Source: Neobacillus ginsengisoli
GTDB taxonomy: Bacteria > Bacillota > Bacilli > Bacillales_B > DSM-18226
DNA length: 64,000 nt
Assembly (NCBI RefSeq): GCF_030813055.1
Contig: NZ_JAUSTW010000002.1
Location: 682,001 to 746,000, forward strand
Direction of reading: 5' to 3'
Under the pieces are notes generated by a model. It searched no databases, had not been told where the DNA came from, and saw only the letters and a program-made list of their open reading frames with translations. The position numbers and the translations under genes were made by a program. This document shows, in pieces, positions 1 through 64,000 of this stretch (positions are counted from its first letter, which is position 1; each line of letters begins with the position of its first letter).

Positions 1-2
1 TC

Positions 3-413
3 GCAGCTGCCGGTGCAACCGGTAACGGTTTATTTAAAGAAGCTCGTGACCGCAAATCTAAAAACCCTGATCAAGCTATTTGGGCAATCGGTGTAGACTC
101 TGATCAAAGCCCTGAAGGTGTTGTAACTGCGGGCGGAAAACAAACAAATGTTGTGATTACATCTTCAATGAAGCGCGTAGATAATGCTGTTAAAGACCTT
201 TCTACTAAAGCGAAAAATGGTAATTTCCCTGGTGGAAAAACAACTACTTACGGTTTAGCAGAAGACGGTGTTGGTCTAGCACCCATCAATCCGGATATTA
301 CGAATAAGGCAGATATCGAAAAAGCTGTAAGTGACTGGTCCGGTAAAATTAAATCAGGATCATTAAAAGTTCCTGCTACTCGTGCGGAATTAAAAACTTT
401 TAGCGCAAAATAA
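3..413 (+). CDS. nupN: BMP-family nucleoside-binding lipoprotein, C-terminal part
   Basis: The reading frame is open from the window edge, so the N-terminus and lipobox lie outside. The visible 136 residues contain a segment like IGVDSDQ with SPEGVV and a later TSSMKRVDNAV stretch, typical of the second lobe of basic membrane protein (Med/NupN) substrate-binding lipoproteins. These bind nucleosides at the outer membrane face and deliver them to an ABC importer. The next three genes encode exactly such an importer, so this is most likely the guanosine-type binding protein. A hairpin between it and the ATPase gene may let the binding protein be made in excess. Confidence 0.88.
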   Translation, partial: AAAGATGNGLFKEARDRKSKNPDQAIWAIGVDSDQSPEGVVTAGGKQTNVVITSSMKRVDNAVKDLSTKAKNGNFPGGKTTTYGLAEDGVGLAPINPDITNKADIEKAVSDWSGKIKSGSLKVPATRAELKTFSAK

Positions 414-440
414 TAGTATTGATTTTTAAGTGATGTGATG

Positions 441-471
441 AGGAAGTGCGGGCGCCTAATGCCCGCCTCCT
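441..471 (+). terminator. Hairpin after nupN, possible attenuator
   Basis: A GC-rich stem (arms GCGGGC and GCCCGC, extended by AGGA/TCCT, loop of 7 nt) lies 28 nt after the lipoprotein stop codon. It has no good T-run, so it may be a partial terminator or an RNA-stabilising stem rather than a full stop. Confidence 0.45.
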
Positions 472-494
472 TAAAATAGGAATAAAATCTTAAT

Positions 495-521
495 TGAAGT
501 GTAGAAATCTTCTACACTTCA
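495..521. repeat. Perfect 12-bp inverted repeat before nupO
   Basis: The arms TGAAGTGTAGAA and TTCTACACTTCA flank a 3-nt spacer. There is no T-run, so a terminator is unlikely. An operator, or an RNA hairpin protecting the nupN message, would fit. Confidence 0.6.
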
Positions 522-632
522 CTTAGGACTTTAGGGGGGAGAAGTTCCCTGTTTTTTTAAAGCTTTAAAAGGTCTGACCTCTTACTACTTATGAATCTAC
601 TTTTTATACCTTAGTAAAGGAAGTGAGAAAAG

Positions 633-2168
633 ATGGAATACGTAATTGAGATGCTTAATATCCGCAAAGAATTTGGCGGTTTTGTTGCAAATGATAATAT
701 CACTCTTCAAGTTAAAAAAGGCGAAATCCATGCTTTGCTCGGAGAAAACGGTGCAGGAAAATCAACATTGATGAATGTACTATTTGGATTATACCAGCCT
801 GAACAAGGAGAAATACGGGTTAAGGGGAAATCTGTAAAAATTTCTAATCCAAATATTGCAAATGAATTGGGAATTGGGATGGTCCATCAGCACTTTATGC
901 TTGTAGATAAATTTACAGTTACTGAAAATATAATCCTTGGAAAAGAAATAACTTCAGGCGGCCGAATCAATCTGAAAAAGGCTGAAAAAGAAGTTCGTGA
1001 AATATCTGAGCGTTATGGATTAGCCGTTGACCCACAGGCAAAGATATCTGAGATCAGTGTAGGCATGCAGCAGCGTGTTGAAATCTTAAAAACACTGTAC
1101 CGTGGTGCAGAAATCTTAATTTTTGACGAACCATCGGCAGTATTAACACCGCAGGAAATTATAGAACTTATGCAAATTATGAAAACCCTTATTAAAGAAG
1201 GAAAGTCCATAATCCTTATTACCCATAAACTTAAAGAAATTATGGAAGTGGCAGACCGATGTACAGTTATTCGAAAAGGAAAAGGAATTGGGACCGTTAA
1301 TATCAGCGAAACGAACCCCAATGAGCTTGCGAACTTAATGGTCGGCCGTGAGGTTGTTTTTAAGACAGAAAAAATTGCAGCAAATCCAAAACAAGATGTA
1401 CTTGATGTAAAAGACTTGGTTGTAAAAGATGCCCGTGGGGTTACTGTAGTAGATGGATTGGATCTATCCGTAAGAGCAGGCGAAATTGTAGGAATTGCCG
1501 GGGTTGACGGTAATGGTCAATCCGAATTAATTGAAGCAATTACCGGTTTAAGGAAAGCAGAAAGCGGAAGCATAAAAGTAAATGGCAAAGAACTTCTAGG
1601 GTTCTCTCCAAGGAAAATCACGGAATCCGGGGTAGGACATATACCTCAGGACCGACACAAGCATGGATTGGTATTGAATTATCCGATTGCAGAAAACATG
1701 GTTTTGCAAACTTATTATAAGAAACCGTTTTCAAAAAGCGGGATATTAAATTTCAAAGAGATTTATAGTAAAGCGAAAAAATTAATAACAGAATTTGACG
1801 TTCGCACACCAAGTGAATATACATTAGCACGTGCCCTGTCAGGTGGAAATCAGCAAAAAGCAATTATTGGGCGTGAGGTTGACCGTAACCCGGACTTGCT
1901 AATTGCGGCACAGCCGACGCGCGGTTTAGATGTAGGAGCAATTGAGTTTATTCACAAACGGTTGATTGAGCAGCGTGATCATGGGAAAGCTGTTCTATTA
2001 GTGTCATTTGAGTTAGATGAAGTCATGAATGTCAGCGATCGAATTGCTGTTATATATGAAGGGAAAATAGTAGCAGTTGTTAATCCAAGGGAAACTACTG
2101 AGCAGGAGCTTGGATTGTTAATGGCTGGCTCGAATAGAAAAGAAGCGGGGGAAGGAACGCATGTCTAA
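633..2168 (+). CDS. nupO: Nucleoside ABC importer, double ATPase subunit
   Basis: A 511-residue ATPase with two ABC cassettes. The first has Walker A GENGAGKS (about residues 37-44), signature SVGMQQR and Walker B ILIFDEP. The second is degenerate, with GVDGNGQSE in the Walker A position, signature ALSGGNQQK and LLIAAQPTRGLD at Walker B. This layout is typical of the BMP/nucleoside and sugar (RbsA-like) importers. The protein energises the permeases NupP and NupQ; nupP overlaps its end by 8 nt. The start is preceded by AAGGAAGTG at good spacing. Guanosine as substrate is inferred from B. subtilis NupNOPQ. Confidence 0.9.
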   Translation: MEYVIEMLNIRKEFGGFVANDNITLQVKKGEIHALLGENGAGKSTLMNVLFGLYQPEQGEIRVKGKSVKISNPNIANELGIGMVHQHFMLVDKFTVTENIILGKEITSGGRINLKKAEKEVREISERYGLAVDPQAKISEISVGMQQRVEILKTLYRGAEILIFDEPSAVLTPQEIIELMQIMKTLIKEGKSIILITHKLKEIMEVADRCTVIRKGKGIGTVNISETNPNELANLMVGREVVFKTEKIAANPKQDVLDVKDLVVKDARGVTVVDGLDLSVRAGEIVGIAGVDGNGQSELIEAITGLRKAESGSIKVNGKELLGFSPRKITESGVGHIPQDRHKHGLVLNYPIAENMVLQTYYKKPFSKSGILNFKEIYSKAKKLITEFDVRTPSEYTLARALSGGNQQKAIIGREVDRNPDLLIAAQPTRGLDVGAIEFIHKRLIEQRDHGKAVLLVSFELDEVMNVSDRIAVIYEGKIVAVVNPRETTEQELGLLMAGSNRKEAGEGTHV

Positions 2169-3207
2169 ACGCTTTCGTAATATTTTAACACCTCTTATTG
2201 CCTTATTGCTCGGTATAATAGTAGGAACAATCATAATGGTTGCCACAGGCTACAATGCTGCGGATGCATTTGGCGCATTATGGGGCGGAGCATTCGGCAG
2301 TTCCTATTATTTCGGTGAAGTAATACGCCAGGTTACTCCGTATATTTTAGCCGGTTTAGCAGTTGCCTTTGCCTTTAGAGTAGGATTGTTTAATATCGGG
2401 GTTGAAGGTCAATTTATTGTTGGCTGGCTCGCTTCTGTTTGGGTCGGACTGGCATTCCACCTTCCGAAAATCATTCACCTGCCTTTAGCGATTCTAGCTT
2501 CTATCGTTGCGGGTGCACTTTGGGCATATATTCCGGGTTTATTAAAAGCACGATTCCGTGTTCATGAAGTTATCGTAACGATTATGATGAACTACATTGC
2601 TCTGCATTTTTCAAATTATATTATTCAACACGTTATTACAAATGGAAAAGAGAGAACGCCGAATATTCCGGATTCTGCATCCCTGGCTTCTCCATGGCTT
2701 CAGAGTTTAACTCAGTTTTCACGGTTACATTGGGGAATTGTTCTAGCTGTTATCTGTTGCTTCATCATGTGGTTCCTGTTAGAGAAGACGACAAGAGGAT
2801 TTGAATTGCGTGCTGTTGGATATAATCAGGATGCTGCGCATTATGCAGGGATGAGCGTTAATAAGAATATCATTTTGTCCATGGTCATTTCCGGAGCATT
2901 TGCGGGATTGGCAGGCGCAATGGAAGGTTTAGGAACTTTCGGTTATATTGCCATGAAAAGCTCCTTTACCGGTGTTGGTTTTAACGGGATTGCCGTTGCG
3001 TTATTAGGTGCAAATAGTGCAATCGGTGTATTTTTTGCCGCGATTTTATTTGGTGCCTTGGAGGTAGGGGCATTAAACATGCCTCTTCAAGCAGGTGTTC
3101 CTAATGAACTTGTTGATATTATTATTGCTTTAATTGTTTTCTTTGTAGCATCAAGTTATATTATTCGCTGGTTTCTTGAGCGCATTAGTAAAAAGGAGGC
3201 CAAATAA
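2161..3207 (+). CDS. nupP: Nucleoside ABC importer, permease subunit 1
   Basis: A 348-residue inner-membrane permease of the BPD_transp_2 family with about 9-10 hydrophobic segments. Motifs such as FRVGLFNIGVEGQF and an EVIVTIMMNYIA segment are conserved in nucleoside importers (YufP/NupP). The start overlaps the ATPase gene, suggesting translational coupling. It pairs with NupQ to form the channel. Confidence 0.9.
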   Translation: MSKRFRNILTPLIALLLGIIVGTIIMVATGYNAADAFGALWGGAFGSSYYFGEVIRQVTPYILAGLAVAFAFRVGLFNIGVEGQFIVGWLASVWVGLAFHLPKIIHLPLAILASIVAGALWAYIPGLLKARFRVHEVIVTIMMNYIALHFSNYIIQHVITNGKERTPNIPDSASLASPWLQSLTQFSRLHWGIVLAVICCFIMWFLLEKTTRGFELRAVGYNQDAAHYAGMSVNKNIILSMVISGAFAGLAGAMEGLGTFGYIAMKSSFTGVGFNGIAVALLGANSAIGVFFAAILFGALEVGALNMPLQAGVPNELVDIIIALIVFFVASSYIIRWFLERISKKEAK

Positions 3208-4167
3208 GTGAGCTTAATGCAGGTATTAATGATCATCATTCCTTCGACATTACTTTGGGCGGCTCCACTTGTTTTCACAGCATTAGGTGGTGTATTCTCT
3301 GAACGCTCCGGTGTAGTAAATATTGGATTGGAAGGTTTAATGTGGGTTGGAGCATTTACTTCAATTGTTTTTAACTTAACGTTTGTTCACACATTTGGAG
3401 ATGCAACGCCATGGGTATCTTTGTTTGTTGCTATGATTGCCGGAGCAATATTTTCTATTTTGCATGCTGTTGCTTCGATTACGTTTCGAGCCGATCATAC
3501 AGTATCAGGGGTAGCAATTAACCTATTAGCCTCGGGATTAACTTTGTTCTTAGTGAAATTTATCTATAATAAAGGTGAAACAGATATCATTCAAAAAGGG
3601 TTTAATAAGATTGATATACCTGTCCTAAAAGATATTCCTTTTTTTGGAAAAGTGTTTTTTCAAAATACGTACTGGGTTTCTTATCTTGCTATTATAGTTG
3701 CAATAATTGCTTGGTATATTATTTATAAAACTCCATTCGGTCTGCGTCTTCGTTCTGTTGGTGAACACCCAATGGCAGCAGATACAATGGGTATTAACGT
3801 AACAAAGATGCGTTATTTAGGAGTTATTATTTCCGGAGCCCTTGGGGGAATTGGCGGTGGAGTTTACGCGGAGGCAATCTCCTCTAACTTCAGTCATGCA
3901 ACCATCAGCGGTCAAGGATTTATGGCATTAGCCGCGATGATTTTCGGTAAATGGCATCCACTGGGTGCAATGGGCGCAGCATTATTCTTCGGTTTCGCTC
4001 AAAGTATAAGTATCATTGGATCCAGTTTACCTTTCTTAAAGACAATTCCAAGTGTGTACCTTTTAGTTGCGCCTTATGTGCTGACAATTTTAGCATTAAC
4101 CGGATTTATCGGTCGAGCTGAAGCACCAAAGGCAGATGGCGTACATTATATAAAAGGAAGCCGTTAG
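3208..4167 (+). CDS. nupQ: Nucleoside ABC importer, permease subunit 2
   Basis: A 319-residue permease starting at GTG directly after the nupP stop codon, with AGGAGG 8 nt upstream. The ERSGVVNIGLEG motif and the multi-helix profile identify the second BPD_transp_2 subunit. It is the last gene of the operon, followed by a clear terminator. Confidence 0.9.
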   Translation: MSLMQVLMIIIPSTLLWAAPLVFTALGGVFSERSGVVNIGLEGLMWVGAFTSIVFNLTFVHTFGDATPWVSLFVAMIAGAIFSILHAVASITFRADHTVSGVAINLLASGLTLFLVKFIYNKGETDIIQKGFNKIDIPVLKDIPFFGKVFFQNTYWVSYLAIIVAIIAWYIIYKTPFGLRLRSVGEHPMAADTMGINVTKMRYLGVIISGALGGIGGGVYAEAISSNFSHATISGQGFMALAAMIFGKWHPLGAMGAALFFGFAQSISIIGSSLPFLKTIPSVYLLVAPYVLTILALTGFIGRAEAPKADGVHYIKGSR

Positions 4168-4180
4168 GCTGTTCCAGGGT

Positions 4181-4215
4181 CCCCTGTATTTAAAAAATAC
4201 CAGGGGTCTTTTTTT
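4181..4215 (+). terminator. Terminator of the nup operon
   Basis: Stem CCCCTG-TATTT paired with AAATACCAGGGG (one bulged base), followed by a run of seven T. Confidence 0.85.
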
Positions 4216-4381
4216 GTTCTTTTACTAAAAATAAGGTTTTAATAGGTAAAATCACTTGTATTGAACAAGCTTGGCAAATTATAGTAAGAATAGGGATATA
4301 TTACAATGGAAAAGATATAAAGTAAAATGTTTACATATTGTAATTTAACTTATCGCCTTATTAAAAGAAGGAGGAATGCAA

Positions 4382-5662
4382 GTGGATTCAACTGCAGAAA
4401 AATTGACAAAAATGCAAGGATATAGCCTCCATGTTGTGGAGACAAGCAAATACAAAACCAACACATTTGTTTGGAAAATGAAAGCGCCGTTAACGAAGGA
4501 AGATGTTACAAAACGAGCGCTTCTTCCTCAAGTATTACAGAGCAGTTCGGCAAAATATCCATCGACTACATCCCTCCGCTCCTATTTAGATGAACTGTAT
4601 GGAGCGACACTATTCGTGGATTTAGGGAAAAAAGGCGAATACCATGTGGTAAGCTTCTCCATTGAAATAGCCAATGAAAAATTTTTAGGTGACCAAACTC
4701 CATTGTTAAAAAAGGGTTTTGAATTATTAGCTGAAATTTTAACGAAACCTAATCTAACAGGTCATGCTTTTGATCAAGACACTGTGGAAAAAGAAAAGCG
4801 GACGTTAAAGCAAAGAATCCAATCGGTTTACGATGATAAAATGCGATTTTCGAATGCCAGACTCGTAGAAGAAATGTGCGAAGGGGAACCGTACGCACTT
4901 CAAGTAAATGGCAGAATGGAGGATGTTGATTCCATCACGCCTGAAAATTTATTTGCCTATTATAAAAAAGTCTTTTCAGAAGATGAAATGGATCTTTATG
5001 TTATTGGTGATGTAAAAGAGGAAGAGGTAAAGCAATATGCAATGGAACTGCTTCATTTTGAAGAACGTACACCGAAAACTTTGGAAACACGTGATATAAA
5101 GAAAAAGGAAAAGGTCCATGAAGTAAAAGAAGAGCAGGATGTAAAACAAGGGAAATTAAATATCGGGTACCGCACAAATATCGTCTATGGAGATCCTGAT
5201 TATTTTGCTCTTCAAGTGTTTAATGGCATCTTTGGCGGTTTCTCGCACTCCAAACTGTTTATTAATGTCCGGGAAAAAGCCAGTCTTGCCTATTATGCAG
5301 CCAGCCGCTTAGAAAGCCATAAGGGTCTGATGATAGTCGTTTCAGGAATCGATTTAAAGAACTATGACCAGGCTGTAAGGATTATTAATGAGCAGATGGA
5401 AGCAATGAAAAAGGGAGACTTCACAGACGGGGAATTAAAGCAGACCAAAGCCGTTATCCAAAATCAAATTCTCGAAACCATTGATACAGCAAGAGGACTA
5501 ACGGAAATTTTGTACCATAATGTTGTATCACATGTGGCAATACCTCTTGACAAATGGATCACTGAAATGCAAAAAGCAACGAAGGAAGAAATAATTGAGG
5601 TAGCGAAAAAGATTGAATTAGACACAATTTATTTTTTAACAGGAATGGAGGCGGGCAAATAA
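4382..5662 (+). CDS. ymfF: M16-family peptidase-like protein YmfF (no zinc motif)
   Basis: About 426 residues of the insulinase-like M16 fold. No HxxEH zinc motif is seen, so this is probably the non-catalytic partner of YmfH, which keeps the motif and follows with a 1-nt stop/start overlap. An ATG at 4376 is only 1 nt from AAGGAGG; the GTG at 4382 lies 7 nt after it and is preferred. The paired arrangement matches B. subtilis ymfF-ymfH. The substrate is unknown; in the M16B family such pairs act on peptides as heterodimers. Confidence 0.85.
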   Translation: MDSTAEKLTKMQGYSLHVVETSKYKTNTFVWKMKAPLTKEDVTKRALLPQVLQSSSAKYPSTTSLRSYLDELYGATLFVDLGKKGEYHVVSFSIEIANEKFLGDQTPLLKKGFELLAEILTKPNLTGHAFDQDTVEKEKRTLKQRIQSVYDDKMRFSNARLVEEMCEGEPYALQVNGRMEDVDSITPENLFAYYKKVFSEDEMDLYVIGDVKEEEVKQYAMELLHFEERTPKTLETRDIKKKEKVHEVKEEQDVKQGKLNIGYRTNIVYGDPDYFALQVFNGIFGGFSHSKLFINVREKASLAYYAASRLESHKGLMIVVSGIDLKNYDQAVRIINEQMEAMKKGDFTDGELKQTKAVIQNQILETIDTARGLTEILYHNVVSHVAIPLDKWITEMQKATKEEIIEVAKKIELDTIYFLTGMEAGK

Positions 5663-6954
5663 TGGAGAAAATTACGTTTGACCAGCTTCAAGAAGAACTT
5701 TTTCATGAAAAAATGCCCAATGGGCTAAATGTTTATATTTTGCCAAAAAAAGGATTTAATAAAACGTTTGCTACCTTTACGACGAAGTATGGATCGGTTG
5801 ACAATACCTTTGTCCCATTAGGTAAGGAAGAGTATGTCAAGGTACCGGATGGGATTGCTCACTTTTTAGAACACAAGCTTTTTGAGAAGGAAGACGGTGA
5901 TGTTTTTCAACAGTTTAGCCGTCAAGGAGCTTCAGCAAATGCCTTTACCTCCTTTACTCGTACAGCTTATTTGTTTTCGAGCACTTCGGATGTTGAAAAA
6001 AACCTGGAAACATTAATTGATTTTGTTCAGGATCCTTATTTTTCCGAAAAAACAGTGGAAAAAGAAAAAGGAATCATCGGTCAGGAAATTACGATGTATG
6101 ATGATAATCCCGATTGGCGCTTATATTTTGGACTAATCCAAAATCTTTATCAAAATCATCCGGTCAAAATCGATATAGCCGGAACCATCGAGTCTATTTC
6201 CCATATTACAAAGGATTGGCTTTACGAATGCTACAACACGTTTTATCATCCGAGCAACATGCTTTTGTTTATAGTTGGGCCTGTAGATCCTGAAGTATAT
6301 ATGAATCAAGTGCGCGAAAACCAAGCGAAAAAAGAGTACAAAGATCAGCCTGAAATCAAACGTAAATTTGAGAATGAGCCGACTCAAGCTGCCGAAAAGA
6401 AACAAGTGCTTGAAATGAATGTGCAAACGTCTAAATGCTTACTTGGTATTAAGGCAATGCATGTTGATCAAACAGGTGATAAGCTATTAAAAAATGAGTT
6501 AACGATGAATGTCCTACTCGATTTACTTTTTGGTAAGAGCTCAGAAAACTATAATCAGCTCTATAATGAAGGGTTAATTGACGAAACTTTCTCTTATGAT
6601 TATACGCAAGAGCAGGGATTTGGGTTTGCAATGATTGGCGGGGATACCGGTGACGCGGATAAGTTAGCAGACAAACTTGAAAAAATGTTGCTTGAGGCTA
6701 AAAAGGGGAGTGTCATTACGGAGGAGCAATTAGAAAGAGCGAAAAAGAAAAAAATTGGTTCATTTTTACGGGCCGTCAATTCACCTGAATATATTGCCAA
6801 TCAATTTACTCGATATGCGTTTAACGATATGAACTTGTTTGATGTCGTCCCAACGCTCGAGAAAATTACTTTAAAAGATGTCCAATCACTGGCCTCAGAA
6901 GTTATTTCAGAAGAACGGTTTTCGGTATGTCAGGTAGTACCAAAGAAAAAATAA
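5662..6954 (+). CDS. ymfH: M16-family zinc metallopeptidase YmfH
   Basis: A 430-residue protein with the inverted zinc motif HFLEH at about residues 71-75 in GIAHFLEHKLFEKEDGD, followed by the usual ANAFTSFTRTAYLF segment. The C-terminal half has the second M16 lobe. The catalytic glutamate and both zinc histidines are intact. The start codon overlaps the stop of ymfF by 1 nt, so expression is coupled. A hairpin terminator follows. Confidence 0.9.
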   Translation: MEKITFDQLQEELFHEKMPNGLNVYILPKKGFNKTFATFTTKYGSVDNTFVPLGKEEYVKVPDGIAHFLEHKLFEKEDGDVFQQFSRQGASANAFTSFTRTAYLFSSTSDVEKNLETLIDFVQDPYFSEKTVEKEKGIIGQEITMYDDNPDWRLYFGLIQNLYQNHPVKIDIAGTIESISHITKDWLYECYNTFYHPSNMLLFIVGPVDPEVYMNQVRENQAKKEYKDQPEIKRKFENEPTQAAEKKQVLEMNVQTSKCLLGIKAMHVDQTGDKLLKNELTMNVLLDLLFGKSSENYNQLYNEGLIDETFSYDYTQEQGFGFAMIGGDTGDADKLADKLEKMLLEAKKGSVITEEQLERAKKKKIGSFLRAVNSPEYIANQFTRYAFNDMNLFDVVPTLEKITLKDVQSLASEVISEERFSVCQVVPKKK

Positions 6955-6960
6955 TAGAAG

Positions 6961-6988
6961 AAAAAGCGTCGCTCGCCGGCGCTTTTTT
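6961..6988 (+). terminator. Terminator after ymfH
   Basis: Stem AAAAAGCG/CGCTTTTT with a GC-rich inner part and a seven-T tail. Confidence 0.75.
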
Positions 6989-7030
6989 TACATGGTAAAA
7001 TAAAAGGATATTAGGGAAAGAGTGACTTAG

Positions 7031-7753
7031 ATGAAAAAATTTGCACTCATTACGGGTGCTAGCGGGGGCATTGGCCAATCTATTGCCTTATTACTAGCTG
7101 AAAAAGGGTATCATTTATATTTACATTACAATAAAAATGAACAAGCAATGAAAGAATTATTGAATAATCTCCACCCATATGGCGGAGAATATATGCCTAT
7201 ACTTGCGGACTTGGCAGAGGCTGATGGATACAAAAAGGTTTGTTCACAAATATTTTCTCTTGATGCAATCATTCATTGCGGCGGTAACAGCCATTATGGT
7301 CTTCTGGTTGATTTAAAACTAGAAGAAGCTGAATCGTTAATGAATGTGCACGTGTTAAATCCCCTAATGATTACGAAGGAATTACTTCCAAAATTTCTTA
7401 CCAAAGGGTCCGGTAATATAATTGTGATTACTTCTATATGGGGACAAACAGGTGCCGCCTGTGAAGTCGCCTATTCAATGGCTAAAGGTGCACAAATTGC
7501 TTTTGTTAAGGCGTTGAGTAAAGAAGTAGCCCTTAATGGAATTCGAGTCAATGCCATTGCCCCGGGTGCCGTAGAAACCCCGATGATAGACCGTTTTTCG
7601 GTTGAAGATAAGGAGCGTCTCAATGATGAAATTCCAATGGGCAGACTCGGTCACTCTGAGGAAATTGCTAAAGGAGTTTCATTTTTGTTATCAGCAGAAT
7701 CGTCCTATATTACAGGACAGGTCCTTGCGATAAATGGAGGCTGGTATACATAA
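7031..7753 (+). CDS. ymfI: SDR-family oxidoreductase YmfI
   Basis: A 240-residue classical short-chain dehydrogenase. The TGASGGIG nucleotide-binding motif is at residues 8-15, YSMAK supplies the catalytic Tyr and Lys (about residues 148-152), and the C-terminus has the SYITGQVLAINGGW signature of FabG-like reductases. It likely reduces a 3-oxoacyl or similar carbonyl with NAD(P)H. The substrate is not known. Position after ymfFH matches B. subtilis. Confidence 0.87.
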   Translation: MKKFALITGASGGIGQSIALLLAEKGYHLYLHYNKNEQAMKELLNNLHPYGGEYMPILADLAEADGYKKVCSQIFSLDAIIHCGGNSHYGLLVDLKLEEAESLMNVHVLNPLMITKELLPKFLTKGSGNIIVITSIWGQTGAACEVAYSMAKGAQIAFVKALSKEVALNGIRVNAIAPGAVETPMIDRFSVEDKERLNDEIPMGRLGHSEEIAKGVSFLLSAESSYITGQVLAINGGWYT

Positions 7754-7830
7754 ATTTAAATTTTTAAATGAATATTTTCATTCCTCCTTTCGCACAATAA
7801 TCTTGTACTATTATAAAGGAGGGTTAATAG

Positions 7831-8088
7831 ATGTCTGTTTTAGATAACTGGAAGCAGTGGGAAGATTTTTTAGCTGATCGTCTTCATCATGCACAAAATG
7901 AGGGTATGAGTGAAGGAGCAATTAGTGGCCTAGCCACGCAAATTGGTGATTACTTGTCTAAGAATGTGGATCCAAAAAACGAGCAACAGAGAGTTCTTTC
8001 TGACCTTTGGTCAGTAGCAGATCCAGGTGAGCAGCAAGCTATCGCCAATATCATGGTAAAACTTATTCAGAATAACGGTAATCGTTAA
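7831..8088 (+). CDS. ymfJ: DUF3243 protein YmfJ
   Basis: A small soluble 85-residue protein, preceded by a strong AAGGAGGG site and closed by its own terminator. The sequence MSVLDNWKQWEDFLADRL and the length fit YmfJ (DUF3243), always found at this place in Bacillus. Function unknown. Confidence 0.82.
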   Translation: MSVLDNWKQWEDFLADRLHHAQNEGMSEGAISGLATQIGDYLSKNVDPKNEQQRVLSDLWSVADPGEQQAIANIMVKLIQNNGNR

Positions 8089-8118
8089 GAGAGAGGAAAG
8101 TCCTCTCTTCTTTTTTTC
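8089..8118 (+). terminator. Terminator after ymfJ
   Basis: Stem AGAGAGGA/TCCTCTCT with a 3-nt loop and a downstream T-run. Confidence 0.85.
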
Positions 8119-8260
8119 GTTCTTTAAATCTTTTGTTATATAAATGAATGTTCTCCTTGTTTTTGCTTTCATCTTCTAACAAAATCATTTATTATAAGGT
8201 TTAGATATGGTAATGTGAAAAAATTGTCGTTTTATGCGCTAAACTGAGGAGGTTTTTTTT

Positions 8261-9052
8261 ATGGAGAAAAAAGAATGGTATTTAGAATATGAGATTCAAA
8301 AAAACCGTCCCGGTTTATTGGGCGACATTTCATCCCTCTTGGGAATGCTGTCAATTAATATTGTAACGATTAATGGAGTAGATGAAGGTAGACGCGGTTT
8401 GTTGATTTTAGCAAAAGATGATGACCAAATTAAACGGCTAGAGTCAATTTTACATACAATGGACACAATAAAAGTAATCAAGCTTAGAGAACCGAAACTT
8501 CGAGACAGGCTTGCCGTTCGACATGGCCGATATATTCAAAGAGATGCCGATGATAAAAAAACTTTTCGCTTTGTAAGGGATGAGCTTGGATTATTAGTTG
8601 ATTTTATGGCAGAATTGTTTAAGCAGGAAGGACATAAGCTGATAGGAATCCGAGGGATGCCGCGGGTTGGCAAAACAGAATCTCTTGTTGCAGCGAGTGT
8701 TTGTGCAAATAAACGCTGGTTATTTGTATCTTCTACCCTATTGAAACAAACCATACGAAATCAACTGATTGAGGACGAGTACAATGAGAATAATCTATTC
8801 ATACTTGACGGAATTGTCTCAACTAAACGGGCAAACGAGCGACATTGGCAGCTTGTTCGTGAGATTATGCGTATGCCGGCCATTAAAGTAATTGAGCATC
8901 CGGATATTTTTGTCCAAAATTCGGAATACTCATTGGAAGATTTTGATTATATTATCGAACTCAGAAATGATGCCGATGAAGAGATTACATACGATGTGGT
9001 AGAGCAAAATGATTTGCTCTCCGGATCTGATTTTGGTAGTTTTGATTTTTGA
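8261..9052 (+). CDS. ymfK: DUF3388 protein YmfK with N-terminal ACT-like domain
   Basis: 263 residues. The first ~75 residues look like an ACT regulatory domain (KNRPGLLGDISSLLGMLSINI), known to bind small ligands. The rest is the DUF3388 region, which carries GMPRVGKTE at about residues 131-139, resembling a P-loop. That suggests nucleotide binding but is inference. A strong GAGGAGG precedes the ATG. The gene lies 20 nt before rodZ and may be co-transcribed with it. Confidence 0.83.
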   Translation: MEKKEWYLEYEIQKNRPGLLGDISSLLGMLSINIVTINGVDEGRRGLLILAKDDDQIKRLESILHTMDTIKVIKLREPKLRDRLAVRHGRYIQRDADDKKTFRFVRDELGLLVDFMAELFKQEGHKLIGIRGMPRVGKTESLVAASVCANKRWLFVSSTLLKQTIRNQLIEDEYNENNLFILDGIVSTKRANERHWQLVREIMRMPAIKVIEHPDIFVQNSEYSLEDFDYIIELRNDADEEITYDVVEQNDLLSGSDFGSFDF

Positions 9053-9072
9053 AAATTGGAAGGTGTTAAAAG

Positions 9073-9984
9073 GTGACTGAATTAGGGAATCGATTAAAAG
9101 AAGCCCGATTAGCCAAAAATTTAAGCTTAGACGATGTTCAATCTATCACAAAAATTCAAAAGCGTTACTTAATAGGCATTGAAGAAGGCAACTATAGCAG
9201 TATGCCGGGTAATTTTTACGTGCGCGCCTTCATTAAGCAATATTCAGAAGCGCTTCAACTTGATCCTGATGAAATTTTTGAAACATATAAGAATGAAATT
9301 CCTGCAGCACTTAATGATGATTTACCAAATCAATTATCAAGGGTAAAAACGCGGAAAAACATTTCGGAAGGAAATTCGAAAATTTTTGATGTTCTTCCAA
9401 AAATATTAATTGGAATATTCATTATTGGCGCTGCCAGCCTTTTATATTACTTCTTGACTCATCATGTGGGCAGTAAATCGAATCAAACGGCAAATCCGGG
9501 AAATGAGCAAGTGAAGTTTGCTAAATCTGCAGAGTTGGAAAAAGCTAAAACGAATACAACTGATAATGCTATAAAGAATAGCACTGCTAAAAACAATAAT
9601 TCCGCTGCAATGCAAGATACGGGGAATACACAGGCTGCAGTTCCATCACCGCAAGAGTTAACAGTTGTCCAAAGTGTCGGCAAAAATTCCAGCTATGAAT
9701 TAAAAAACGCTGATAAGTTTGTATTAAAATTGGTTTCAAAGGGTAAAACCTGGGTGAATATTAAAAATGGCAGCGGTCGCTCTTTTTTTAGTGGGACACT
9801 TACAACTACCGGAACTTCCAGCCAAACTGTTGATTTCACAAAGGAAGATAAAGCGGTAATTGTTGTAGGAAATGCAATCGATACGGACATTTATGTAAAT
9901 GACCAAAAGCTAGAGTATGCTATTGCACCGACTTCGGTGGTTAGTCAGAACGTAACGATTCAATTGGTTCCTAAGACCAAATAG
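9073..9984 (+). CDS. rodZ: Cell-shape membrane protein RodZ (YmfM)
   Basis: 303 residues starting at GTG. Residues 1-80 form a Cro/CI-type HTH_25 domain. A basic stretch (RVKTRKN) precedes one membrane segment at about residues 111-130. A low-complexity Asn/Thr/Ala linker and a C-terminal DUF4115 beta domain follow outside. RodZ binds MreB inside the cell and couples it to the wall synthesis machinery. Gene order before pgsA matches other Bacillus. Confidence 0.9.
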   Translation: MTELGNRLKEARLAKNLSLDDVQSITKIQKRYLIGIEEGNYSSMPGNFYVRAFIKQYSEALQLDPDEIFETYKNEIPAALNDDLPNQLSRVKTRKNISEGNSKIFDVLPKILIGIFIIGAASLLYYFLTHHVGSKSNQTANPGNEQVKFAKSAELEKAKTNTTDNAIKNSTAKNNNSAAMQDTGNTQAAVPSPQELTVVQSVGKNSSYELKNADKFVLKLVSKGKTWVNIKNGSGRSFFSGTLTTTGTSSQTVDFTKEDKAVIVVGNAIDTDIYVNDQKLEYAIAPTSVVSQNVTIQLVPKTK

Positions 9985-10006
9985 TCATCTATGGATGGCT
10001 ATTTTT
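9979..10006 (+). terminator. Terminator after rodZ
   Basis: Stem AAATAG-CATC/GATG-CTATTT with a short TAT(G) loop and five T. It overlaps the rodZ stop codon. Confidence 0.7.
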
Positions 10007-10112
10007 CACTGTTATTTTTTGAAGAACTGTTTAGCACCAAAATGAAAGCTTCTTGGTAATAAGCTTTTGCTAATTCCGTTGGGGCTTCTGCTTTTCTATA
10101 GGAGGAAATCGT

Positions 10113-10691
10113 ATGAATTTGCCAAATAAAATAACAGTTTCAAGAATTGTATTAATCCCATTATTCTTGATTGTTATGCTTGTTCCTTTTGATTGGGGTG
10201 ACATTTATGTGCTGGGGGTCTACCTGCCTGTTACCCATCTTGCCGGAGCATTAATCTTTATAATCGCTGCTACGACCGATTGGATTGACGGCTATTATGC
10301 AAGGAAACTAGACCTTGTGACTAATATGGGGAAATTCCTTGACCCGCTCGCCGATAAGCTACTTGTTTCCGCTGCTCTTATCGTTCTCGTAGAACTTGGA
10401 TATGCTGCATCATGGATGGTTATTGTCATTATAAGCAGGGAATTTGCTGTAACAGGTCTTCGTCTATTGCTTGCAGGGGAAGGCGAGGTTGTAGCAGCTA
10501 ATATGTTAGGGAAAATTAAAACATGGACGCAAATTATCGCGATTTCCGCACTTTTATTACATAATATACTATTTGAAATGTTTTCATTACCCTTTGCCAA
10601 TATAGCTTTATGGGTGGCCTTAATCTTTACGATTTGGTCTGGCTGGGATTATTTTGCCAAGAATAGTCATGTATTTAAAAACTCTAAATAG
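10113..10691 (+). CDS. pgsA: Phosphatidylglycerophosphate synthase
   Basis: 192 residues with four or more membrane segments. The CDP-alcohol phosphotransferase signature is complete: D-G-x2-A-R-x8-G-x3-D-x3-D in DWIDGYYARKLDL and GKFLDPLADK (about residues 56-82). It makes phosphatidylglycerol phosphate from CDP-diacylglycerol and glycerol 3-phosphate, the committed step to phosphatidylglycerol. AGGAGG precedes the ATG. It sits between rodZ and cinA as in B. subtilis. Confidence 0.93.
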   Translation: MNLPNKITVSRIVLIPLFLIVMLVPFDWGDIYVLGVYLPVTHLAGALIFIIAATTDWIDGYYARKLDLVTNMGKFLDPLADKLLVSAALIVLVELGYAASWMVIVIISREFAVTGLRLLLAGEGEVVAANMLGKIKTWTQIIAISALLLHNILFEMFSLPFANIALWVALIFTIWSGWDYFAKNSHVFKNSK

Positions 10692-10736
10692 GACTTTTAA
10701 CGCCTCTGCTTGGATTTAATTTAGGAGTGATGAATC

Positions 10737-11990
10737 ATGAATGCTGAAATTATTGCCGTTGGCTCAGAGTTATTATTAGGACAGATTGTTAATACGAACG
10801 CTCGTTTTTTGTCACAGCAATTAGCTGTTCTGGGGATAAATGTTTATTATCATACGGTTGTCGGCGACAACCCTGACCGACTTAAATCAGCAATTGAAAT
10901 TGCGGAACAGCGTTCCAATCTTATTATTTTTACCGGGGGACTCGGGCCGACTAAAGATGATTTGACAAAGGAAACAATTGCCCGTCACATCGGAAAAAAT
11001 CTTGTTATGGATCAAACGGCTTTAGAATCGATTGAGCACTATTTCAAAAAGACCAATCGTATCATGACAGAAAACAATCGTAAGCAGGCTCTTGTATTAG
11101 AAGGCTCTAAAATCCTTCCTAATGATCATGGAATGGCTCCGGGGATGGTTGTTGAAGGTGATGGCATTATCTATATGCTGCTGCCCGGTCCGCCAAAGGA
11201 AATGGAACCGATGTTCAGCCAATACGGTGCCAACGCTATTAGCCTGCAATACGATGCTAAAGAGAAAATTGTTTCAAGAGTGTTAAGATTTTTCGGTATC
11301 GGTGAAGCGGCATTGGAGACAGAAATTATTGATCTAATTGATAATCAAAGCAATCCAACGATTGCTCCGCTTGCAGGTGATAGTGAGGTCACATTAAGAC
11401 TTACTGCGAAGCATATTGACCCGGATTCAGCAAACACTATGCTTGATGAAGTAGAAAAGGCGATAAATAAACGGGTAGGTAAGTTTTTCTACGGGTACGA
11501 TAATACTTCACTTATGAAAGAGTTGACAAAATGTTTAAAAAACAAAAACCTGACATTAGCGGCTGCTGAAAGCTTAACAGGCGGTTTGTTTCAGGAAGAG
11601 TTAACTGGAATTCCGGGTGCAAGCTCTGTGTTAAAAGGCGGAGTTGTCTGTTATTCACCTGAAGTGAAGCAGCAGGTTTTAGGAGTAAAACAAGAAACGA
11701 TTGAAAAGTACGGTGTCGTAAGTGAACAATGTGCGATAGAATTGGCTGAAAATGCAGCAGGATTGATTTCCACTGATATTGGAATTAGTTTCACTGGGGT
11801 GGCAGGTCCTGATGAGCTTGAAGGCAAGCCGGTAGGCACTGTTTATATCGGGATTGCAATTAAAGGTAGGCCGACAATCGTAGAAAAGCTCAATCTCGGC
11901 GGCACAAGGGCTGCTAATCGTATTCGTTCAGTGAAATTTGGCTGTTACTTTTTACTGCGTTATTTAAAAGAATCACAGAATGCTAACTAA
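10737..11990 (+). CDS. cinA: CinA-family protein (competence/damage-inducible; pyridine nucleotide salvage)
   Basis: 417 residues with both standard halves: the N-terminal MoCF-like domain ([18 protein letters not shown]) and the C-terminal amidase-like domain ([28 protein letters not shown]). Family members hydrolyse ADP-ribose and deamidate NMN. In Bacillus the gene precedes recA, as here. The stop codon lies inside the terminator stem. Confidence 0.92.
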
Positions 11991-12009
11991 GCGTTCTGTG
12001 ATTTTTTTT
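11971..12009 (+). terminator. Terminator of cinA
   Basis: Stem AATCACAGAA-GCT/AGC-TTCTGTGATT followed by a T-run. It includes the last codons of cinA. Confidence 0.85.
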
Positions 12010-12088
12010 GAGTCAAATTCCATTATAAAGATCGCTTTAATGAGTCACTTTATTGGTATTAATAAAGTTATTTGACAATTTAAGATAA

Positions 12089-12125
12089 TGTCAATTTCCA
12101 GTATAAAAAAATATGGAAATTGACA
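12089..12125. repeat. Perfect 12-bp inverted repeat upstream of recA
   Basis: TGTCAATTTCCA at 12089-12100 is the exact reverse complement of TGGAAATTGACA at 12114-12125, with a 13-nt AT-rich spacer. It lies 50 bp before the LexA box and has no T-tail. Role unknown. Confidence 0.65.
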
Positions 12126-12177
12126 AAAATCAGGCTGAAAAGCTTGTTTTAACATAGTAAATACCTTTCAAAACAAT

Positions 12178-12191
12178 CGAATGAATGTTCG
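12178..12191. promoter_or_regulatory. LexA (SOS) box of recA
   Basis: CGAATGAATGTTCG matches the Bacillus SOS box CGAAC-N4-GTTCG at all but one position (T for C at position 5). It sits just upstream of the recA -35 element, as expected for LexA repression. Confidence 0.85.
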
Positions 12192-12200
12192 ATTTTTTAC

Positions 12201-12229
12201 TCGACAAAAAGCTAAAAAGAGGTTATATT
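12201..12229 (+). promoter_or_regulatory. Sigma-A promoter of recA
   Basis: TCGACA, a 17-bp spacer and TATATT; each hexamer is one base off consensus. It is immediately downstream of the LexA box. Confidence 0.75.
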
Positions 12230-12299
12230 ATTTATAGGTTCATTTTAATAGATTGAGGCAATTATTTTGTGTTTATATAAATGAAGGAGGAACTAATTA

Positions 12300-13340
12300 G
12301 TGAGTGATCGTAAAGCCGCCTTAGAAATGGCGTTAAAACAAATTGAAAAACAATTTGGTAAAGGTTCCATTATGAAAATGGGAGAGCAAACGGAAACTAG
12401 AATTTCTACTGTTCCGAGCGGCTCTTTAGCTCTTGATTCAGCACTTGGTGTTGGCGGATATCCTAGAGGACGGATAATTGAGATCTATGGACCGGAAAGT
12501 TCCGGTAAAACAACTGTTGCCCTGCATGCAATTGCAGAAGTACAGGCAGCAGGAGGACAAGCTGCATTTATCGATGCAGAGCACGCGCTTGATCCAACAT
12601 ATGCACAAAAATTAGGCGTTAACATTGATGAGTTATTATTGTCCCAACCGGACACCGGTGAACAAGGTTTGGAAATCGCTGAGGCACTTGTGCGAAGCGG
12701 TGCAGTAGATATTATTGTCATCGACTCTGTAGCGGCGTTAGTTCCTAAGGCAGAAATTGAAGGTGAAATGGGAGATGCACATGTAGGTTTACAGGCTCGC
12801 TTAATGTCCCAGGCACTTCGTAAGCTTTCCGGTGCGATTAACAAATCGAAAACAATCGCTGTCTTTATTAACCAAATCCGTGAAAAAGTTGGAGTTATGT
12901 TTGGAAACCCCGAGACAACACCAGGTGGACGCGCTTTAAAATTCTACTCGACTATTCGACTTGAAGTCCGTCGTGCAGAAACACTAAAGCAAGGAAATGA
13001 CATGGTAGGAAACAAAACAAAAATTAAAGTTGTTAAAAATAAAGTCGCTCCACCTTTCCGAGTAGCTGAAGTGGATATAATGTATGGTGAAGGTATATCT
13101 AAAGAAGGCGAGACCATTGACCTTGGAGCTGAATTAGATATCGTTCAAAAAAGCGGTTCCTGGTATTCTTATAATGAAGAACGCCTTGGTCAGGGACGGG
13201 AAAATGCAAAGCAGTTTTTGAAAGAAAACCCAAGTATTCGCCTTGAAATTCAACAAAAAATTCGTGAGCATTATGGTTTAGACGGTGAAAAAACTGTCAC
13301 GGAAACGGACGATGATGATCAATTTGAATTACTTGACTAA
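12300..13340 (+). CDS. recA: Recombinase A
   Basis: 346 residues, full length. Walker [10 protein letters not shown] is at residues 66-74, followed by the standard [20 protein letters not shown] and [22 protein letters not shown] (loop 2) segments, and an acidic C-terminus. It forms filaments on single-stranded DNA, drives strand exchange and triggers LexA self-cleavage. The start is GTG, 10 nt after AAGGAGG. Control by LexA is supported by the upstream box. Confidence 0.98.
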
Positions 13341-13347
13341 AAACCTC

Positions 13348-13381
13348 GAGCAAAGCCCCTTGTCGGGTTTTGCTCTTTTTT
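13348..13381 (+). terminator. Terminator of recA
   Basis: Stem GAGCAAA-CCC/GGG-TTTGCTC followed by six or more T. Confidence 0.9.
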
Positions 13382-13495
13382 GATAAAATGTATTTTTATG
13401 CAAATTAATTTATTATTACACATTATAAAAACCGTCAGAAATCGTGAATATGTGAACAAATTCGAAATATTTCAAAAAGCTAACAGGACTTACCC

Positions 13496-13524
13496 TTGAC
13501 AATGAATATACACACATTTACAAT
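13496..13524 (+). promoter_or_regulatory. Sigma-A promoter of rny
   Basis: Consensus TTGACA, exact 17-bp spacer, and TACAAT (one base off). It lies 135 nt before the rny start, leaving a long 5' leader. Confidence 0.8.
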
Positions 13525-13659
13525 TAACATGTATATTTTACATTTTTGTTAATATTACAAAGTAAAAAGCCTTGGTGCTTGCTGTATGTTGAGTCTAAAC
13601 AATGTACATGCCGACACTTAAAAAAGTAACAAAAGTTCATAGCAAGAGGAGGTGTAACG

Positions 13660-15219
13660 ATGGAACCTATTACAATCATCTCCATTTTGCTTGGCCTTAT
13701 CGTCGGTGCCGTTGTTGGCTATTTTATTCGTAAATCCATTGCTGAAGCAAAAATTGCCGGAGCAAAGAATGCTGCAGAGCAAATCCTTGAAGATGCAAAA
13801 CGTGATGCTGACTCATTGAAGAAAGAAGCTTTGCTGGAGGCAAAGGATGAAATTCACAAGCTTCGTACAGAAGCTGAACGTGAGGTTCGTGAACGAAGAA
13901 ATGAACTGCAAAAACAAGAAAACCGTTTACTGCAAAGAGAAGAGAATTTAGATCGAAAAGATGAAACGTTAAATAAACGTGAGAGTCTTTTAGAAAAGAA
14001 GGATGATTCTCTTAACCAAAGACAACAGCATATTGAAGAGATGGAAAGCAAAGTGGACGAGTTGGTACGATTACAACAGACTGAACTCGAACGAATTTCG
14101 AGCTTGACGCGTGATGAAGCAAAGGCGATCATTATAGAGCGTACCGAGCAGGAACTTTCTGTTGATACTGCGATTATGATCAAGGAAAGTGAAAACCGCG
14201 CCAAAGAAGAAGCTGATAAGAAGGCGAAGGAAATTCTATCATTGGCAATCCAGCGTTGCGCTGCTGACCATGTTGCGGAAACGACTGTCTCTGTAGTCAA
14301 CCTTCCAAATGATGAAATGAAAGGCCGAATTATTGGCCGTGAAGGACGAAATATCCGTACCCTTGAGACACTTACAGGAATTGATTTGATTATTGATGAT
14401 ACTCCTGAAGCTGTCATTCTTTCAGGTTTTGACCCAATACGTCGTGAAACAGCCCGCTTAGCGCTGGAAAAACTAGTACAAGACGGACGTATTCATCCTG
14501 CCCGTATTGAGGAAATGGTTGAAAAATCCCGTCGTGAAGTGGATGAGTATATTCGAGAAGTTGGTGAACAAACAACATTTGAAGTTGGTGTACATGGACT
14601 TCATCCGGATTTAATCAAAATTCTTGGCCGCTTAAAGTACCGTACAAGCTACGGACAAAATGTTTTAAAACACTCAATGGAGGTTGCACAGCTTTCGGGC
14701 TTGCTTGCAGCTGAGCTTGGTGAGGATGAAACATTGGCCCGTCGTGCGGGATTATTACACGATATCGGAAAAGCCATCGACCATGAAGTGGAAGGCAGCC
14801 ATGTTGAGATTGGTGTTGAGCTAGCGACAAAATACAAGGAACACCCAGTGGTTATTAACAGTATTGCTTCTCACCATGGGGATACTGAACCAACATCTAT
14901 AATTGCTGTTTTGGTTGCTGCTGCTGACGCTTTATCAGCCGCGAGACCGGGTGCACGTAGTGAGACTCTCGAAAACTATATCCGCCGTCTTGAAAAGCTG
15001 GAAGAGATTTCTGAGTCGTATGAAGGTGTTGAAAAGTCGTTTGCGATTCAAGCAGGTCGTGAAGTGCGCATCATTGTAAGACCGGATGCCATTGATGATC
15101 TAGCTGCACATCGTTTAGCACGTGATATTCGTAAGAGAATTGAAGAAGAGCTAGATTATCCCGGACATATTAAAGTGACAGTGATCCGTGAAACACGGGC
15201 TGTGGAATATGCGAAATAA
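13660..15219 (+). CDS. rny: Ribonuclease Y
   Basis: 519 residues. An N-terminal membrane anchor (residues 4-23) is followed by a long charged coiled coil (to about 185), a KH RNA-binding domain ([15 protein letters not shown], about 222-236) and an HD domain with HDIG at about residues 367-370 in LLHDIGKA. It is the main endonuclease starting mRNA decay in Bacillus and acts at the membrane. RicA (YmcA), encoded downstream, belongs to the complex that guides RNase Y. Confidence 0.96.
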
Positions 15220-15249
15220 AGCGGTGCGTATGCACCGCTTTATTTTTTT
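15217..15249 (+). terminator. Terminator of rny
   Basis: Stem AAAGCGGTGC/GCACCGCTTT with a short loop and a T-rich tail. Confidence 0.9.
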
Positions 15250-15325
15250 AAGGACTATAACGGTTAATTTATATGCCATGTGATACAATTTAAACAGATA
15301 GGTCATAATCGGAAAGGGTAAAGAC

Positions 15326-16123
15326 ATGAATTTATTATTTATTGGAGATGTTGTGGGCTCTCCCGGACGTGATATGGTAAAAGAATATTTGCCAAAATTA
15401 AAAGAGAAATACCACCCGCATTTTACCATTATCAATGGTGAGAATGCCGCAGCCGGAAAAGGGATTACCGAAAAAATATACAGAGAATTTTTAATGTATG
15501 GGGCACAAGCAGTGACCCTTGGAAATCATGCTTGGGATAACAAAGAAATCTTCGAATTTATCGATAACGCCAAGAATATGGTTAGACCCGCGAATTTTCC
15601 TGAAGGAACTCCCGGTAAAGGACTAGCGTTTTTTAAAGTGAATGATCTGGAAATAGCGGTTATTAATTTACAAGGGCGGACCTTTATGGCACCGCTGGAC
15701 TGTCCTTTCAGGAAAGCCGATGAATTAGTTGAAATAGCTAGAGCAAGGACGCCTTTTATTTTTGTTGATTTTCACGCCGAGGTAACAAGTGAAAAACAAG
15801 CAATGGGCTGGTACCTCGACGGGCGGGTTTCCGCAGTCGTTGGTACGCATACACATGTTCAAACAGCTGACAGCCGTGTCCTGCCGGGAGGTACGGGATA
15901 TTTATCAGACGTAGGCATGACTGGACCTTATGATGGGATTCTAGGTGTTGAAAAGGAGCTAGTCCTAAAAAGATTTTTAACAAGCCTTCCGGTTCGCTTT
16001 GAAGTGCCGAAAACAGGCCGCAACCAATTAAGTGCTGTATATATTGAACTTGACAGAAAAAATGGATTTAGTAAAAAATTAGAACGTATTTTAATAAATG
16101 ATGATCAACCATGGTATTCATAA
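15326..16123 (+). CDS. ymdB: 2',3'-cyclic-nucleotide phosphodiesterase YmdB
   Basis: 265 residues of the YmdB calcineurin-like phosphoesterase family. Metal-binding segments are visible: FIGDVVGSPGRD (N-terminus), NGENAAAGKG, LGNHAWDNKE, DFHAEVTSEKQA and GTHTHVQTAD. B. subtilis YmdB influences biofilm and motility gene choice. It follows rny as usual, and a strong terminator closes it. Confidence 0.93.
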   Translation: MNLLFIGDVVGSPGRDMVKEYLPKLKEKYHPHFTIINGENAAAGKGITEKIYREFLMYGAQAVTLGNHAWDNKEIFEFIDNAKNMVRPANFPEGTPGKGLAFFKVNDLEIAVINLQGRTFMAPLDCPFRKADELVEIARARTPFIFVDFHAEVTSEKQAMGWYLDGRVSAVVGTHTHVQTADSRVLPGGTGYLSDVGMTGPYDGILGVEKELVLKRFLTSLPVRFEVPKTGRNQLSAVYIELDRKNGFSKKLERILINDDQPWYS

Positions 16124-16130
16124 TCCTGGA

Positions 16131-16158
16131 AACTCTCCTTATTGGAGAGTTTTTTTTA
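16131..16158 (+). terminator. Terminator of ymdB
   Basis: Stem AACTCTCC/GGAGAGTT with a 5-6-nt loop and eight T. Confidence 0.9.
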
Positions 16159-16173
16159 TCTTTTTTTGTCCAA

Positions 16174-16201
16174 GCCGGAATATGTCTATTGCCTGACGAA
16201 T
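16174..16201 (+). promoter_or_regulatory. Candidate sigma-H promoter of spoVS
   Basis: GCCGGAATA (8 of 9 to the -35 form RNAGGAWWW), 12-bp spacer, then GACGAAT (full match to RNNGAAT). spoVS is known to be sigma-H dependent in B. subtilis. Confidence 0.6.
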
Positions 16202-16286
16202 ATAGTAGCAGTGGAATATTATACACCTGATTTATTCATGAAACTGCTCATGCGGGATCGGGATTTTATACAAGGAGGAGCTAGGA

Positions 16287-16547
16287 ATGGAAATATTAAA
16301 AGTTTCAGCAAAATCTAATCCTAATTCTGTAGCTGGTGCACTTGCCGGAGTTCTGCGTGAAAGAGGTGCAGCGGAAATACAGGCGATTGGGGCGGGTGCA
16401 TTGAATCAAGCCGTTAAGGCAGTAGCGATTGCTCGAGGATTTGTAGCACCTAGCGGAGTTGATTTGATCTGCATCCCTGCGTTTACCGATATCTTAATTG
16501 ACGGGGAAGAACGAACAGCAATTAAGCTTATTGTAGAGCCGCGTTGA
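16287..16547 (+). CDS. spoVS: Stage V sporulation protein S
   Basis: 86 residues, nearly invariant across Bacillaceae (MEILKVSAKSNPNSVAGALAG). SpoVS is an Alba-like small protein needed to progress beyond stage V and for coat assembly; it may bind DNA. AGGAGG precedes the ATG, and the upstream promoter resembles sigma-H. A clear terminator follows. Confidence 0.97.
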   Translation: MEILKVSAKSNPNSVAGALAGVLRERGAAEIQAIGAGALNQAVKAVAIARGFVAPSGVDLICIPAFTDILIDGEERTAIKLIVEPR

Positions 16548-16598
16548 AGGAATCGAAAAACCTAAAAACAATGGTTGATAAAGAGATTTTTCATTTAT

Positions 16599-16627
16599 CT
16601 GCTTGTCTTATGACAAGCAGGTTTTTT
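16599..16627 (+). terminator. Terminator of spoVS
   Basis: Stem CTGCTTGTC/GACAAGCAG, 4-nt loop TTAT, then a T-run. Confidence 0.92.
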
Positions 16628-16790
16628 GTTATTATAAGGAGTCTGAAATCGTTTTAATTAATAGGTGTAAGAAAACTATTATTCTGATATAAAAGAAGTT
16701 GATTTTTTCAATACATTTCAAGAAGGCTAAAACTAAGCTGAAATAGTGAAAAGTAGCCGTGGAATGCGCTATTATGCATGTTTCGCTGTG

Positions 16791-16817
16791 TTCGTCTGAA
16801 ATCAGAAAACAGACGAA
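16791..16817. repeat. 8-bp inverted repeat in the korA upstream region
   Basis: TTCGTCTG and CAGACGAA around an 11-nt spacer. No T-tail. Possibly an operator; no known regulator recognised. Confidence 0.4.
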
Positions 16818-16870
16818 TATTAAATAATAAAAAAATATTCATATTTTAGACAATATTTATGATTAAAGGG

Positions 16871-16913
16871 TTGCAATTTTTAATACATAGGTCTAGAATT
16901 GAAAGCGTTTAGT
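16871..16913 (+). promoter_or_regulatory. korAB promoter with overlapping cre-like site
   Basis: TTGCAA-17 bp-TAGAAT is a fair sigma-A promoter. TGAAAGCGTTTAGT at 16900-16913 follows the -10 directly and matches 9 of 11 fixed positions of the CcpA cre consensus TGWAANCGNTNWCA. At this place it would repress. Confidence 0.5.
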
Positions 16914-17041
16914 ACGTATCTAAGAATAAATTCGCTTTGATTCTTTAAAGCATAAAAGTCTAGTGATTTACTTGGAAAAGTGCTACACTAATAGATGATT
17001 AAATCTACTTAATTTTTTACATATCCAAAGGGGTGTAAGTC

Positions 17042-18778
17042 ATGATCAATCAACTTTCATGGAAAGTTGGCGGACAACAAGGGGAAGGTATTGAAAGTAC
17101 TGGGGAAATCTTTGCTATCGCACTGAATCGCCTGGGATATTACTTGTATGGTTATCGTCACTTTTCATCTCGGATTAAAGGCGGTCATACAAATAATAAG
17201 ATTCGAGTGAGTACAACTGAAGTTCGTTCCATTTCTGACGATCTTGATATTCTTGTTGCATTTGACCAAGAAACAATCGATTTAAATTACAAAGAGTTAC
17301 ATAGTAAAGGAGTAATCCTTGCTGATTCTAAATTTGATCCAAAGAAGCCTGAAGATTCCAGCGCTTCAATGTATGCGGTACCATTTACTGAAATTGCTAC
17401 ACAATTAGGGACATCTCTAATGAAAAACATGGTGGCAATCGGTGCAACTTCTGCAGTATTAGATCTGGATATAAATGTATTTGAAGAAGTAGTTCGTGAG
17501 ATTTTCGGTAGAAAAGGCGACCAAGTCGTTGCAAAAAACATGGATGCAATCAAAGCCGGCTTTGATTATATGAAAGAAAACATGGATGCAAATGTTCCAA
17601 CAATGGAGCTTGAAAAAGCGGACGGCAAAAAACGGATGTTCATGATTGGTAATGATGCAATCGCTTTGGGAGCGCTTGCAGCAGGATGTCGTTTCATGGC
17701 TGCCTATCCAATCACACCGGCGTCTGATATCATGGAGTATTTAATTAAGAAACTACCTGCAGTTGGAGGTACAGTTATTCAAACAGAAGATGAAATTGCT
17801 GCTTGTACAATGACAATTGGTGCAAGTTATGGCGGTGTTCGTGCCATCACTGCTTCTTCCGGCCCTGGATTATCTTTAAAGATGGAAGCAATTGGATTAG
17901 CTGGTATTACAGAAACTCCACTTGTCATTGTTGACACTCAACGTGGCGGTCCTTCAACAGGATTACCAACAAAACAGGAGCAGTCTGACTTAATGGCGAT
18001 GATTTACGGAACACACGGTGAAATTCCAAAAATTGTTATGGCGCCAAGTACAGTTGAAGAGGCTTTCTATGATACAGCAGAAGCTTTTAATCTTGCAGAA
18101 GAATATCAATGCCCTGTTATTGTCTTATCAGACCTTCAATTATCTTTAGGTAAGCAAACAGTAGAACCGCTTGATGTTTCAAAAGTGGAAATTAGACGTG
18201 GTAAGCTTGTAACTGAAGAGCTTCCTGAGATTGAAAACAAAGGTTACTTCAAGCGTTATGAAGTTACAGAAGATGGTATTTCACCACGTACGATTCCTGG
18301 TCAGAAAAATGGTATTCACCATGTGACAGGTGTTGAGCATGCTGAGACAGGAAAACCATCTGAATCTGCTGCAAACCGGATCGCCCAAATGGACAAACGT
18401 TTCCGTAAGGTTGAAAATATCCGTTTTAATACACCTGTATATAAAAATGCACCACATGAAGATGCAGATCTATTGATCGTAGGTTTTAACTCAACTCGCG
18501 GTGCTATTGAAGAAGCAATGGTTCGTCTTGAAAATGACGGCATGAAAGTAAATCATGCTCAAATCCGTTTAATTCATCCATTCCCAACAGACGAAGTTCT
18601 TCCACTAATTCGTTCTGCGAAAAAAGTAATTGTTGTCGAAAACAATGCAACCGGACAATTAGCAAATATTATGAAAATGAATGTCGGGCATGCTGAAAAG
18701 ATCACTAAATATGTTAAATATGATGGAAATCCATTTCTTCCTCACGAAGTTCATTCAAAATGTAAGGAGTTGTTCTAA
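17042..18778 (+). CDS. korA: 2-oxoacid:ferredoxin oxidoreductase, fused gamma-alpha subunit
   Basis: 578 residues. The first ~190 are the gamma domain (WKVGGQQGEGIESTGEIFA); the rest is the alpha subunit with YPITPASDIMEY and the TASSGPGLSLKMEA segment. It acts with KorB to oxidatively decarboxylate a 2-oxoacid, probably 2-oxoglutarate, to acyl-CoA, passing electrons to ferredoxin. korB starts directly after its stop codon. B. subtilis has tdh-kbl at this place instead; several other Bacilli keep kor genes before miaB. Confidence 0.9.
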   Translation: MINQLSWKVGGQQGEGIESTGEIFAIALNRLGYYLYGYRHFSSRIKGGHTNNKIRVSTTEVRSISDDLDILVAFDQETIDLNYKELHSKGVILADSKFDPKKPEDSSASMYAVPFTEIATQLGTSLMKNMVAIGATSAVLDLDINVFEEVVREIFGRKGDQVVAKNMDAIKAGFDYMKENMDANVPTMELEKADGKKRMFMIGNDAIALGALAAGCRFMAAYPITPASDIMEYLIKKLPAVGGTVIQTEDEIAACTMTIGASYGGVRAITASSGPGLSLKMEAIGLAGITETPLVIVDTQRGGPSTGLPTKQEQSDLMAMIYGTHGEIPKIVMAPSTVEEAFYDTAEAFNLAEEYQCPVIVLSDLQLSLGKQTVEPLDVSKVEIRRGKLVTEELPEIENKGYFKRYEVTEDGISPRTIPGQKNGIHHVTGVEHAETGKPSESAANRIAQMDKRFRKVENIRFNTPVYKNAPHEDADLLIVGFNSTRGAIEEAMVRLENDGMKVNHAQIRLIHPFPTDEVLPLIRSAKKVIVVENNATGQLANIMKMNVGHAEKITKYVKYDGNPFLPHEVHSKCKELF

Positions 18779-19645
18779 GTGGCCACTTTTAAAGACTTTC
18801 GAAATGATGTAAAACCGAACTGGTGCCCTGGCTGTGGTGACTTCTCCGTACAAGCGGCAATGCAACGTGCGGCAGCAAATGTTGGCTTAGAACCACAAAA
18901 TCTAGCAGTAATTTCCGGGATTGGTTGTTCAGGTCGTATTTCCGGTTATATTAATTCATACGGCTTTCACGGTATCCACGGTCGTTCACTTCCGATTGCC
19001 CAAGGTGTTAAAATGGCCAATCGTGACCTAACAGTTATCGCTTCCGGTGGTGACGGCGACGGATATGCAATTGGTATGGCTCATACTATTCATGCCATTC
19101 GTCGTAATGTTGACATTACTTATATTGTAATGGATAACCAAATCTATGGATTAACAAAGGGACAAACCTCCCCGCGTTCAGCTGAAGGTTTTAAAACAAA
19201 ATCTACACCGATGGGGTCAATTGAACAAGCAATTTCCCCAATGGAAATGGCTTTAACAGTAGGAGCAACATTTGTTGCACAAAGCTTCTCAACAGATTTA
19301 AAAGACCTAACAGCTTTAATTGAAGCAGGTATTAAACATAAAGGATTCTCTTTAATTAACGTTTTCAGTCCATGTGTTACTTATAATAAAGTAAACACAT
19401 ATGACTGGTTTAAAGAAAATCTAACAAAGTTAAGCGATGTTGAAGGTTATGATCCATCAAACCGCGAAAATGCTATGCAAACATTAATGAAGCATAACGG
19501 TCTTGTTACAGGACTTATATATCAAAATATAGAGCGTCCATCTTACCAAGAATTAATCAAAGGTTATTCAGAGACTCCATTAGTAAATGCGAACCTTAAC
19601 CTTGACCAAGCGCATTTTGATAAGTTAGTTGCTGAATTTATGTAA
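18779..19645 (+). CDS. korB: 2-oxoacid:ferredoxin oxidoreductase, beta subunit
   Basis: 288 residues starting at GTG immediately after the korA stop. NWCPGCGDF near the N-terminus, GIGCSGR, and the thiamine diphosphate motif region GGDGDGYAIG to DNQIYGLTKGQ identify the beta subunit. It holds the thiamine diphosphate and contributes cysteines for an iron-sulfur cluster. No separate ferredoxin (delta) gene is nearby. Confidence 0.92.
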   Translation: MATFKDFRNDVKPNWCPGCGDFSVQAAMQRAAANVGLEPQNLAVISGIGCSGRISGYINSYGFHGIHGRSLPIAQGVKMANRDLTVIASGGDGDGYAIGMAHTIHAIRRNVDITYIVMDNQIYGLTKGQTSPRSAEGFKTKSTPMGSIEQAISPMEMALTVGATFVAQSFSTDLKDLTALIEAGIKHKGFSLINVFSPCVTYNKVNTYDWFKENLTKLSDVEGYDPSNRENAMQTLMKHNGLVTGLIYQNIERPSYQELIKGYSETPLVNANLNLDQAHFDKLVAEFM

Positions 19646-19655
19646 TTTCACTATA

Positions 19656-19692
19656 AAAAATCCCGTGGATGTAATCCTCCGGGATTTTTTTA
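19656..19692 (+). terminator. Terminator of korAB
   Basis: Stem AAAATCCCG-GGAT/ATCC-CGGGATTTT followed by T-run. Confidence 0.9.
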
Positions 19693-20003
19693 TTGTTTAA
19701 AACATTGATGAATTGTGAACAATGCCTTTTATAGAGTGAGGGTCATCACATATTTTTTTAGAAAAATAAGTTAAAATTATTAATTGTGTATCCATGTTTA
19801 ACATTCATTCAAGATTCCAAAATAGATTTACTTAGCGGTTTTGCCGGAAAGGATTTTCTATTGTTTTAAAGCCTATAAACCTTTATACTATAATAATGTG
19901 CGGTAACGCATGAAGTATTTTTTCTATGTGTTTAAGTAAAAAAATTTCTTTATTTTAATAGAAGTAGTTAAGGAAATTGACATGAAAGGGGATTTTTCCG
20001 AAC
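19693..20003 (+). promoter_or_regulatory. miaB upstream region
   Basis: No gene is seen in these 311 nt. A weak promoter, TTGTTT (19861-19866), 17 bp, TATACT (19884-19889), lies 115 nt before miaB. A ribosome site AAAGGGGAT precedes the ATG. Confidence 0.4.
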
Positions 20004-21548
20004 ATGAATGAAAATCAACGCTTAGAAAGTCAACAAGTAAAGTCTGCTAATTCTTCGGACAAAAAATCCGCCAAGGATTACAGCAAATATTTTGAACAAG
20101 TTATTACTGCTCCATCTTTAAAGGATGCAAAAAAACGCGGAAAGGAAGAAGTGAAGTACCATAATGACTTCTCGATTCCCGAGGAATTCCGCGGGATGGG
20201 TAATGGACGCAAATTCTATATCCGTACCTATGGCTGCCAAATGAATGAACACGATACAGAAGTAATGGCGGGAATTTTTTTAGCACTTGGCTACGAGCCA
20301 ACTGACAGCACAGACGATGCCAATGTAATTCTATTAAATACATGTGCCATCCGTGAAAATGCTGAAAATAAAGTATTTGGTGAACTTGGCCATCTAAAAG
20401 CACTGAAAATGGAAAAGCCGGACTTGCTTTTAGGTGTTTGCGGATGCATGTCTCAAGAAGAATCGGTCGTTAATAAGATTTTAAAAACCTATCAACAGGT
20501 TGATATGATTTTTGGTACCCATAATATCCACCGCCTGCCGAACATTTTACGTGAAGCCTATATGTCGAAAGAAATGGTGGTTGAGGTGTGGTCCAAAGAA
20601 GGCGACGTAATCGAGAACCTTCCAAAGGTCCGCCGCGGTAATATTAAGGCATGGGTGAACATTATGTACGGCTGTGACAAATTCTGTACGTATTGTATCG
20701 TACCTTACACTCGCGGGAAAGAACGAAGCCGCCGCCCTGAAGAAATTATTCAGGAAGTCCGCCATTTAGCTGCACAGGGCTATCAGGAAGTTACCCTATT
20801 AGGTCAAAACGTTAATGCTTATGGAAAAGACTTAGATGGAATGCACTATGGACTTGGTGATCTAATGGATGAATTACGTAAAATTGATATCCCAAGGATT
20901 CGTTTTACAACAAGCCATCCGCGTGATTTTGATGACCATTTAATTGAAGTTCTTGCAAAGGGCGGCAATTTGATGGATCATATCCATTTGCCGGTACAAT
21001 CAGGTTCTACAGAAGTGCTTAAAATTATGGCGCGTAAATATACAAGAGAACAATATTTAGAGCTTGTTAGAAAAATTAAAGCAGCTATCCCGAATGTAGC
21101 ATTAACAACCGATATAATTGTCGGCTATCCAAACGAAACAGATGAGCAATTTGAAGAAACATTATCTTTATATCAAGAAGTGGGTTATGAATTAGCTTAT
21201 ACGTTTATTTATTCTCCTCGTGAAGGTACTCCTGCAGCAAAAATGGAGGATAACGTTCCGTTGGAAGTGAAAAAACAACGATTGCAACGTCTAAATGCTC
21301 TTGTAAATGAGCTTTCTTTAGAAGCGATGAAAAAACATGTAGGTCAAATTGTTGAGGTTTTAGTCGAAGGGGAAAGTAAGAACAATCCTGATGTTCTTGC
21401 CGGATATACAAGCAGGAACAAGCTAGTTAACTTTGTAGCTCCTAAAACAGCAATCGGTAAGATTGTGACAGTGAAAATTACAGATGCAAAAACATGGTCA
21501 TTAAACGGAGAAATGGTGGAAGAATTAGAACCGGTAGAGGTGAAGTAA
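20004..21548 (+). CDS. miaB: tRNA-2-methylthio-N6-dimethylallyladenosine synthase MiaB
   Basis: 514 residues of the methylthiotransferase family. The UPF0004 domain carries three cysteines in [22 protein letters not shown] and GVCGCM. The radical SAM motif is CDKFCTYC (about residues 225-232), and a TRAM domain closes the protein. It adds the methylthio group to i6A37 of tRNAs. A ~65-residue N-terminal extension is usual in Bacillus. ricA follows after 1 nt. Confidence 0.96.
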
Positions 21549-21549
21549 A

Positions 21550-22008
21550 GTGGCGAAGTATACAAAAGATGATATCGTCGCTCGTGCAGCAGATTTAGCA
21601 CGTATGATTTCAGAAACAGAAGAAGTGGACTTCTTCAAACGGGCAGAAGCCCAGATACATGAAAACCCAAAGGTTAAGATATTGATTTCAGATATTAAAG
21701 GATTACAAAAGCAAGCAGTAAACCTCCAGCATTATGGTAAACCGGAGGCATTAAAAAAAGTTGAGGATAAGATTACTTCCATTGAGCAGGAGTTGGATGA
21801 AATCCCTGTTGTACAGGATTTCAAGCAATCTCAAGTGGAAGTAAATGAATTGCTTCAGCTAATTGCCTCAACGATTTCCAATACGGTAACCGATGAAATA
21901 ATTATTTCAACGGGTGGAGATGTATTAATGGGTGAAACAGGTGCAAGCATGAAAAATGGTGGAGCTTGTGATCACGGCTGTGATCATGATCATGACCACG
22001 ATCATTAA
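21550..22008 (+). CDS. ricA: RicA (YmcA), RNase Y complex and biofilm factor
   Basis: 152 residues starting at GTG right after miaB. A YlbF/YmcA-type helical domain is followed by a C-terminal tail with two cysteines and alternating His-Asp residues. In B. subtilis RicA, RicF and RicT form a complex holding iron-sulfur clusters that directs RNase Y processing, competence and biofilm formation. The His/Asp-rich tail suggests metal binding. Partner rny lies upstream in the same block. Confidence 0.9.
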   Translation: MAKYTKDDIVARAADLARMISETEEVDFFKRAEAQIHENPKVKILISDIKGLQKQAVNLQHYGKPEALKKVEDKITSIEQELDEIPVVQDFKQSQVEVNELLQLIASTISNTVTDEIIISTGGDVLMGETGASMKNGGACDHGCDHDHDHDH

Positions 22009-22016
22009 TTTACCTA

Positions 22017-22047
22017 AAACCAGGCTATTTACGGAGCCTGGTTTTTT
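22017..22047 (+). terminator. Terminator of miaB-ricA
   Basis: Stem AAACCAGGCT/AGCCTGGTTT with 8-nt loop and T-run. Confidence 0.9.
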
Positions 22048-22287
22048 CTTTTTTCCTTTCCCGGTATATCATTCTAACCCTAAAGGCGGCCTCATAGAAT
22101 GAAAGCAGGGCCCACATCAGGGTCATCCTCGTTTTTAAAGTGCAAGCTATCATGGAACATACATAAAAATCCCGCATAAAATGAACTATGACTAAACTTT
22201 TAACCAGTATTCCTAAAAATATATCGCACACTAGTCTAAAAATTAGCATAGGATGAAATGAAAATGAATGAGGAGGGTTCGCGCGAA

Positions 22288-22833
22288 ATGGGAGAATTTA
22301 GAGAGATATTTGCCAAAGCGGTAGTAGCGAAAGGACGAAAATTTACTCAGTCCAATCATACGATTAGCCCGGCGCATAGTCCAACTAGTATTCTTGGCTG
22401 TTGGATTATCAACCATAAATACAACGCGAAAAAAGTCGGTAAGACAGTAGAGATACACGGCTCCTATGACATCAACGTTTGGTACTCTTTTAATGATAAT
22501 ACCAAAACTGAAGTGGTTACCGAACGAGTTCAATATACAGATGTCATTAAGTTAAAGTATCGTGACCACGATTGCCTCGATGACAATGAAATTGTTGCTC
22601 GAGTGCTTCAGCAGCCTAATTGCTGTGAAGCAGTAATATCCCCTAATGGCAATCGCATCATCGTTCATGTGGAAAGGGAATTTCTTGTAGAGGTGATCGG
22701 CGAGACAAAAATTGTTGTTGTCATCAGTTCTGAAGGACATTCAGACGACGATGGTGATTGGGGTATGGATGTAGACGACGAGGAATTCGAAGAACTCAAT
22801 CCGGATTTCTTAGTCGGCTCAGAAGAGGAATAA
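22288..22833 (+). CDS. cotE: Spore outer-coat morphogenetic protein CotE
   Basis: 181 residues. The body [38 protein letters not shown] and [12 protein letters not shown] segments are close to B. subtilis CotE, and the C-terminus is acidic as expected. CotE organises assembly of the outer spore coat. In-frame codons extend upstream to 22258, but GAGGAGGG lies about 10 nt before the ATG at 22288, which also matches the usual CotE N-terminus. mutS and mutL, which normally follow, are absent. Confidence 0.95.
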
Positions 22834-22838
22834 AAGAT

Positions 22839-22868
22839 ACTAGGAAGGTTTTACTTCCTAGTTTTTTT
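22839..22868 (+). terminator. Terminator of cotE
   Basis: Stem ACTAGGAAG/CTTCCTAGT, 6-nt loop, T-run. Confidence 0.92.
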
Positions 22869-22963
22869 CTATGTTCATTCCATTTAATGAGACCTTTTTC
22901 GAACTTTAGTCTGACAAATTAATGTAGTATTCAACTTATAATGATGGAGAAGGAGTGAGCCTA

Positions 22964-24016
22964 ATGAAAATCTATCAACTATATTTAAAATGTTTTCACT
23001 TAGATGAAATGAAAAAGTTCTATACCGAAGATTTAGAAATGGAATTGCTCAGTGAATCTGAACACCATTTTACGGTTAGTGCAGGTACAACAAAAATATT
23101 TTTTGAATTGGATACAAGCATACCCTATTATCATGTTTGTTTTCGTACGGGCTCTAAATACATAGAGCACATGTATCATAAGCTTGCCGAAAATAAACTG
23201 TTACTGTCTGATGAAAAAGGGCATTACAGTATGTTTTGGGAAGGAAAGCAAGTATATTTTTTTGATCCTGATGGTAATATTCTTGAAATATTGGAAAGGC
23301 CGTTTCATTGGGGAGAAAGTCAACCGGAAGCGGGTTGGTATGATATTGGCGAAATAGGGATGCCGGTACCATCGGTAAAGAAAATGCAGGAAAGTCTACG
23401 CCCGTATATCAGAGATCAACGAAAAGATGAAAACGATACATTTGCTTTTTACGGTGATCAGAAGGGTGTTTTTGTAATTGTAAAGGAAGGACGGAACTGG
23501 AAGCCATCAGCTCGGGCGGCAACGATTCATCCGATTACGGCTGTAGTTTTAGGTGAGCAGGAGGGGCGTTTTACTCATCCTGAATTACCTTACGATGTTT
23601 TTGTCCGAAAGGAATGGAATGATGCGGTTCCAGCTGTTCAATTTCGTATGGCCCGCCCAACCAATCAAATGGATAAAATCATCGAATTTTATGAAGAGGG
23701 TCTTGGGTTGGAGAAAATCGGCGGATTCAAAGGCCATGCGGGCTATGATGGTGTTATGTTCGGCCTCCCTAATTATAGCTATCATTTGGAGTTTACCCAA
23801 TCAGAAGAAAAGGTGAAATTGCCAATGCCTACGAAAGAACATCTATTAGTTTTTTACCTCCCCAACCTGTTTGAACTCAATCGAATCGTACATAGACTTT
23901 CGGATATGGGCTATAAAGAGGTAGAACCGGAAAATCCATACTGGGGCAGAGGAGGAGTAACGATAGAAGACCCAGATGGATACAGAATTGTGCTTATGAA
24001 TACAGTGGGGATATAA
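22964..24016 (+). CDS. VOC-superfamily protein, two glyoxalase-like domains
   Basis: About 350 residues with tandem vicinal-oxygen-chelate modules, at about residues 1-115 and 215-345. Each ends in a motif such as FFDPDGNILEI and IEDPDGYRIVLMN. This is the layout of ring-cleaving dioxygenases and of bleomycin/fosfomycin-type proteins, but the substrate cannot be assigned. The ATG at 22964 lies 8 nt after AAGGAG and is preferred over the in-frame GTG at 22955. Given the aromatic-pathway relics 2 kb downstream, an aromatic role is possible but unproven. Confidence 0.75.
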   Translation: MKIYQLYLKCFHLDEMKKFYTEDLEMELLSESEHHFTVSAGTTKIFFELDTSIPYYHVCFRTGSKYIEHMYHKLAENKLLLSDEKGHYSMFWEGKQVYFFDPDGNILEILERPFHWGESQPEAGWYDIGEIGMPVPSVKKMQESLRPYIRDQRKDENDTFAFYGDQKGVFVIVKEGRNWKPSARAATIHPITAVVLGEQEGRFTHPELPYDVFVRKEWNDAVPAVQFRMARPTNQMDKIIEFYEEGLGLEKIGGFKGHAGYDGVMFGLPNYSYHLEFTQSEEKVKLPMPTKEHLLVFYLPNLFELNRIVHRLSDMGYKEVEPENPYWGRGGVTIEDPDGYRIVLMNTVGI

Positions 24017-24069
24017 AAGATGTATTTTTGAAATAGAAAAATCACACCCTAATTTCAGGAGGTGTACTG

Positions 24070-24270
24070 ATGGAACCAAAACTGCCCGGGAATAAGAAGA
24101 TGCCGGATTTTGACCAATTAAATGATCGTATAATCGCCGATAGACCTTCAACACCATCTTTAGTCATTAAAACGAATCTGGATGCAAAGGATGCAACAGA
24201 AAATAATCCCTATAACCATGATAAGGAGCCCAAGGATCCGAAGGAATTTAGAGATTATTTTGAAGAGTGA
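24070..24270 (+). CDS. Small hypothetical hydrophilic protein
   Basis: 66 residues, charged and proline-containing, with no membrane segment or recognised domain. AGGAGGTG precedes the ATG at good spacing and a terminator follows directly, so it is probably real. It may be co-transcribed with the VOC gene 53 nt upstream. Confidence 0.6.
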   Translation: MEPKLPGNKKMPDFDQLNDRIIADRPSTPSLVIKTNLDAKDATENNPYNHDKEPKDPKEFRDYFEE

Positions 24271-24271
24271 T

Positions 24272-24301
24272 AAGCCGGGATTAGTCCTTCCGGCTTTTTT
24301 T
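24272..24301 (+). terminator. Terminator overlapping the 3' end of the GNAT gene
   Basis: AAGCCGG/CCGGCTT with 11-nt loop and seven T on the + strand. It reads into the last codons of the convergent gene. Confidence 0.8.
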
Positions 24302-24835
24302 CCACTCCTCTTTTAATAAAGATAATACGTATGTGTCATGAGACTGATTATTTTGATACATATAGTCTCGAAGTAATCCTTCTTCTTGGAAACCTATATT
24401 TTCAAGGAGTTTGAGCGATGCAATATTTTCAGGGTACACAATTGCACCGATCCGATGTAAATCCAACTTTTCAAAGCTATACGTTAGAACCTCTTTTATC
24501 GCCTCTGATGTATATCCCTTCCGCCAATATTGCGGATGCAATTCATAGCCGATTTCTGCTCTTTTATTACCTAGTTGTAAGCTGTTTAGCCCCAGTGTGC
24601 CAATAAATTTTTGATTTTCCTTGAGAACGATACCCCAGCGAATTCCCCGTTTTTCTCTATAGTTTTTACTGAACATGTCAATTAATTTCATTGCCTCAGA
24701 TTGAAGCATGAAACGATTGGTCCCATAGTATCTTGTCACGTCTTCTAATGATAAAATTTCATATAAGCTTTCAACATGCTGATGAGTGATTTCTATTAAT
24801 TTTAATCGATGTGTTTTAAGAATCGGAAAATTCAT
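24281..24835 (-). CDS. GNAT acetyltransferase, RimJ/RimL type
   Basis: 184 residues of the Acetyltransf_3 group. The N-terminus FPILKTHRLKL, the acetyl-CoA segment LGNKRAEIGYELHPQYWRKGYTSEA and the C-terminal HRIGAIVYPENIASLKLLENIGF are typical of ribosomal-protein or small-molecule N-acetyltransferases. The actual substrate is unknown. It is transcribed alone and converges with the small gene to its left. Confidence 0.83.
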   Translation of the reverse strand: MNFPILKTHRLKLIEITHQHVESLYEILSLEDVTRYYGTNRFMLQSEAMKLIDMFSKNYREKRGIRWGIVLKENQKFIGTLGLNSLQLGNKRAEIGYELHPQYWRKGYTSEAIKEVLTYSFEKLDLHRIGAIVYPENIASLKLLENIGFQEEGLLRDYMYQNNQSHDTYVLSLLKEEWKKSRKD

Positions 24836-24993
24836 AGTAACTCCTCTCTATTAATCCCTAATTAGTTTGTAAAAGCATACCTTTGAAAAGGCAGCATACA
24901 TTGGAAATGATACTTTTCTTAATTAGTTTATATTGTAAAAATACAAAAGGAAAGTAGAAACAAAAGATTTATAGTTAGCAAGAAGGTGAAAAA

Positions 24994-25644
24994 ATGCAAT
25001 TAGATACGTATTTAAGATTAATTGATAAAGAGTTATTACCATATATTCAATTAACATCAGAGAGCCCATTTGACCCCATCATTGTTAAAAATCAATCAAA
25101 ATCTTGGAAAATGATTGGGAACGGAAATTATGCCGGCGTTTTTACTCATCATGCTAATCCGGAGTGGGTTGTTAAGGTTTATGGAAGAAACCCTAAGGAA
25201 TTGCAAAAGGAAATTGAAGTATATAAAAAATTAGGAAGCCATGATTCCTATTCTACCCTTTATGCATATGGGGAGGATTATTTAGTGCTTAAAAAATTAG
25301 AAGGAATCACTCTGTTCGAAGCGGTAGTAAATGGTGTTCCCATTCCGGATTCCGTCATTATAGATATCGATAAGGGCTTGCAATATGCAAAATCTGTTGG
25401 TTTAAATCCTTATGATGTCCATGGTAAAAATGTAGTGATGAATAATGGAAGGGGATTTATCGTCGATGTTTCCGATTTTTATAAACAGGGCTATTGCTGT
25501 AAGTGGGATGATTTGAAGAAAGCCTATAACAGGATTTATCGACCATTTCTCTTAAAATATCATCCGCCGATTCCATTTTTTATTATGAACTGGATTAGAA
25601 AAGGGTATCGGTTGTATCGGAAAAAGAAAAAGGGAAATATATAA
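24994..25644 (+). CDS. Small protein-kinase-like protein
   Basis: 216 residues with a minimal kinase fold. A glycine loop (about 41-50, IGNGNYAGVF), Lys61 in VVKVYG, Asp141 and Asn146 in DVHGKN (catalytic-loop pattern D-x4-N) and Asp158 in VDVSDF (in place of DFG) are visible. The C-terminal lobe is very short and ends in a basic tail. It resembles the YrzF-type Ser/Thr kinase-like proteins of Bacillus. Activity cannot be judged from sequence. Confidence 0.65.
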   Translation: MQLDTYLRLIDKELLPYIQLTSESPFDPIIVKNQSKSWKMIGNGNYAGVFTHHANPEWVVKVYGRNPKELQKEIEVYKKLGSHDSYSTLYAYGEDYLVLKKLEGITLFEAVVNGVPIPDSVIIDIDKGLQYAKSVGLNPYDVHGKNVVMNNGRGFIVDVSDFYKQGYCCKWDDLKKAYNRIYRPFLLKYHPPIPFFIMNWIRKGYRLYRKKKKGNI

Positions 25645-25663
25645 TTACTAAATATATTTCCCT
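25631..25663 (-). terminator. Hairpin that terminates the minus-strand relic
   Basis: Perfect 12-bp stem (AGGGAAATATAT/ATATATTTCCCT) with a 9-nt loop. On the minus strand it is followed by a T-rich run; on the plus strand it is not. Confidence 0.6.
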
Positions 25664-25750
25664 AAAAAATCCATATACAGTATCATTTCCGGGCCTTTCG
25701 CGGCTCCGATTTCCCCTTCGATCTTTCCGTTTGGCCAAGTGATTGAAACG
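25648..25750 (-). pseudogene. C-terminal fragment of an unidentified minus-strand gene
   Basis: On the minus strand about 33 codons read ITWPNGKIEGEIGAAKG and so on to a TAG stop at 25650-25648, followed by the terminator hairpin. The peptide looks like genuine coding sequence but I do not recognise the family. It is cut off where the aldehyde dehydrogenase fragment begins. Confidence 0.4.
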
Positions 25751-25756
25751 ACTGTT

Positions 25757-25930
25757 AAATCAAGTTTTGTGAATCAAGGAGAAGTTTGTCTTTGTGGTTC
25801 TCGTATTTCCGTAGAGCGTCCGGCCTACGAACCGTTTCTTGCCAAATTCACAGCAAAAGTGAAAGAGCTAAAGGTCGGTCTTCCATTGAATGCTGATACC
25901 AATGTGGGAGCATTAATAGAAAAGACTTAA
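25757..25930 (+). pseudogene. Aldehyde dehydrogenase fragment (2-hydroxymuconic-semialdehyde DH-like)
   Basis: About 57 codons carrying the active-site region SSFVNQGEVCLCGSRI, with the catalytic cysteine, and LKVGLPLNADTNVGALI. This resembles the semialdehyde dehydrogenases of the catechol meta-cleavage pathway. Both the N-terminal half and the C-terminal third are missing. Confidence 0.7.
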
Positions 25931-25935
25931 ACAAG

Positions 25936-26206
25936 AATGGTGAGCTCGTGAATACTGGAGTTGGGGCGGCTGCACTTGGAAATCCGGTAAATTGTGTTGC
26001 TTGGAGCAGGTGCAGCAGTACTTGGTCATCCTGCTCATTCCGTGGCAATGTTAGCCAATATGCTTGCACGAAAAGGTGAAAAGGTACGTAAGGGTGATGT
26101 GTTTCTAACCGGAGGAATTACAAGTGCTGTTATGTTAAAATATGGCGATGTTGTAAGCGGTAAATTTGATGGTTTAGGTGAAGTAACTTTTACTGTAACA
26201 GAATAA
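25936..26206 (+). pseudogene. Fused fragments of hydratase/decarboxylase of the meta-cleavage pathway
   Basis: The first part reads NGELVNTGVGAAALGNPVNCVAW. After a frame change near 26000 a second copy of the same motif follows as LGAGAAVLGHPAHSVAMLANML and continues to a normal-looking C-terminus. Both resemble 2-oxopent-4-enoate hydratase / 4-oxalocrotonate decarboxylase, which are paralogues. The junction looks like a deletion joining the two genes. Confidence 0.65.
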
Positions 26207-26249
26207 TATGTGGTACGTTGCTTAGTCGATAAGAAAGAGGGTTAGTTTT

Positions 26250-26441
26250 ATGCCAATTATTAATGTGCAAATGATGGAAGGCAGGCCGAAAGAGAAAGTT
26301 GCAGAATTGATTCAAAATATTACAAACACGGTATCGGAAACTTTAAATGCACCAAAAGAGAGTATTCGCGTGATCGTGACGGAGATTCCAAAAACCCATT
26401 GGGGAATTGCAGGAATTCCTGTATCGGAAAGAAAAAGCTAG
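26250..26441 (+). CDS. 4-oxalocrotonate tautomerase
   Basis: 63 residues, the normal size. After removal of Met the catalytic Pro1 is exposed, and Arg11 and Arg39 are in place; Trp is at position 50 where Phe is common. The enzyme isomerises 2-hydroxymuconate in the meta-cleavage route. It has its own ribosome site (AGAGGGT) and is the only intact gene of the wrecked operon, so it may have been kept for another role. Confidence 0.87.
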   Translation: MPIINVQMMEGRPKEKVAELIQNITNTVSETLNAPKESIRVIVTEIPKTHWGIAGIPVSERKS

Positions 26442-26521
26442 TAAACTCCTTTGAGACGTGAGCATGGTATTAAATGTTACCATAAACAGATTAAGGAACT
26501 AAAACCAGATGTTTTTTAAGA

Positions 26522-26579
26522 CTCCTATGGATTAATTAAAGAGTTCAATACTCTTAGTTAATCCATGGGAGCTTTTTTG
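26522..26579 (+). terminator. Long terminator after the tautomerase gene
   Basis: A nearly 20-bp stem (CTCC, ATGGATTAA and AAGAGT with their complements, few mismatches) and a T-run. Confidence 0.85.
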
Positions 26580-26667
26580 TTAAACTTTAGAAATAATGAG
26601 AATTTATTACTACTATTCTGATAATATAGTGATAAATCCAATATTTTTTTAGAAAGGAGGAAGGATT

Positions 26668-27411
26668 TTGACGTTTCCTTTCTATATTTTTGGGATTCAC
26701 CCGCATCTATTATTTGAATCATTAGCGTATTTTATTGGTTTCCGTGTTTATCTATACACAAGAAATAAAGATCGAATTCCGATGGAAAAAGCACTTTGGG
26801 TAGTAGTTGGTGCAATTTTGGGAGCAGCATTTGGTGCGAAATTTCTATATTGGTTTGAAGATCCAAAAAAGACAATAGTAAACTGGAATAACATCTTCTA
26901 CTTAATGGAAGGAAAAACAATCGTCGGCGGGCTACTAGGTGGTTTGATTGGCGTGGAACTAGCCAAAAAGTTTATCGGCTGGACCCGTTCAACAGGAGAT
27001 GATTTTGTACTTCCGTTGGCAGTTGGCATGATGATTGGAAGAATCGGCTGTTTTTTAACAGGCCTGGATGATCATACATACGGAGTGGCGACCAATTGGA
27101 TAACGGGTGTTGACTTCGGTGATGGAATCAAGAGGCATCCAACGCAGCTGTACGAAATATTTTTCTTGGGTGTTCTGATCATTGTCCTTTTTCAAAAAAA
27201 AAAGAAAAAGGCGGGCTGGGAAGGGCTATTATTTCAGTTATTTATGCTTAGTTACTTAGTTTTTCGATTATTTATCGATTTTATCAAGCCAACGCCGCAC
27301 CCGTACTGGATCTTTAATAATATCCAAATGGCTTGCTTACTAGGAATCTGGTATTATATTTGGCTTATAATGAAAAAACAAATGGAAAAAAGGAGAGAAT
27401 CCTATGCCTAA
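26668..27411 (+). CDS. Lgt-like (prolipoprotein diacylglyceryl transferase family) membrane protein
   Basis: 247 residues, about seven membrane segments, starting at TTG after AAAGGAGGA. It resembles Lgt: GIHPHLLFESLAY at the N-terminus, GRIGCFLTGLDDHTYG where Lgt has GR(x)GNF(x)N, then HPTQLYE and a late RLFIDF. The Lgt HGG segment holding the essential histidine is replaced by KTIVGG and the Asn of GNF is Cys. It is therefore probably not a housekeeping Lgt but a paralogue acting on another lipid step. It overlaps the radical SAM gene by 8 nt. Confidence 0.75.
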   Translation: MTFPFYIFGIHPHLLFESLAYFIGFRVYLYTRNKDRIPMEKALWVVVGAILGAAFGAKFLYWFEDPKKTIVNWNNIFYLMEGKTIVGGLLGGLIGVELAKKFIGWTRSTGDDFVLPLAVGMMIGRIGCFLTGLDDHTYGVATNWITGVDFGDGIKRHPTQLYEIFFLGVLIIVLFQKKKKKAGWEGLLFQLFMLSYLVFRLFIDFIKPTPHPYWIFNNIQMACLLGIWYYIWLIMKKQMEKRRESYA

Positions 27412-28819
27412 TCGTCCCTATTTATTTTATGAACTAACCAACAGTATTTGCTCGACTTGTTTACGCAAAGTAGAAGCAAAGGTCATTATTGAGAATGAAA
27501 AAGTGTATCTTGTAAAAAATTGTATGCAGCACGGCCGTGAAAAGGTATTAATTTCAACTGATGTTGACTACTACAAGTGGTGCCGTGAATTTATTAAACC
27601 TTCTGAAATGCCTTATCGATGGAACACGCCGATCAAATACGGCTGCCCTTATGATTGCGGCCTTTGTCCGGACCATGAACAGCACAGCTGCTTAACATTA
27701 TTAGAAATTACCGAAAGATGCAATTTAAAATGTCCGATTTGTTATGCTGAATCATCCCCGCAAAAGGGTAGCTATCGTAGCTTAGAAAAAATTGAATTTA
27801 TGCTAGACAATATTATTAAAAACGAAAGACAAGCGGATATTGTTCAAATTAGCGGCGGTGAACCCACCATTCATCCGCAATTCTTTGAAATCCTTGATAT
27901 CGCTAAATCGAGACCGATTCGGCATATTATGGTGAATACAAACGGACTCAGGATTGCTAATGATAAAGAATTCGTCAAGCGCCTTGCGGCTTATTCTCCT
28001 GGCTTTGAAATTTATCTGCAATTCGATAGCTTTGAAAAAACAGCACTCGAAGAACTGCGGGGTGTCGACGTGCGAGATATCCGGCTAAAAGCAATTGAGA
28101 ATTTAAATGAATACAATATTTCTACTACTCTTGTGGTCACGCTGAAAAAAGGCTTAAATGATCATGAGGTTGGCAAAATCATTCATTACGGATTGCAGCA
28201 AAAATGTGTTAGGGGAGTAACTTTTCAACCGATACAAGCAGCCGGCAGATTGGAGGAATACGATCCTTCGACCAATCGTTTAACATTAAGTGAAGTCCGC
28301 CAGATGATTATCGATCAATCCAATGTGTTTGGACCAAAGGATATTATCCCGGTTCCTTGCCATCCGGATTGTCTGGCGATGGGGTATGCGTTAAAAATGA
28401 ATGGTGAGGCAACACCATTAACCGGTTTAATTGATCCCAATATTTTACTGGAAGGAGAACGCAATACGATTGTTTTTGAACAAGACGACAATATAAAAAA
28501 TATGATTTTTAAATTGTTCTCACTCAATCATTCACCGGATTCATCAGCACTTTCATTAAAAGATTTATTATGCTGCCTGCCAAAAGTTGCGATGCCGGGT
28601 GAAATCGGATACGACAATGTATTTCGCGTCATTATTATGCAGTTTTTAGATGCTTACAATTTCGATGTCCGTTCTGTAAAAAAATCATGTGTGCATATTG
28701 CTCACCCGGATGGCCGTATCATTCCGTTTGACACTTATAATTTATTTTACCGGGACGATAAAGAACTTGAATTAAAAAAAATACAGGAAGAGCTAGAGGG
28801 GAGAACCTATATTAGATAA
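27404..28819 (+). CDS. Cysteine-rich radical SAM protein, MJ0619/tetraether-synthase type
   Basis: 471 residues. Cys16, Cys19, Cys40 and His43 form a zinc-ribbon or rubredoxin-like N-terminal site. Cys81, Cys85 and Cys88 (CPYDCGLC) are an extra cluster motif. The radical SAM motif is Cys106, Cys110, Cys113 in ERCNLKCPICYA, followed by ISGGEPTIHP. Further cysteines lie in VPCHPDC and LLCCLPK. This architecture matches archaeal MJ0619/Tes and the bacterial membrane-spanning-lipid synthases, which join lipid tails by C-C bonds. Coupling to an Lgt-like gene supports a lipid substrate, but this is inference. Confidence 0.75.
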   Translation: MPNRPYLFYELTNSICSTCLRKVEAKVIIENEKVYLVKNCMQHGREKVLISTDVDYYKWCREFIKPSEMPYRWNTPIKYGCPYDCGLCPDHEQHSCLTLLEITERCNLKCPICYAESSPQKGSYRSLEKIEFMLDNIIKNERQADIVQISGGEPTIHPQFFEILDIAKSRPIRHIMVNTNGLRIANDKEFVKRLAAYSPGFEIYLQFDSFEKTALEELRGVDVRDIRLKAIENLNEYNISTTLVVTLKKGLNDHEVGKIIHYGLQQKCVRGVTFQPIQAAGRLEEYDPSTNRLTLSEVRQMIIDQSNVFGPKDIIPVPCHPDCLAMGYALKMNGEATPLTGLIDPNILLEGERNTIVFEQDDNIKNMIFKLFSLNHSPDSSALSLKDLLCCLPKVAMPGEIGYDNVFRVIIMQFLDAYNFDVRSVKKSCVHIAHPDGRIIPFDTYNLFYRDDKELELKKIQEELEGRTYIR

Positions 28820-28854
28820 TTGAATCTATCATTCTTTAAATGGGGTGAGTTAGT

Positions 28855-29145
28855 TTGGATCAACATCAGGGTGGAAAAGAGAAAAGCGGGTCGTTAAAAG
28901 ACCTTTGGCTAGGGATTGGCATTGCTGTTGGAATATACCTTCTTGGACTACTGATCATGTTTACAATGCCTCCTTTTATTTTGGTATATATATTGCTTTC
29001 ACCAATCGCTCTTATTGTCATAACGATAATAAGCTTCAAAAAAGGGAAAAAGCAGTTAGGTCAAGGATTATTAATTGGGATAGGTATTGATATCTTGTTG
29101 TTTGCAGCTTGTTTTGGGATCTTCTTCTCTAATTTAGGCGGTTAA
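28855..29145 (+). CDS. Small membrane protein
   Basis: 96 residues starting at TTG, with a charged N-terminus (residues 1-16) and about three hydrophobic segments. No family recognised. GGGGTGA lies 6 nt upstream of the start and the gene follows the radical SAM gene by 35 nt with no terminator, so it probably belongs to the same operon. Confidence 0.65.
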   Translation: MDQHQGGKEKSGSLKDLWLGIGIAVGIYLLGLLIMFTMPPFILVYILLSPIALIVITIISFKKGKKQLGQGLLIGIGIDILLFAACFGIFFSNLGG

Positions 29146-29277
29146 TCTATGTCTATAAATGGCAGGAACTGTAAGGATTGCCTGCTTAAAGCGGATAATG
29201 AAAAAATTTGTAAAAGTTTGTGAAAAGAGATTATGATTATTAAGAACAAAACTATTTTAACAATAAGGGGGATTTCC

Positions 29278-29763
29278 TTGGATATCTTAGAAATAATCAA
29301 AACACGCCGTAATATAAAAATCTTCAAATTGGATCCCATAAATCCGGATAAACTCCATTTGTGGCTAGAGGCTGCGGCAATGGCTCCGAATCATCGAATG
29401 ACAGAACCTTGGGAGGTTTATATAGTCGGTCCTGAGACTAGAGCAAAATTAAACCATAAAACAAACTTCGGTGATGCTCCTGTTGTCTTAGCTATTTTGT
29501 CTAAGCATGGTGCCACAGCCATTGAAACAGAGGAAAATGCACTGGCAACAGCCTGTTTTGTTCAAAACTTTAACCTCGCTGCTTGGGCAGAGGGTGTGGG
29601 AACATTCTGGTCTTCAATGGGTGGAAATCCGAAAAATCGTGAAATACTTGGTGTTCCAGATGGATATGACGTCATTGGCGTATTTGGTGTGGGCTATCCG
29701 GATGAAACCCGAGAACCAAAGCAGCGGACCCCAATTCAAAATAAATTGAAGCAGCTTTTGTAG
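29278..29763 (+). CDS. Nitroreductase-family flavoprotein
   Basis: About 161 residues. RRNIKIFKLDPI near the N-terminus (FMN-binding RRSIR-like), AAAMAPNHRMTEPWEVYIV and the C-terminal GVGYPDETREPKQR are standard for the family. The enzyme likely reduces quinones, nitro compounds or enones with NAD(P)H. An in-frame ATG exists at 29233, but AAGGGGGA lies just before the TTG at 29278 and family alignment starts there. A terminator follows. Confidence 0.82.
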   Translation: MDILEIIKTRRNIKIFKLDPINPDKLHLWLEAAAMAPNHRMTEPWEVYIVGPETRAKLNHKTNFGDAPVVLAILSKHGATAIETEENALATACFVQNFNLAAWAEGVGTFWSSMGGNPKNREILGVPDGYDVIGVFGVGYPDETREPKQRTPIQNKLKQLL

Positions 29764-29786
29764 GCTAATTTATTTATTGTGGAATT

Positions 29787-29826
29787 AAAAAGACAAAAAG
29801 CGTAATTCCGGCTTTTTGTCTTTTTC
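29787..29826 (+). terminator. Terminator of the nitroreductase gene
   Basis: Stem AAAAAGACAAAAAGC/GCTTTTTGTCTTTTT, 9-nt loop. Confidence 0.88.
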
Positions 29827-29993
29827 AATACTTTTGGCGCAAAATTCCTTTTGCATCTCAAGATATTCAAATAATTGGCTGCAAGTAAATGAAACTCATA
29901 GAATCATTTGTTAAAATAAGGGAATTCTACTAATTAAAATGTGTAAATAAACCATCAATTATTATGATGAAAGATTCCGTAAGTTGGTTTATA

Positions 29994-30009
29994 TGTGAAT
30001 CAAATCACA
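29994..30009. promoter_or_regulatory. Fnr/Rex-type palindrome before cydA
   Basis: TGTGAATCAAATCACA matches the Fnr/Crp form TGTGA-N6-TCACA exactly and partly the Rex form. A possible -10 (GATGAT at 30031) would place the centre near -41.5, the position for class II activation. Confidence 0.6.
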
Positions 30010-30062
30010 ATGAATGGAATACATATTGTAGATGATAAATTTTTGAATGAGGTGAGAAGGAA

Positions 30063-31400
30063 TTGGATAATGTTATCTTAAGCCGAATGCTAACCACTTT
30101 AACATTAGCTTTTCATATTATTTTTGCCACAATTGGGGTAGGCGTACCCTTAATGATCTCGATTGCTGAGTTCGTTGGTATTAAAAAGAAAGACTCCCAT
30201 TTTATTTTACTAGCACGAAGATGGGCAAGAGGGTATACGATTACAGTAGGGGTCGGGGTGGTTACCGGAACATGTATCGGCTTGCAGCTGTCGCTTTTAT
30301 GGCCAAGTTTTATGAGGATAGCCGGCCAAGCGATCAGTTTGCCATTATTCCTCGAAACCTTTGCATTTTTCTTTGAAGCCATTTTCCTAGGAATATATTT
30401 GTACACATGGGATCGCTTTAAAAAGCAGTTAAACCATTGGATGTTATCCATTCCCGTGGTGCTTGGTGCAGCATTGTCCGCTTTTTTTATCACAACAGTG
30501 AATGCCTTTATGAATACACCACAAGGTTTTAAATTAGTAAATGGAGTAATTGTCACCTTAGATCCACTAAAGGCAATGTTTAATCCTGCAACACCATCGA
30601 AAACCTTTCACGTCATCGTGACGGCCTATTTAAGCTCTGCTTTTCTTTTGGCGTCAATTGCTGCACTCCAAATTTTAAAGGGCAAATTCACAGATTATAC
30701 AAAAAAAGCTTTAAAATTAACGGTTACAGCGGCGTTTATTTTTGCTATTTTAACTGGAATTGCCGGGGACTTATCCGCAAAATTTTTAGCCCAATATCAG
30801 CCTGAAAAATTAGCAGCGATTGAATGGCATTTTCAAACAGAAAAAGGAGCGGATTTGATTCTTTTCGGTACATTAGAAAAAAATACAAACGTGATTAAAT
30901 ATGCGATTCATTTACCAAAGATGCTAAGTTTTTTGTCTTTTGATAATTTCGAAGGGAAGGTAATTGGTTTAGATCAATTTAAAGCTAATGAAATTCCTCC
31001 ACTCTATATTCATTATTTATTTGATACGAAAGTAACGTTTGCGATGTTAATGATTTTTGTCTCCTTTTGCTTTGTCGCTTTTTCGATATGGAAAAAACAA
31101 TGGACCTATAATAAATGGCTGCTTCGTTCCATTGTTCTTTGCGGCCCATTAGGCTTTATTTCAATTGAATTAGGGTGGATATTAGCAGAGGTTGGCAGGC
31201 AGCCATGGATTTTAAGGGGATATATGAAAGTATCAGAAGCTGCAACGACATCAAGAGGAGTAGGTACGATGGTTTGGTTGTTTTTTGCGTTGTACGCAGT
31301 TTTAGGAGTTATTTGTACCGTCGTACTTAGAAAGATGTTTCGAAATAATCCGGCTGAAGCTGAGCTTGAATTCCGATTTCAGGGGGATAGAAAGGAGTAG
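30063..31400 (+). CDS. cydA: Cytochrome bd quinol oxidase subunit I (YthA/CIO type)
   Basis: 445 residues, about nine membrane helices, short Q-loop form. The N-terminal LTLAFHIIFATIGVGVP holds the heme-ligand histidine, and AIEWHFQTEKGADL is the conserved glutamate/histidine region. The shorter length and the motifs fit the cyanide-insensitive group (B. subtilis YthA). It reduces oxygen at the membrane under low oxygen. The TTG start follows GAGGTGA by 7 nt; the in-frame ATG 8 codons later is an alternative. Subunit II follows after 6 nt. Confidence 0.9.
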   Translation: MDNVILSRMLTTLTLAFHIIFATIGVGVPLMISIAEFVGIKKKDSHFILLARRWARGYTITVGVGVVTGTCIGLQLSLLWPSFMRIAGQAISLPLFLETFAFFFEAIFLGIYLYTWDRFKKQLNHWMLSIPVVLGAALSAFFITTVNAFMNTPQGFKLVNGVIVTLDPLKAMFNPATPSKTFHVIVTAYLSSAFLLASIAALQILKGKFTDYTKKALKLTVTAAFIFAILTGIAGDLSAKFLAQYQPEKLAAIEWHFQTEKGADLILFGTLEKNTNVIKYAIHLPKMLSFLSFDNFEGKVIGLDQFKANEIPPLYIHYLFDTKVTFAMLMIFVSFCFVAFSIWKKQWTYNKWLLRSIVLCGPLGFISIELGWILAEVGRQPWILRGYMKVSEAATTSRGVGTMVWLFFALYAVLGVICTVVLRKMFRNNPAEAELEFRFQGDRKE

Positions 31401-31406
31401 GTAGGT

Positions 31407-32429
31407 ATGAACATTCAAATTTTAGGAATAACCGTTTTGTGGATTTTTCTATATGGCTATTTAATTGTAGCCTCGATTGATTTTGGTGCCGGCTTCTTCG
31501 CCTATTATGGAAAAATCACAAAACAGGACCATATCATGAACAAACTGATTAGCAGATATTTATCGCCGGTATGGGAAGTAACAAATGTTTTTTTCGTATT
31601 TTTCTTTGTAGGTATGGTCGGTTTTTTTCCTGAAACCGCCTTTTATTATGGCACCGCCTTACTTATACCCGGCAGTATTTCGCTCGTTTTGCTTGCGATT
31701 CGCGGCTCCTTTTATGCCTTCAATAATTACGGTTCTAAGGATAATAATATTTACTTATTTTTATACGGAGTAACAGGTTTGCTTATCCCCGCCTCGCTTT
31801 CAACAGTATTAACCATATCTGAAGGGGGGTTAATTAAAAAAAGCGGTAACAATGTCGAATTTCTCGCAAAAGAGTTATTTACAAACTTCTATTCATGGAG
31901 TGTTGTGATATTGGCCATTGTTTCTGTTTTGTTCATAAGCGCCAGTTTTCTTACCTATTACGCGGATCGGGCAGATGACGAAAAGGCGAGGGAAATATTA
32001 CGTCGATTTGCTTTATTGTGGTGTTTTCCCACCATTTTGGCCAGTCTTTTAGTGTTTATTTCGTTAAAAGAGCATAATTTACAACACTTCAATCGAATCG
32101 TCAATCATTATTGGTGGATGTTTGCCCTTTCCTTGCTGTGTTTTTTAGCTGCATCCTTTTTGATATGGAGACGCAGAAATTACGGTACTGCGTTTATTTT
32201 CGTTATGTTTCAGTTTTTCTTTGCTTTTTTTGGATATGGGGCATCACATTTACCTTTTATATTGGATCCTTATATCACGATATATAGCGGTTATACCAAT
32301 CCGACAATGGGGACTTCCTTGGTCATCGCGTTTATTTGTGGATTATTAATCCTGGTTCCTTCATTAATCCTTCTGATGCGATTATTCTTATTCGATGCGG
32401 ACTATGTAAAAGGGGGAAAAAAGGTGTAA
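31407..32429 (+). CDS. cydB: Cytochrome bd quinol oxidase subunit II (YthB type)
   Basis: 340 residues with about eight or nine hydrophobic helices and the family pattern GYLIVASIDFGAGFFAYY near the N-terminus. It partners CydA and stabilises the heme-bearing complex. AGGTAGGT lies just before the ATG. The assembly transporter genes cydCD are not adjacent. Confidence 0.88.
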   Translation: MNIQILGITVLWIFLYGYLIVASIDFGAGFFAYYGKITKQDHIMNKLISRYLSPVWEVTNVFFVFFFVGMVGFFPETAFYYGTALLIPGSISLVLLAIRGSFYAFNNYGSKDNNIYLFLYGVTGLLIPASLSTVLTISEGGLIKKSGNNVEFLAKELFTNFYSWSVVILAIVSVLFISASFLTYYADRADDEKAREILRRFALLWCFPTILASLLVFISLKEHNLQHFNRIVNHYWWMFALSLLCFLAASFLIWRRRNYGTAFIFVMFQFFFAFFGYGASHLPFILDPYITIYSGYTNPTMGTSLVIAFICGLLILVPSLILLMRLFLFDADYVKGGKKV

Positions 32430-32439
32430 GAATGAAAGG

Positions 32440-32466
32440 TAAAGCCCTCTCGTGCGAGAGGGCCTT
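32440..32466. terminator. Shared terminator of cydAB and serC
   Basis: Stem GCCCTCTC/GAGAGGGC with loop GTGC, flanked by AAA and TTT, between convergent genes. The T-tails are short on both strands. Confidence 0.65.
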
Positions 32467-32475
32467 TGAATAAAT

Positions 32476-33573
32476 TTATTCATTTTTATTTTGAAATTGT
32501 AACATGAAATCACTGAATGCCTTGCATGTTTCATACGGAACTGCATTGTAAGTGGATGCACGGCAGCCTCCGACAGAGCGATGTCCGTTTACACCAATAA
32601 ATCCTTCATTTTTGGCTTCTTCCAGGAATTTCTTCTCTAATTCTTCATCTTTTAAGCGGAAGGTAATGTTCATAAGAGAGCGGCTTCCTAGTTCAGCATG
32701 CCCGCTATAAAAACCATGGCTTTGATCGATTGCATTATAAATTAGCTTTGCTTTCTCTTCATTCCGTTTGCTAATTTCATAAATGCCACCTATTCCTTTT
32801 ACCCAGTTCAGAACTTCACCGAGCATATAAATTCCAAAGGTTGGTGGAGTGTTATACAAAGAGTTGTTTTTTGAATGCGTGCTGTATTTAAACATTGTTG
32901 GAATGCTAGAATTCGCTTTTTCAATCATATCTTTGCGAATAATCACCACTGTTACACCAGAAGGACCAAGATTTTTTTGGGCACCTGCATAAATTAAGGC
33001 AAATTTGCTGACATCAATTGGCTTAGAAAGAATATCGCTCGACATATCTGCGATTAAAGGAATATCTCCGATTTGAGGGAATTCCTTCCACTGTGTGCCG
33101 TATATCGTATTATTTGATGTGAGATGTACATACGCATCAGTCGCGTTGTATTGCAATTCATCAAATTGAGGAATTCCGCGATATTGACTGTCTTTTGTAC
33201 TCGCAACATGATAGGGATTACCGAATAATTTTGCTTCTGAAAACGCCTTTTCTGACCAAGAACCTGTCATAATATAGCCTGCTTTTTGCTCAGGTGTCAG
33301 AAAATTCATCGGAATCATTGAAAACTGAAGACTAGCACCACCTTGAAGGAAAAGCACTTCATAATCTTCAGGAATTGAAAGCAATTCCTTTAAAAGGGCA
33401 ATGGCCTGATTATGTACCTCTTCATATGCAGCACTACGATGGCTAAGCTCCATGATTGACATACCAGTACCACGAAAATCAATCAGTTCCTGCTGGGCTT
33501 TTTCTAGGACGGCAAGCGGAAGGGCAGAGGGACCAGCGTTAAAATTATAGGCACGTTGTACAAGTTGATTCAT
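32476..33573 (-). CDS. serC: Phosphoserine aminotransferase
   Basis: About 365 residues. FNAGPSALPL opens the domain, GGASLQFSM is the cofactor phosphate region, and YAGAQKNLGPSG holds the PLP lysine. HRSVGGCRASTYNA near the C-terminus is the SerC substrate site. It makes phosphoserine in serine synthesis and acts in pyridoxine synthesis. An ATG at 33588 is possible, but GGAG lies 9 nt before the ATG at 33573. Confidence 0.95.
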   Translation of the reverse strand: MNQLVQRAYNFNAGPSALPLAVLEKAQQELIDFRGTGMSIMELSHRSAAYEEVHNQAIALLKELLSIPEDYEVLFLQGGASLQFSMIPMNFLTPEQKAGYIMTGSWSEKAFSEAKLFGNPYHVASTKDSQYRGIPQFDELQYNATDAYVHLTSNNTIYGTQWKEFPQIGDIPLIADMSSDILSKPIDVSKFALIYAGAQKNLGPSGVTVVIIRKDMIEKANSSIPTMFKYSTHSKNNSLYNTPPTFGIYMLGEVLNWVKGIGGIYEISKRNEEKAKLIYNAIDQSHGFYSGHAELGSRSLMNITFRLKDEELEKKFLEEAKNEGFIGVNGHRSVGGCRASTYNAVPYETCKAFSDFMLQFQNKNE

Positions 33574-33688
33574 TTTCTCACTCTCCATTTTTTATTTATT
33601 AGAATATAACATATTTTTCGATTTTTGAGATAGGGTAAATAATTTGTTTTTTAAGCTCCATCAAGATCATTCATTGTATTGTAAAGGA

Positions 33689-33702
33689 TGTAGGCGCTTC
33701 CA
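33689..33702. promoter_or_regulatory. Candidate cre site upstream of rhaEW
   Basis: TGTAGGCGCTTCCA matches 9 of 11 fixed cre positions. It is about 135 bp upstream of the predicted -35, so its role is uncertain. Confidence 0.35.
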
Positions 33703-33803
33703 AATAGCAGAAAAAATTTTGTGTTTTATTTTTTTAGTATTTCATTAAATGATTTATTTTAAGCCTTACCTGTCACCTACCAAAACAAAAGCGATAGAAA
33801 TAA

Positions 33804-33863
33804 TCAAAAATAATAAAAGATTTAAATATTCATATTCAAAAATAAACAAAGATATATTATAAT
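33804..33863 (+). promoter_or_regulatory. rhaEW promoter with repeated 17-bp motif
   Basis: TTCAAA (33835-33840), 17-bp spacer and TATAAT (33858-33863). The motif TCAAAAATAAACAAAGA (33836-33852) fills the spacer, and a variant TCAAAAATAATAAAAGA lies exactly 32 bp upstream (33804-33820). This looks like a repressor operator pair. Confidence 0.55.
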
Positions 33864-33910
33864 AAAACAGAAGATAATACACATAAAAACATACAAACGG
33901 AGGGATTTGG

Positions 33911-35980
33911 ATGGTTAAGAATTTTTGGGATACAGAAAAAGCTTCACATGTAACTAAAGGGGTGGAAGAATTAGTTTATCGTTCAAATTTGATAGGATCA
34001 GATCGTGTCGTATGTAACTGGGGCGGCGGAAACACATCGATGAAGTCAATGGAAAAAGACTTTCGCGGGCGTGATATTGAGGTTATGTGGGTAAAAGGAA
34101 GCGGTTCGGATTTAGCTACTATGAAAGCAAAAAATTTCACAGGTTTAAATTTAGAAGATATACGTCCATTATTTGAACGCGATGAAATGTCAGATGAAGA
34201 AATGGTTGCCTATCTTTCACATTGTATGATTGATAGTAAACATCCAAGAGCATCCATCGAAACATTATTGCACGCTTTCTTACCATTTAAACATGTAGAC
34301 CATACGCATCCAGATGCAATTATTAGCCTATGCTGTGCGGATAATGGCAAGCAGCTTGCCGAAGAGATTTTTGGAAACCGTTTTGTTTGGGTTCCATATT
34401 TGCGCCCGGGCTTTACCCTTTCAAAAATGATTGCACAAGGAGTATTAAATAATCCGAATGCTGAGCTTGTTTTAATGGAAAAACACGGACTTGTGACATG
34501 GGGAGAAACTTCAGAAGAGTCCTATGCAAAAACGATTGAAATTATTAATGAAGCAGAACAATATATTAAAGAAAGAATGAATGAATCATCCGTATTTGGC
34601 GGTAAAAAATATGATTCTCTTTCTAAGGAAGATGCAACTGATATTTTGGCTAAAGTAATGCCAATTATCCGTGGAGCTGTAAGTGAAGACAAGAAAATGC
34701 TGTTAACCTATGACCTCAGTGAGGAAGTGCTTCAATTTGTTAATAGCCATCAAGCTCTGGAACTTTCACAAATTGGTGCAGCCTGTCCGGACCATCTTGT
34801 TCATACAAAAATGGTACCACTTTATATTAATTGGGATCCGCGAACGAAGGATGTAGAAACCCTAATTGCCAGTGTAAAAGAAGGTATCGCCAGCTTCAAA
34901 GCGAAGTACAAAGAATACTTTGACCGCAACAAGCATAAAGGTGATAAAATGTTTGAACCTGCTCCACGTGTAATCCTTATACCAGGGGTAGGCATGGTGA
35001 ATACAGGAAAGGATGTAGCAAATTCAAAAGTAAGCGGTGCTTTATATCACCGTGCCATTGCTGTTATGAAAGGTTCTACAACATTAGGAAGTTTTGTCTC
35101 CTTAAGTGAAAACGAATCCTACAATGTTGAATATTGGCCATTAGAATTATATAAATTAACTCTTGCACCGGCTGAAGCAGAATTTTCTAGAAAAGTGGCA
35201 TTTATTACTGGGGGGGCAGGGGGAATTGGAAGTGAAACAGCCCGGCGCCTCGTTTTTGAAGGTGCACATGTCGTTCTGGCAGACCTAAATCTGGAAGGGG
35301 CGGAAAAAGTCGCAGCTGAGATTAACGAAAAATACGGTGCTGGCCATGCTTTAGCTGTAAAAATGGACGTAACAAAGGAAGAACAAGTTCAAGCAGCTTT
35401 CGATCAATCAGCATTAACTTTCGGTGGAGTAGATATTATTGTCAACAATGCCGGCCTTGCTACTTCAAGTCCATTTGACGAAACAACCCTCCATGAATGG
35501 AATTTGAATATGAATGTTTTAGGTACAGGCTATTTCTTAGTAGCGCGAGAAGCATTCAAGCAAATGAAGAGCCAGGGCATTGGCGGTAACATGGTATTTA
35601 TCGGTTCGAAAAACTCAGTTTATGCCGGAAAAAATGCAGCAGCCTATAGCTCTGTAAAAGCATTGGAAACGCACTTAGCCAGATGTATTGCCGCTGAGGG
35701 TGGAGAGTTTGGAATTCGCGTGAACTCAGTACTTCCTGATGCAGTTCTTCAAGGTTCTGCCATCTGGGGCTCAAGATGGCGTGAAGAGCGTGCTGCAGCG
35801 TACGGAATCCACCCTGATCAATTAGAAGAACACTATCGTAAACGTACGACTCTGCTAGTAAATATTTATCCTGCAGATATTGCAGAATCAATTGCTTTCT
35901 TTGCATCATCTAAATCAGACAGAACAACTGGATGTATGTTAACAGTAGATGGCGGTGTTCCAGCTGCGTTTACGAGATAA
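33911..35980 (+). CDS. rhaEW: Bifunctional rhamnulose-1-phosphate aldolase / lactaldehyde dehydrogenase
   Basis: 689 residues in two parts. Residues 1-~420 are a class II aldolase/adducin domain (NWGGGNTSMK; HTHPDAIISL with zinc histidines). Residues ~430-689 are a short-chain dehydrogenase with FITGGAGGIGSE and the YSSVK catalytic pair. The aldolase splits rhamnulose 1-phosphate into dihydroxyacetone phosphate and lactaldehyde, which the second domain oxidises to lactate. It is the homologue of B. subtilis YuxG (RhaEW). GGAGGGATTTGG precedes the ATG. Confidence 0.93.
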   Translation: MVKNFWDTEKASHVTKGVEELVYRSNLIGSDRVVCNWGGGNTSMKSMEKDFRGRDIEVMWVKGSGSDLATMKAKNFTGLNLEDIRPLFERDEMSDEEMVAYLSHCMIDSKHPRASIETLLHAFLPFKHVDHTHPDAIISLCCADNGKQLAEEIFGNRFVWVPYLRPGFTLSKMIAQGVLNNPNAELVLMEKHGLVTWGETSEESYAKTIEIINEAEQYIKERMNESSVFGGKKYDSLSKEDATDILAKVMPIIRGAVSEDKKMLLTYDLSEEVLQFVNSHQALELSQIGAACPDHLVHTKMVPLYINWDPRTKDVETLIASVKEGIASFKAKYKEYFDRNKHKGDKMFEPAPRVILIPGVGMVNTGKDVANSKVSGALYHRAIAVMKGSTTLGSFVSLSENESYNVEYWPLELYKLTLAPAEAEFSRKVAFITGGAGGIGSETARRLVFEGAHVVLADLNLEGAEKVAAEINEKYGAGHALAVKMDVTKEEQVQAAFDQSALTFGGVDIIVNNAGLATSSPFDETTLHEWNLNMNVLGTGYFLVAREAFKQMKSQGIGGNMVFIGSKNSVYAGKNAAAYSSVKALETHLARCIAAEGGEFGIRVNSVLPDAVLQGSAIWGSRWREERAAAYGIHPDQLEEHYRKRTTLLVNIYPADIAESIAFFASSKSDRTTGCMLTVDGGVPAAFTR

Positions 35981-36145
35981 AAGGAATATAATTTATTATA
36001 TATGCTAAAAGGGGCCATTTTCTGTTGGCCTCTTTTTCTATTTTTGTTTAAAGGTAATCTTATTTTAAAAATTAAAGTAATATCATATCTTTTACTATAT
36101 AACTTTGTATAATAATTAGTATTAAGGATCAAGGAGAAAAATGGT

Positions 36146-37348
36146 ATGACAATTTCCCTTTCAGATTTAAGAGATAGCGAGCAAAATAACCAAACGCTTT
36201 CAAAAAGTTTAATCTTATTAATGTCGTTCGCATGCGGATTGGCTGTTGCGAATCTTTATTATAATCAACCGCTTCTTGCTGATATGGGGCGGACCTTCCA
36301 TGCTACTTCCCATCAAGTTGGCAATATCTCCATGTTTACACAAATTGGATATGCGATTGGCATGTTTTTATTTGTACCGTTGGGAGATATGAAAGAACGT
36401 CGTCAGCTTATCTCCATTTTGTTAATAGCCGTCACAATTTCACTTATTGGTGTTGCTACCTCACAAAATCTCATTTGGATTTATATCTCCAGCTTGGCTG
36501 TTGGGATTACGACTGTTGTACCACAAGTCATTATTCCTCTTGCTGCACAAATGGCTGCCCCTTTTGAACGAGGGAAAGTGATTGGAAGTGTTATGAGCGG
36601 GTTGTTTTTTGGAATTCTTTTGGCAAGAACTGTCTCTGGATTTATCGGTGGAACCCTAGGCTGGCGTGTTATGTATTGGATTGCCGCAGCAATGATGTTA
36701 GGACTGGCGGTGATATTACGAAGTTTCCTTCCTAAAAGCTATCCGGAAACAGCTTTGTCTTATCGTAAACTCCTTAAGTCAATGGGTGAGCTAATCGTTA
36801 CTCAACGGACTTTAAGAGAAGCATCGCTAATAGGAGCAATGATGTTTGGCGGTTTTAGTGTATTTTGGACATCCCTTGCGTTTTTTCTAGAGGGGGCTCC
36901 TTATCATTACGGCAGTCAAGTGGCCGGACTATTTGGATTAGTCGGAGTGGTAGGAGCGGCAGGTGCACCGATAGTGGGTCGGTGGGCTGATCGTTTAAGC
37001 GCGAAGTCCATGGTTGGCATTTTGATTACGATATCTGTTCTGTCCTATATGTTTTTTGGGCTTTTTGGTACATCATTATGGGGGCTGGTAATAGGTGTCA
37101 TACTTTTGGACTTAGGGGTTCAGGGTACACAGGTTTCAAATCAGACAAGAATTTACAGTTTAATACCGGAGGCAAGAAGTCGCTTGAATACGGTTTATAT
37201 GGTTAGCTACTTTCTCGGAGGCTCGATAGGTTCTTCTCTTGGAAGCTATGCTTGGTATGTCTGGAAGTGGCAAGGAGTTTATATGACGGGAGGCTTAATG
37301 ATTGTAATGGGTCTATTAGTATGGGGAGTCCATCGAATAAAAAAATAA
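36146..37348 (+). CDS. MFS transporter
   Basis: 400 residues, twelve predicted helices. NLYYNQPLLADMGRTF and GDMKERRQLI (loop 2-3 motif) point to the drug/sugar efflux-type MFS group rather than known rhamnose importers. It lies inside the rhamnose cluster, so it could move rhamnose or an intermediate, but the motif evidence alone suggests efflux. AAGGAG precedes the ATG by 9 nt. Confidence 0.8.
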   Translation: MTISLSDLRDSEQNNQTLSKSLILLMSFACGLAVANLYYNQPLLADMGRTFHATSHQVGNISMFTQIGYAIGMFLFVPLGDMKERRQLISILLIAVTISLIGVATSQNLIWIYISSLAVGITTVVPQVIIPLAAQMAAPFERGKVIGSVMSGLFFGILLARTVSGFIGGTLGWRVMYWIAAAMMLGLAVILRSFLPKSYPETALSYRKLLKSMGELIVTQRTLREASLIGAMMFGGFSVFWTSLAFFLEGAPYHYGSQVAGLFGLVGVVGAAGAPIVGRWADRLSAKSMVGILITISVLSYMFFGLFGTSLWGLVIGVILLDLGVQGTQVSNQTRIYSLIPEARSRLNTVYMVSYFLGGSIGSSLGSYAWYVWKWQGVYMTGGLMIVMGLLVWGVHRIKK

Positions 37349-37432
37349 CTGATTCTAAAACCGGTTTTTCTAATTCACTTTGAGATGTATGATATATTTA
37401 AAAAAAATCGAATCTAAAAAGAGAGTGCAAGT

Positions 37433-38398
37433 ATGAAGACGAATCTCCTTAGTGAACTTATGCAAATTTCAGAGGAAGAAAAAGCAATACTGGAGCAAAA
37501 TAAAGAAATCACCAAAGATCTTTACACAAGCCAAACAAATTTCGTCATTGAAAGCGAAAAGTTCCTCGGGCACGACCGTATGATTATGGTCCGAAAGCAT
37601 ACTCGTTTTGTTGATTTTCCAAAACATACGCATAATTATATTGAGATAAACTATGTTTTTAACGGTAAGCTCACACAAAAGGTTGGTAATCAAAAAATTG
37701 CATTAAAAAAGGGCGAGTTGTTGTTTTTAAACCAACATATTGAACATGAGATTGATGCCTGTGCAAAAGAGGACATTATCATCAACTTTATTATCCAGCC
37801 GCAATTTTTTGAGTTTATTTTTTCCTTCCTTTCATCCGATAATATGATTAGTAATTTTATTATTAATAGCCTATACAATAACACGCAAAGCGGGCAATTC
37901 CTTTACTTTACTGTTGCTTATGTAGATAGTATTCAGGATTTAATTAAGACGATTATCATGGAAATTATGAACCCTACGCTATTATCTGATTCAACGATAA
38001 AGCTCTCTATGGGTCTCTTGATTATTGAGTTAATTAAGCATTCTGATAAAGTTGAACATAAAGAAGAAAACTCTTCGCTGCAATATTTGCTAGTCGAGTC
38101 TTTAAAATACATTGACGAACACTTTCAAACTGCTTCGTTATATGAACTTGCGGAAAAATTAAACCAAACACACTATTCGTTAAGCAAACATATTAAAAAG
38201 GCGACCAAATATACCTTTAAAGAGCTTTTACAGGAAAAACGCTTAAGTAAAGCAAAAGAATTATTAGATAGTACACAAATGACCATTACGGAGATCATTG
38301 AAGAAGTTGGATACGATAATATCAGTTATTTTTATCGGATTTTTAAAAATAAATATGGGAAAACTCCCAAGCAGTTTAGAGAGCAATTAGGAAATTAA
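37433..38398 (+). CDS. AraC-family transcriptional regulator
   Basis: 321 residues. A cupin-like sensor domain occupies about residues 40-150 (FPKHTHNYIEINYVFNGKL). Two helix-turn-helix units fill residues ~225-320, with IIEEVGYDNISYFYRIFKNKYGKTPKQFR at the end. Placed directly before rhaB, it is probably the activator of the rhamnose genes; the weak -35 of the rhaB promoter fits an activated promoter. This role is inferred from context. Confidence 0.85.
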   Translation: MKTNLLSELMQISEEEKAILEQNKEITKDLYTSQTNFVIESEKFLGHDRMIMVRKHTRFVDFPKHTHNYIEINYVFNGKLTQKVGNQKIALKKGELLFLNQHIEHEIDACAKEDIIINFIIQPQFFEFIFSFLSSDNMISNFIINSLYNNTQSGQFLYFTVAYVDSIQDLIKTIIMEIMNPTLLSDSTIKLSMGLLIIELIKHSDKVEHKEENSSLQYLLVESLKYIDEHFQTASLYELAEKLNQTHYSLSKHIKKATKYTFKELLQEKRLSKAKELLDSTQMTITEIIEEVGYDNISYFYRIFKNKYGKTPKQFREQLGN

Positions 38399-38492
38399 AT
38401 TTTTTCCGATTGCTCTTTCATATTTGTAAAGGAATGCAAATAAGGACAATAAATTAGCCGAATCACGTTATATGAATTTACTTTTCTTTTAG

Positions 38493-38523
38493 TATGATAG
38501 AGATATATCAGTAAGCGTTTACA
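38493..38523 (+). promoter_or_regulatory. rhaB promoter -10 and cre site
   Basis: TATGAT at 38493-38498 with no good -35. AGTAAGCGTTTACA at 38510-38523 read in reverse matches 10 of 11 fixed cre positions and lies at about +5, as expected for CcpA repression. Confidence 0.65.
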
Positions 38524-38540
38524 ACTAAAGGGTGATGTTA

Positions 38541-39962
38541 ATGACAAAATACAGTATAGCCGTCGATATCGGTGCTTCAAGCGGAAGACTCATTTTAGGA
38601 TATCTTGAGAATGGGGTATTAAAGCTAAATGAAATTCATCGCTTCGAAAATAAAATTGTCAAAAAAGGCGAGGCTTTTTGCTGGGAAGCGGGTAAACTCT
38701 TTCAAGAAATAAAAAACGGTCTTCATCAATGTAAGCAAATGGGGATAAAGCCAGACAGTATTGGGATTGATACGTGGGCTGTTGACTTTGTTTTATTAGA
38801 TGAGGATGACATGCCTTTAACGGAAGCAGTCTCATACCGTGACCCAAGAACAGATGGAATAATGGAACAAGTTTTCGGGCACATCATAAAGGAACGGCTT
38901 TATTTGGAAACAGGGATTCAATTCCAAAAGTTTAATACCATCTTTCAATTGTATTCAATCAAACAAAGCAATCCTGAAATTTTAGAGAAAGCAAAATCAT
39001 TTTTAATGATTCCGGATTATTTTAATTATTTACTGACCAATAAAAAGGTAAACGAATACACCAATGCTACATCTACACAGCTCGTCAATGCTTTTACGAA
39101 AAAATGGGATGTACAGCTCTTAGATTTACTTGGGATTAATAAAGAAATGTTTCACGAAATCAAAATGCCAAAAACGATTCTAGGCAATCTATCCGAAGAA
39201 CTTGTAGGGGAGATCGGGTTTGATATGAAGGTCATCCTTCCTGCAACACATGATACAGGGTCTGCCGTTATCTCTGTACCGGAAAAGGAAGATACGATTT
39301 ATATCAGTTCCGGTACCTGGTCATTAATCGGAGTGGAAAACTATTTTCCGATTTGTATTATGAAGGCGTTGGACTACAATTTCACCAATGAAGGCGGACT
39401 CGATTACCGCTATCGTTTCTTAAAAAATATTATGGGCCTTTGGATGATTCAAGAAGTAAAGCGAAACTATCAAGACGTATATTCATTTGCAGAATTAGTG
39501 GAAATGGCCCGTGCAGCAGATTCGTTTAAATCACTAGTTGATGTAAATGATGACCGTTTTCTAAAACCGGAAAATATGGTGGATGAAATTAGAAATTACT
39601 GCCAAGATACCAATCAAATGCAGCCAAATACACCTGGGGAAGTAGCAAAATGCGTGTTTGATAGTTTAGCAGCTAGCTATAAGCTTGCTGTTAAGGAAAT
39701 TGAAGAAATTTTTGAAAAGCAATTTAAAAAAATTAATGTCATTGGCGGCGGCTGCCAAAATGAAATGTTGAATCAGTTAGTTGCTGATGTTACAGGTAAA
39801 GAAGTCAATGCAGGACCTGTTGAAGCAACTGCGATTGGAAACATTGTGGCACAATTGATGGCTCTTAATGAAATTGAGGACATTAAAGATGCTCGGGCGA
39901 TTATTAAAAAATCCTTTGAAATAAAAAAATATTTACCTGCTAAACATGTATTGAATCAATAA
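38541..39962 (+). CDS. rhaB: Rhamnulokinase
   Basis: 473 residues of the FGGY kinase family. AVDIGASSGRLILGYL (phosphate 1), GIDTWAVDFVLLD, HDTGSAV and VIGGGCQNEMLNQLVADVTG (adenosine region) are all in place. It phosphorylates L-rhamnulose. The ATG at 38541 follows AAAGGGTG by 6-7 nt; an in-frame GTG/ATG lies 3 codons upstream. rhaA follows after 18 nt. Confidence 0.94.
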   Translation: MTKYSIAVDIGASSGRLILGYLENGVLKLNEIHRFENKIVKKGEAFCWEAGKLFQEIKNGLHQCKQMGIKPDSIGIDTWAVDFVLLDEDDMPLTEAVSYRDPRTDGIMEQVFGHIIKERLYLETGIQFQKFNTIFQLYSIKQSNPEILEKAKSFLMIPDYFNYLLTNKKVNEYTNATSTQLVNAFTKKWDVQLLDLLGINKEMFHEIKMPKTILGNLSEELVGEIGFDMKVILPATHDTGSAVISVPEKEDTIYISSGTWSLIGVENYFPICIMKALDYNFTNEGGLDYRYRFLKNIMGLWMIQEVKRNYQDVYSFAELVEMARAADSFKSLVDVNDDRFLKPENMVDEIRNYCQDTNQMQPNTPGEVAKCVFDSLAASYKLAVKEIEEIFEKQFKKINVIGGGCQNEMLNQLVADVTGKEVNAGPVEATAIGNIVAQLMALNEIEDIKDARAIIKKSFEIKKYLPAKHVLNQ

Positions 39963-39980
39963 TGGAAAGGGAGAATCCAG

Positions 39981-41237
39981 ATGTCTATTAAAGAAAACTA
40001 TGAAATTGCCAAACAAGCCTATGAAAAATGGGGAATCAACGTTGATGAAGCAGTAGAAAGGTTGAAAAACGTACCAATCTCCATTCACTGCTGGCAGGGG
40101 GATGATATCGGCGGATTTGAAGTTAATAAAAGCGAATTATCGGGTGGTATTGATGTAACCGGGAACTACCCCGGAAAAGCAACGACTCCAGAAGAATTAA
40201 GAAGTGATTTAGAAAAAGCTCTTTCACTGATTCCTGGAAAACACCGCGTAAATTTACATGCAATTTATGCTGAGACAAATGAAGAAGTAGTGGAAAGAGA
40301 CCAGCTTGAACCAAAGCATTTCGAAAACTGGGTTAAATGGGCAAAAGAAAATGGACTTGGTTTGGATTACAATCCAACGTTATTCTCCCATCCTAAGGCA
40401 GCTGATGGCCTAACACTTTCACATCCAAACGAGGAAATTCGTGAATTCTGGATCAATCACTGTATTGGCAGCCGAAAAATTGGCGAGCATTTTGGAAGAG
40501 AACTTGGAACACCATCCTTAACTAATATATGGATTCCGGATGGCTACAAAGATATTCCCAGTGACCGTTTGACTCCAAGACAAAGATTAAAAGATTCATT
40601 GGATAAAATTTTTGCCGTAGAAGTAGACGAAAAGTATAACCTAGATGCGGTTGAGAGCAAGGTTTTTGGGATCGGCTCTGAGTCATATGTGGTCGGTTCA
40701 CATGAGTTTTATCTTGGCTATTCGTTAAAAAATAATAAACTTTGCCTCTTAGATACCGGGCATTACCATCCAACAGAAACGGTTTCAAACAAAATTTCTT
40801 CGATGCTTCTTTACAGCGATAAACTTGCACTGCATGTATCAAGACCGGTGCGTTGGGACAGTGACCATGTGGTGATTTTAGATGATGAACTAAAAGAAAT
40901 TGCCCTTGAAATTGTTCGCAATGATGCATTAAATCGTGTAATTATAGGGCTTGATTTCTTTGATGCCAGCATCAATCGGGTTGCTGCATGGACCATTGGA
41001 ACGCGCAATATGATTAAGGCTCTGCTTTATGCGATGCTTGTTCCCAATGATCATTTGAAACAGCTGCAAGAAAAAGGGAATTTTACTGAAAGACTTGCAC
41101 TCATAGAAGAATTCAAAACGTATCCATTTGGTGCGGTATGGGATTATTATTGTGAAAAGATGGGTGTGCCGGTAAAAGAATCTTGGTTAGAAGAAGTAAA
41201 GGCATATGAAATTGAAGTTTTATCCAAGCGTTTATAG
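39981..41237 (+). CDS. rhaA: L-rhamnose isomerase
   Basis: 418 residues, full length. The N-terminus [22 protein letters not shown] and the metal/active-site parts ([21 protein letters not shown] segment, [21 protein letters not shown]) are typical. It converts L-rhamnose to L-rhamnulose. Preceded by AAAGGGAG and ended by a strong terminator. A rhaM mutarotase gene, usually nearby, is not present in the window. Confidence 0.96.
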
Positions 41238-41248
41238 AATGAAATCAA

Positions 41249-41288
41249 AAAACAGACTCGAACATCTTTCTTACGAGTCTGTTTTTTT
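41249..41288. terminator. Bidirectional terminator between rhaA and ywnA
   Basis: Stem AACAGACTCG/CGAGTCTGTT with A-run before and T-run after, giving a T-tail on both strands. Confidence 0.9.
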
Positions 41289-41317
41289 AAATTATTAACT
41301 CTTAAAGTCTTAATTAT

Positions 41318-41758
41318 TTAGTGATTGCTCATTTTTTCCTTTTCTAAAATATCCTTTACAACATCCTCAATGGTCACATTTCCTAATGCCTTTTCGAGTG
41401 CAAGTTCAGCGACCGATAGTAGTGGAACGATTGCATCTTGAATATTTCTTCCAACAGGACAAGTCGGATTTGGACTTTCATGTACACTAAACAACTCTTT
41501 TTCCTGAACAACATTAACTGCCTTATAAACGTCAAGCAATGTTATGTCAGATAGTTCTTTTGCCAGCTCTGCCCCGGCTATACCAGGTCGTACCTTTACT
41601 AATCCCGCATTTTTAAGCATTCCCATAATTTTTCTGATCACAACCGGATTCGTATTGACGCTGCCGGCGATAAATTCGGATGAATTCACTCCGTTATTGT
41701 TTATTTCTAATAAGGATAGTATATGAATACCTACAGCAAAACGGCTGCTGATGGACAT
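41318..41758 (-). CDS. ywnA: Rrf2-family regulator YwnA
   Basis: About 146 residues, Rrf2 winged-helix fold: SSRFAVGIHILSLL at the start and GLVKVRPGIAGAELAK in the wing. No three-cysteine iron-sulfur cluster is present, only a Cys in PTCPVG, so it is a YwnA-type sensor. It is divergent from ywnB as in B. subtilis and probably represses both. Start at the ATG 41758 after AGGTGA; a GTG 9 nt upstream is the alternative. Confidence 0.85.
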   Translation of the reverse strand: MSISSRFAVGIHILSLLEINNNGVNSSEFIAGSVNTNPVVIRKIMGMLKNAGLVKVRPGIAGAELAKELSDITLLDVYKAVNVVQEKELFSVHESPNPTCPVGRNIQDAIVPLLSVAELALEKALGNVTIEDVVKDILEKEKMSNH

Positions 41759-41810
41759 TTTATTCACCTGCCTTCATTTTGAATCTTCCTAATTATTATA
41801 ATAGATTTAT

Positions 41811-41835
41811 CATGTAATATAAATAGTTACAAGTT
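41811..41835. promoter_or_regulatory. ywnA/ywnB operator-like repeat, copy 1
   Basis: CATGTAAT-N12-AAGTT unit, near the ywnA promoter. Copy 2 starts exactly 100 bp to the right. Confidence 0.5.
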
Positions 41836-41876
41836 GGTATATATTGCAGACTAAAAGAAAAAATAAGAAAAGTTTG

Positions 41877-41935
41877 TTGACAAACATCCAGGATGTAACT
41901 TATATTATTACATGTAATCAAATTAGTTGCAAGTT
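41877..41935 (+). promoter_or_regulatory. ywnB promoter and operator-like repeat, copy 2
   Basis: TTGACA (41877-41882), 18-bp spacer, TATATT (41901-41906). CATGTAAT-N12-AAGTT (41911-41935) sits at the likely start of transcription, suiting a repressor. A further dyad, TGTAAC..TTACA, overlaps the -10. Confidence 0.6.
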
Positions 41936-41956
41936 ATCAAAATGGAGGAATCGAAA

Positions 41957-42598
41957 ATGAAAATAGGGATTATCGGAGCAAGTGGGAAGGCTGGGAGCTT
42001 TATCTTAACGGAAGCGGTAGAAAGAGGTCATAAGGTTACAGCTATTGTTCGAAATGCAGAAAAAGTTCAAAATAGAAATGTTGCTGTGCTGGAAAAAGAC
42101 ATCTTTGATTTGAAAGCAGAAGATGTAAAAGAATTTGATGTGGTTGTAAATGCGTTTGGTGGAGTTCATGGTCAAGAGCACCTTCACGTTGATGCTGGTA
42201 AAATATTAATTGAGGCAATGAAAGGTGCACCTCTAACAAGATTAATTGTCGTAGGTGGGGCTGGTAGTCTTTTTGTTGACGAAGCAAAAACAATTCGTTT
42301 AATGAATACACCTGACTTCCCAAAAGAATATTTCGCCACTGCATCAAATCAAGGAAGGAATCTTGAAGAACTACAAGCAGCAACCGGAATTCAATGGACC
42401 TTCATCAGCCCTGCTGCATTCTTCAATCCGGAAGGGAAAAGAACAGGTTCCTATCAAAAAGGAAAAGACAACTTAATTGTCAATGCAGCTGGACAAAGCT
42501 ATGTAAGCTATGCGGATTATGCTATAGCCGTCTTAGATGAAATTGAAAATCCGGAGCACACAAATGAAAGATTTACGGTTGTTTCAGAAGCAGAATAA
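41957..42598 (+). CDS. ywnB: NAD(P)-binding (NmrA-like) protein YwnB
   Basis: 213 residues. GIIGASGKAGSFILTEAVERGH is a Rossmann dinucleotide-binding loop, and the AEDVKEFDVVVNAFG and GRNLEELQAATGIQWTFISPAAFF segments match the NAD(P)H-binding SDR-a5 group. Likely an oxidoreductase or redox sensor under YwnA. GGAGG lies 8 nt before the ATG; an upstream in-frame TTG is disfavoured. Confidence 0.86.
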   Translation: MKIGIIGASGKAGSFILTEAVERGHKVTAIVRNAEKVQNRNVAVLEKDIFDLKAEDVKEFDVVVNAFGGVHGQEHLHVDAGKILIEAMKGAPLTRLIVVGGAGSLFVDEAKTIRLMNTPDFPKEYFATASNQGRNLEELQAATGIQWTFISPAAFFNPEGKRTGSYQKGKDNLIVNAAGQSYVSYADYAIAVLDEIENPEHTNERFTVVSEAE

Positions 42599-42631
42599 TA
42601 TATCAAATCGCTAGATTGATTAATAAGAATC

Positions 42632-42659
42632 AAAGGGCCATTAACGGGTCCTTTTTTTC
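42632..42659 (+). terminator. Terminator of ywnB
   Basis: Short stem AAAGGGCC/GGGTCCTTT (imperfect) followed by seven T. Confidence 0.7.
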
Positions 42660-42701
42660 TTTGGGAAAAATTCAATATTCATGTTAAATTGAGAAACTTT
42701 T

Positions 42702-42718
42702 TCAAAAATAATTTTTGT
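42702..42718. promoter_or_regulatory. TCAAAAATAA motif upstream of the DeoR gene
   Basis: TCAAAAATAATTTTTGT shares the first ten bases with the rhaEW operator-like motif, consistent with autoregulation of the DeoR regulator. The region is very AT-rich, so chance is possible. Confidence 0.35.
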
Positions 42719-42823
42719 TTTTCAAAAAATATGTTATATTATTAATGAAATTAAAAAATAAATAAAAGCAAATCAACATAAAACAAAAATATTGGGGATC
42801 GTATTCAGAAAGGTACGGATTAG

Positions 42824-43585
42824 ATGCTACTAGCAGAAAGGCAAAGGAAAATTGTTGAATTAGTAAATGAAAAGTTAAGTGTTCGGGTTACCGAGTTAAG
42901 TAAAATTTTTGCTGTAACCGAGGAAACGATCCGTCGGGATCTTGAAAAACTTGAAAAAGAGAACTTATTAATGCGGAGCCATGGAGGTGCGGTAAGTATT
43001 GAGGAAAATCAAGCAGAAACCTCCTATTTAGAACGGGAGATTACCAATGCAGCTGAAAAAAGGGCCATTGCGAATAGAGCAGTCCAATTCATCGAGCCTG
43101 GTGACCAAATTGTACTGGATGCCAGTACAACAGCATGGTATATGGCGAAGGAATTACCGGATATGCCATTGACAGTCCTTACGAACTCAATTAAAGTTGC
43201 CGTTGAGCTCAGTAAAAAAGAACAAATAAAGGTGATTTCCACAGGCGGAATCCTCTTGGCACAATCGCTTTCCTATGTCGGCCCCCTTGCCGAACGATCA
43301 TTGGGAATGTATCACGTTAACAAGGCCTTCCTATCCTGTAAGGGTGTACATCTGGAAAAAGGACTCAGTGACTTTAATGAAATGCAAGCATTATTAAAGA
43401 AACAAATGATGGAAATTGCTGATGAAACGATTTTAATGGTGGATTCCAGTAAATTTGGGACACGTGCTTTTTCAACAATTGGTTCTTTATCCACTATTTA
43501 TTCGATTATTACGGATTCAAAAATAGATGAACAAGTAAGAAAACAGTTGGAAGAAAAAAATATTAAGATTGCAATTGTAGAATAA
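42824..43585 (+). CDS. DeoR-family regulator, probable rhamnose repressor
   Basis: 253 residues. The N-terminal HTH (AERQRKIVELVNEKLSVRVTELSKIFAVTEETIRRDLEKL) is followed by a sugar-phosphate-sensing DeoRC domain with DASTTAWYMAKELP and ILMVDSSKFGTRAF. Close in pattern to B. subtilis YulB (RhaR), which represses rhamnose genes and responds to rhamnulose 1-phosphate. Location 1.6 kb after rhaA fits, but the ywnAB pair lies between. Confidence 0.82.
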   Translation: MLLAERQRKIVELVNEKLSVRVTELSKIFAVTEETIRRDLEKLEKENLLMRSHGGAVSIEENQAETSYLEREITNAAEKRAIANRAVQFIEPGDQIVLDASTTAWYMAKELPDMPLTVLTNSIKVAVELSKKEQIKVISTGGILLAQSLSYVGPLAERSLGMYHVNKAFLSCKGVHLEKGLSDFNEMQALLKKQMMEIADETILMVDSSKFGTRAFSTIGSLSTIYSIITDSKIDEQVRKQLEEKNIKIAIVE

Positions 43586-43599
43586 GCAATGGATCCCGG

Positions 43600-43626
43600 C
43601 AGACCATATATTGGTCTGTTTTTTTT
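43600..43626 (+). terminator. Terminator of the DeoR gene
   Basis: Stem CAGACCA/TGGTCTG with 5-nt loop and eight T. Confidence 0.9.
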
Positions 43627-43660
43627 ATAAAAAAAATAAATAGGTGCTAATTGTGGCGAG

Positions 43661-43836
43661 TTATTTAAAAATCAAAAATAAACAAAGAGATAATTCTATA
43701 ACAGGAAAATCAAGTTCAATGGTACGAAGTACAAAGCTTGGATCTAAATAGGGATTGACTTCCTCCTCTTTTAATAAATAACTGATGTCACCGCCGTTAC
43801 GTTCATCCCAGACAAATAAAAGCTCTATAAAGGCAG
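43661..43836 (-). pseudogene. Fragment of an unidentified minus-strand gene
   Basis: The minus strand reads [20 protein letters not shown] and on through [17 protein letters not shown] to a stop at 43663-43661, with a stop just upstream of the first residue. It looks like real protein of about 57 codons without a start. I do not recognise the family. A 17-bp copy of the rhaEW motif (43672-43688) lies within its end. Confidence 0.4.
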
Positions 43837-44540
43837 CTTAATGATTTGAATATGAATTAATTTTGTAAACACATAATTTTAACCAAAAAAGTAGGAAAAG
43901 TGAAAATAACAGGTCGTTTTAATGGTAGTAAAAGGCTTTCATACGTTCTACCATTAATAGGGGAAATGAATTTTTTTCATTATGAATGATAATTACCATT
44001 ATAAAATGCCAGATCCCTTCAACAAAGAAAGTCATTTATCCTATTCCGCCGCCGAATCGGCAGTTTTTGGAGGGTAGCGGCCAGCTTAATTAGGTTCAAC
44101 AGTTGAGTAAGAAGTTGGGAATGCTTTTACATGTGGTAGAAAAATATCGAAAGTCAGAACCATTAAAGGAAAGAACAGAGAGCAAGAAATCTCAATGACT
44201 ATTTGGCTCGTAAAATGATAAAAAAAGGGGTAGTAAAAATGACAATGGAAATTGGATAGGGCGGGCCATTAATCGACATTGGTACGCATGCAATGGATTT
44301 AACTGACTGATATTTTCAATGCCGATATTCCATGAAATATCAGAAACAGGCAGTCAGAAAATAAGGAAATTGGATGAAACGTGTAAAATATCACAGTTGA
44401 AAAATTGTTTGAAGTTTATAGTGGAAAGGTACACCTAATATACTGTGTCCGAATGAACAAAAATTGGCTTAATGCATCGTCAAGTTTGCTGAGAGCAACC
44501 CCAAACACATACTTATTAATTTACGGAAAGGTTGTTAGTG
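43837..44540 (+). other. Decayed region without an intact gene
   Basis: About 700 nt with frequent stops. The only recognisable coding trace is the oxidoreductase fragment listed separately. An ORF at 44405-44611 has no ribosome site and overlaps the next gene in another frame, so it is not called. Confidence 0.6.
44260..44310 (+). pseudogene. Gfo/Idh/MocA oxidoreductase fragment
   Basis: The frame reads GGPLIDIGTHAMDLTD, the hallmark active-site segment of Gfo/Idh/MocA sugar oxidoreductases (normally GGGPLIDIGTHALDLT), flanked by stop codons on both sides. The rest of the gene is gone. Confidence 0.65.
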
Positions 44541-45428
44541 ATGAAAAAATTCGTAATTTTCATTGGGTGTCTTATACTGGTCTTGATTGCAGGGTGTTCA
44601 GGAGCAAATAGCCTTCAAGTTAAGCTCTCGACACCAAAAACGTTTACTCCTGGAAAAGCCTTTCCGATGCTAATTAAAATTCTCGACAAGCAAGGTAAGC
44701 CAGTAAAAGGTGCAAAGGTAAGTGCAGAACTGAATATGAAAAATATGGATCATGGAACAATTCCGGTTTCAATAGAAGAAACCGGAGATGGCAAGTATAT
44801 AGGTATCGCTAATATATCCATGAATGGTGACTGGGTGGCAGATATAAAAGTAGACAATAACGGAAAAACAGAAGAGGTAGAAAAACAATTCACTGTTGCG
44901 GCATTAACGAAGGAGAATGCCCACAGGGTGACAAAACAGGTAGCACTGCCTGAATTTAAGCTGATCGACGAAAATGGAAAGCTGGTAACAAAACAGGATC
45001 TTTTGGGGAAAACGGTTGCTATGACCTTCACCTATGTAAATTGTGATGATCCGAACGCCTGCCCGATTTTATTAGGGAATTTTAGTAACCTGCAGCAGGA
45101 TATTAAATCAAAGGGGATTAACTCTAATAATATTTTACTCGTTTCCATTTCGATTGACCCTAAAAATGATACTCCGGCAAAATTAAAAGAACACGCAAAG
45201 AAAATGAAATTTGATACATCATACCTAAAAATGCTCACCGGGGAAATGACGGAAATCAAAAAATTGTCTAATACTTTAGGGGAGCACTTTGAAAAGAAAG
45301 GTTCAGAAGTTATTCATGATAACAAAACCTTTATTTTCAATCCTGACGGACAATTGACGCATGAGTTTTCAGGAAGCTATATTGATCGGGATGAGTTATT
45401 TCAAGTTGTAACGGGAAGCAGTAAGTAA
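44541..45428 (+). CDS. SCO-like copper lipoprotein with N-terminal YtkA/FixH-like domain
   Basis: About 295 residues. A lipoprotein signal ends in LIAGC (Cys19). Residues ~25-120 form a YtkA/FixH-like domain with a Met/His-rich MKNMDHG stretch. Residues ~130-295 are a SCO1/SenC thioredoxin-like domain with His259 (VIHDNKTFIFNPDG). The usual CxxxC copper site is CX5C here (Cys168, Cys174 in NCDDPNACP). The protein probably helps deliver copper to cytochrome oxidase outside the membrane. The start at ATG 44541 is chosen over TTG 44532. Confidence 0.82.
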   Translation: MKKFVIFIGCLILVLIAGCSGANSLQVKLSTPKTFTPGKAFPMLIKILDKQGKPVKGAKVSAELNMKNMDHGTIPVSIEETGDGKYIGIANISMNGDWVADIKVDNNGKTEEVEKQFTVAALTKENAHRVTKQVALPEFKLIDENGKLVTKQDLLGKTVAMTFTYVNCDDPNACPILLGNFSNLQQDIKSKGINSNNILLVSISIDPKNDTPAKLKEHAKKMKFDTSYLKMLTGEMTEIKKLSNTLGEHFEKKGSEVIHDNKTFIFNPDGQLTHEFSGSYIDRDELFQVVTGSSK

Positions 45429-45450
45429 TTTGGAATTTAGATATACCATA

Positions 45451-45486
45451 AGAGCCAAGTGTGTGTAAAAACACTTGGCTCTCTTC
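45451..45486 (+). terminator. Terminator of the SCO-like gene
   Basis: Perfect 12-bp stem AGAGCCAAGTGT/ACACTTGGCTCT; the tail has few T. Confidence 0.7.
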
Positions 45487-45497
45487 AATTATTTTGC

Positions 45498-45689
45498 TTA
45501 AATATGGGAGATGTACCATCCTAACCCACATAACGCAAATAGGATTACAATTATATAAATAGCTGTTAATCTGAATGTATTTTGCTTTGTTGAAGATTTA
45601 TAGTTTTCATCCGTTTTTCCTGTAAGAGCATATGTCCCCACTAAAGCTAATAGAAGAATAACAACGACCATAGCCATCGCAAATGTCAT
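45498..45689 (-). CDS. Small membrane protein, two helices
   Basis: 63 residues with two hydrophobic segments (about 4-20 and 41-60) joined by a polar loop. The frame is open much further upstream, but AAAAAGGGGGAG sits just before the ATG at 45689, so the short form is chosen. No family recognised. It lies divergently from the MocR gene, so it could be a target of that regulator. Confidence 0.6.
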   Translation of the reverse strand: MTFAMAMVVVILLLALVGTYALTGKTDENYKSSTKQNTFRLTAIYIIVILFALCGLGWYISHI

Positions 45690-45869
45690 CAACGCTCCCC
45701 CTTTTTCCAATAAATACAGCAAATTCTTTGTCTCTCTTTTTATTTTAGAATAGCGGCAAGTAAAAGAAACCATCCAATTATCGAAAATTTTGGCCATCCA
45801 ATTCTTTATTTTTCCAAACCATTTACATATAATAGATAACAATAAAAAGTGAAAGTAAGGATGTTAGTG

Positions 45870-47333
45870 ATGGATTGGACACCGGATCGCTCAAAAAAAG
45901 TGCCTATATACAAACAAATAGCTGAATATATTGAAAGTGGAATTCTCGACGGAACTTTTCCGCCGGAAAGTGTTCTTCCATCTGAACGTGTTTTGGCAAA
46001 AGACCTGCAAGTTAACAGGAGTACTGTAGTCGCTGCCTATGATGAATTACAAGCAAACGGATTAATTGAACGTAAGAAGGGAAGCGGAACAATTGTAAAT
46101 CGTGGCATATGGGGGTTTTCAAAAAAACGTATTCCCAGCTGGAATCGGTATATCGAAGCCGGTTCCTTTCTACCCAATCTTCCGATGGTACAACAGATTC
46201 GGATGGAAACAGAAGTTCACAATCCAATAAATTTGGCAAGCGGTGAATTATCGGATGATTTAATTCCTTATGATTTCTTTAGAAAGGTACTTGTTGAAAA
46301 AACTTTTGCAGGGAGACTTGGTTACGATCATCCTCAAGGTAATATTGCTTTAAGAGAAACGATTTCTGAACATGTTAGAGAATTTAGGAATATCGAAACG
46401 AGGCCATCTTCAATCCTTATAACCTCCGGTGCCCAACAAGCCTTGCATCTTATCATTCAATGCCTGTTAACGCCGGGTGATGCAGTTGCGATTGAAGATC
46501 CATCATATAGCTATTCCCTGCCGGTTTTCCGCTCAGCAGGATTGAAGACATTCCTCTTACCGGTTGATCAATATGGAATAAACCCGGATGACCTTATTTC
46601 ATTAAATAAGAAACACCGAATAAGGATGATTTTTGTAAATCCATTTTTTCAGAATCCAACAGGGGCAATGCTTTCTTCAGAGCGACGAAAAAAAATTCTT
46701 GAGATTTCTGAAGAGTACGGAATCCCGGTGATAGAAGACGACCCTTACAGTTTAACTTCCTTTTCCGGTGAAAAAATTGCCACTCTAAAATCTTCAAACT
46801 ATAATAATGTACTTTATGTTAGCTCTCTATCTAAAATTGTAGCTTCAGGGTTACGAATTGGCTGGATTATTGGGCCAACACCCGTAATTGAACGTTTAGC
46901 GGACGCAAAACAACAAGTTGATTTTGGCCACAGCACATTTACACAATGGATGGCAAATGAGTTTTTACAAACCGGTTTCTTTTCGTCTCATATAAACTTT
47001 TTAAGAGACCGGTTGAAACAAAGAAGAGACCAAATCACTTCAAGTTTAGATCAGTTCCTTCACGAACAAGTGGAATTCAGTCCTCCTAATGGCGGGATTC
47101 ATTTATGGTGCAAATTAAAAACAGATATAGATGAAACGTCCTTACTTCAGGAATCAATAAAATATGGAGTTGTTTTTGTGCCGGGAACCGTTTTAGGCTC
47201 TCAAAAGGGGTTTATTAGGTTTACATTTTCCCGAGAAAAAGCCGAGTTCATTCATGAGGGAATAGGAAGATTTGCACAAGCTATAGAACGGTTAGAATCT
47301 TCAAAAAAAAATTTTTTTATTTCAGATTTCTAA
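45870..47333 (+). CDS. MocR-type regulator (GntR HTH fused to aminotransferase)
   Basis: About 487 residues. Residues 1-~75 are a GntR winged helix (PIYKQIAEYIESGILDGTFPPESVLPSERVLA). The rest is a fold-type I aminotransferase domain with IEDPSYSY and VSSLSKIVASGLRIGW, where the Lys binds PLP. MocR proteins sense PLP-linked metabolites (vitamin B6, GABA, amino acids) and often control a neighbour. The ATG at 45870 is preferred; upstream in-frame starts exist. Confidence 0.88.
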   Translation: MDWTPDRSKKVPIYKQIAEYIESGILDGTFPPESVLPSERVLAKDLQVNRSTVVAAYDELQANGLIERKKGSGTIVNRGIWGFSKKRIPSWNRYIEAGSFLPNLPMVQQIRMETEVHNPINLASGELSDDLIPYDFFRKVLVEKTFAGRLGYDHPQGNIALRETISEHVREFRNIETRPSSILITSGAQQALHLIIQCLLTPGDAVAIEDPSYSYSLPVFRSAGLKTFLLPVDQYGINPDDLISLNKKHRIRMIFVNPFFQNPTGAMLSSERRKKILEISEEYGIPVIEDDPYSLTSFSGEKIATLKSSNYNNVLYVSSLSKIVASGLRIGWIIGPTPVIERLADAKQQVDFGHSTFTQWMANEFLQTGFFSSHINFLRDRLKQRRDQITSSLDQFLHEQVEFSPPNGGIHLWCKLKTDIDETSLLQESIKYGVVFVPGTVLGSQKGFIRFTFSREKAEFIHEGIGRFAQAIERLESSKKNFFISDF

Positions 47334-47407
47334 TCCATTTTAAATCGAAACCTTTTTTGTATTTTGTATTATAATAGTAGTGTTTCAGTTAGAAAGGAGT
47401 TTTGATT

Positions 47408-47839
47408 TTGAAAAAATTAATTTGGGTTTTCTTGCTCGTGTTTACGCTTGTTTTGCCAAGCTTTGCAGAAGCCAGAGGATTTAGCGGCGGTCATAGTACA
47501 ACTACTCACAGTACTCTGTCAGGATCTCATTCGAGTACCAGCAAAACCTACCATTCCGGATATAAGTCACCATCAAGCAGTGTTTCAAGAACACCGTCTT
47601 CTTCTCAGTATAGCCGATCTCAACCTTCACGTTCCGGCAGCTTTTGGTCTCACGCTGCTGCCTTTGGAGCAGGAACATTTTTTGGTCATATGTTCCATCC
47701 CTTTGGCGGTCATTATTACGGAGCAAATGGTTATTACGGTTCGTACGGATTTTCCTTTTTTGGACTTCTCGTAGATATCATTGTCATATTAATTATTATC
47801 AGGTTAATTAAAAGCATTTTTAGAAGAAGAAGATACTAA
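47408..47839 (+). CDS. Secreted Ser/His/Gly-rich protein with C-terminal membrane segment
   Basis: About 143 residues. A signal peptide (MKKLIWVFLLVFTLVLPSFA) leads into a Ser/Thr/His-rich stretch, a Gly/Tyr-rich part (GGHYYGANGYYGSYG) and a hydrophobic helix before a basic end (FRRRRY). No known domain. The TTG at 47408 is 8 nt after AAAGGAG; the TTG at 47402 is too close. yxcD follows after 11 nt, so they form an operon. Confidence 0.7.
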   Translation: MKKLIWVFLLVFTLVLPSFAEARGFSGGHSTTTHSTLSGSHSSTSKTYHSGYKSPSSSVSRTPSSSQYSRSQPSRSGSFWSHAAAFGAGTFFGHMFHPFGGHYYGANGYYGSYGFSFFGLLVDIIVILIIIRLIKSIFRRRRY

Positions 47840-47850
47840 GGAGAATGGCG

Positions 47851-48153
47851 ATGGAGCTTATTTTTAATGAACAAGACCTTGTAGATAGTGTATGTGTGTA
47901 TACATCCGTAAGAGAAAAGGCAAGACCTGAACAGGTAGAAGCTGATTTGGAGTTTAATCCGGATTTTGGATTTGCCGCCACTGCTTTAGTTTATGGACGC
48001 CAAGTGCGATTAAATGAACAAGACGTAATCGATGCGGTTTCAATCTATTTACGAGACTACCATCAATTCCATCCGGATAGATTACTAGTTAATTTGTCCT
48101 TCTCTGAAGCGGAAGGATTTTCGGCATCCATTCAGGTTCGAAATAATTATTAA
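47851..48153 (+). CDS. yxcD: DUF2653 protein YxcD
   Basis: About 100 residues, soluble, with the repeated pattern NEQDLVDSVCVYTSVREKA and NEQDVIDAVSIYLRDY, so two related halves. Matches YxcD (DUF2653) of Bacillus; function unknown. AAGGAG is 7 nt before the ATG at 47851, while the ATG at 47845 is too close. Confidence 0.78.
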   Translation: MELIFNEQDLVDSVCVYTSVREKARPEQVEADLEFNPDFGFAATALVYGRQVRLNEQDVIDAVSIYLRDYHQFHPDRLLVNLSFSEAEGFSASIQVRNNY

Positions 48154-48162
48154 AAGCAATAT

Positions 48163-48192
48163 AAAAAGGGGCTGGAATTACCGGTCCCTTTT
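48163..48192 (+). terminator. Terminator of yxcD
   Basis: AAAAGGG-TGG/CCG-CCCTTTT with 5-nt loop; T-rich tail. Confidence 0.7.
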
Positions 48193-48538
48193 ATTTCTAT
48201 AAGTATGGTTAATGGTCCTATAAGCTTCTCTTCAAAAAGAAAGGGGCTTTGTGCTTTAAGTCCTAAAAATTCACATTTTTTGCAGGATTTCTTATAATTC
48301 GTTATAATTTTCAAATATTAGAGTTTTAATTTTTCTGAAAATTACTTCTTTCTTCCTATTTTTTAGAAAACAAAATACTACTATTGACTGAATGATTAGA
48401 AATTATTAAGAGATACCATAAATATATATATCTATTAAAAAAAGATTTACGACCAATATTCAGATTTATCCATTTAATACTAGATATTCTCAAAAAGGTA
48501 TATTACATCCAATTATCAAAAGAAAGAAGGTATACGTT
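48193..48538 (+). other. AT-rich intergenic region
   Basis: No gene or strong hairpin is seen in these 346 nt. A TTGACT at about 48384 could be a -35 for the next gene but lacks a good -10. Confidence 0.5.
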
Positions 48539-49003
48539 ATGAATGAAAATTTTTTTGCTAACTATAAAAATTTTGTTGTTATCCCAATGGAAATACAAAA
48601 AGTTGGCAATGAAAGCTTTGACCCTAAAGATTATTCCTCCTATTATATCCTAACAGTTTCTCTTTATGATTCCCTTTTATCAAACTGGAAAGATGCAAAT
48701 AAATATGAAATAGATGTAAAGAAAAGTATTGATAAAGTTTTAGATGAATTTAATAAAAAACAGAAAGGTACTAATCATCTTCAATTACTTGAATTTGAAA
48801 ATGATAAATCATATTTTGTCATGGCTCTGTCTTGTAAAAATAAAATTGAAAATCCGGAAGCAAATGGCCGTATTTCAAACTACATAGAAAAGTTAATTTC
48901 AAATCCTTTTTATATTGGACAAAGCTGGTACAAGCTAATTGGTCATAAAGGAAGAATTGAGCGTAAACTCTTTTGTTTCTCATTCAAGGAATACACCATA
49001 TGA
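48539..49003 (+). CDS. Hypothetical protein, AT-rich orphan
   Basis: 154 residues, soluble, Lys/Asn/Tyr-rich, more AT-rich than its neighbours, which suggests transfer. AAAGAAAGAAGG precedes the ATG. No domain recognised. It stands alone next to a truncated ABC gene, in a part of the window with several relics. Confidence 0.6.
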   Translation: MNENFFANYKNFVVIPMEIQKVGNESFDPKDYSSYYILTVSLYDSLLSNWKDANKYEIDVKKSIDKVLDEFNKKQKGTNHLQLLEFENDKSYFVMALSCKNKIENPEANGRISNYIEKLISNPFYIGQSWYKLIGHKGRIERKLFCFSFKEYTI

Positions 49004-49139
49004 AATTGAGCTAAAGCTCCCATAAATGAATTGGGATACCAAAGGGGTTGATTGTTAAATTAGCCGAATATTCCTAATGCAATGAATAATATAGATGTAT
49101 GATTATTTTTACATAGAATGGTAGAGGGGAGAATCAAAC

Positions 49140-49283
49140 ATGGTTCTTCATCTGGAAGACGTCTCTGTAAGACGAGATGGAAATTGGGTTTTACAGAACA
49201 TTCATTGGGATGTTGAAAAAGGAGAGCACTGGGTATTATTTGGATTAAACGGAGCCGGAAAAACTGCTATCCCAATTTGTTAA
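49140..49283 (+). pseudogene. ABC transporter ATPase, truncated after Walker A
   Basis: The first 47 codons are a normal ABC start (LHLEDVSVRRDGNWVLQNIHWDVEKGEHWVLFG) with Walker A GLNGAGKT, and the ribosome site AGGGGAG is intact. The frame then ends within five codons. Signature, Walker B and the rest are missing, so the remainder was deleted. It resembles the YlmA/ModF-type single ATPases. Confidence 0.75.
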
Positions 49284-49365
49284 TCTTCCAGTCAGTTTTG
49301 TTTGGAAGAATAATCAGCCCTTGCTTTCGAAGTTACAAATGATAGAAAAATAGTATAATCAAATA

Positions 49366-49402
49366 AAAAGGGTGTCTGATTTGAATTGGACACCCTTCTT
49401 TT
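49366..49402 (+). terminator. Terminator, probably left from the ABC gene
   Basis: Stem AAGGGTGTC/GACACCCTT with 12-nt loop, then CTTTT. Confidence 0.75.
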
Positions 49403-49593
49403 GTGACAAGTTTTAAGAATGGCTTACAGTTTAAATAGCTTGAAGATAAAAAAGTATACTAAAATAATATTATTTTTGAATGCGTTTTCAAATTGGATAA
49501 ATCTTTTTTCAAATTTAACCAATAAATGAGTCGAAAATCTTACTTATATGAAGAAAGTACTATTTGTAACAATATTTTTCAATGGTTCATAGA

Positions 49594-49611
49594 TTGTTCA
49601 ATATTTCACAA
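49594..49611. promoter_or_regulatory. Rex-box-like site upstream of the small ORF before adhE
   Basis: TTGTTCAATATTTCACAA matches 16 of 18 bases of the Rex form TTGTGAAATATTTCACAA. Confidence 0.5.
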
Positions 49612-49670
49612 TCTGTTTTTGAAATTTCATGTTATGATGAAATCACAAAGGAAACAAGGAGTGATAACAA

Positions 49671-49898
49671 ATGATGGTATGTGAATGGAAGACCTTCTCA
49701 ACTGATTCAGAAACGTATACATTAGAAACCTTTGAAGAGGTTGCGGGAGACGAATTTGAGGCGATGATGTTCAAAGAAAATGAAGAAATTCCTGCTTATA
49801 TTTGGACAGTAAACTATTGTATCATCGTTAAGAAAAGTACTAAATTATTTACGGACATTTCATTTGAAAAGATTCCAAGAAATCCGGTTTGCGAGTAA
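49671..49898 (+). CDS. Small hypothetical protein upstream of adhE
   Basis: 75 residues, acidic, with Trp and Cys residues but no known domain. AAGGAGTG lies before the ATG. The gene follows a Rex-like site and precedes adhE by 90 nt without a terminator, so joint redox control is possible. Confidence 0.6.
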   Translation: MMVCEWKTFSTDSETYTLETFEEVAGDEFEAMMFKENEEIPAYIWTVNYCIIVKKSTKLFTDISFEKIPRNPVCE

Positions 49899-49947
49899 CA
49901 ATTTATCCATAAATTAAGGCACTATCACTTTTAAAAAAAACTAAACA

Positions 49948-49963
49948 TGTGAATAAATTCACA
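49948..49963. promoter_or_regulatory. Rex/Fnr-type palindrome before adhE
   Basis: TGTGAATAAATTCACA, with 7-bp perfect arms, 25 nt before the adhE start. It fits both Rex (TGTGAA-N4-TTCACA) and Fnr (TGTGA-N6-TCACA). So close to the start codon, repression by Rex is more likely. Confidence 0.7.
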
Positions 49964-49988
49964 AACAGTACAAACGGAGGGATTAACA

Positions 49989-52592
49989 ATGTCAGTGGAA
50001 GAAAAAGTAATTAAACAAAAACAAGATGTAACAAAAATGGTTGATACCTTAGTGGAAAATGGTCTTAAAGCGTTAGCGGAATTTCGCAGCTTTGATCAGG
50101 AAATGATTGATGAAATTGTGAAGCAAATGGCTTTGGCTGGCCTTGATCAGCATATGCCTCTAGCCAAACTGGCTGTTGAGGAAACAAAAAGAGGTGTATA
50201 CGAAGATAAGATCATCAAAAACATGTTTGCCACTGAATATGTTTATCACAATATTAAATACAATAAAACAGTTGGTATTATAAACGAAAACGAACATGAA
50301 GGGATGATTGAAATTGCTGAGCCTGTGGGTGTTGTGGCAGGTGTAACACCAGTTACAAATCCAACTTCAACTACGATGTTTAAATCTTTAATTTCAATTA
50401 AAACAAGAAATCCAATTGTTTTTGCCTTCCATCCATCTGCTCAAAAAAGCAGCAGTGAGGCAGCAAGAATACTAAGAGAGGCCGCCATTAAAGCAGGCGC
50501 ACCTGAAAATTGCATTCAATGGATTGATACTCCATCACTTGAGGCAACACAAGCATTAATGAACCATCCGAAAATTTCGCTGATCCTTGCTACCGGCGGT
50601 GCAGGCATGGTGAAATCAGCATACAGCTCAGGTAAACCGGCACTGGGTGTTGGACCGGGTAATGTTCCTTGCTATATTGAGAAAAGTGCTAACCTAAAAC
50701 AAGCTGTTAACGATTTGATTTTATCAAAAACATTTGATAACGGGATGATTTGTGCTTCAGAACAAGCCGTTATTATTGATAAAGAAATTTACGCAGAAGT
50801 TAAAAAAGAGATGATCTCAAACAATTGCTATTTCTTAAATGATGAAGAAAAACAAAAAGTAGAAAAATTAGTGATCAATGAACAATCCTGTGCAGTAAAT
50901 CCTAATATTGTTGGAATGCCTGCATATAAAATTGCCGAATTGGCAGGCGTAGCCGTCCCGGATAGCACGAAAATTCTTGTGGCAGAATTAAAAGGAGTTG
51001 GACCGCAATACCCGCTATCAAGGGAAAAATTAAGTCCGGTTTTAGCATGCTTCAAGGTTAACGGTTTAGAAGAAGGACTAAAAAGAGCTGAAGAAATGCT
51101 TGAGTTTGGCGGTTTAGGTCACTCTGCAGTTATTCACACAACGAATCAAGATGCTATAAGAGAATTTGGTATGCGAATGAAAGCAGGACGAATCATTGTC
51201 AATGCACCATCCTCTCAAGGTGCGATTGGTGATATTTACAATGCTTATATGCCATCCCTAACACTTGGCTGCGGTACGTATGGAGGAAACTCTGTGTCAA
51301 CTAACGTTGGTGCCATTCACATGATTAATATTAAAAAAGTTGCTAAGAGGAACGTGAATATGCAGTGGTTCAAAGTCCCATCTAAAATTTATTTTGAAAA
51401 GAATGCAGTTCAATATTTAGCAAAAATGCCGAAAATCTCTAAAGCAATGATTGTAACAGACCCTGCTATGGTGAAATTGGGCTATGTAGATAAAGTGCTT
51501 TACTATTTGAGAAAGCGTCCGGATTATGTGCATTGCGAAATTTTCTCCGAAGTGGAACCGGATCCATCAATCGAAACCGTGATGAAGGGTGCAGAGATGA
51601 TGGCAAAATTCCAGCCTGATGTCATCATTGCCCTTGGCGGAGGATCTGCCATGGATGCTGCCAAAGGAATGTGGCTGTTCTATGAGTATCCGGATTCTGA
51701 ATTCTTTGGATTAAAACAGAAATTTTTAGATATCCGAAAACGGATTGTGAAATATCCTCATTTAGGGGCAAGAGCACAATTTGTAGCTATCCCGACAACT
51801 TCCGGAACAGGTTCTGAAGTAACATCATTCTCTGTTATCACAGATAAAGAAGCAAATATGAAATATCCATTAGCTGATTATGAATTGACACCTGATGTTG
51901 CGATCATTGACCCGCAGTTTGTAATGACGGTACCAAAAGCTATTACAGCCGATACAGGTATGGACGTATTGACTCATGCGATTGAGGCCTATGTTTCCTG
52001 TATGGCAAATGACTTTACTGACGGCCTTGCAATGAAAGCAATTCAGTTAGTATTTGAGTATCTTCCAAGAGCTTACAGAAATGGCAGTGATGAAGTAGCA
52101 CGTGAAAAAGTTCATAATGCTTCAACGATTGCCGGTATGGCGTTTGCCAATGCATTCCTTGGAATTAACCACAGCCTTGCGCATAAGCTGGGTTCTGAAT
52201 TCCATATCGCTCATGGACGTGCAAATACAATCCTTTTACCACATGTTATTCGCTATAATGCAACAAAACCGAAAAAGTTTACTGCATTCCCTAAGTATGA
52301 CCATTTCGTTGCCGACCTTCGCTATGCTGAAATTGCCAGAACGCTTGGACTACCGGCAAAAACAACAGAAGAAGGTGTAGAAAGCCTTGTTCAGGCCATT
52401 ATAAAATTGGCTAAAGAACTCGACATTCCTATGAGCCTTGAAGCAAATAACGTTGATAAAGTTGAATTCGAAAGCAAGGTGGATTTCTTAGCAGAACGCG
52501 CATTCGAAGACCAATGCACCACTGCCAATCCAAAGCTTCCTTTAGTAACGGAATTAGCGGAGATTTACCGTCTATCATATAAGGGAGTTTAA
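49989..52592 (+). CDS. adhE: Bifunctional acetaldehyde-CoA / alcohol dehydrogenase
   Basis: 867 residues. The N-terminal ~440 residues are a CoA-acylating aldehyde dehydrogenase with the catalytic Cys in FDNGMICASEQAV. The C-terminal half is an iron-dependent alcohol dehydrogenase (ALGGGSAMDAAKGMW, PTTSGTGSEVTSF, DVLTHAIEAYVS, NHSLAHKLG). It turns acetyl-CoA into ethanol to regenerate NAD+ in fermentation, and the enzymes form spirosomes. A Rex-type operator upstream fits NADH-sensitive control. GGAGGGATT precedes the ATG. Confidence 0.96.
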   Translation: MSVEEKVIKQKQDVTKMVDTLVENGLKALAEFRSFDQEMIDEIVKQMALAGLDQHMPLAKLAVEETKRGVYEDKIIKNMFATEYVYHNIKYNKTVGIINENEHEGMIEIAEPVGVVAGVTPVTNPTSTTMFKSLISIKTRNPIVFAFHPSAQKSSSEAARILREAAIKAGAPENCIQWIDTPSLEATQALMNHPKISLILATGGAGMVKSAYSSGKPALGVGPGNVPCYIEKSANLKQAVNDLILSKTFDNGMICASEQAVIIDKEIYAEVKKEMISNNCYFLNDEEKQKVEKLVINEQSCAVNPNIVGMPAYKIAELAGVAVPDSTKILVAELKGVGPQYPLSREKLSPVLACFKVNGLEEGLKRAEEMLEFGGLGHSAVIHTTNQDAIREFGMRMKAGRIIVNAPSSQGAIGDIYNAYMPSLTLGCGTYGGNSVSTNVGAIHMINIKKVAKRNVNMQWFKVPSKIYFEKNAVQYLAKMPKISKAMIVTDPAMVKLGYVDKVLYYLRKRPDYVHCEIFSEVEPDPSIETVMKGAEMMAKFQPDVIIALGGGSAMDAAKGMWLFYEYPDSEFFGLKQKFLDIRKRIVKYPHLGARAQFVAIPTTSGTGSEVTSFSVITDKEANMKYPLADYELTPDVAIIDPQFVMTVPKAITADTGMDVLTHAIEAYVSCMANDFTDGLAMKAIQLVFEYLPRAYRNGSDEVAREKVHNASTIAGMAFANAFLGINHSLAHKLGSEFHIAHGRANTILLPHVIRYNATKPKKFTAFPKYDHFVADLRYAEIARTLGLPAKTTEEGVESLVQAIIKLAKELDIPMSLEANNVDKVEFESKVDFLAERAFEDQCTTANPKLPLVTELAEIYRLSYKGV

Positions 52593-52616
52593 AAGATAAT
52601 AACCGTTAACAATAAT

Positions 52617-52650
52617 GAAAGCCATCTCTCAAAAGATGGCTTTCATTTCT
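52617..52650 (+). terminator. Terminator of adhE
   Basis: Stem GAAAGCCATCT/AGATGGCTTTC with 6-nt loop, short T-tail. Confidence 0.8.
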
Positions 52651-52686
52651 ATTGCTGACAGGGCATCTCTTTTATATTGCAAAAAA

Positions 52687-53076
52687 CTATGATTTAAGCA
52701 TTCCCCAGACGAATAAATAATAAAATCCAAAAACGAGGATAATGAGTATTAAGGATATTGTTAGGAAGTAAACCAAGAATTTTGAATAGCGAAAGGACTG
52801 TTGGTTTATATCATTTCCTTTTTTAAAATAACTAAAAGTTGCTATTAACAAACTCAGAATGCCAACAATAATAGAGGCCAATCCAATGATTTTTGCTAAC
52901 AAATCTCCTATAGCTATCTTCTCTGAAAGAGTCGAAAAGTGTAGATTTGTAATCAGAAAACCGACTCCCATTATCGTGATGCACGTTCTGATCCATGCCA
53001 AAAATGTTCGTTCATTGGCTAAATGTTGCTGAATGTATTTCGAATCAATTGTTTTTTCCTTGCTGATTTCTTCCAT
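52687..53076 (-). CDS. DUF202 membrane protein (YidH family)
   Basis: 129 residues. LANERTFLAWIRTCITIMGVGF is the DUF202 signature; three membrane helices follow (about 40-60, 65-90, 102-125). Function unknown. GAGGTACTAC lies before the ATG. Transcribed alone on the minus strand. Confidence 0.82.
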   Translation of the reverse strand: MEEISKEKTIDSKYIQQHLANERTFLAWIRTCITIMGVGFLITNLHFSTLSEKIAIGDLLAKIIGLASIIVGILSLLIATFSYFKKGNDINQQSFRYSKFLVYFLTISLILIILVFGFYYLFVWGMLKS

Positions 53077-53262
53077 ATGTAGTACCTCATTCTTATGACA
53101 TTTCCGATAAGAGGAAATTTATCTCTTCTTATTATTTTCAAAACTAACCTCATATTATAAGTCCGAACAAAATTACCAGTGAAGCTTCAAATCATCCTCT
53201 AAGAGTATATCATTTTAAAATAAAAAAATTAGTTAAATTATTGTAAAAAAGTAGGAAAGTCG

Positions 53263-53292
53263 AAAGCCCATCTCCAATAGGGGATGGGCTTT
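53263..53292. terminator. Hairpin after the S53 protease gene
   Basis: Stem AAAGCCCATC/GATGGGCTTT; T-tails are weak on both strands. Confidence 0.6.
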
Positions 53293-53322
53293 GGTTTTAG
53301 AAAATACGGTAAAATTTGTTAA

Positions 53323-55248
53323 TTATTTTGAGAATTTAGTTGCAAGTGCTGCGACATCCGGTGTTCCAAGTCCTGTAGCCTGATTATAGACCGTACCCGG
53401 AGTTCCTGTGTAGAAGCCGTTATCGTTAGTAGCACCAGTTGTGTTTAATGGGTGTAATGGTGAATGTGCTTGTTGTGCAAAACGATAGATTTGCGGATTC
53501 CAGAAGCCCACCTGTGTTTTATCTGCACTATTAATTAAAGCAGAAAGACCAGCTAACTGTGGAGCAACAAAGGAAGTTCCTCCGTAAGTGGCAGACCCGA
53601 AATTCGTACCTGGTGCACCTGGATCACTGAACCAAACCTGATAGCCTGTGTATGGATCTGCGTTCATAGAAAGGTCAGGCATATTTCGTCCAGTTCCTCT
53701 TCCTGTAACTATCGTTGGACCGGCATCTCGTGTTAAGGTAGTCTGGCCAGCATTCGGTGTCCATTGTTTCACAGCTGTATACTTGTTTACACCCTTAACT
53801 CCAAGCTGATAATCAGGGGTAGCAAAGAATTGGCTAAAGCCGCCGCCGCTGCCTGCAAGGTATCTGCCTGACCAACCAGCAGGAGTGTTTAATCCTCGTG
53901 CATCAAAATACTTAAATAGGTAATCCCAGCCCCATGCACGTTCTTGATCATTACTTACATCCAAATTATAAGTATTTGAATGGAAGTGGAACGGTAAGGT
54001 AGTTCCGCCAGCTGCTGTAATATATGGACTATCGGCAGGATTATCTACTGACAACGAAGCTGCGTTAGGTACTGTAGAACCTAGCCCGAATTCCCTTGCT
54101 GCATCATAAGAACCTTCGTCACCTGCAGCTGCAAACATCGAAATGCCTTGTGATGCTGCCTGCATGTACAATTGATTAAACACTTCCGCGTATTGTGGTG
54201 TCTCGAGTTGTTGTTGGACAAAATATTGAATAGCGGGTTCGCTTTCTCCCCAGCTTACAGAGATTTGCTGTGCATTATTTTCATTAATCGCCGTTGCGAA
54301 TGCATCAGTGAACCCTGTGTCAGTATTTGGTCCGACATAGACATTAATATTTGCTTGCGGGGCTAATGCACCTGATTGTTGCACATCTAGTGTTGTTTCA
54401 TCATATCCGTCCCAGCCAGAGCCTCCATCGACATCTGTTTTGGTAATCCGATCGTTTTTAACGTCTATTCCTGTACCTTTCCAGAATGAATAAGCATCCT
54501 CAGGATTAAACTCAGCTAAGGAGACAATCCCAATTGTCTGCCCGGCCCCTGTTGCCCCTTTGTCATAAAGCGGTTGGACATTGTACTGCTTGATTAAATC
54601 TTGTGGCATAAGATTAAGCGGGCCAGTTGGAGTGGTTCCATTATCGGTTAAAGGAGCAGGTTGTTTTACAGCATGTGAAGTGAAATTGGAATAGTTACTT
54701 AACCCTAGGATACAAAGAATATCGTTTCCAAAACTTATTGGAACTTTTGGACTGTCTTTCGTCCCATGGAAGGTTTTCCCTTTGTATTTTTCTTGCTTAA
54801 GTGTAATGGAAAATGCTTTATTAAACTGATCTGCCGTTCCTGTTGCCGTAATGAGTAAATTGTTAGGATAAACTTTTGTTTTAATACCAAAAAAACTTAA
54901 ATAAGTTGTTGTAAGTTTAATTGATTTTGGATTTGCTCCATAGCTTTTACTGAATTGATCAACCGAAAGATAATGACGGTAATTTTTGTTTCCAGGTGTT
55001 GTTGTATCATTAATATACTTGGCAAGCTTGTCCTTATTGTTGATTTTCAACACAATATCAACTGTTACTTGGGTATTTCCCGGCAAATCTCCAAATACAC
55101 TGGCATTCTGTAAAGCTTGCGGGTTAGCCCCCTGTTGCACAGTTACTTTTTGCGGGCTTGCCGCGTTTGTTAAGGAAGGTACAGCTGTTAGGAGCATCAT
55201 GGAACTTAAAGTAGATACGGTACTAAATTTTTTCCAGAACTTTTTCAC
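53323..55248 (-). CDS. Secreted S53 (sedolisin/kumamolisin) serine-carboxyl protease
   Basis: 641 residues. Signal peptide (about 1-30, ending TNAA), pro-domain (about 35-195), catalytic domain (about 215-641). The triad is readable: Glu284 and Asp288 in YDETTLDVQ, and Ser559 in YGGTSFVAPQ. Asp377 in AAGDEGS supplies the oxyanion site. Such enzymes work outside the cell at acidic pH after removal of the pro-domain. No signature points to a particular substrate. It is transcribed alone. Confidence 0.93.
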   Translation of the reverse strand: MKKFWKKFSTVSTLSSMMLLTAVPSLTNAASPQKVTVQQGANPQALQNASVFGDLPGNTQVTVDIVLKINNKDKLAKYINDTTTPGNKNYRHYLSVDQFSKSYGANPKSIKLTTTYLSFFGIKTKVYPNNLLITATGTADQFNKAFSITLKQEKYKGKTFHGTKDSPKVPISFGNDILCILGLSNYSNFTSHAVKQPAPLTDNGTTPTGPLNLMPQDLIKQYNVQPLYDKGATGAGQTIGIVSLAEFNPEDAYSFWKGTGIDVKNDRITKTDVDGGSGWDGYDETTLDVQQSGALAPQANINVYVGPNTDTGFTDAFATAINENNAQQISVSWGESEPAIQYFVQQQLETPQYAEVFNQLYMQAASQGISMFAAAGDEGSYDAAREFGLGSTVPNAASLSVDNPADSPYITAAGGTTLPFHFHSNTYNLDVSNDQERAWGWDYLFKYFDARGLNTPAGWSGRYLAGSGGGFSQFFATPDYQLGVKGVNKYTAVKQWTPNAGQTTLTRDAGPTIVTGRGTGRNMPDLSMNADPYTGYQVWFSDPGAPGTNFGSATYGGTSFVAPQLAGLSALINSADKTQVGFWNPQIYRFAQQAHSPLHPLNTTGATNDNGFYTGTPGTVYNQATGLGTPDVAALATKFSK

Positions 55249-55904
55249 TCATTTCCCTTCTTCCTTTATGTAGTAGATTGCACAAGTACTTGTACGTTTC
55301 AATTATGTAATAAAGAGAGATGATTAACAATAAAATATATTCTGACTTTTTCGACAGTTAAGAATGATGATTCTACAATTATTGCCTCCGCGGAAAAGAG
55401 AAGTTAGTAAAAACTCCTTCCCCAGGTTGGGAAGGGGTTTGAGTTATGGATAAATGAAGGTTTTCAGGAATTCCAAGTAAGATTGACAAAGCTGGTAAGT
55501 AGTTGGATATAAAATAGGACGTGACATTATGAGTATTGGGATATATTTGTATTATTTCTTCAATATATATATATTGAATTGAGGATATTTTACAACGAAT
55601 CTATTATTCTATAGCAACCCCTTTAAATATTACTCGGTTATATTATAATCTTTTATAAAAATAGTAAAAGTATCAATAATATGTACTTGTTTCAGAAGAA
55701 AAGCCTCATTTTTGGGTGTTTTTTTTGTTGGTCCATCGAAATATTTTATCGTTTTCCTTGAAGGAAAAGAGCGTTATCGCCTACAATTATATCAGTACCG
55801 ACTTTTAGTTTAGAAGAAGGTAAGGACGTTCTAATCCTTGTTCATTTTTTATAATAAGATAGTAAATTTAAGGTTGATGACAAAAACGAAAGGATGTTTA
55901 TTAT
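55249..55904 (+). other. Long intergenic region
   Basis: No clear gene in 656 nt. It holds one terminator-like hairpin, CCTTCCC/GGGAAGG at about 55410-55440, with no gene reading into it, and very AT-rich stretches that must contain the promoter of the S53 gene (minus strand). Confidence 0.5.
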
Positions 55905-55991
55905 ATGAAATTCTTGGTTAAGACACTTATCATAATAGATATTCTTATAATTTTGGCTGTTATATGCGGTGAAATTTTTTTTAGCATATGA
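55905..55991 (+). CDS. Tiny single-helix membrane peptide
   Basis: 28 codons: a basic MKFLVK start and one hydrophobic helix with Cys. GAAAGGATG lies upstream of the ATG. Too short to be sure; similar tiny membrane peptides occur in Bacillus. Confidence 0.4.
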   Translation: MKFLVKTLIIIDILIILAVICGEIFFSI

Positions 55992-56019
55992 TGCTTAATC
56001 AACAAAAAAGATAGTAGGG

Positions 56020-56655
56020 TTATTTTGTTTTTGCCATATTTTTAGGTATTTTACGATAAACCAATATAAAGTTGATGATAACAATGATGACAAGGTAGAA
56101 AGAATACATCAAAATAGAAACCCACTTATTGTGATGGAGATTTGCTCCTGCATAGGAAAGAACGAATATATTTGGGATTTTACCGAAAGCTGAAGCTATA
56201 ATGAAAACTACCCAATTGACGTTACTTAAACCACAAACGATATTTACGACTGGTGCAGGAATAACAGGGATTAATCGTGCTGTTAAAATCGCTAAAAAGG
56301 ACTTGCGATTAAGGAATTCTTCATATTCTTGAACCTTTGGATACTTCTTTAACTTTTGTTGCGCCCATTCTCTAAAGCCATATCTAGTAATAAAAAAGAG
56401 AAGGATTGTGCCAAACATTGATCCGGAAAGGGAGATAACCGCTCCTTGTATGGTTCCAAAAACCGCTCCTATGATACCGGTTGAAACGGCAAAAGGAACT
56501 ACTGGAAAGAAAACGCATATAGTAAGCAGCAATATACTTACGATAATGGCAGGACTACCACCATGAATTATCATTCCAATAAGAGTGTCTTTTTGGGTAA
56601 TTCCAACAACTATGATGGTGATTAGCATAATGACTAAGAATGTTTTTTTAAACAT
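56020..56655 (-). CDS. VTT-domain (TVP38/TMEM64, DedA-like) membrane protein
   Basis: About 211 residues and five to six hydrophobic helices. FFPVVPFAVSTGIIGAVFGTIQGAVISLSGSMFGTILLF and RLIPVIPAPVVNIVCGLSNV are typical of the VTT/SNARE-associated family, related to lipid scramblase-like membrane proteins. The precise role is unknown. GAGGTG lies just before the ATG at 56655. Confidence 0.82.
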   Translation of the reverse strand: MFKKTFLVIMLITIIVVGITQKDTLIGMIIHGGSPAIIVSILLLTICVFFPVVPFAVSTGIIGAVFGTIQGAVISLSGSMFGTILLFFITRYGFREWAQQKLKKYPKVQEYEEFLNRKSFLAILTARLIPVIPAPVVNIVCGLSNVNWVVFIIASAFGKIPNIFVLSYAGANLHHNKWVSILMYSFYLVIIVIINFILVYRKIPKNMAKTK

Positions 56656-56897
56656 TTTGCACCTCAATTGTTTTCAATCATCTATCTAAAATTATAAAAT
56701 ACCTTTTCTGAAAATGGGGTTGTTAAGTAAATTTTAATAAAATAGCATCCTTTCACGATGCCTTAAAATCATTGCCCTGTACATGGTTTTTAAGCTGTCT
56801 ACAGCATCACTTTCTTTGTTGATTAAGGAATGGTGGAAAAGAATATTTGGCTTAGGATTTTAATTATGATAATTTTTAAACAGGATAAGGTGAGTTT

Positions 56898-57155
56898 ATG
56901 AGATTAGCGATAACAATTGCAATTATATGTATTATTGTATTATCTGGCTGCCAAAAAGAAGTAAAGCAATATCAAAATGGAAAACTAGTTTATGAAGGTG
57001 CTGTAGATAATAATGGAGTACGTGATGGTACAGGGAAACTATACGATACTCAAACTGGAAAAGTGATTTTTGAAGGTCTATTTAGGAATGGTCTGATGTT
57101 AAAAGGGACCATGTATGATAAGAATGGCGAAAACCCACATCCTTATCAAGAGTGA
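56898..57155 (+). CDS. Small lipoprotein with MORN-like repeats
   Basis: 85 residues. The signal ends in LSGC (Cys18). The rest has MORN-like units: YQNGKLVYEGAVDNNGVRDGTGKLYD and GKVIFEGLFRNGLMLKGTMYD. Such repeats usually bind lipids or other proteins. Probably anchored outside the membrane. Ribosome site AAGGTGAG. Confidence 0.72.
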   Translation: MRLAITIAIICIIVLSGCQKEVKQYQNGKLVYEGAVDNNGVRDGTGKLYDTQTGKVIFEGLFRNGLMLKGTMYDKNGENPHPYQE

Positions 57156-57294
57156 AAAGCCGTCTCCCCGTCATTTAGTTGATCATTTCATAATTTAGTA
57201 GGTGTTAAAGAGTTTTTACATTTAAGTCAAGACTCTCTATTCCTCTCATTGTTTATTTTATCGAATAGTGAAATGTGTACGAGAAAAGTCAAAG

Positions 57295-57332
57295 AAAAAA
57301 GACTCAAGTGGATGGTCACTCGAGTCTTTTTA
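57295..57332. terminator. Bidirectional terminator
   Basis: Stem AAAAAGACTC/GAGTCTTTTT with inner AGTG/CACT pairs. T-runs on both strands serve the lipoprotein gene and the convergent glycosyltransferase gene. Confidence 0.85.
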
Positions 57333-57353
57333 TCATCAAAAATAAGGAAAAAT

Positions 57354-58514
57354 TTATTTATTTGAAGCAACAGCAAAAGAAAAAGAAAATCTTTTTTTCT
57401 TCACAGGTTCATACTCCTCTTTTTCCACAGAGAGGAGAAAAGTCAAAATATCTTCCGCTGCATGCTCGTTGATAAAGTTTCTTTGCGAATCTATGATAGA
57501 AGTTAAACGTTCCCCGCCACCCGCTAACAATCCTTTGATAATGGAAGTAAGATGTTCAGTGTTTTTGCAAAACACACCTAAATTATGCTTTTCGGCAAAC
57601 CATGGATTATCTTTTTCTTGCCCTGGTAAAGCTCCTGTTATGATAATGGGCAAGTTCGTCGAAACAGCTTCAAACATTACATTCGGGCTTCCTCTTGTGA
57701 TCGCAATATCTGCTGCCAGCATCAAATCTTGAATATTTTTAACAAATCCATAAATTTGAGCACGGTCACCAAAACGATCTTTTAAAGAAGATTCCAATTC
57801 CATTTTCAATTTTTCATTTCTGCCTGCGATGATGCTTACCGTACAATCGAAGTGTTCAAGCAGTTCTTCTGCAATCGCACTCATATTGCCTACTCCTTCA
57901 CCACCACTCATCATTAAAAAGTTGATAGTAGATTTTCCACTGTTCCGATTGCCTGAATGGCAATGAAATCTTTCCCGAACAGGAAAGCCAACCACGTTTA
58001 TTTTTTCTTCAGGAACGCCAAACTCTAAACATTTTTCTTTGGCTTCATCCGTAGGGCTAAGGATAAAGTCTGCCCGCCCGTCTGCCCATAAAGGATAAAT
58101 ATTCACAAGATCGGCAATAAGGGTGCCAAAAGGAATGTGAATGTTTTCTTTACGCAGGATATTAATGACAGAACCATTGAAATTAGGATGAATCGATAAA
58201 ATCAAATCAGGTTTTACTTCATTCAGTAAAGCCAGAAAATTGTTTCTGATCATCACTTCTACGCATTTATCCACTAAAAAGGAATTCATTGCAGAAAAAT
58301 GCCAGATGGCGTTCCACAGCTGGGCAGAATATCGAGTAATCGGTCCGTAGGTTTTGCCGATGTTTAATAAAGCTGTACCGCCTAAAGCAAAGCCATCGAC
58401 CACATGGATGTCAATGTGAGTATTTACACCGATTTTTTCCTGCAAGGATTCTGCGATACTTTTATGTCCATGACCTGTATGGTCAGAGGAAATCACCAGA
58501 ATTTTTTTAGTCAC
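57354..58514 (-). CDS. GT28-type diacylglycerol glycosyltransferase (MGDG synthase/UgtP-like)
   Basis: About 386 residues. The N-terminal half has the MGDG_synth pattern (KILVISSDHTGHGHKSIAESL; DLILSIHPNF; FGTLIADLVNIYPLW). The C-terminal half is a GT28 UDP-sugar domain (MMSGGEGVGNM, ITRGSPNVMFEAVSTNLPIIITGALPGQEKDN). It likely transfers a sugar to diacylglycerol at the membrane. The GTG at 58514 follows AGAAAGGA and suits the family start; the longer ATG form adds 16 unrelated residues. Confidence 0.83.
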   Translation of the reverse strand: MTKKILVISSDHTGHGHKSIAESLQEKIGVNTHIDIHVVDGFALGGTALLNIGKTYGPITRYSAQLWNAIWHFSAMNSFLVDKCVEVMIRNNFLALLNEVKPDLILSIHPNFNGSVINILRKENIHIPFGTLIADLVNIYPLWADGRADFILSPTDEAKEKCLEFGVPEEKINVVGFPVRERFHCHSGNRNSGKSTINFLMMSGGEGVGNMSAIAEELLEHFDCTVSIIAGRNEKLKMELESSLKDRFGDRAQIYGFVKNIQDLMLAADIAITRGSPNVMFEAVSTNLPIIITGALPGQEKDNPWFAEKHNLGVFCKNTEHLTSIIKGLLAGGGERLTSIIDSQRNFINEHAAEDILTFLLSVEKEEYEPVKKKRFSFSFAVASNK

Positions 58515-59044
58515 ACTATCAATCCTTTCTAAATTACTTATATTGAAAGAACGTTTCATCAAAATATTATCGCTTTTGAAGGAGAAATTTTCTTTTATAT
58601 TATAAAAATAGGAATATTTTAAATTTTATTTTGTAAAAACATGCAAAAAAGCCTTTTCGGTAAAAGACTTCGGTTATTAGGATGACTATAAACTTTTAGT
58701 GAATCTTTTATCATTATATGTAAAATCAATAAGAAAAAAAAGAACTTTTTTATGGAAATAGATTTTTTGGTCCTGTCATATGGAAAATTTAAGAATTAAT
58801 CCCCTAATTTATATAAACATTGAAGGCCAGTTAATACTTTTTTGGATAAGATAGCCGGAAGCTTAGGGTCAATAGCGTTAATAATGACATGTGCAGTCAT
58901 AATGGAATCTACTCCTGCAGCAATGAGGATTATGAGGCATAGATTTGGGGCTGGTTCATAGTTATATTATTAACATCAATTTTTAGCCTAGAGTTTACTA
59001 CCACTTATGTTACGGTTCATCGTAGCCTTTCTAACTGCAAATTT
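58515..59044 (+). other. Intergenic region with a possible coding relic
   Basis: About 530 nt without an intact gene. The plus-strand frame 58824-58961 reads PVNTFLDKIAGSLGSIALIM and ends MRIMRHRFGAGS, with no start or ribosome site. It could be a fragment of a transporter-like protein but is not identified. Confidence 0.35.
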
Positions 59045-59086
59045 TAAAAAAAGAACCTTCAATCCAAAGATAGATCAAAGGTTCTG
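59045..59086 (-). terminator. Terminator of mqo
   Basis: On the minus strand AGAACCTTTGATC pairs with GATTGAAGGTTCT, followed by seven T. It sits about 120 nt past the mqo stop. Confidence 0.8.
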
Positions 59087-59204
59087 TGTTTTATTTTCAA
59101 TAGTATTCTATTATTTACTCAATCATCATAGAAACGATTGTCCATTAATGAAAAATGTTGCTTAAACTTTTTCATTCAATACCTTGGTTTCTACATCCAA
59201 AGAA

Positions 59205-60704
59205 TTAACTAAAGACCGGCTCTTTTTCGCTTAGACCAAGCGTCTGCGCTGTTGAAGAATGAATTTCGTGCAGAAGCTTTGGGTTTTCCATTAGGGACAC
59301 GCCATAAGAAGGAATCATTTCTTTGATTTTCGCTTCCCACTCTTTCATATGTTGCGGGAAGCATTTTTTGATTACCTCAAGCATTACGTGAACGGCAGTA
59401 GAAGCACCCGGAGAAGCGCCTAGTAATGCTGCGATCGAGCCATCAGCGGCAGTAATCACTTCCGTACCAAATTGAAGCGTTCCTTTGCCGCCTGCTTCAG
59501 TATCTTTAATAACTTGCACTCGTTGGCCCGCTACTACTAAATCCCATTCCTCAGCTTTAGCGTCCGGGATAAACTCTCGTAACTCTTCCATGCGCTGTTC
59601 TTTCGATAACGTAACTTGCTGAATCAGGTATTTCGTCAATGACATCTCTTTTGCGCCTGCCGCTAACATAGTTATGACATTATTCGGTTTGACGGAAGTT
59701 ATCAAATCAAACATTGAACCGTTTTTTAAAAACTTTGGTGAAAAGCCGGCAAACGGTCCAAATAGCAACGATTTTTTATTGTCGATAAATCTTGTGTCAA
59801 GATGCGGAACAGACATTGGCGGAGCTCCAACCTTAGCTTTGCCGTATACTTTTGCATGATGCTGCGCTACAACATCCGGATTATTACACACCATAAATAT
59901 TCCGCTTACCGGGAATCCTCCAATATGTTTTCCTTCAGGAATACCGGATTTTTGCAGTAAATGCAGGCTTCCTCCACCGCCTCCGATAAAGACGAATTTT
60001 GCAGTATGGCGTTCGACGTTACCGCTGTCGTTTCGTACTTTCAATTCCCAGGAGCCGTCGCTAGTACGTTTAATATTATTAACGCTATGTTTGTATTTGA
60101 TATCGACGCTTTTACTCTTTAAGTGATCAAACAACATGCGTGTTAAAGCACCAAAGTTGACATCCGTTCCAGAGTCGATTTTTGTTGCCGCTATCGGTTC
60201 ATTCAATGTACGGCCTTCCATGATAAGCGGAATCCATTCTATCAGTTTTTCATGGTCATCGGAAAATTCCATCCCTTGAAACAGGGTATTGTTTGATAGC
60301 GCTTCAAAACGTTTTTTCAAAAAAGTTACATTTTGTTCCCCTTGTACCATACTCATATGAGGTATTGGCATGATAAAATCCTGCGGATTACGAATCAGCT
60401 TGCTGTTTACAAGATAAGACCAAAACTGCATTGAAACCTGAAACTGTTCATTAATTTTTATAGCTTTACTAATATCTAAAGATCCATCCGGTTTTTCGAC
60501 CGTGTAGTTAAGCTCGCACAGTGCCGCATGCCCCGTTCCCGCATTATTCCATTCGTTAGAGCTTTCCTCTCCTGCGTTTGCGAGCTTCTCAAACACTGTA
60601 ATTTCCCATTCCGGTACTAATTCTTTCAAGAGTGTCCCCAAAGTCGCACTCATGATTCCGGCGCCAATTAAAATAACGTCTGTTTTAGTTCCTATGTTGA
60701 TCAT
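59205..60704 (-). CDS. mqo: Malate:quinone oxidoreductase
   Basis: About 499 residues. The FAD-binding start [57 protein letters not shown] and the C-terminal [18 protein letters not shown] all match Mqo. It oxidises malate to oxaloacetate and feeds electrons to menaquinone at the membrane. The ATG at 60704 is chosen over the upstream TTG. Confidence 0.95.
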
Positions 60705-61072
60705 TTTTACCAACCTTTTCCCCTAAAATTTGCAGAAAAGATGTAGGCGTCACAACAAGCTAAGGCGCGACCTAGTCACACACCTTTTCTGTCTCAATTA
60801 TAACCAAATTATAGTGTATTACAAATTTTTTATAGATTAAAACATCTACTATTATATAATAATTATAAGTTATATAAAAGCTGGTAATAAGTGAGAAGTC
60901 CGTCCACAAGGCCTAGGAACACATAATATAGTTTGTGTGAAGAAATGAACTTAAACTACCGCAAGGGAAGGGGAAGAACACAAGTGTTTTTTTTCATGGG
61001 AATACCCGCAATCCCAATCGTTAAAGGATTACAGGTTTTATTTGATGATACATACTGCATTTCAGTCAATAT
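60705..61072 (+). other. Intergenic region between mqo and the hydrophilic orphan
   Basis: About 370 nt with no supported gene. The AT-rich part at 60830-60880 probably holds the mqo promoter (minus strand). A 70-codon ORF at 60933 lacks a ribosome site and overlaps the next gene. Confidence 0.5.
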
Positions 61073-61549
61073 TTATTCGTTTTCTTTCACTTCTACTGTA
61101 GCACCAGTTTCTTCACTCGGCTCTTCAACTGGGTCTTCACCATAACCTTGGCTTTGTTCGGATTCTGAGCTAATAATGCTCTCTATTAATTTGTTTATAC
61201 CTTGCTGTCCTCCTGCTTCATCATTATCCCGTCCTGCGATTCCACTTCTTCCATTTCCATATGCGAATTGTGATTGATTATTTTGGGACGCGCTATGGTC
61301 AATAGCGTTTTGTCCACCTTGATTTGCGTTCGTACCAACATGTTTATTGATCTGTCCGCCGCCCTCAGCTCTTTGTTCTATATTGAAATTTTTGTTTCCA
61401 ATATTAAAGGTGTATTGAATGTTGATATTAATTTTAAGACCGTCACTGTTGGGTTCTATTGAGTGTTCATTTTTTGCTTCTTTCTTATAATCGCTATTTT
61501 TTTTGTCTTTTTCATGGTCTGATATCAGTATGTTCCCTCCTTTTTTCAT
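61073..61549 (-). CDS. Hydrophilic orphan protein
   Basis: Up to 158 residues, charged N-terminus, central Asn/Gln/Gly-rich part (GGGQINKHVGTNANQGGQNA) and an acidic Glu-rich tail. No signal, helix or known domain. The ATG at 61549 has no ribosome site; a strong AAAGGAGGG lies inside the frame and points to a CTG at 61528. Lack of a normal start there is odd. Composition suggests a spore-coat-like or disordered protein, which is only a guess. Confidence 0.55.
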   Translation of the reverse strand: MKKGGNILISDHEKDKKNSDYKKEAKNEHSIEPNSDGLKININIQYTFNIGNKNFNIEQRAEGGGQINKHVGTNANQGGQNAIDHSASQNNQSQFAYGNGRSGIAGRDNDEAGGQQGINKLIESIISSESEQSQGYGEDPVEEPSEETGATVEVKENE

Positions 61550-61730
61550 GTGATATTATCAATATATTTGTGGTCGCTAGATTACGTTTGGACAAGCTAT
61601 TGAGAAAATCATCCTTTTTTGCCAAGATGTGTACTCAACGTATTAACGGAAGTAGTTGGATGCCTTATTCAGTTGAGTGAATCTCAACATATTTACAGTC
61701 ATATAAAACCACGTCCTACAGACAACGAAA

Positions 61731-61799
61731 AAAACGCTATGTCACGTAATTGTCCCGTATGATTGAACGGTAAACAATATGATAACATAGCGTTTTTTT
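61731..61799. terminator. Bidirectional hairpin beside the tRNA fragment
   Basis: 12-bp stem AAAACGCTATGT/ACATAGCGTTTT with a 42-nt loop, T-run on both strands. On the minus strand it lies where the terminator of the tRNA gene would be. Confidence 0.65.
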
Positions 61800-61806
61800 T
61801 AAAGTA

Positions 61807-61848
61807 CGTCCCAGAGAGGATTCGAACCTCCGACCTACAGTTTAGGAA
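61807..61848 (-). tRNA. 3' half of tRNA-Arg(CCU), fragment at an attachment site
   Basis: Minus strand: anticodon loop TTCCTAA, 3' anticodon arm ACTGT, T-arm GGAGG-TTCGAAT-CCTCT (last pair G-U), acceptor strand CTGGGAC and discriminator G. D-arm, 5' acceptor strand and 5' anticodon arm of a tRNA are absent upstream. The anticodon CCT and discriminator G indicate Arg. This is the pattern left by an element inserted at the anticodon loop. Confidence 0.75.
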
Positions 61849-61867
61849 TGTGTATACTTAAACTGTA
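61836..61867. other. Candidate att core site (9-bp inverted arms)
   Basis: TACAGTTTA (61836-61844, tRNA side) and TAAACTGTA (61859-61867, element side) are perfect inverted repeats around 14 nt. Tyrosine integrases use such anticodon-stem symmetry as core sites. Confidence 0.6.
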
Positions 61868-61954
61868 TTACATAGTTAGATGCTTTATTTTATAAGGTTT
61901 TGTTTGCTTAATGTTAGGTTTAATTTATTAGGTTTGGGCGGTAATTTGTAATGT

Positions 61955-62150
61955 GTGGTGGCAAATTGGTGGCAAAAATTTGTGAGGAAAATTGTATCTC
62001 ATTTTAAATTTTATATTCCTTCAAGTTGGTGTGGTGGCCACTTTACATTGATGGCTTGTAACTTAAGGATACAATAAATATCAGGTAAAATTATTTCCAC
62101 ATACTAGCCATGTGGGATCCAGGAACAATGGTGGTAAACTAGTGGCAAAC
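61955..62150 (+). repeat. GTGGCAAA repeats, integrase-arm-like
   Basis: GTGGTGGCAAA (61955-61965), TTGGTGGCAAA (61966-61976), a variant GGTGGTAAAC (about 62130-62139) and TAGTGGCAAAC (62140-62150), all in the same orientation within 300 bp of the att core. Direct repeats like these are typical arm-type integrase sites. No integrase gene is seen in the window. Confidence 0.5.
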
Positions 62151-62547
62151 TCCATTAATCTGAACCCCAACTACATCGTAAAAAACGTATATGCTTGAAA
62201 CAAAAACCTAATAAATCAATCCTTTCATGCAATTCTGTTTTAATTAGATTAACATTTCAGATTGATAGTGTTGGGGTCGGGGGTTCGATTTCCCCACAGG
62301 TCATTAATACAGAGCCGTGCTAACCATTGTGTTATCAAGGCTCTTTTTCAATAACAGGAAAATTATACAGATGACCAACTACTGGATTCATTCCAAATCT
62401 CTTCCTCCAATTATCAATTCATAGATACCCCTAATTTCTCCGTACAGTATATCAGCTTTTCTAGTTTCATACAAAGTAGGGAATTCTTCAACGAACTTCA
62501 AGAATCTACAAATAAAGTTTTATACGGAATTGAGTAGTAAAAATTGT

Positions 62548-62987
62548 TTATCCAAGGTGTTCAAAGTCCATAGGATCCTTTGGAAGTAGGATGTAAGTTT
62601 CTAAGCCCTCGATCGTGAGAACCCACGAAGTTGACGAGCTAAGTATCGGTTTTCTCTCTTTGAAAGAACGGAGTGAAGCGCTTGGTAATCTGTAAGACCA
62701 ACTGTTTCCGCCCGTCCAATAACCTGGGCAAGTTCCTTTTCAACCGACTGATTTGGAAACCGTAGTTCGATTTTTCCGCAAGCATAGATGTAAGACGGTT
62801 CTTTAGTCTTTTCACTATTGGAATTAGATGCTACTCCTCTGCCTCCGCAGCTACAATTACCTGTTGTTCCGCATTGCGGGAAAAGCATCGTTTCTAGATT
62901 ATCGGAATACGAACCGACTGCTTGTACCTCATTTTCGTTAAGAAGCTGATTTTCTAACTGTTCCATCCCTTCATTAATATGTTCCAT
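62548..62987 (-). pseudogene. PatA/PatG-type maturation protease C-terminal domain, frameshifted
   Basis: From ATG 62987 (AGGAGGAAG upstream) the frame starts MEHINEGMEQLENQLLN, runs through a Cys-rich linker (QCGTTGNCSCGGRG) and enters the conserved domain YIYACGKIELRF, VIGRAETVGLTDYQAL, RENRYLARQL. There it shifts and stops at 62601. In the other frame the domain continues as WVLTIEGLETYILLPKDP up to 62548. This domain is the C-terminal part of cyanobactin-type PatA/PatG proteases. One base is missing at about 62623-62631. Confidence 0.75.
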
Positions 62988-63049
62988 TTTTCTTCCTCCT
63001 ACCACAAATTTGTTAATACTTTCAATTAAATATGCCAAATGAAATTATA

Positions 63050-63397
63050 TTAAGAACGCTTTTTGACCAAATACTGATATGCTGACCATGCATTTAACAA
63101 AGGTGGAACAACCGTAGTTCTTCGAGGAAAGTATGATTGTGTTACGGCAAATCTCATCTCAGTTGCGGTTGCTGTTGGAAATAAAGAATACAACAAAGCA
63201 ATGGTACCACTGACAAAAGGTGCTGCGACACTTGTTCCTCCAAATGTTAACGGTTTGCCATTAGGTGAGAGGCTAGTAATGTTATCACCAGGAGCACTTA
63301 GACCCTTTTTTCCAACCGATCCTCCCAGGTTTGACTCAGTTAACGGTCTACCGCCAAAATCAGATTGCGGTATTTTTACATTGTTTTCGAAGTTCAT
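63050..63397 (-). pseudogene. Subtilisin (S8) domain fragment of a PatA/PatG-type protease
   Basis: 115 residues with the serine motif GGTSVAAPFVSG (about residues 53-64), preceded by LSAPGDNITSL and followed by RRTTVVPPLLNAWSAYQYL, all typical of cyanobactin maturation proteases. The regions with the catalytic Asp and His are missing, so it cannot be active alone. It ends 62 nt before the companion C-terminal domain gene. The ATG at 63397 may be fortuitous. Confidence 0.75.
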
Positions 63398-63461
63398 TGA
63401 CCTTTTTCTTCGCTTGTCTCAAGGAGTAATCTTGAATGAAGAAAATCCTTTAAAGCGTAGT

Positions 63462-63583
63462 TCATTTTAATTCATTTTGCTTTTTGTTTAGCTGTAAGGA
63501 ATTTAGTAATCCTTTAATTTTCTCACAATCTTTTAGATGTACGAGTCGGTGAACGTCTTCATGAAGCACTATCACAACGGAAG
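63462..63583 (-). pseudogene. HNH-like tail of a group II intron protein, fragment
   Basis: The minus strand reads SVVIVLHEDVHRLVHLKDCE and on to LQLNKKQNELK, then stop. This resembles the HNH endonuclease end of group II intron-encoded proteins (HRLVH segment). Only the tail survives. Confidence 0.45.
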
Positions 63584-63584
63584 T

Positions 63585-63704
63585 AAAGTACAGGCACTCA
63601 AGAAATCTAATCTAAAAGAATGCTATATCATAAGGTATGCAGATGATCTTAAAGTTTTATGTCGCACACGCTCGCAAGCGAGAAAGTTGCACCTACGGTG
63701 CTAG
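63585..63704 (+). pseudogene. Group II intron reverse transcriptase fragment
   Basis: The plus strand reads KVQALKKSNLKECYIIRYADD, then LKVLCRTRSQARKL, then stop. YADD is the catalytic core of group II intron reverse transcriptases. Everything before and after is missing. The opposite orientation to the HNH fragment indicates rearrangement. Confidence 0.65.
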
Positions 63705-64000
63705 CAAGGGGAAAAGGGGGCGATAACGTCAAACCCTTACCTATCTGTCATTAATAACACTCGGTGGTAAGTTTTTGGATTTTTATGAAAAAATATAGAT
63801 TGTGAAGGGATGTACTTATAGTACTGGCAAGTTAGCTGAAGAAGGTAAAGGGAAATTAACGGCAAATTACTATCTTATCTTTTAATAGAAATAAGGTGTT
63901 ATATGAGTCAATCAGTCGTACAATGGAATTTTTTAATACAAGTATTATAGAAAAACAGGTATCTATTATGGTAAAATCTACTAGATACATATAGAATAAT
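63705..64000 (+). other. Window end, no supported gene
   Basis: No intact ORF. The stretch after the reverse transcriptase fragment may include intron RNA sequence, but no domain V hairpin was recognised. Confidence 0.4.

Follow-up and report, generated by a model that had tools for sequence, protein, structure and literature searches.

Organization and distribution of the locus

The locus raises the question of why an altered Lgt-like membrane protein, a radical SAM (rSAM) enzyme of the Tes/MJ0619 type and a small membrane protein are encoded side by side. In the window (the whole 64,000-nucleotide stretch of Neobacillus ginsengisoli DNA that was analysed), the three genes occupy positions 26668-29145 as follows.

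26668..27411, + strand: Lgt-like membrane protein gene (247 aa, TTG start, Pfam LGT)
27404..28819, + strand: Tes/MJ0619-type rSAM gene (471 aa, ATG start)
28855..29145, + strand: small three-TM membrane protein gene (96 aa, TTG start, C-terminal TM-Cys tail)

The Lgt-like and rSAM open reading frames overlap by 8 nt, and a gap of 35 nt separates the rSAM frame from that of the small protein. This layout had been read correctly in the first-pass annotation, including the three transmembrane helices of the small protein (predicted by hydropathy); the same annotation suggested that the operon crosslinks or alkylates lipid tails while the Lgt-like protein handles the glycerolipid. It had also proposed a survey of whether the genes stay paired. 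In a scan of species-level genomes, in which the best rSAM identity was 96% (N. pocheonensis), the Lgt-like gene was found just upstream of the rSAM gene in 35 of 35 loci. Within the genus of Neobacillus soli, the rSAM, Lgt-like and small genes were all present in the same 21 of 61 genomes. Two further genomes of that genus (G804 and G811) contain a tail fragment of the small gene alone, surrounded by the usual Neobacillus flanking genes and with no Lgt-like or rSAM match there; that these two enzyme-less genomes keep a relic of the tail speaks for the module model.

On a wider scale, 299 genomes sampled from the class gave 22 matches to the rSAM query; 20 of these reach an identity of at least 66%, and one of the 20 has an in-frame stop. 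For the phylum to which the GBChlB genome belongs, the figure was 25 of 296, with 21 matches at an identity of at least 56%, one of the 21 having an in-frame stop; an Lgt-like gene lies within the stretch fetched for 19 of these 21 rSAM loci. The phylum of an Omnitrophota genome had a match in 14 of 193 (2 at an identity of at least 66%). Phylum assignments derive from a named locus taken as the sampling centre and from plasmid records that bear a name. Among the latter, Persicobacter psychrovividus (Bacteroidota) carries the Lgt-like/rSAM pair together with a Cys-tail ORF, and in Mycobacterium branderi (Actinomycetota) a 29%-identical rSAM gene lies beside an annotated Lgt-family gene and two Cys-tail genes. 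The patchy distribution in the class could be explained by the absence of any functional link, the genes being chance neighbours or in decay. However, their occurrence in the same 21 genomes of the Neobacillus soli genus contradicts this explanation, and the cross-phylum pairing and the invariant residues described below also stand against it. We consider it very improbable that the genes are unrelated and nearly certain that the three form one functional module.

Counts given below refer to distinct rows. Twenty-five loci were dropped as shorter copies of places present in another locus, L025/L075 and L095/L098 represent the same places, and eight Lgt-like rows are duplicates. Before duplicate removal there were 82 rSAM rows and 89 Lgt-like rows, with the small-protein tail at 80 of 84 Lgt-linked loci versus 2 of 17 others. 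A possible gene fusion in L033 carries little weight here: the evidence for it is one small indel within an A-rich stretch of a draft assembly, where a sequencing error may be the cause.

The rSAM protein keeps the N-terminal sites of Tes and differs at its C-terminal cysteines

The rSAM protein matched the Pfam families Radical_SAM (89.6 bits) and Zn_ribbon_HMPTM (63.2 bits), and the solved sequence nearest to it was MJ0619 (7tol, E 3.1e-70). MJ0619 is Tes, also called GDGT-MAS, the tetraether synthase of archaea, which couples sp3 carbons of two lipid tails. Fold comparison indicated that the Tes fold is kept, the core of which is also common to rSAM peptide maturases. The NCBIfam Tes model (NF045702) scored 294.6 bits against a cut-off of 450, while the top NCBIfam model was that of the TrsS radical SAM (seleno)protein (NF045646), yet its 339.9 bits fall below the TrsS cut-off of 490. 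The conserved positions of the protein are listed here with their frequencies among the distinct Lgt-linked rows.

27449..27532, + strand: rubredoxin-type site C16/C19/C40/H43 (Cys in 81/81, His in 79/81)
27644..27676, + strand: N-terminal auxiliary cluster site C81/C85/C88/H91 (each in 78/81; 11/11 Tes rows)
27689..27691, + strand: Cys96, fixed in the Lgt-linked clade (81/81; Cys in 0/11 Tes rows)
27719..27742, + strand: radical SAM CX3CX2C motif, C106/C110/C113 (81/81)
28358..28360, + strand: Cys319, fixed in the Lgt-linked clade (81/81; Cys in 0/11 Tes rows)
28688..28690, + strand: Cys429, adjoining Ser428 at the Tes C455 position (80/81)

The spacing of the first site (C16-x2-C19-x20-C40-x2-H43) equals that of MJ0619 (C9X2C12X20C33X2H36), and the auxiliary and CX3CX2C sites are likewise common to Tes and the window protein. 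All of the rSAM cysteine sites named in the first-pass annotation are present, with H91 as a further residue, and the SAM-pocket residues Y204, D208, R219 and Q275 were found in 81 of 81 rows. By contrast, the C-terminal cysteines C338, C455 and C470, whose invariance in 11 of 11 Tes rows suggests that they are the ligands of the Tes C-terminal cluster, correspond to C323, S428 and D443 in the window protein, so that the Tes set is not kept; the window protein is also about 20 residues short relative to Tes. Because Cys occurs at the Cys429 position in MJ0619 itself (the only one of 11 Tes rows) and in 16 of 22 other rows, Cys429 is not specific to the clade. The protein resembles Tes in its fold and N-terminal iron sites, and departs from it in the C-terminal cysteines, in its clade (see below) and in its score below the NCBIfam cut-off.

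Could the rSAM protein nevertheless be a plain membrane-spanning lipid synthase that joins two phospholipid acyl tails, with the Lgt-like and small proteins merely holding or presenting lipids? The Tes fold, the rubredoxin and N-terminal cluster sites and the SAM-pocket residues agree with such an activity, as does the position of Tes Met439, which is Met412 in the window protein and Met in 69 of 81 rows. Iso-diabolic-acid lipids are present in some Bacillota, according to the available portion of PMC13274423. In the accessible text of PMC9433317, Met439 is the sole C-terminal-cluster residue named for Tes, and Met439 and Tyr459 variants remain active, so that changes at these positions provide no argument against coupling. 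By contrast, the Tes reaction as described in that text runs through a carbon bound to a sulfur of one Tes cluster, and the loss of the C338/C455/C470 set and the missing residues count against coupling. Moreover, the conserved cysteine of the small protein would be left unexplained, and the known bacterial coupler Mss (bacterial membrane-spanning lipid synthase) is listed together with Ger in one Bacillaceae and five Paenibacillaceae species (PMC13274423, partial text). We regard a plain lipid synthase as unlikely. That the rSAM protein acts on lipid tails in one way or another is, on balance, probable.

Mss was compared with the window rSAM through a Zn_ribbon_HMPTM domain control only, in which three control genomes out of 14, each of them archaeal, contained the domain; T. 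maritima, which should encode an Mss, gave no match. Models of Mss are said to keep the Tes catalytic architecture (PMC13274423, partial text).

The Lgt-linked rSAM proteins form one clade

A tree was constructed with IQ-TREE and rooted at its midpoint. The input comprised 104 rows from the loci, the window among them, plus 11 rows of archaeal Tes; 74 rows were kept at <88% identity. Every row that has an Lgt-like gene at the locus (47 in number) fell together with three others into one group of 50 (support 100/99), whose members come from Bacillota, Bacteroidota, Omnitrophota and Actinomycetota. None of the 11 Tes rows belongs to this group; they branch among methyltransferase-linked and other relatives, apart from the clade that is paired with Lgt-like and small genes. 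For two of the three members without a local Lgt-like gene (L140 and L141), the gene was found at another site of the genome (E 8.7e-94 and 1.9e-85, respectively), with the motifs KT[IV]VGG and GRIGC; for the third, L145, no Lgt-like match was found on its plasmid, the only sequence searched. Placement is unsure for the long-branched rows L143, L146, L133, L134 and L145.

Methyltransferase genes adjoin some other Tes-like rSAM genes (L143, L145 and L146), and a family-11 gene lies beside the rSAM gene in seven of eight wide loci of the ~40% group, both scanned members of this family being ICMT/PEMT-like methyltransferases. These neighbours, together with a C-terminal cysteine set unlike that of Tes, would fit a non-coupling modification of the tails of free phospholipids (for example methylation, desaturation or sulfur insertion) in which the small protein is a structural subunit. 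The window module, however, is without a methyltransferase gene, and a protein with a purely structural role would have no need to retain a single cysteine when its N-terminal portion is as variable as described below for the small proteins. Such a modification of free phospholipids appears unlikely.

The Lgt-like protein retains residues of the phosphatidylglycerol site

Lgt is the prolipoprotein diacylglyceryl transferase. The Lgt-like protein passes the Pfam LGT family (PF01790) with 84.9 bits versus a gathering cut-off of 24.9, and scores below the Lgt equivalog TIGR00544 (55 bits versus 118.9). With its AF2 model as query, E. coli Lgt (5azb) was the sole PDB match at E <= 0.001 (E 1.7e-5, prob 1.00). 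As the first-pass annotation had pointed out, the histidine of HGG and the asparagine of GNF are missing. The former position is V86 in the window, with GG retained, and is V in 63, M in 10 and L in 4 of 81 distinct members; the latter is invariably cysteine.

27049..27051, + strand: codon of Cys128 in GRIGCF (Asn in the E. coli signature GRLGN); Cys in 81/81 distinct rSAM-linked members (89/89 rows with duplicates)

E. coli Lgt has H103 and N146 at these two positions. By contrast, R125, R200 and Y196 were each found in 81 of 81 distinct members, and position 204 is E or D in all 81 (D204 in the window). These correspond to the R143, R239, Y235 and E243 positions of E. coli Lgt around the phosphatidylglycerol (PG) site. 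In the accessible part of PMC4728403, R143, Y235 and R239 line a second PG/DAG site, R143, N146, Y235, R239 and E243 constitute one hydrogen-bond network at the PG site, and the active site faces the periplasm. With the arginines, the tyrosine and the acidic residue kept, use of PG by the Lgt-like protein is probable.

H103 substitutions, including H103Y and H103Q, abolish the activity of E. coli Lgt (PMC4728403, partial text), and the Lgt-like protein may therefore be non-catalytic. However, Y or Q occupies the His position in three of nine Asn-type Lgt copies compared, suggesting that this histidine is not a strict Lgt feature and that its loss is not special. Cysteine at the Asn position was also found in 6 of 15 comparison rows (LGT-family proteins unlinked to this rSAM). 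Both comparison-set results weaken a functional reading of the His and Asn exchanges. Besides the Lgt-like protein, each of 10 genomes tested encodes one or more additional LGT-family proteins that score above 180 bits; in Chlorobi-type and Omnitrophota genomes, the additional copies observed likewise do not belong to the HGG/GNF kind. L080 was left out of the Lgt-like set: it has the HGG and GNF motifs of a canonical Lgt and lies close to a fragment of a broken rSAM gene.

The small proteins share a C-terminal cysteine tail

The small protein of the window had no Pfam family at E <= 1. Its counterparts in other loci are a varied set of proteins rather than one sequence family, with a common C-terminal end that consists of a hydrophobic helix containing a single cysteine and some 10 further residues after it, and reads roughly [LI]L[LG]x[GATS][AI]C[FG]G.

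29110..29112, + strand: conserved Cys86 of the small protein, in LLFAACFG

Under one rule applied throughout, 79 of the 83 distinct Lgt-linked loci contain a TM-Cys tail ORF versus 2 of 16 other loci, and no small gene was seen at the remaining 4 of the 83. One of the 79 matches (L077) does not look credible, and neither, by eye, does L089, one of the two matches at the other loci. The second is L140, which counts as non-linked although it is one of the two loci with an unlinked Lgt-like gene elsewhere in the genome. A first rule that demanded at least two TM helices gave 69 of 83 versus 3 of 18 and missed single-TM forms. Among small ORFs with a C-terminal TM helix, a cysteine was present in 103 of 120 at Lgt-linked loci versus 13 of 30 in 375 kb of author-chosen comparison sequence (20 stretches from 20 such genomes, both strands, same rule), and the chance expectation is about 0.1 tail match on the correct strand in the vicinity of any one locus. 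K/R residues were more numerous before than after the helix in 93 of the 103 Cys-tail ORFs (equal in 2, fewer in 8), which predicts an in-to-out helix with the cysteine near the outer face.

The heads that precede this tail range from a TM hairpin to zinc-ribbon-like forms. In Paenibacillus and Saccharibacillus loci, the tail comes after a Cys-rich, zinc-ribbon-like part, one scanned member of which scored 21.1 for B-box against a cut-off of 24.1. A conserved tail on variable heads is the pattern that a set of substrates would show. Lipoproteins carry near their N-terminus a lipobox with the consensus [LVI][ASTVI][GAS]C. The window tail reads FAAC, lies near the C-terminus and is not a standard lipobox; across the set, position -3 is mostly F/L/N, -2 is G/A/T/S and -1 is A/I. 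We regard lipidation of the small-protein cysteine as quite possible, though short of probable.

At several loci the small protein is encoded two or three times. Such small, at times multiple, proteins that share a single conserved residue would also suit an rSAM enzyme that modifies the small protein itself, as radical peptide maturases do and as the shared core fold would permit, the Lgt-like protein being a membrane partner or a later lipid adder. Such direct peptide modification seems distinctly unlikely in our assessment. With a small-protein model, matches were found in 10 of 14 Bacilli genomes, at the locus save for one weak match in G279 (E 0.003), and no match was found in the other 4, of which at least three have loci of the zinc-ribbon kind or close kin. 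Because copies are nearly confined to the locus, the tail does not appear, with the model used, to be a widespread sorting tag.

A proposed model for lipid modification by the three-gene module

Beyond the module, the residue patterns and the tail pattern, which are directly established, we propose that the three gene products act as one membrane lipid-modification module. The rSAM protein, to judge from its fold and motifs, would act at the inner face to generate a radical on an aliphatic lipid tail, while the Lgt-like protein would bind PG via its retained arginines and, with Cys128 and mostly without the histidine, would move a PG-derived acyl or diacylglyceryl unit. The putative acceptor is the cysteine of the small protein, predicted to sit where the final in-to-out helix reaches the outer face, a topology like that of the prolipoprotein lipobox cysteine, and the product would be a membrane protein with a radical-modified lipid anchor. 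This combination of tail chemistry by the rSAM protein with transfer of a PG-derived unit by the Lgt-like protein onto the small-protein cysteine is the explanation that we favour, though it is tentative and somewhat doubtful as a whole. Counting against it are the changed active-site residues of the Lgt-like protein, a tail that is no standard lipobox, the Asn-to-Cys exchange in unlinked LGT proteins, the four Lgt-linked loci at which no small gene was seen and the cysteine in 13 of 30 small ORFs of the comparison stretches. A more specific version is unlikely, namely a new lipidation system in which a Cys-type Lgt paralogue places a diacylglyceryl or acyl unit on a C-terminal TM cysteine and a Tes-related rSAM enzyme alters or cross-links the tails; if true, it would mean that a protein is held by a radical-modified, possibly membrane-spanning, lipid anchor.

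The interpretation offered in the first-pass annotation is thus upheld with respect to the module, whereas the crosslinking of tails is possible and not favoured over other tail chemistry. Given the changed C-terminal cysteines and the presence of a protein partner, non-coupling outcomes are at least as likely. The invariant cysteine at the GNF asparagine, the shared TM-Cys tail and the swapped C-terminal cysteines of the rSAM protein go beyond that annotation.

Bacterial homologues of Tes, 456 of which, of unproven function, were counted in 2022 (E < 1e-50, identity > 20%), are proposed sources of the branched tetraether lipids used as climate proxies, and the accessible text of that study names no Lgt-like or Cys-tail partner for them (PMC8941075). 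Going by its cut-offs, the window rSAM family may be among those homologues. One bacterial clade of Tes homologues appears tied to an altered Lgt and a Cys-tailed membrane protein, and presence of this clade should therefore not be taken, through homology alone, to indicate membrane-spanning lipids. The available portions of PMC9433317, PMC8941075, PMC11868695, PMC13274423 and PMC4728403 do not mention an Lgt-like partner of a Tes-like enzyme. No paper on the rSAM/Lgt-like pair was found in the open-licence literature, a body that mostly excludes subscription papers and preprints, and open-licence papers containing both 'radical SAM' and 'diacylglyceryl transferase' do not treat the pair, as judged by their titles and the beginnings of their abstracts. 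Because culturable species, such as those of Heyndrickxia or Neobacillus, carry the module, this small set of genes would allow a direct test for a possible new kind of lipid or protein lipidation.

Sequences upstream of the locus

Promoter and terminator scans gave sites no commoner than in shuffled sequences. When upstream sequences from the window and from 15 loci were aligned, a TATTCTGATAATATA-like box proved common to most rows.

Radical SAM relatives lacking the N-terminal cluster cysteines

The radical SAM proteins without the N-terminal cluster cysteines (C81, C85 and C88 in the window's enzyme) come from three loci in other genomes (L132, L147 and L148) and occupy a single branch in the tree, with the Lgt-like gene being retained at each locus. 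Cysteine-tail genes, small ORFs ending in a TM helix with one conserved cysteine, were found at L147 on the M. branderi plasmid (two) and at L132 (one), while a search for such a gene at L148 found none.

Other gene neighborhoods of the radical SAM relatives

Diverged radical SAM relatives (38-43% identity) are found at L124-L131, where a family-11 gene adjoins the radical SAM gene in 7 of the 8 wide loci; both family-11 members scanned from these loci (n = 2) are ICMT/PEMT-like, and at some of the loci a DUF4395-type gene precedes the Lgt-like gene. Class I methyltransferase genes adjoin the Tes-like radical SAM genes of L143, L145 and L146, the last of which is carried by a haloarchaeal plasmid. 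Diverged Tes-like radical SAM genes also occur as adjacent pairs in several Omnitrophota genomes (L091-L098). In N. pocheonensis (L033, 5266-7413), one open frame spans the Lgt-like and radical SAM genes, representing either a gene fusion or an indel in the draft genome.

Surroundings of the module in the window

The module is flanked by the following features.
25739-26441: aldehyde dehydrogenase fragment and FAA-hydrolase-type enzyme fragment, then a 4-oxalocrotonate-tautomerase-like ORF
29233-32429 (after the module): genes for a nitroreductase-family protein and for subunits I and II of cytochrome bd oxidase

The fragments and tautomerase-like ORF at 25739-26441 may represent a decayed aromatic-degradation operon. 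A TATTCTGATAATATA-like box lies 5' of position 26668 and is common to most of the 16 aligned upstream regions.
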